Source of the DNA: Verrucomicrobia bacterium 12-59-8
GTDB taxonomy: Bacteria; Verrucomicrobiota; Verrucomicrobiae; Verrucomicrobiales; Verrucomicrobiaceae
Length of the DNA: 16,087 nt
Direction of reading: 5' to 3'
Assembly (NCBI GenBank): GCA_002279765.1
Contig: NCCR01000161.1
Span: forward strand, 1 to 16,087
Below, one piece after another: positions 1-16,087 of this stretch. Position numbers and translations under genes: made by a program. The notes under the pieces are model-generated. The model saw only the letters and a program-made list of their open reading frames with translations. It did no database searches and was not told the origin of the DNA. Every line of letters starts with the position of its first letter. Position 1 is the first letter of the stretch.

Positions 1-348
1 AAGGCGGAAGGCCTCAGCTTCGAGATCGAGAAACAGCTCAAGGAATGGGAAGAAAAAGTCCCCGCCGACCAGCTCGCCCCGATCAAGGACAAGCTCACCT
101 CCCTGAAGTCCGCCGTCGAATCCGGTGACACCGACAAGATGAAGGCCCAGACCGAAGAACTCGAAAAACTCTTCGCCGCCGCTTATCAAGCCGCTGCCGC
201 CGCAGGCGCAACCGGAGCCCCCGGTGGCATGCCCGACATGAGCGGCATGGGTGGCGCAGCCCCTGAGGCTGGTCCTTCGGAAACGAAGTCCCAGGACAAG
301 GGCAAGGTCGTCGATGCTGACTTCGAAGTCGTCGATAAGGACAAGTAA
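1..348 (+). CDS. dnaK: Chaperone protein DnaK (Hsp70), C-terminal end only
   Basis: This is the last 115 codons of an Hsp70 chaperone; the gene begins before the window. Frame 1 is open from base 1 to a TAA at 346-348. The visible part is the helical lid of the substrate-binding domain, with the typical EKQLKEWEEKVP and LKSAVESGDTDKMKAQTEEL helices. It is followed by an Ala/Gly/Met-rich linker (GAPGGMPDMSGMGG) and the acidic tail VVDADFEVVDKDK, which matches the conserved DnaK C-terminus DAEFEEV. DnaK is a cytosolic ATP-dependent foldase that works with DnaJ and GrpE. groES and groEL follow about 3.1 kb downstream on the same strand, so this is a chaperone neighbourhood interrupted by unrelated genes. 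No terminator is visible after the stop, and the next gene starts only 23 bp later, so read-through is possible. Confidence 0.95.
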   Translation, partial: KAEGLSFEIEKQLKEWEEKVPADQLAPIKDKLTSLKSAVESGDTDKMKAQTEELEKLFAAAYQAAAAAGATGAPGGMPDMSGMGGAAPEAGPSETKSQDKGKVVDADFEVVDKDK

Positions 349-371
349 TCATCTCCTCTCAGAGCCTCATT

Positions 372-932
372 ATGTCGTCCGTGTCTTCCAATCCCCAGGA
401 TCAGCTTGCCGAGCTGGTCCTGGACTATGCTTGGAAGTCACTTGATAGAGCTACCGACTACTTTTCGAGAACCGAAAACAAAGCAAGCACGCAAGGAACA
501 TACATCGGAGTGACCCTTACAATCATGTTGGCTGGTGTAACCACAGTGTTTCCTGAAGGCAAGTGGAGTAACGGATTCGGCTGTGCTGCACAGATTTTGT
601 ATTTGTGCAGCGTAGTCGTGAATGCCATCGCACTGTTAATTTGTTATCGCGCCCTTTGGTTTAGACAAACTCTCGATATACCGCGCGTAGCAGACATGCA
701 GTCGTACATTAAAGGCATGGCAGGTCATCAATTTACTTCTACAGCCCTGTCTGATCAACTTAGCGACTACATAGCGCAGGCTCAAATTAGTTACACTGAT
801 GCTGCGCATTCAAAACAAAAAGACATCCGCTTAGTTGGTCTGTTTGCAGTGAGCGGTGTCATTGTTCTTCTTTTGGCGGGCGCTTTAAGCCTCATTCACT
901 CAACTCTTAGTTTCTATGTCAAAGCCGTCTAA
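372..932 (+). CDS. Unknown membrane protein with three predicted transmembrane helices
   Basis: This 186-residue protein belongs to no family I can name with certainty. A polar N-terminal helix (residues 10-40, including SLDRATDYFSRTENKAST) leads into a membrane hairpin at about 43-60 and 72-95. A soluble stretch of about 55 residues (100-150) follows, then a third hydrophobic helix at about 153-175 and a short tail. An amphipathic helix ending in a KA pair, two helices, a soluble middle and a last helix resemble the layout of small membrane effectors such as SLATT or Pycsar (DUF5706-like) proteins. That is an architectural analogy only; no cyclase or NTPase partner gene is beside it. The gene is visibly richer in A and T than dnaK or groEL, which suggests acquisition. 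It starts 23 bp after dnaK and its 3' end overlaps the next small gene by 17 bp. No Shine-Dalgarno is seen. Confidence 0.8.
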   Translation: MSSVSSNPQDQLAELVLDYAWKSLDRATDYFSRTENKASTQGTYIGVTLTIMLAGVTTVFPEGKWSNGFGCAAQILYLCSVVVNAIALLICYRALWFRQTLDIPRVADMQSYIKGMAGHQFTSTALSDQLSDYIAQAQISYTDAAHSKQKDIRLVGLFAVSGVIVLLLAGALSLIHSTLSFYVKAV

Positions 933-1086
933 TAATTCGGGATCGCAGTCACCGCCACCTCAACAGGCTAGCGGACAAAACACTCCGCCGCCAGCACGCC
1001 CGCAGCCGCCGGCTATGCAAATGCTAAATAATTCGTTTCAACGCCAGGGTCAGTCTCATCAAGTGATCACAGAAAAGCGTCGCTGA
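916..1086 (+). CDS. Pro/Gln-rich 56-residue microprotein, overlapping the membrane protein gene
   Basis: This short ORF starts with ATG inside the last codons of the membrane protein gene (17-bp overlap, other frame) and stops at TGA 1084-1086. The product begins MSKPSNNSGSQSPPPQQASG, continues with QNTPPPARPQPPA, and ends in a basic QVITEKRR tail. It is dominated by Pro, Gln, Ser and Asn and is probably disordered. There is no signal peptide or hydrophobic helix. The overlap suggests translational coupling, so the two proteins may act together, for instance as a membrane protein and a soluble regulator or adaptor. That role is inference. The stop lies only 4 bp before the ATG of the truncated copy at 1091, so the packing is operon-like. 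The alternative is a chance ORF, but the overlap, the intact frame and the consistent composition favour a gene. Confidence 0.5.
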   Translation: MSKPSNNSGSQSPPPQQASGQNTPPPARPQPPAMQMLNNSFQRQGQSHQVITEKRR

Positions 1087-1090
1087 TACA

Positions 1091-1324
1091 ATGAGTCTCG
1101 AAGCCCTCAAAGAACTGTCCGCGCTCGATGGAGAGGTAAAACGCCTCCTCCAGCGAGGCGAGGGGCTGTCGCCGGTTCGCGGCTGCTTCTCGCGCCCCTC
1201 CAGGGCGCTGCCTTTTTCCACGATGGGAAATCGCGTGGGTCCGGTGGTTGCACCACGGGCTAATATCTCTCGTGCCTCCGGCACGCATTCTCAGACGCTC
1301 AATCCGGTTCCTGCCTCCGTTTAA
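1091..1324 (+). pseudogene. Truncated copy of the 5' end of the 2144-2728 gene, fused to a repeat element
   Basis: The first 15 residues, MSLEALKELSALDGE, are identical to the start of the complete protein encoded at 2144. Similarity fades after about 22 codons. Within those 15 identical codons eight differ at the DNA level and every change is synonymous, so the copies diverged over a long time while the peptide was conserved. From about 1152 the frame runs into a hairpin-rich element, and the remaining residues (RGEGLSPVRGCF and on) look like translated repeat. The 77-residue product is therefore probably not functional as a whole. It most likely records an old tandem duplication in which one copy was cut by the repeat. 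A short functional N-terminal peptide cannot be excluded. Confidence 0.6.
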
Positions 1325-1325
1325 C
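1152..1325. repeat. Hairpin-rich intergenic repeat-like element
   Basis: Three short perfect inverted repeats follow one another. GCGCCC (1192-1197) pairs with GGGCGC (1203-1208). GTGGT (1244-1248) pairs with ACCAC (1252-1256). CGTGCC (1271-1276) pairs with GGCACG (1280-1285). The text around them (GGTCCGGTGGTTGCACCAC, then GTGCCTCCGGCAC) resembles dispersed REP-like elements that I remember from verrucomicrobial and planctomycete intergenic regions; that resemblance is from memory and unverified. The element interrupts the truncated copy at 1091 and adds spurious upstream codons to the toxin frame. The outer limits are estimates. Confidence 0.45.
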
Positions 1326-1331
1326 ACTCTC

Positions 1332-1811
1332 ATGCCTGAGTCCGTCTATATCGAAACCACCATTCCCAGCCTGCTCGGGGCGTTTCCCTCGCGCCGACGG
1401 GAAGAGGCGGTGCGTCAGCAGGCGACGCAGAGCTGGTGGGTGAGCCACCGGCAGAGCTACGAGCTGTTCACCTCTGATGTTGTGTTGGAGGAATGCTCTG
1501 TGGGTGATTCCGCGATGGTCGCCGAGCGCCGACGGATCATGGAAGACATCGCCGTGCTGGAGAGCAATGAAGAAGTCGAGCAGCTAACCGCAGCCTTCAT
1601 GGCTTGCGGCGCATTGCCTCCCGCTGCCGACCGTGACGCGGCGCACATTGCCTTCGCCACGGTGCATGAGATCGACTATCTCCTGACTTGGAACTGCAAA
1701 CACATCGCCAATCCTCACATCCAGAAGACGCTGCGCCGGGTGGCGCAGAAGTTCGGCCTGGAACTGCCCGCCATTTGCACGCCCCTCATCCTACTCGAAG
1801 CCGATGACTGA
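1332..1811 (+). CDS. PIN-domain ribonuclease toxin, VapC-like
   Basis: This 159-residue protein matches the PIN-fold toxin group that begins VYIETTIPS. PIN toxins are metal-dependent RNases that cleave tRNA or rRNA until a bound antitoxin blocks them. Visible elements are the first acidic site in VYIETT (Glu8, replacing the more usual Asp), VVLEEC (Glu53/Glu54), the third acidic site in AADRDAAHIAFA (Asp100/Asp102), and the family signature YLLTWNCKHIAN near residue 117. I chose ATG 1332 because the frame upstream to 1248 reads through the repeat element and is not protein-like. The gene overlaps the next small gene by 8 bp, giving a toxin-first order that is the reverse of classic vapBC. Loss of a metal ligand is not apparent, so it could be active. 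Confidence 0.85.
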   Translation: MPESVYIETTIPSLLGAFPSRRREEAVRQQATQSWWVSHRQSYELFTSDVVLEECSVGDSAMVAERRRIMEDIAVLESNEEVEQLTAAFMACGALPPAADRDAAHIAFATVHEIDYLLTWNCKHIANPHIQKTLRRVAQKFGLELPAICTPLILLEADD

Positions 1812-2019
1812 AGAAAGCAACACCCATGGCCCACGTGACCATACTCCGCTCGATCTCCATGACGGCCCCATACTTGCCGGTGTGCGCCGCGTGAAGGAGG
1901 AGCTTTCCAATGGCTACGGACACGATGTGCGCCGCCTTTTTGACCATCTACGCACACTCCAGACGACCTCTGGTCGCCGTTACGTTGATCATCGCACTCA
2001 TAAGCACGCAGCAGCGTGA
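1804..2019 (+). CDS. Putative antitoxin partner of the PIN toxin
   Basis: This 71-residue protein is translated from an ATG overlapping the toxin stop by 8 bp, so the pair is probably co-translated. The core reads DGPILAGVRRVKEELSNGYGHD, then VRRLFDHLRTLQTTSGRRYV. This resembles the small proteins that sit beside VYIETTIPS-type PIN toxins, with a pattern of D-P/G-I-x-x-V-R-x-x-(K/R)-E-E, Y-x-x-D, and a basic end. It lacks a recognisable AbrB, ribbon-helix-helix or Phd DNA-binding domain. It may therefore act mainly as a toxin-binding helix, or bind DNA in an undescribed way. The tail DHRTHKHAAA is basic and probably disordered. The antitoxin role is inferred from position, size and remembered family pattern. 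Confidence 0.65.
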   Translation: MTEESNTHGPRDHTPLDLHDGPILAGVRRVKEELSNGYGHDVRRLFDHLRTLQTTSGRRYVDHRTHKHAAA

Positions 2020-2047
2020 TTTTCCCCGTGACCGCCACTCTCCAGTC

Positions 2048-2097
2048 GTTGCCATCCAGGCAACTGCAGTCCCGCCCCAGAGCGCCGCAACGCGGCG
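2048..2097. repeat. Two-hairpin REP-like element
   Basis: Two perfect hairpins lie side by side in the gap between the antitoxin-like gene and the gene at 2144. GTTGCC (2048-2053) pairs with GGCAAC (2059-2064) around the loop ATCCA. CGCCGC (2083-2088) pairs with GCGGCG (2092-2097) around the loop AAC. Between them is an ACTGCAGT palindrome (2063-2070). There is no T-tract, so this is not a normal intrinsic terminator. Paired GC hairpins of this size are typical of REP/BIME elements. Confidence 0.4.
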
Positions 2098-2143
2098 TCC
2101 TGGAAGGACGTGAGACAACCTCCACCCTCATCCCTCAACCACG

Positions 2144-2728
2144 ATGAGTCTAGAGGCGCTCAAGGAACTATCTGCACTCGATGGGGAGGCCAAGGGCCTC
2201 CTCGCGAAGCATGATGAGCTTCTGCTGAAGATGCGCCGCAGTTTCCTCAACAAGATCGTGGAATGCTTCACCGGGCTGACCGAGGCCGAGGGCTTCCGCA
2301 CCACGCGTGATCCCATGGGCGCCACCGCCCGTCTATCTGACACGGAACTGATGATCAGTTGTACGGACCCCTCCCACACGCTGGTGGATTCCCAGGCGAA
2401 GTATTCTGTGACCTGCTCGCTGGCGCAGAACAAGGCCTACGGCATCCTGCTGTGCCGCCAACCGCTGGTGCAGTTCACCAATCAAAGCGCCGATACGAAC
2501 GACCAGATCACGAACAAGAAGCTGGAGATCGAGTATCTCCAATCGCTGATTGAAAACCACGGCGGAGATCAGTGGTTCGTCATGGGCCGCATGGAAAATA
2601 CCTCCGACCTGCGCGGCATGACCGGCGTGCTGGGTGCGCCGTATGAGTCCTTCTCATCCTTCGACCAAGCCGTGAAAACAGCGCTGCGTGAAATCTCCAA
2701 CGCCGCCGTAGCCCCCCGCGCATCATGA
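2144..2728 (+). CDS. Conserved-looking protein of unknown function
   Basis: I do not recognise this 194-residue protein. It has no signal peptide or membrane helix and should be cytosolic. Residues 1-35 (MSLEALKELSALDGEAKGLL and on) form a charged, probably coiled-coil helix. The body is mixed alpha/beta with DPMGATARLSDTELMISC, YSVTCSLAQNKAYGILLCRQP, a second helical stretch (NDQITNKKLEIEYLQSLIEN), and a C-terminal part with GGDQWFVMGRME. It ends with a 4-bp ATGA overlap into the lipoprotein gene at 2725, so the two form a coupled pair. A truncated relative of its 5' end lies at 1091, indicating a past duplication. The start is supported by that shared N-terminus. No Shine-Dalgarno is seen. 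Confidence 0.8.
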   Translation: MSLEALKELSALDGEAKGLLAKHDELLLKMRRSFLNKIVECFTGLTEAEGFRTTRDPMGATARLSDTELMISCTDPSHTLVDSQAKYSVTCSLAQNKAYGILLCRQPLVQFTNQSADTNDQITNKKLEIEYLQSLIENHGGDQWFVMGRMENTSDLRGMTGVLGAPYESFSSFDQAVKTALREISNAAVAPRAS

Positions 2729-3333
2729 AGACGAACCCACTTCTCATCATGACGGCGCTGGCACTCGCCTCCTGCGGCAAAGCGCCCGAGGCTGCCAAGA
2801 CCACGGCAGCACCGAAATCAGCAGCCGTTCCTGATGCACGCATCGAAGCGGAAATCTCCAGCGCGCTGACTCCTGCGCCTAAACCGACTGTTTCCGCCGC
2901 AGACGAGGCTTTGAAGAGCGAAGCCGATAGCATCATCGCGCAGTATCCCGGCAAAACCGCCACCGAGCTGCTGAACACGCCTGAAGTGAAGGACAAGCTG
3001 ATCGTGGCGATGAAGAAACTCAGCGCGGATCCCGTCCTGCTGAAGCGCGTGAACTCCACCGTGGACCTGGCTGCGCAAATCAAAGGCCTTGAGGGTGCCG
3101 CGAAGCTTGACCTGGACATGAAAGGCTACGATCAAGAGCGTACCTCACGCATGCTGCAGTCCGTGCTCTCCGAAGAGCCGCAGCGCATCGTGGACTTCCT
3201 CGTCAGTGAAATCGGCGAAGCGGCCCCTGATCTCAGCTATGGCGGACTTGACCGTGCGCCGAATGGCGTGGCCATCGTCCCGAACACTCTTCCCGCGCCA
3301 GCCACTGCGGCACCGCCCACCGACCCCGAATGA
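2725..3333 (+). CDS. Lipoprotein of unknown function
   Basis: This 202-residue protein has a lipoprotein signal: MKT, then a hydrophobic stretch, then the lipobox LASC with Cys17. It should be cut by signal peptidase II and anchored in the inner or outer membrane. After the Cys comes a low-complexity Ala/Pro/Lys linker (to about residue 60). A helical region follows ([52 protein letters not shown]), then a Pro/Ala-rich tail. No enzyme motif is visible. The gene overlaps the upstream unknown gene by 4 bp, which suggests joint expression. groES begins 112 bp after its stop, beyond a nested hairpin. Confidence 0.8.
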
Positions 3334-3339
3334 ATTTCC

Positions 3340-3384
3340 GCCCGGCCAGCCGGCACACCCAACCCGTGTGACAGCAGGCCGGGC
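3340..3384 (+). promoter_or_regulatory. Nested stem-loop in the groES leader/intergenic region
   Basis: GCCCGGCC (3340-3347) is perfectly inverted as GGCCGGGC (3377-3384). Inside it CACAC (3354-3358) pairs with GTGTG (3366-3370) around a 7-base loop. Two equal 6-base unpaired sides (AGCCGG and ACAGCA) separate the two stems. It starts 7 bp after the lipoprotein stop and ends 61 bp before groES. There is no U-tract, so it is a weak candidate terminator. It could be a 5' leader structure or an mRNA-stability element. No CIRCE (TTAGCACTC-N9-GAGTGCTAA) operator is visible nearby. Confidence 0.45.
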
Positions 3385-3445
3385 AGACAACCCGAACCAA
3401 ACCGAACTAGAACCAGAAACCCTCAAAGCACAAACCAGACCAACT

Positions 3446-3742
3446 ATGGCCACCTCCATCACACCCCTCGGACGCCGCGTCCTCGTCAAGCGTTCCACCA
3501 GCGAAGAAAAGACTGCCGGCGGCATCTTCCTTCCTGACACTGCCAAAGAAAAGCCACAGGAAGCTGAAGTGCTCGCACTCGGCACCGGCAAGGACGACGA
3601 AGGCAAAGACGTGTCCACCCTCTTCACCGTGAAGAAGGGCGACAAAGTCCTCATCTCCAAGTACGGCGGCACAGAAGTGAAGCTCGACGGCGAAGACGTC
3701 CTCATCATCAACGAGACCGACATCCTCGGCATCATTGGCTAA
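3446..3742 (+). CDS. groES: Co-chaperonin GroES (Hsp10)
   Basis: This 98-residue protein has the usual GroES length. GroES forms the heptameric lid that closes the GroEL chamber in the cytosol. The sequence shows the start [11 protein letters not shown], the mobile loop [18 protein letters not shown] that binds the GroEL apical domain, the [10 protein letters not shown] strand, the [21 protein letters not shown] barrel core, and the end [13 protein letters not shown] 3446 is chosen because the protein aligns from MATSITPLG; the upstream extension in frame to 3206 is not GroES-like. groEL follows after 46 bp, so the two form the expected operon. No Shine-Dalgarno precedes the start (CAGACCAACTATG). 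Confidence 0.97.
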
Positions 3743-3782
3743 TCCCCCCCTCAAACCCCACACCTCAACTCACACTACTTAA

Positions 3783-5324
<1,542 letters not shown>

Positions 5325-5410
5325 TCGTAAGCGGGGCATTCCTGTCCCGTCCCCAATTTGACCGCTGCGTGACCCAACCCCCGCAGCGAATCAAAACCCA
5401 AAACCCCACG

Positions 5411-5444
5411 CGGCCCGGAAGTGATTCCGGGCCGTTTCTTTTTT
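5411..5444 (+). terminator. Rho-independent terminator of groESL
   Basis: A perfect 10-bp GC-rich stem, CGGCCCGGAA (5411-5420) with TTCCGGGCCG (5425-5434), encloses a GTGA loop. The T-rich run TTTCTTTTTT (5435-5444) follows immediately. It lies 86 bp after the groEL stop and should end the groES-groEL transcript. Confidence 0.93.
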
Positions 5445-5466
5445 GTACACGTCTGGGGCAGGAATG

Positions 5467-5490
5467 GCGTTATGCGAAACTGATTTCCGG
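5467..5490 (+). repeat. 24-bp dispersed repeat, copy 1
   Basis: This 24-bp stretch, with the core TGCGAAACTGATTTCCGG (5473-5490), recurs at 14381-14404 with a single mismatch at its sixth base. Neither copy lies in a credible gene. The flanks are only weakly alike (TGGAG occurs about 10-13 bp downstream in both). It may be the conserved edge of a dispersed element. Confidence 0.6.
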
Positions 5491-5693
5491 AGAGCGACTC
5501 TGGAGCCACTCGACTGTGAGCTGAGGACAGCCCCTCCCCACCTGCGCTGTTTGGTCCTTCCCCTGCTAAAAGGAATAGAAAAAATCGATGTGTTCTTTCC
5601 TAAACATCCATTTACAGTGCAGCCAAAGTTAAAAATTTAAGGGGCAATAATGCCAATATTTTGAAATTCCATGAGATTGAGAGTGAAGAAGGC

Positions 5694-5722
5694 TTGATTG
5701 TTTATGGAAATTTTAATAGATT
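5694..5722 (+). promoter_or_regulatory. Weak sigma70-like promoter candidate
   Basis: TTGATT (5694-5699) and TAGATT (5717-5722) are 17 bp apart in an AT-rich stretch. The expected start site lies only a few bases before the ATG at 5732, so the transcript would be almost leaderless. The match is weak and the call rests mainly on position and AT content. Confidence 0.25.
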
Positions 5723-5731
5723 TGCCGCCGC

Positions 5732-6184
5732 ATGAGCTTCCCATTTCCCAACGCTACTCTGCCGCCCCCCGGTCTGCCTGCTCGCTCTGGGGATCTCTTT
5801 ACCCATGAGCTAGCCGCTCTGGTGCAGGACATTCAGCGCACCCGGGAGTGGTTTAACACCCAGCTCGATGCCCAGCTCGCCAGCCTGCATCAGCTTTGTG
5901 CTGCCACGCAGGCCGATGAGTCAAAACGCACTCTTTCGATGGCAACGCTCTTCGAAGCCCCGCATCCAGTGACGCAGGCACCTGCGGAGCAACCCGCCCC
6001 CGCAGTAATCCCACCTCTGGCAGCCGCGAAGACCGTTTCGACCGTGCATCAGGCGATCGTCCTGCCACCGACGTTGACGGCGGCTCTCGATCCGCAGCTC
6101 GAACAAGCGACGCTGCATGAACTGAACAACGCCCTGACACGTGCGTTTTCAGAAATCTCCGCCCGGGGCGGAATGATCAGCTGA
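5732..6184 (+). CDS. Small protein of unknown function
   Basis: I do not recognise this 150-residue protein. The N-terminal third (LFTHELAALVQDIQRTREWF, then NTQLDAQLASLHQL) looks like an amphipathic helix with coiled-coil character. The middle (about 75-105) is a Pro/Ala-rich linker. The C-terminal third (LDPQLEQATLHELNNALTRA) is a second helix, ending in SEISARGGMIS. No signal peptide or membrane helix is present, so it is probably cytosolic and may self-associate. The oxidoreductase gene begins 76 bp downstream; no functional link is evident. A reverse-strand frame overlaps it but has no protein-like character. Confidence 0.65.
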   Translation: MSFPFPNATLPPPGLPARSGDLFTHELAALVQDIQRTREWFNTQLDAQLASLHQLCAATQADESKRTLSMATLFEAPHPVTQAPAEQPAPAVIPPLAAAKTVSTVHQAIVLPPTLTAALDPQLEQATLHELNNALTRAFSEISARGGMIS

Positions 6185-6260
6185 ATTCTGCCGCACAGCG
6201 TCATCTGAGACGATTCTTCGGCAAGCTCCGGTGCTCCGCTGACGTACAAGAGTGTTCCTC

Positions 6261-7766
6261 ATGAACACCATCACCGACCCTGCCTCCGCGTCACGGCGCG
6301 AATTTCTCAAAACCACTACGAAGACCGCCGCCGGACTGTCCGTGCTCTCCGGCATCAGCCTTCCCTATGTTCATGCCGCCGGCAGTGATGAAATCCGCAC
6401 GGCTTTGATCGGCTGCGGTGGCCGTGGCACGGGTGCTGCGAGCAATGCCATGGGCATCCAGAAGCGTGTGACCCGCCTCGTGGCGATGGCGGACGTTTCC
6501 GAGAAACGTCTCAAGGGCAGCTTTGAAGCGCTGAGCACCAAGCACCCTGACCGCATGTCCGTGTCTGAAGACGCAAAGTTCATCGGCTTCGACGCCTACA
6601 AAAACGCCATCGACTCACTGCGCAAAGGAGACGTGGCTATCTTCACCACACCCGTGGCTTTCCGCTGGGTGCATTTCAAGTACGCCATCGAGAAAGGCGT
6701 GAACATCTTCATGGAAAAGCCGATCTGCACCGACGGCCCGACCGCACGCCGTCTGCTGGCGCTGAACGAAGAGGCCAAGAAAAAGAATCTCAAAGTCGGT
6801 GTCGGTCTCATGTGCCGCCACTGCCGCGTCCGTGGCGAACTCTTCAACCGCATCCAGGATGGCGAGATCGGCGATCTGCTCCTCATGCGCGCCTACCGCA
6901 TGCAAGGCCCTGTGGGTTCCGCCTTCACCCTGCCGCGTGATCCTAAAGTGGACCCGAGCGAACTGGCATGGCAGATCCAGCGCTTCCACAGCTTCCTCTG
7001 GGCCAGCGGCGGCGGCTTCAGCGACTTCAACATCCACAACATCGACGAAGCCTGCTGGATGAAGAACGACTGGCCGGTCGAAGTGCAGGCCAGCGGCGGC
7101 CGCAGCGACCGTGGCGACTACATTGATCAGAACTTCGACCACTACAGCTGCGAGTACACCTTCAAGGACGGTGCCAAGCTCTACCTCGAAGGCCGCACCG
7201 CCATCGGCACGCACAACCAGTTTGCCACGCAGGTGCATGGCACGAAGGGCAGCGCGATCGTCTCCACCGCCGGTCACTTCCCCTCCAAGGCGATGACCTT
7301 CAACAGCCAAAAGATGCAGCGTTCGAACATCATCTGGCGCGGCAAGCAGCCGGAGCCAAATCCGTACGACCTTGAGTGGCAGGATCTCATCGACGCCATC
7401 ATTGCCGACAAGCCCTACAACGAAGTGGAGCGCGGCATCAAATCCAGCGTGACCACCGCTATGGGCCGTGCCGCCGCGCACACCGGCCAGGTCATCCGCT
7501 ACGATGACTACATCAACAGCCCCTTCGAGTTCGCTCCAGGTGTGGACAAGCTCACCCTCGACGGTCCTGCACCGCTCATCGCCGATGCGAACGGCAAGTA
7601 CCCAGTGCCACAGCCTGGTATCCTCAAAGACCGCGAGTACGCCATGGAGCCGCAGGCCAATCCCTTCCCGCTCATCCCCATGCCTCCCGCACCCGCCGAG
7701 GAGCCGCTGTCTCCGCCAGAACGGCCCAAAGCCGCTGCGAAGAAGAAAGAGAAGGCCAAGGTCTGA
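6261..7766 (+). CDS. Tat-exported Gfo/Idh/MocA-family oxidoreductase
   Basis: This 501-residue NAD(P)-dependent dehydrogenase is of the family that oxidises or epimerises sugars and cyclitols. The Tat signal SRREFLKTTTKTAAG (from residue 11) and a hydrophobic stretch ending near HAAGSDE predict folded export to the periplasm. The Rossmann fold starts at IRTALIGCGGRGTG (Gly51-Gly56). The family motif MEKPICTDG gives EKP at 152-154, and DFNIHNIDEACW near 255-266 carries the usual catalytic-site His. The C-terminal part is the substrate-binding beta sheet, ending in a Pro/Lys-rich tail (AKKKEKAKV). I prefer ATG 6261 over GTG 6252 because the Tat n-region is normal from it. Many paralogues are typical of Verrucomicrobiota and Planctomycetota, so the substrate cannot be named. 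A strong terminator follows. Confidence 0.92.
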   Translation: MNTITDPASASRREFLKTTTKTAAGLSVLSGISLPYVHAAGSDEIRTALIGCGGRGTGAASNAMGIQKRVTRLVAMADVSEKRLKGSFEALSTKHPDRMSVSEDAKFIGFDAYKNAIDSLRKGDVAIFTTPVAFRWVHFKYAIEKGVNIFMEKPICTDGPTARRLLALNEEAKKKNLKVGVGLMCRHCRVRGELFNRIQDGEIGDLLLMRAYRMQGPVGSAFTLPRDPKVDPSELAWQIQRFHSFLWASGGGFSDFNIHNIDEACWMKNDWPVEVQASGGRSDRGDYIDQNFDHYSCEYTFKDGAKLYLEGRTAIGTHNQFATQVHGTKGSAIVSTAGHFPSKAMTFNSQKMQRSNIIWRGKQPEPNPYDLEWQDLIDAIIADKPYNEVERGIKSSVTTAMGRAAAHTGQVIRYDDYINSPFEFAPGVDKLTLDGPAPLIADANGKYPVPQPGILKDREYAMEPQANPFPLIPMPPAPAEEPLSPPERPKAAAKKKEKAKV

Positions 7767-7810
7767 CGCTGCAATCGCAGCACCGGCTGCCTGATTCTTG
7801 TTAAAATCCT

Positions 7811-7843
7811 AACCGCTGCCTGGCACCAGGCAGCGGTTTTTTT
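7811..7843 (+). terminator. Rho-independent terminator after the oxidoreductase gene
   Basis: A 12-bp perfect stem, AACCGCTGCCTG (7811-7822) with CAGGCAGCGGTT (7827-7838), has a GCAC loop and runs into seven T residues (7837-7843). It lies 44 bp past the stop codon. Confidence 0.93.
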
Positions 7844-7924
7844 ATTTAAGAACTAAGACAGCCCTGAGAGGGTTCTGAATGATTCTTTATAGGCTGAACT
7901 CAGACGGTGCGTTAGCTTATCCGC

Positions 7925-8506
7925 GTGGACAAAATTGAAAATGACACCCCCATACCGGAATCTCTGACAGACACGCCCGAAGCCGAATGTGTGCGGCAGC
8001 TGGTCGGGCGCAGACGCTGGTTGAAACTGGGTATGTGGGGTGCCTTGGGTGCGGTCGGGGGAGGCGCGGGCTATTTTATGGCCCCGCCCTCCGTGGTGCC
8101 GCTCTTCTTCAACGGCCTGCATGCCTACGCTCACGAAAGCCATCCGCCGATTGTGCATCAATTGGTGGCCGCCGCCAACGAACTGGTGGGAAAGCCCTAC
8201 AAGTGGGGCGGCGGTCACCAATTTCTCTTCGACAACGGCTTCGACTGCTCCGGCTCCGTGTCCCATGTGCTCTACCGTGCCAAGCTGCTGGACAAGCCCC
8301 TCAGCTCCTCCGCCTTTGCGCGTTACGCCTGGCCCGGACCTGGGAATTACGTCACGCTTTACGTCAAACCCGGGCAGCATGTTTTCATGCATGTCTGCGG
8401 CCTCCGGTTTGACACCTCGGGCACACAGACCGGCGAAGGCCCCCGCTGGCGCATCGCCAGCCGCTCTTACGACGGCTTCTACCCACGTCATCCCGCCTGG
8501 CTCTGA
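7925..8506 (+). CDS. Membrane-anchored NlpC/P60-family cell-wall hydrolase
   Basis: This 193-residue protein is a probable gamma-D-glutamyl-diamino acid endopeptidase or related peptidoglycan amidase. A basic run GRRRWLKLG (28-36) precedes one hydrophobic helix (about 35-53), so it is an uncleaved anchor or a signal peptide with the catalytic domain outside. The catalytic region shows GKPYKWGGGH (89-98), the nucleophile motif FDCSGSVSHVLY (Cys108), and a His-containing strand QHVFMHVCGLRFDTSG (His152 or His156). The end RSYDGFYPRHPAWL, with His189, is typical of this bacterial subgroup. No SH3 or LysM domain is present. The start is GTG 7925; no better ATG lies upstream and there is no Shine-Dalgarno. 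The small lipoprotein gene follows after 94 bp. Confidence 0.85.
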   Translation: MDKIENDTPIPESLTDTPEAECVRQLVGRRRWLKLGMWGALGAVGGGAGYFMAPPSVVPLFFNGLHAYAHESHPPIVHQLVAAANELVGKPYKWGGGHQFLFDNGFDCSGSVSHVLYRAKLLDKPLSSSAFARYAWPGPGNYVTLYVKPGQHVFMHVCGLRFDTSGTQTGEGPRWRIASRSYDGFYPRHPAWL

Positions 8507-8600
8507 AACAACGCGGGCTCCACTTTCAAAAGCCCGGCACACGCACGGGACGTCGATGAACCGGGCTTGTGATCCATTCCATACGCATGGAAGCTCGCCC

Positions 8601-8840
8601 ATGAAATCCTCTCTGCTGGCACTCACTCTTCTCCTTGTCTCGGGCCTGACGGCCTGCCACAAACAAACTGCGCATGCCCAGTCGGGCATGAATGCTGAAG
8701 CCCGGCAAAAAGCCATCGAGGTAAGAGCCGCCGCCGACAAAGCGACTGCGGCCCTCAACAAAGCCGCTGCTCTCCAAAAGACCGAGGCCAAAGCAGCGCC
8801 CACGCCTGCGCCGGAACTCGCGCGTGCTCCGCTGAAGTAG
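8601..8840 (+). CDS. Small lipoprotein
   Basis: This 79-residue protein begins MKSSLLALTLLLVSGLTAC, a classic lipoprotein signal with lipobox LTAC (Cys19). The mature part is about 60 residues, rich in Ala and Lys (QKAIEVRAAADKATAALNKA), probably one long helix, then a Pro-rich end. Helical Ala-rich lipoproteins of this size recall Lpp-like envelope spacers, but no family is recognised. ATG 8601 is preceded by GGAAG about 8 bp upstream, one of the few plausible ribosome-binding sites in the window. Long open frames overlap it on both strands but look non-coding. Confidence 0.65.
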   Translation: MKSSLLALTLLLVSGLTACHKQTAHAQSGMNAEARQKAIEVRAAADKATAALNKAAALQKTEAKAAPTPAPELARAPLK

Positions 8841-8896
8841 CGGGAGTGACTCAAACCACTTCATTCGCTTAAGCTCGAAGTTTGGATTGATGCTGT

Positions 8897-8926
8897 TTGA
8901 CAGCGCTGCTGCTCTGCGGGCAGAAT
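8897..8926 (+). promoter_or_regulatory. Sigma70-like promoter candidate for the lipoprotein gene at 8936
   Basis: A perfect -35 TTGACA (8897-8902) is followed after 18 bp by CAGAAT (8921-8926), which matches TATAAT at four positions. The predicted start would fall about 3 bp before the ATG at 8936, giving a leaderless or nearly leaderless transcript. Confidence 0.4.
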
Positions 8927-8935
8927 GTGCGTAGT

Positions 8936-9454
8936 ATGAAGACTTCCTCCCAGGCCATCGTGTCTGTCTTTCAACGCTGGCAGCTCTGCCTGCTGCAGGC
9001 AGCGGCGCTGGTCGTGCTGGCATCGTGCAATGTGCCTGCCGGCAATGGCGGGCTTACCGGAGCCACCACGCCCAATGTACAGGGCATCTACCAAGGCTCC
9101 TACACCTACGGCAGCGCCTACCACAAGCTGGCCGGGCAGACGGTCACCTTTGAAATCTCCCTGCAGCAGGCACGTGGTTCCAGCAAGATCAAAGGCGTCA
9201 TCAAGGAAACCTACACCGGCTTTGGCACTCTCAAAGATGGCTTTGTATGGGCGGACATCGTCGGCACCTGCGAGGGTGAGGATGGCTTTACCCATCTTCA
9301 ATTCACCAAAACCTACCGCCACTCCAAGGAGCCTCCGGTGGCGTATCGCGGCTCACTCCCGCCGGGCTCCGGCCTGCTCGCAGGTACCTGGTACTTTGCC
9401 GACAAACCGAGTGACAGCGGCATGTTTCAAATCAGCAACATCTATGTGCAATGA
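8936..9454 (+). CDS. Lipoprotein of unknown function
   Basis: This 172-residue protein has an extended n-region, a hydrophobic core, and the lipobox VLASC with Cys about 31 residues in. I chose ATG 8936 (MKTSSQAIVSVFQ) over the upstream in-frame TTG 8897 because it gives a normal signal and because 8897 falls in a promoter -35 box. The mature part is beta-rich: NVQGIYQGSYTYGSAYHKLA, GQTVTFEISLQQ, KIKGVIKETYTGFGTL, FTHLQFTKTYRH, and LLAGTWYFADKPSDSGMFQI. The pattern Y-x-G-x-Y ... G-x-I ... G-T-W suggests a lipocalin- or avidin-like beta barrel binding a small ligand. That is inference from strand periodicity. It overlaps the peptidase gene by 4 bp (ATGA). Confidence 0.8.
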   Translation: MKTSSQAIVSVFQRWQLCLLQAAALVVLASCNVPAGNGGLTGATTPNVQGIYQGSYTYGSAYHKLAGQTVTFEISLQQARGSSKIKGVIKETYTGFGTLKDGFVWADIVGTCEGEDGFTHLQFTKTYRHSKEPPVAYRGSLPPGSGLLAGTWYFADKPSDSGMFQISNIYVQ

Positions 9455-10185
9455 CCGCTGCTCGCACGCTTGTCTGGCTCACAGTCCTCGGTCTGGCGGG
9501 CTCCGTCTTGCGGGCGCAGACAGCCCCCGATGCGCAGCGGCCTGCCATCGTGGTGAGCGGCTTTGAGCCCTTTGGCGGACGTGACCGCAATGCCTCCTGG
9601 ACTCTGGCCGGAGAGATCGCCAAGGCCTTCCCACACGAAGTCCGCGCCTTGCAGATTCCCGTCGTCTGGGGTGCGCCGCTGACAGCCATCAACAACGTCA
9701 AGCCATTGCCGCAAGTGTGGATCGCCTTTGGCGAGGGCACCCCGGAGTTTCAGATTGAGATCCTCGCGCACAACCAGCGTGGCATGTACCCGGACAACCA
9801 GCAGGCCAAGCCGGCCACACCTGACATCGTCAGCGCCGCTGCGCCCGTGCTGAAACAGCAGGCGCAGGTGGCGGACCTTGCCGCCTCATTGACCCAGGCG
9901 GGATTTCCCACGCACGTCTCTCAAAGCGCCGGACGTTACCTGTGCGAGGAGATGTTATACTCCCTGCTCTACGCCCAGCAGCAGCATCCCGAAGCGCTGC
10001 GTCTGGTGCTCTTCATCCATGTCCCGACCTTGGAACAGTCCATCGCGGTTTCCACGGCGATAGAAGGCGCTCCGGCCCTACAACGGAAGGTGGACGCCGA
10101 CCTGCTGCAGGCCTTTGGCAGGCAGCTCTTCGCCTCGCTGCGTAAGCTCGGCCTGCTGGCGTCTGGGGCTGGTCTCAAGCGCTGA
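9451..10185 (+). CDS. Exported pyroglutamyl-peptidase I-like protein (family C15)
   Basis: This 244-residue protein resembles Pcp, the cysteine peptidase that removes N-terminal pyroglutamate. Family marks are GFEPFGGRDRNASW (37-50), the glutamate region FQIEILAHNQRGMYPDN (Glu103), the nucleophile region SAGRYLCEEMLYSLLY (Cys165) and FIHVP (His190). All three catalytic residues therefore seem present. Unlike cytosolic Pcp of about 215 residues it carries an N-terminal hydrophobic stretch (RTLVWLTVLGLAGSVLRAQ), a likely Sec signal with cleavage after LRA. The enzyme should work in the periplasm or outside. It overlaps the lipoprotein gene by 4 bp, so the two are translationally coupled. It is converging with the zf-TFIIB gene, which ends 9 bp away on the other strand. 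Confidence 0.85.
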   Translation: MTAARTLVWLTVLGLAGSVLRAQTAPDAQRPAIVVSGFEPFGGRDRNASWTLAGEIAKAFPHEVRALQIPVVWGAPLTAINNVKPLPQVWIAFGEGTPEFQIEILAHNQRGMYPDNQQAKPATPDIVSAAAPVLKQQAQVADLAASLTQAGFPTHVSQSAGRYLCEEMLYSLLYAQQQHPEALRLVLFIHVPTLEQSIAVSTAIEGAPALQRKVDADLLQAFGRQLFASLRKLGLLASGAGLKR

Positions 10186-10194
10186 TGCCACCGC

Positions 10195-10737
10195 TCAGGC
10201 TTGCGCATTCAGGAACGCCAGAGCGGCGGATCTCTGGGGATGCTCAGCCAGCTCCTGGCGCAGCACCTGAAGCTTCTCCAGCAGTTCATCACCGAGCCGC
10301 TCGCGCAGTTGTGCCAGATGCACGGCATCCATCTCCTGCTGCCGCACGGCCTTCTGCCACGGTGCCGTGAAAATCAGATGGATGGAATTGTGCAGGTGCC
10401 CGCCACACAGCGCCTCCCACTCGCCACCGTCCAGCCAGATGCCACCTGTGTGGGAGCGCTCCACGCGAAAGGACTGCCCGTGACCCACACGATAACGCAT
10501 CATCACCGTGCCCGACTCGGGGCACAGTTTCACCGCGCCATCATACTCGCTCACCGGCACCGTCTCTGCCGCTGGGCTCTCCACGACCACCGCCGTGGCA
10601 GGCAGCGTGCTCCGCCAGCGCCAGTAGTTCTCCGCCGGGATCCAATGCCCGCCGGTTTCAGGACAGCGGAACGCGGTCAGGCCGGGTTCCAGTTCGACGC
10701 GTTCCAGACGTTTGTGATGGGCAAGAGGACTTTGCAT
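10195..10737 (-). CDS. zf-TFIIB-like protein
   Basis: This 180-residue soluble protein resembles bacterial zf-TFIIB-domain proteins of unknown role. Two half-knuckles are seen: FRCPETGGHWIPAENYW (from residue 24) and LCPESGTVMMRYRVGHG, then RSHTGGIWLDGGEWEAL (71-110). Each keeps the CPE(T/S)G start, but the usual second CxxC is replaced by RSHTGG, so zinc binding may be lost. The C-terminal 50 residues are helical and charged (AVHLAQLRERLGDELLEKL). I prefer the ATG at 10737 (MQSPLAHHKRL), which matches the start of similar proteins; the frame is open up to an ATG at 10818. It is divergent from the alkyltransferase-like gene, and the shared gap of about 130 bp should hold both promoters. Confidence 0.75.
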   Translation of the reverse strand: MQSPLAHHKRLERVELEPGLTAFRCPETGGHWIPAENYWRWRSTLPATAVVVESPAAETVPVSEYDGAVKLCPESGTVMMRYRVGHGQSFRVERSHTGGIWLDGGEWEALCGGHLHNSIHLIFTAPWQKAVRQQEMDAVHLAQLRERLGDELLEKLQVLRQELAEHPQRSAALAFLNAQA

Positions 10738-10865
10738 GACGAGCGCGATCATGCGCTGCGCATCCGCCGCCGCCATGACATTTCCCATCCATTTATGGAA
10801 GCGGCAGGCACGACTCATGGTTCACCACCTCGACAAAGCGCACACGCTGCGCATCCTCCGCCATC

Positions 10866-11237
10866 ATGGCCGCCCGTGGAAAATCCATCGCCTTCGCCCG
10901 CATTCGTGCGGAGGTCATTCGACTGGTCGCCCTGATCCCCGCCGGCCAGTTCACCACCTATGGCAGCATCGCCATCCACATGAACGTCCTCGCACGTCAT
11001 GTGGCCACAGTGCTGAGCCATCTGACGCCTGAAGAATCCGCCGCGCTGCCCTGGCACCGCGTCGTCTCCGCCAATGCGCGCCTCAGCCCAAACATGGACC
11101 CCAAGCTCTCACGCAAACAACGCCGCCTGCTCAAAGCCGAAGGCCTGCGCATCGACAAAGAAGGCTTCATTCAGGATGCCGATGATCATTTTCACAACGT
11201 GGGCGTGCGGCGGGACATCCGCTGGGATGAGAATTAG
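10866..11237 (+). CDS. Alkyltransferase-like protein (ATL), MGMT-family without the acceptor Cys
   Basis: This 123-residue protein matches the DNA-binding domain of O6-alkylguanine-DNA alkyltransferase. Visible parts are FARIRAEVIRLVALIPAGQF, TTYGSIA (30-36), the arginine-finger region LARHVATVL (Arg44), and PWHRVVSANARLS (62-74). The alkyl-accepting motif PCHRV is PWHRV, with Trp63 in place of Cys. That is the hallmark of ATL proteins, which cannot repair the base themselves but bind O6-alkylguanine and pass it to nucleotide excision repair. The C-terminal tail (QDADDHFHNVGVRRDIRWDEN) is longer than in minimal ATLs. The start is ATG 10866. The DUF1080 gene follows after 94 bp. Confidence 0.9.
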   Translation: MAARGKSIAFARIRAEVIRLVALIPAGQFTTYGSIAIHMNVLARHVATVLSHLTPEESAALPWHRVVSANARLSPNMDPKLSRKQRRLLKAEGLRIDKEGFIQDADDHFHNVGVRRDIRWDEN

Positions 11238-11331
11238 GAAGAATGCGAATGGCATGACCTTCGGTAGCACGCTGGCTCCAGGCTTGCCTTCCACCGCGCA
11301 CTCCGCTTTCATCCCATCAACACCAACAGCC

Positions 11332-12654
11332 ATGCACCGACCATCGCTCTTCTCTCCCCGGCTCGCTGTCATGGCTGCCGCACTGCTCTTTCAATCCGTA
11401 GGCACGCTGGCCGCTGATGCCAACACCCTCACGCCGCAGGAGCAGGCGGCAGGCTGGCGACTGCTGTTTGATGGTCGCAGCACCGCTGGCTGGCACACGT
11501 ATGGGAAGAAATCCGTCACTGCCGGGTCGTGGAAGATTCACGACGGCTGCCTCGTCCTGCCTCCAGGCAATGGCCGGCCCAATGGCACCGGCGGCGATCT
11601 CGTGACCAACGCAATGTTCACAAACTTCGAGTTTGAGTTCGAGTGGCGCGTCGGCCCCGTGGGCAACAGCGGCGTGGAGTATCTCTTCACCGAAGGCGAG
11701 AAGCGCACCGCCTCGTTTTACCCCGGCGACACCGGCGACAGCCCAATGGGCTTCGAGTACCAGGTGCTTGATGACGCCCCGCATACGAACAACGCGGCGA
11801 ACCGGCTCGCCGCCTCCATCTACTCGCTCGTCACCGCGACGGGCAAGACGCTGCGTCCCGTGGGCGAGTTCAATCAAGGCCGCGTCGTCGTGGATGGCAA
11901 TCACGTGGAGCACTGGCTCAATGGCCGCAAAGTGGCGGAGTGCGAGCTGGGCAGCGCGGAGCTGCAACGCATCATCGCCAGCAGCAAGTACAAGTACTAC
12001 CCGGGCGTCGGCGTGAAGCGCGCCACCGCCATCGCCTTGCAGGATCACGGGGCCGAAGTGGCCTACCGCAACCTCAAGCTCCGCGAGCTGCGCCCTTCCA
12101 CCACCAGCGCTCCGACCACCGCAATGCCACCGCCATCATCCGCTCCTGCGGCAGCGCCTTCGTCATCCATGACCGCACGCAACATCCCCATGCAGGCCGC
12201 CGACTGGTGCGTCTGGTGCTGGTCCAAAGCCGACAACCGCTGGGTGGAGCATCCGCTGGACAAGATGACCGTGCAGATTCAGGACGGCGTGCTCAGCGCC
12301 CGCAACACCACCAACAGCAACTGGCCCCGCGCCATCCTCGTCTATCGCGGCACCCTGCTCGACGGCGACTTCATCATCTCCGCCGACTACCGCGGCCAGC
12401 TCGAATCCTTCGACCTTCAGTCCGCCGACGGTGGCAACCAGCGCCTCTCCTGCCTGAACCCACCGCAGGACAACCAATGGCACACCATCCTCCTCGACCG
12501 CAAGCAGGGCCAGTACGTTGCCCGCATCGAAGAAGCCTCCGTCCAGGTGCAGAACAGCAAAGCCTCCGCTGGTATGAAAGGCTACTTCTGCTTCAAGCTA
12601 CGGCCAGGTGAGACCCTGGAGGTGAGGGGATTGGTGGTGCAGGTGGGGAGGTAG
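11332..12654 (+). CDS. Secreted DUF1080 (3-keto-disaccharide hydrolase-like) protein with a second beta-sandwich domain
   Basis: This 440-residue exported protein has a Sec signal (RLAVMAAALLFQSVGTLAADA, cleaved near residue 29). The first domain (about 38-245) is DUF1080: GWRLLFDGRSTAGWHTYG, KIHDGCLVLPPGNG, NFEFEFEWRVGPVGNSGVEY, GFEYQVLDD, and the end VAYRNLKLREL. This fold is a concanavalin-like beta sandwich, and some members hydrolyse 3-ketoglycosides. A Ser/Pro/Thr/Ala linker follows (about 247-275). The second domain (about 283-440) looks like another laminin-G-type sandwich (GDFIISADYRGQLESFDLQS, WHTILLDRKQGQYVARIEE). I chose ATG 11332 because it gives the signal peptide; the frame is open far upstream but overlaps the ATL gene. 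Verrucomicrobiota carry many such proteins, and polysaccharide breakdown is the likely setting. Confidence 0.88.
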   Translation: MHRPSLFSPRLAVMAAALLFQSVGTLAADANTLTPQEQAAGWRLLFDGRSTAGWHTYGKKSVTAGSWKIHDGCLVLPPGNGRPNGTGGDLVTNAMFTNFEFEFEWRVGPVGNSGVEYLFTEGEKRTASFYPGDTGDSPMGFEYQVLDDAPHTNNAANRLAASIYSLVTATGKTLRPVGEFNQGRVVVDGNHVEHWLNGRKVAECELGSAELQRIIASSKYKYYPGVGVKRATAIALQDHGAEVAYRNLKLRELRPSTTSAPTTAMPPPSSAPAAAPSSSMTARNIPMQAADWCVWCWSKADNRWVEHPLDKMTVQIQDGVLSARNTTNSNWPRAILVYRGTLLDGDFIISADYRGQLESFDLQSADGGNQRLSCLNPPQDNQWHTILLDRKQGQYVARIEEASVQVQNSKASAGMKGYFCFKLRPGETLEVRGLVVQVGR

Positions 12655-12684
12655 TTGTACCAAGAACTTTGATTGAAGGTACTC

Positions 12685-13587
12685 ATGCATGCTGCCCTTA
12701 TGCCCCTCTGGATTGCCCTGCTGTTTCTGCTGTATGTTTTTGCTGCCAAGTGGCTCATTCTCCGCAGTAAAGCCAAGCGCCAGAGCCGCCCCCCCATTCA
12801 TCTGAAGTTGCTGCGTCTGCCGGGTGAAACAGCGCGACTCAAGGCGGACGAGCTGCTTGAAGAAATGGTGGATCAACTCTTCTACGGGGCGGTAGCCTCA
12901 ACGATCCTTATGATGGGCCCTTTGGTTGTACTGGTGTGGGTGCCCGCAGCTGACGTGAGATGGTTGCTCTTTAGCAGTGCTGTTTTATTCCTTACGGCCA
13001 GTGTTCACCACCTGCGCAAGGTCGTTAAGATCGGCAAGAAACGCGCCAATTATCGTCTAGGAGCAGCGGGTGAACGCGAAGTGGCAGGCCACCTGCAAGT
13101 GCTCAATGCCAAGGGCTACAAGGTGTTTCACGATGTGCCGGTAACGCATGAAAAGGGTATGGAGAACATCGACCATCTGGCGGTGGGACCACATGATGGC
13201 CTTGTGTTGATCGAAACCAAAACGCGCAGCATTTCCACGAAAGAAAACAGGGGCAATCAAGAGGTGACGTTTGATGGAGAACGGCTGAGCTGGCCGACGT
13301 ATCCCGATGATCTAAAGACTGTACAGCAGGTGAAACGCTGCGCGCGATGGGTGGCCGATCTTGTGCGCGAGGAGTTCGGCCGAACGATCCCCGTGCAGCA
13401 AATCATCGCGATTCCTGGCTGGGAAGTGGTCCCTGGCAAATGCTACAACCCACGCGTCCTGCACCCCGGCGCTTTGGAGGATGCCTTTGACATGATGATG
13501 GCCAGCCAGCCGAATGTCTTTAAGCCCTCAGAGATCAAGCGCCTCGTAGCGAAGATCGAAATACTTTGCCGCGATGCAGACTGGTGA
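12685..13587 (+). CDS. Membrane protein with a NERD (nuclease-related) domain
   Basis: This 300-residue protein has one N-terminal hydrophobic helix (about 5-26). A second hydrophobic region (about 66-106) probably forms two helices. A cytosolic NERD domain begins near residue 125. Its motifs are LGAAGEREVAGHLQVL, GYKVFHDVPV, MENIDHLAVGPHDGLVLIETKT (Asp163, Glu177, Lys179), and HPGALEDAF near the end. The D...E-x-K pattern is that of restriction-endonuclease-like folds, so DNA cleavage is plausible but unproven. NERD proteins are often seen in defence or plasmid contexts. ATG 12685 is preferred to TTG 12673; GAAGGT lies just upstream as a weak ribosome-binding site. The gene is 30 bp after the DUF1080 gene, with no clear functional link, and no terminator is seen after it. 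Confidence 0.85.
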   Translation: MHAALMPLWIALLFLLYVFAAKWLILRSKAKRQSRPPIHLKLLRLPGETARLKADELLEEMVDQLFYGAVASTILMMGPLVVLVWVPAADVRWLLFSSAVLFLTASVHHLRKVVKIGKKRANYRLGAAGEREVAGHLQVLNAKGYKVFHDVPVTHEKGMENIDHLAVGPHDGLVLIETKTRSISTKENRGNQEVTFDGERLSWPTYPDDLKTVQQVKRCARWVADLVREEFGRTIPVQQIIAIPGWEVVPGKCYNPRVLHPGALEDAFDMMMASQPNVFKPSEIKRLVAKIEILCRDADW

Positions 13588-13792
13588 GCGAGTCTGATGC
13601 TGATGATAATCCCCCCCTCAAATCCTCCTGCACAGCAGATCGCTCTTAGAGGCGCATTTTCTGTTTTGGAATGGGGTAAGCGGCTGGATTTGTCTCATGG
13701 AAGACGCCCTTGGTTCGCAGCCAGACTCCGAAGGCCGTTAATTTATACAAGGCCCAGAATCCACTGGACAGCACCTACATAATTATAGCAAA

Positions 13793-14236
13793 ATGTGTAG
13801 CATGAATCCTCTCCCCTCCAAGCTCCCCTGGACGCCTTATGTTGATGGTAACGACATTGTAGTCACGAACATTGCCGCCACTTGTTTTGGCGGCAAATAT
13901 GACACCGGAGACAACGGCGAGACAGAAAGCGGTGTGAAGAATGATGGAAGTGATCCAAATCTCATGGGGTGCGCGCTTCCCTTCAAAGGGCCGCACATCC
14001 CATGGAAAACGCCCGTCATGGTGTGGAAGATCTCCGAAGGTGAACAGTCAGCCCTGAAATGCCTGCTCATCGACAACGGCCCCAGAGTGTCTGATTACCC
14101 TACTCACGCGCTCGACCTGAACCCCAACGCCGTTCTACATTTCTCCCCACAATGGAACCCGAAAACCGTGGCGAACACCTGGGCACAGTCCGGCTTTTGT
14201 TACCGAATCATCGGCGGTGCCCAGTGGGTGTCTTGA
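13793..14236 (+). CDS. Double-psi beta-barrel (RlpA/expansin-like) protein without a signal peptide
   Basis: This 147-residue protein has the run NIAATCFGGKYDTGDNGETE, SGVKNDGSDPNLMGCALPF, WKTPVMVWKI, LLIDNGP and HALDLNPNAV. That is the order of a double-psi beta-barrel like RlpA or expansin: C-F-G-G-x-x-D, then S-G, then A-L-P, then the catalytic-site style D-x-G-P, then A-L-D-L. Family members bind or cut cell-wall polymers. Here no signal peptide or membrane helix is present, so it is either cytosolic, exported by a specialised route, or released by lysis. The start could be ATG 13793 (MCSMNPL) or ATG 13802. The upstream DNA is AT-rich (TACATAATTATAGC), which may hold its promoter. It stands alone, next to a long gene-free stretch. 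Confidence 0.75.
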   Translation: MCSMNPLPSKLPWTPYVDGNDIVVTNIAATCFGGKYDTGDNGETESGVKNDGSDPNLMGCALPFKGPHIPWKTPVMVWKISEGEQSALKCLLIDNGPRVSDYPTHALDLNPNAVLHFSPQWNPKTVANTWAQSGFCYRIIGGAQWVS

Positions 14237-14380
14237 TAGAGGTGGCAGCCAGAGAGGCCAGACTCTTAGCCACCCGCTGTGATGGCTGAACAAACCCTGC
14301 CTCAAAACTTCCCATACTGCAAACCGGTCACAGCAACATACCTTTCGGATTGGAGGGGGTAACGTCTTCGATGAAGTATA

Positions 14381-14404
14381 GCGTTTTGCGAAACTGATTT
14401 CCGG
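14381..14404 (+). repeat. 24-bp dispersed repeat, copy 2
   Basis: It matches 5467-5490 in 23 of 24 bases, in the same orientation, with the core TGCGAAACTGATTTCCGG at 14387-14404. It lies in the gene-free stretch after the double-psi barrel gene. Confidence 0.6.
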
Positions 14405-14439
14405 GAAGCATGCGGTGGAGACGCTTGCGGACAAGCCGC

Positions 14440-14661
14440 CGTCACCGGAGTCCATGATCTGATCCGTGTCGTGATCTGCCAAGGTCGCGAGACGGTATAG
14501 TCGAGGCAGGCCTTGGGGACGAGGAAGGCGGTAAGGCGGTCGATGAAATCGGCGTTCGTTTCGGCGTGTGCGAGTTTGGCGAGGAGACTGTCCAACGAAC
14601 GGATGGCCGGGAGGACTTCGGGCGAGCTACTCGCCACCCGTGTATGATAGCTCCTCGCCAT
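14440..14661 (-). pseudogene. Possible coding remnant
   Basis: On the reverse strand an open frame starts at ATG 14661 (MARSYHTRVASSSPEVLPAI). Its next part, RSLDSLLAKLAHAETNADFI, then DRLTAFLVPKACLDY, has the helix-like periodicity of real protein. Downstream of about 14440 the composition turns irregular and the frame runs into the 24-bp repeat region. I recognise no family. It may be the decayed start of a gene or chance. Confidence 0.2.
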
Positions 14662-14970
14662 CCTGGAGGTCCAGGCTGCGTATCGACTGCGACAGCTCGT
14701 GCGTACTTGGTTGGTTTCATTGAGAGCGTGAGCACATCACCTACAGGGCAGGCCACTCTAGAAACATTTGTTCAAGCAAGCTTGGATCCCCACCCTTGAA
14801 GGCCAACTTGGCAATTCATGGCCGCGGTTCACGGCAGCTTTTGCCGGGGAGTTGCGGGATGGACGCGCATTTGCGTACACCCCCCCGGAGAAGATGGAGA
14901 GGATTCCCTCCTTGGCTTACCCTCCCGTGAGCCTTGCGCCCCTTGCGCGTAATCTCCGGGTGAAAAGCCA

Positions 14971-15016
14971 GGATCAGGATCAACCAAGGATCATGATCCT
15001 GATTTGATCCTGATCC
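14971..15016. repeat. 46-bp interrupted inverted repeat built of GGATCA/TGATCC
   Basis: The arms GGATCAGGATCAA (14971-14983) and TTGATCCTGATCC (15004-15016) are perfect inverted copies of 13 bp. Between them sits a separate 14-bp perfect palindrome AGGATCATGATCCT (14987-15000), set off by three unpaired bases on each side. The unit GGATCA and its complement TGATCC recur through the whole structure. Confidence 0.9.
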
Positions 15017-15019
15017 CAA

Positions 15020-15069
15020 TAGGATCACAGGATCAGTACCTATATATAGGTACTGATCCTGTGATCCTA
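15020..15069. repeat. Perfect 50-bp palindrome
   Basis: The left half (15020-15044) and right half (15045-15069) are exact reverse complements with no spacer. The outer arms carry TAGGATCACAGGATCAG and its complement, and the centre is CCTATATATAGG. The AT-rich centre should ease extrusion of a cruciform. As RNA it would form one very long hairpin. It lies 3 bp after the 46-bp inverted repeat. Confidence 0.95.
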
Positions 15070-15209
15070 GATCCAAACCCCAACGGGGTGGTGAAATGAG
15101 GCTGTGATTCCAGAACTCAGCGCTGGTGAGCTCCAATGGGTCTTGGCAAGTCCCTCTCCTTGGTTTTGCCTTGGCCGATCATTCGATGAGTCATCGCTTG
15201 GAAGTCCTG

Positions 15210-15321
15210 GGCTTCGGCGGCGGCGGTTGGAGGACCAACCGCCCTACCTTTTGCGCCATGAACTCTCGCGTGCCCGGCGCGAGGTGGGGCTGGCTGTCCT
15301 CGGCCAGCCGCCGCCAAAGCC
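15210..15321 (+). other. GC-rich region with competing stem-loops, possible structured RNA
   Basis: A long-range stem pairs 15210-15224 with 15307-15321 (14 of 15 positions, GGCTT-mismatch-GGCGGCGGC). It competes with two local hairpins: GGCGGTTGG (15222-15230) with CCAACCGCC (15235-15243), and GGCTGGC (15288-15294) with GCCAGCC (15303-15309). A third hairpin, CTCGCG (15265-15270) with CGCGAG (15278-15283), fits inside either fold. No T-tract follows. No known RNA family is recognised. Confidence 0.35.
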
Positions 15322-15482
15322 TATGGACCTTCGAGCCGGAGGCACCTGATAGGAATGAGTTTCGCGAGACGCTATTGCAGCGCGAGGAAAGTCATGGAAG
15401 CGGCAAGGACGAGCTGGGAGCGGGAAGGGGGCTTGTTCGCTTGAAGGCCCGTCAGCACGAAAGGATCGAGGACGAAAGGGAA

Positions 15483-16087
15483 CTACAACCCCAATTCCGC
15501 GCCCTCAGTCTCCTTGCTGCCGCGCTTCAGCATCACCGCCAGCAGGGCGATGTCGGCCGGATTCACGCCCTGGGCTCTCGCGGCCTGGCCGAGGGTGGCG
15601 GGGCGGAGGGCGGTGAGGCGGTGTTTGGCTTCGGTTTTGAGGCCAGGAATGGCGTGGTAATCGAAGTCGGCGGGGATCATCTTTTCCTCCATGCGGGAGG
15701 TTTTGGCGACCATGTCTTCCTGCCGGGTGATGTAGCCGGCGTATTTCACGTCGTTTTCGACGAGGCTCCAGACCTCGGGGGTGAACTGGGAGTAGATCTC
15801 AGCAGGCAGCTGGGAGGGGATGCTTTCGGGACGGCGCAGCCATTTTTCCAGGGTCACGCCGTCCAAACGGACCTCCTGCAGCAGGGTGCGGGCGGTGGCG
15901 AGGGCGGTGGATTTGGTCTCCGTATGCCGGATGCGGAAAGGGGAGGCAAGGCCGATGGCGGCGGCCAAAGGGGTGAGGCGGAGGTCGCAGTTGTCCTGGC
16001 GGAGGAGCAGGCGGTACTCGGCGCGGGAGGTGAAGAGGCGGTAGGGCTCGGTAGTGCCTTTGGTGACGAGGTCGTCGATCATCACGG
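15483..16087 (-). CDS. mnmG: tRNA uridine-5-carboxymethylaminomethyl(34) synthesis enzyme MnmG, C-terminal part
   Basis: About the last 200 codons of MnmG (GidA) are present; the gene begins beyond the right edge. MnmG with MnmE modifies U34 in the wobble position of several tRNAs using FAD, NADH and a folate donor. The frame reads VMIDDLVTKGTTEPYRLFTS, then RAEYRLLLRQDNCDLRLTP, the strongly conserved central signature. The C-terminal helical MnmE/tRNA-binding region follows, with VENDVKYAGYITRQEDMVAK (the YxGY motif), ADFDYHAIPGLKTEAKHRL and RPATLGQAARAQGVNPADIALL. The stop is TAG at 15485-15483. It points toward the gene-free stretch. No terminator with a T-tract is visible immediately after the stop. 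Confidence 0.96.
   Translation of the reverse strand, partial: VMIDDLVTKGTTEPYRLFTSRAEYRLLLRQDNCDLRLTPLAAAIGLASPFRIRHTETKSTALATARTLLQEVRLDGVTLEKWLRRPESIPSQLPAEIYSQFTPEVWSLVENDVKYAGYITRQEDMVAKTSRMEEKMIPADFDYHAIPGLKTEAKHRLTALRPATLGQAARAQGVNPADIALLAVMLKRGSKETEGAELGL

Follow-up and report, generated by a model that had tools for sequence, protein, structure and literature searches.

SaPI and PICI replication origins have been described as lying directly 3' of the rep gene, with two sets of iterons arranged around an AT-rich region (PMC7581432, PMC6092414). AlpA-type regulators and integrases have been described for the PICIs of Gram-negative bacteria (PMC6092414). The PLE of Vibrio cholerae carry RepA-ori modules whose origin is attacked by the phage nuclease Odn, and changes in the iterons have been described to provide an escape from this origin-directed nuclease (PMC8263062). 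Here we describe a double palindrome in the window, by which we mean the whole 16,087-nt stretch analyzed (contig NCCR01000161.1 of Verrucomicrobia bacterium 12-59-8), together with a family of similar arrays in its relatives. Judged from sequence alone, this family looks to be built like the SaPI/PICI and PLE replicons, the likeness lying in the layout of rep and array. With a probability of about 0.8, the double palindrome is the orphaned replication origin, in the form of an iteron array, of verrucomicrobial elements whose genes specify a RecA/DnaB-type initiator helicase, an HTH_17 protein and, in most cases, a TOPRIM primase.

The double palindrome and its copies in relatives

The first-pass annotation had pointed to an interrupted 46-bp inverted repeat followed after 3 bp by a spacerless 50-bp palindrome, and both structures were confirmed. 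P1 (14971..15016, plus strand) consists of 23+23 nt that are 87% complementary, its 13-bp arms flanking a 14-bp palindrome at 14987-15000; it carries three forward and three reverse copies of the word GGATCA and would represent iteron set 1. P2 (15020..15069), the putative iteron set 2, starts after a spacing of 3 bp and is a perfect palindrome with arms of 25 bp each, no spacer and 100% complementarity. Two forward and two reverse GGATCA words in P2 flank an AT-rich core, ACCTATATATAGGT (15038..15051), which recurs in family genomes and is a putative melting site. The proposal that a common hexamer joins the two palindromes into one element also stands: ten GGATCA words, five forward and five reverse within 99 bp (14971-15069), make up most of P1 and P2, and the whole 16 kb contains 21 occurrences. 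In 100 first-order Markov sequences derived from the window, the longest perfect palindromes had arms of 6-10 bp and never of 25 bp. The description of the stretch as gene-free holds for the two frames scanned that overlap or adjoin the element (14816-15136, minus strand; 15104-15349, plus strand), where no Pfam family was found at E 0.1. A small hairpin, ACCCCAACGGGGT (15077..15089), follows 3' of the element; it is shared with the array at locus L022 and lies within a block of 92% identity that ends at 15108. Small CCCAACGGG / CCAATGGG hairpins trail many arrays, as at this place in the window, and by eye CCAACGGG/CCAATGGG-like units are seen after many array copies.

The search for copies in relatives that the annotation had called for was successful. 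The core ACCTATATATAGGT was found at 25 further places in seven of the 68 genomes of the family, and a reversed control pattern was found at none. All seven core-bearing genomes match the MnmG piece of the window at 93-98% identity, and for this reason the window was assigned to the same group; for convenience, the seven genomes and the window are referred to below as the genus. When a pattern of the arms that disregards the core was searched in 386 genomes of the order, the same seven genomes were recovered, with an identical core in 15 of the 17 matches. In a set of bacterial and archaeal genomes, the 23-mer GGATCACAGGATCAGTACCTATA was present on four contigs, all from Verrucomicrobia, one of them labelled Prosthecobacter sp. 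and one Verrucomicrobiaceae. A similarity search of plasmid DNA with window positions 14300-15480 returned no match, and a search of viral contigs with the 19-base arm returned none.

Counting the window, there are 26 core places. The full 25-nt arms are present at 24 of them, 16 being perfect and 19 having at most one mismatch. Read by eye, a layout like that of P1 is seen in many other copies, and the TATATATA core is flanked by words in the window and in most copies read. The words themselves differ (GGGTCA, GGTTCA, GGCTCA, GGGCCA, GGTGCCA, GGTATCA and GGGTTCA in the other copies), each copy having one dominant word or two mixed ones, mirrored in both arms. In the sequences compared, what is conserved is the layout and the TATA core, and the GGATCA hexamer itself is not.

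A single intergenic site (site A; L020, L023, L027 and L031) holds one or more arrays with differing words in four genomes. Its core palindromes are built of GGATCA in G001, G003 and G004 and of GGTGCCA in G002; a second core palindrome is built of GGTATCA in G001 and of GGGGCCA in G004, so that neighbouring copies have different words.

A dense dispersed repeat was considered and rejected: a 383-kb contig contains 20 inverted-repeat clusters, just one of which is of the double-palindrome kind, and several others look like terminators by eye. Most core places sit inside contigs, whereas telomere-resolvase sites belong to replicons ending in covalently closed hairpins. Some contigs (C104, C173 and C184 of G049, C144 of G048 and C549 of G311) begin or end at or just before arrays or the place where one is expected, and assemblers therefore seem to break there. 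The arrays may thus explain some of the contig breaks in these assemblies.

A proposed partner helicase and the word it may read

The proposed partner gene, rep, encodes a helicase (AAA_25) that is present in eight of the 68 family genomes, namely all seven with the core and G056. The 14 matches comprise ten distinct genus copies or remnants with a 3' end, the copy in G056, and three pieces of the same or other genes. Words begin 6-14 bp past the helicase stop in all ten genus copies or remnants; within the ten, the core is lost at L113 and the contig ends inside the core at L107. The helicase of G056 is 51% identical and has ACCGTC words around another TATA palindrome. In the genus, then, the array is found directly 3' of the putative initiator gene, where it would serve as an origin, and the window retains just a probable 24-bp trace of rep. 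Few arrays adjoin an intact rep, so the array may conceivably have a role independent of it. The helicase is complete or almost complete in five genus copies (G002, G003, G025, G048 and G049). A small HTH gene precedes all five by eye, and Pfam HTH_17 was confirmed for that of G049. A TOPRIM primase lies between the HTH gene and the helicase in four of the five; before the full-length helicase of G048, no primase match was found.

A structure model of the helicase (pLDDT 83.6) has a C-terminal winged helix whose recognition helix (378-390) begins at variable residues. Its ATPase core is most like KaiC, DnaB and RadA, with a TM-score of about 0.4 for the whole model. A sequence search of the PDB with the helicase profile gave two matches, at E 0.09 and 0.7. 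The protein is thus predicted to be an ATPase of the RecA type that carries, at its C-terminus, a winged helix as the putative origin-binding domain.

The residues just before AKRRI were compared with the word of the adjoining array. EPT goes with GGATCA (three copies), EST with GGGTCA (two), both ESS and ASS with GGGTTCA, PAT with GGCTCA, ERS with GGGCCA and VAT with GGTATCA. Among the ten rep-array pairs, no triplet occurs with two words and one word occurs with two triplets (permutation p 0.0009, for helix residues picked post hoc and non-independent pairs from one genus). When two residues are used in place of three, one conflict appears. At one orthologous locus, upstream of a FAD oxidoreductase gene, four words and four triplets are found in four genomes (EPT/GGATCA, ESS/GGGTTCA, ERS/GGGCCA and VAT/GGTATCA in G001, G002, G003 and G025); the bodies of these helicases are 89-94% identical and their C-termini 51-71%. 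Across 32 of the 35 best homologues, after three without a C-terminus were dropped, identity of the body is uncorrelated with that of the last 44 residues (rho 0.02). The bodies of P0014 and P0026 are 82% identical and their C-termini 100%; other pairs have 95% and 50%. In these alignments the winged helix varies independently of the helicase body, and the recognition-helix residues track the word. A change of word through many separate mutations was judged less likely than exchange of a cassette, because the C-terminus is decoupled from the body. The winged-helix end of rep is contiguous with the array, so exchange in one piece would account for the joint change of all words in a copy; the simplest account of the co-variation is that the block of helix and array is exchanged as a whole.

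The working of such an origin may be pictured as follows. The C-terminal winged helix of the helicase would read the repeated word, GGATCA in the window, and helicase copies would assemble on the sets of words flanking the clamped TATATATA core. The core would then melt, possibly aided by cruciform extrusion, the helicase would be loaded, and the primase would begin synthesis. Recombination could swap the array together with the winged-helix end of rep, as one specificity cassette. A more far-reaching version of this idea is put forward tentatively, and we consider it doubtful. On this view, verrucomicrobial integrative elements carry a swappable cassette of recognition helix and adjacent origin that obeys a short protein-to-DNA code: the first one or two helix residues would dictate which bases stand in the middle of the word. 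Attack directed at the origin, or incompatibility, would drive the rapid switching, and orphan origins retained in host chromosomes, the window's among them, would still be active, either as decoys or as replicons dependent on a helper, and not mere relics.

Similar arrays follow related helicases outside the genus. The helicase profile matches 28 of the 386 genomes of the order; 34 loci were counted, six were dropped (four without downstream DNA, two duplicates) and 28 were scored. Four or more copies of one 6-mer within 160 bp after the stop were found for 17 of the 28 homologues compared with 13 of 179 control genes; for palindromes with arms of 8 or more, the counts are 9/28 and 0/179. The 11 homologues that miss the 6-mer criterion include L111, for which the wrong segment was scored, and L113, where the array is truncated. 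Six more (L143, L145, L146, L147, L149 and L151) have, by eye, GGGAC/GGGAA words and an AT-rich clamped palindrome. The remaining misses are L150 (words without a palindrome), L135 (weak words) and L142 (nothing). The criterion, and the prediction that at least half would pass, were fixed before 384 genomes of the class were searched. Twelve of these genomes matched, eight of them new, and seven of the eight passed, with seven different words; the eighth has a short helicase fragment without the C-terminus. By eye, all seven passing genomes have a G/C-clamped AT-rich palindrome, centred on TTAGGTAA at L178 and lying beyond 160 bp at L181. Three C-terminal motifs had been predicted to match given words, and none of them occurs among the eight new genomes. 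At L183, GGATCA words reappear after a divergent helicase in a different genome, where the word seems to have arisen by convergence. Searches with the helicase also gave six loci on viral contigs (24-28% identity, by profile) and nine weak matches in phage records, and the wider homologue set scored numbered 957 at E 0.001.

At least five of 20 distant relatives (G256, G280, G305, G310 and G311) have a tyrosine-integrase match on the same strand, 1.5-2.6 kb upstream, and the integrase domain was confirmed in G280, G305 and G310. Near the genus copies there is none among the matches listed, the nearest being about 17 kb away in G003. From these two observations, we take the family to be modules for the replication of integrative elements, some of which have decayed or are immobile. 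Near one distant helicase relative (L164, 3791-10244) there is a 1130-aa ORF with a RuvC-like start, accompanied by two shorter ORFs (300 and 108 aa) and by repeat-like DNA; by eye, this looks like a type II CRISPR-Cas locus.

The window copy and alternative explanations

The C-terminal part of mnmG (15483..16085, minus strand; Pfam PF13932 and PF21680) provides a syntenic anchor for the orthologous place in relatives. The array closest to that of the window is the one at L022 (92% over 166 columns, window positions 14945-15108), whose neighbour is a helicase remnant of 129 residues. A probable trace of the 3' end of rep lies at 14945..14968 (plus strand), in register with the end of the L022 helicase gene. 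This 24-bp match is not significant alone, as 61 of 1000 shuffles score as well under free alignment, and it is read as a trace because it adjoins the array in position. Because the window shows no rep gene, the copy is read as an orphan: rep would be gone, and what is left would be the origin with, perhaps, 24 bp from the end of the gene. The idea of a fixed chromosomal site did not hold up. At the orthologous mnmG place, the seven relatives (G048 for part of the stretch) contain no full element and no array or core by the criterion applied; G025 has a degenerate P1 there, without P2. The DNA that separates mnmG from the gene whose end is at 12654 (12655-15480 in the window; L085-L091 in relatives) varies in content and also in length, from about 2 to 5 kb. 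On these comparisons, this stretch is a hotspot of variable DNA. Within this variable intergenic DNA, the window copy is most likely an orphan origin; orphan arrays in general may be relics or decoys, or may act as origins that depend on a helper.

The earlier list of possible functions had named an array of binding sites, a site for replication or segregation, a mobile unit that forms hairpins, and a long RNA hairpin. The best supported is now a replication site that doubles as a binding array; the mobile unit and the RNA hairpin have fared less well. A REP/MITE-like hairpin unit moved by a Y1 (IS200-type) transposase, the alternative that survives best, is nevertheless improbable. The copies are dispersed, palindromic and intergenic, as such a unit would be, and one array pair has a Y1_Tnp gene (L101, 5146-5742) at a distance of about 1.1 kb. 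The linked transposase expected of a REP element with a RAYT was, however, found at just two of 25 element loci with one Y1 query (L101 itself and L022, at 29%). Such a unit would also leave unexplained the position after the helicase stop, the TATA core and the co-variation with the winged helix.

Somewhat less credible again is a long RNA hairpin acting as a bidirectional terminator, a 3'-UTR stabilizer or a small RNA. The arrays do lie after gene ends, and the predicted fold is very strong: as single-stranded RNA, positions 14950-15100 fold at -80.5 kcal/mol compared with a shuffle mean of -39.4 (n=200; z -10.7). However, a terminator scan of 14200-15600 placed none at the element, and Rfam gave no family at threshold; at E 1 it gave 13 weak matches far under the cut-offs, 12 to microRNA families and one to sR084. 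An RNA hairpin, moreover, has no need for words in direct repetition or for their match to a DNA-binding helix.

We attach the same low credence to the array being an operator of the rep operon, with the winged helix as an autorepressor domain. Co-variation of word and winged helix would be equally expected of an operator. This reading sits poorly with an array that is 3' of the gene, with two sets of words around an AT-rich core as in published PICI origins, and with a DNA-binding domain carried by a helicase. An assembly fold-back, against which the annotation had warned, can yield spacerless perfect palindromes, and G049 has three contigs that begin 1, 4 and 49 nt ahead of a core, but for the family this explanation is refuted by the 25 further core places with differing words in seven other genomes and can be set aside as practically excluded.

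The family compared with known replicons

In the open-licence literature on Verrucomicrobia iterons and on Prosthecobacter palindromes or repeats, no such replicon family was found for the phylum. Under the preferred reading as an orphaned origin, an odd palindrome would become a marker for a replicon family. In this family, nature also provides rep-array pairs with a wide range of words, including four at a single chromosomal locus, which would make a change of origin specificity by an initiator helicase directly testable.

As in SaPIs and PICIs, the words flank an AT-rich core directly 3' of rep, and as in PICIs, HTH_17 and integrase genes adjoin relatives of the present helicase. An integrase with a specific attachment site is typical of PICIs, whereas the genus copies have no integrase nearby among the matches listed. 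PICIs as elements are further marked by phage-dependent induction, packaging and interference, and SaPI/PICI replicons by autonomous replication from pri-rep-ori. In contrast to SaPIs, the helicase is RecA/DnaB-like (AAA_25), and the primase of the genus is of the TOPRIM type, the type named for SaPIbov1 and SaPI5 in PMC7581432 being AEP. The present iterons differ from those of SaPIs and PICIs in forming long and often perfect palindromes with a clamped TATA core, and their word is very variable.

The Cch2 protein of SCCmec is similar in that its C-terminal domain is described as binding repeats just downstream of its own gene; it differs in being a Primase_Cterm/D5-type helicase with three 5-nt iterons (PMC7581432). 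Bacteroidales plasmids encode a 'bifunctional DNA primase/helicase' to which the present helicase is 25-33% identical (17 records). Genes for a site-specific integrase and an HTH protein adjoin the helicase in one of these records; the plasmids differ in that an HTH gene directly follows the helicase in two records. In the PLE, the initiator has a DNA-binding domain that varies in step with the origin while the rest of the protein is conserved (PMC8263062), a pattern like that of the putative DNA-binding domain here. The domain there is RepA_N, the other end of the protein is the conserved one, and two groups are described in that source (PMC8263062). In the present family, by comparison, the putative DNA-binding domain is C-terminal and adjoins the array, and six words are found in ten rep-array pairs of one genus.
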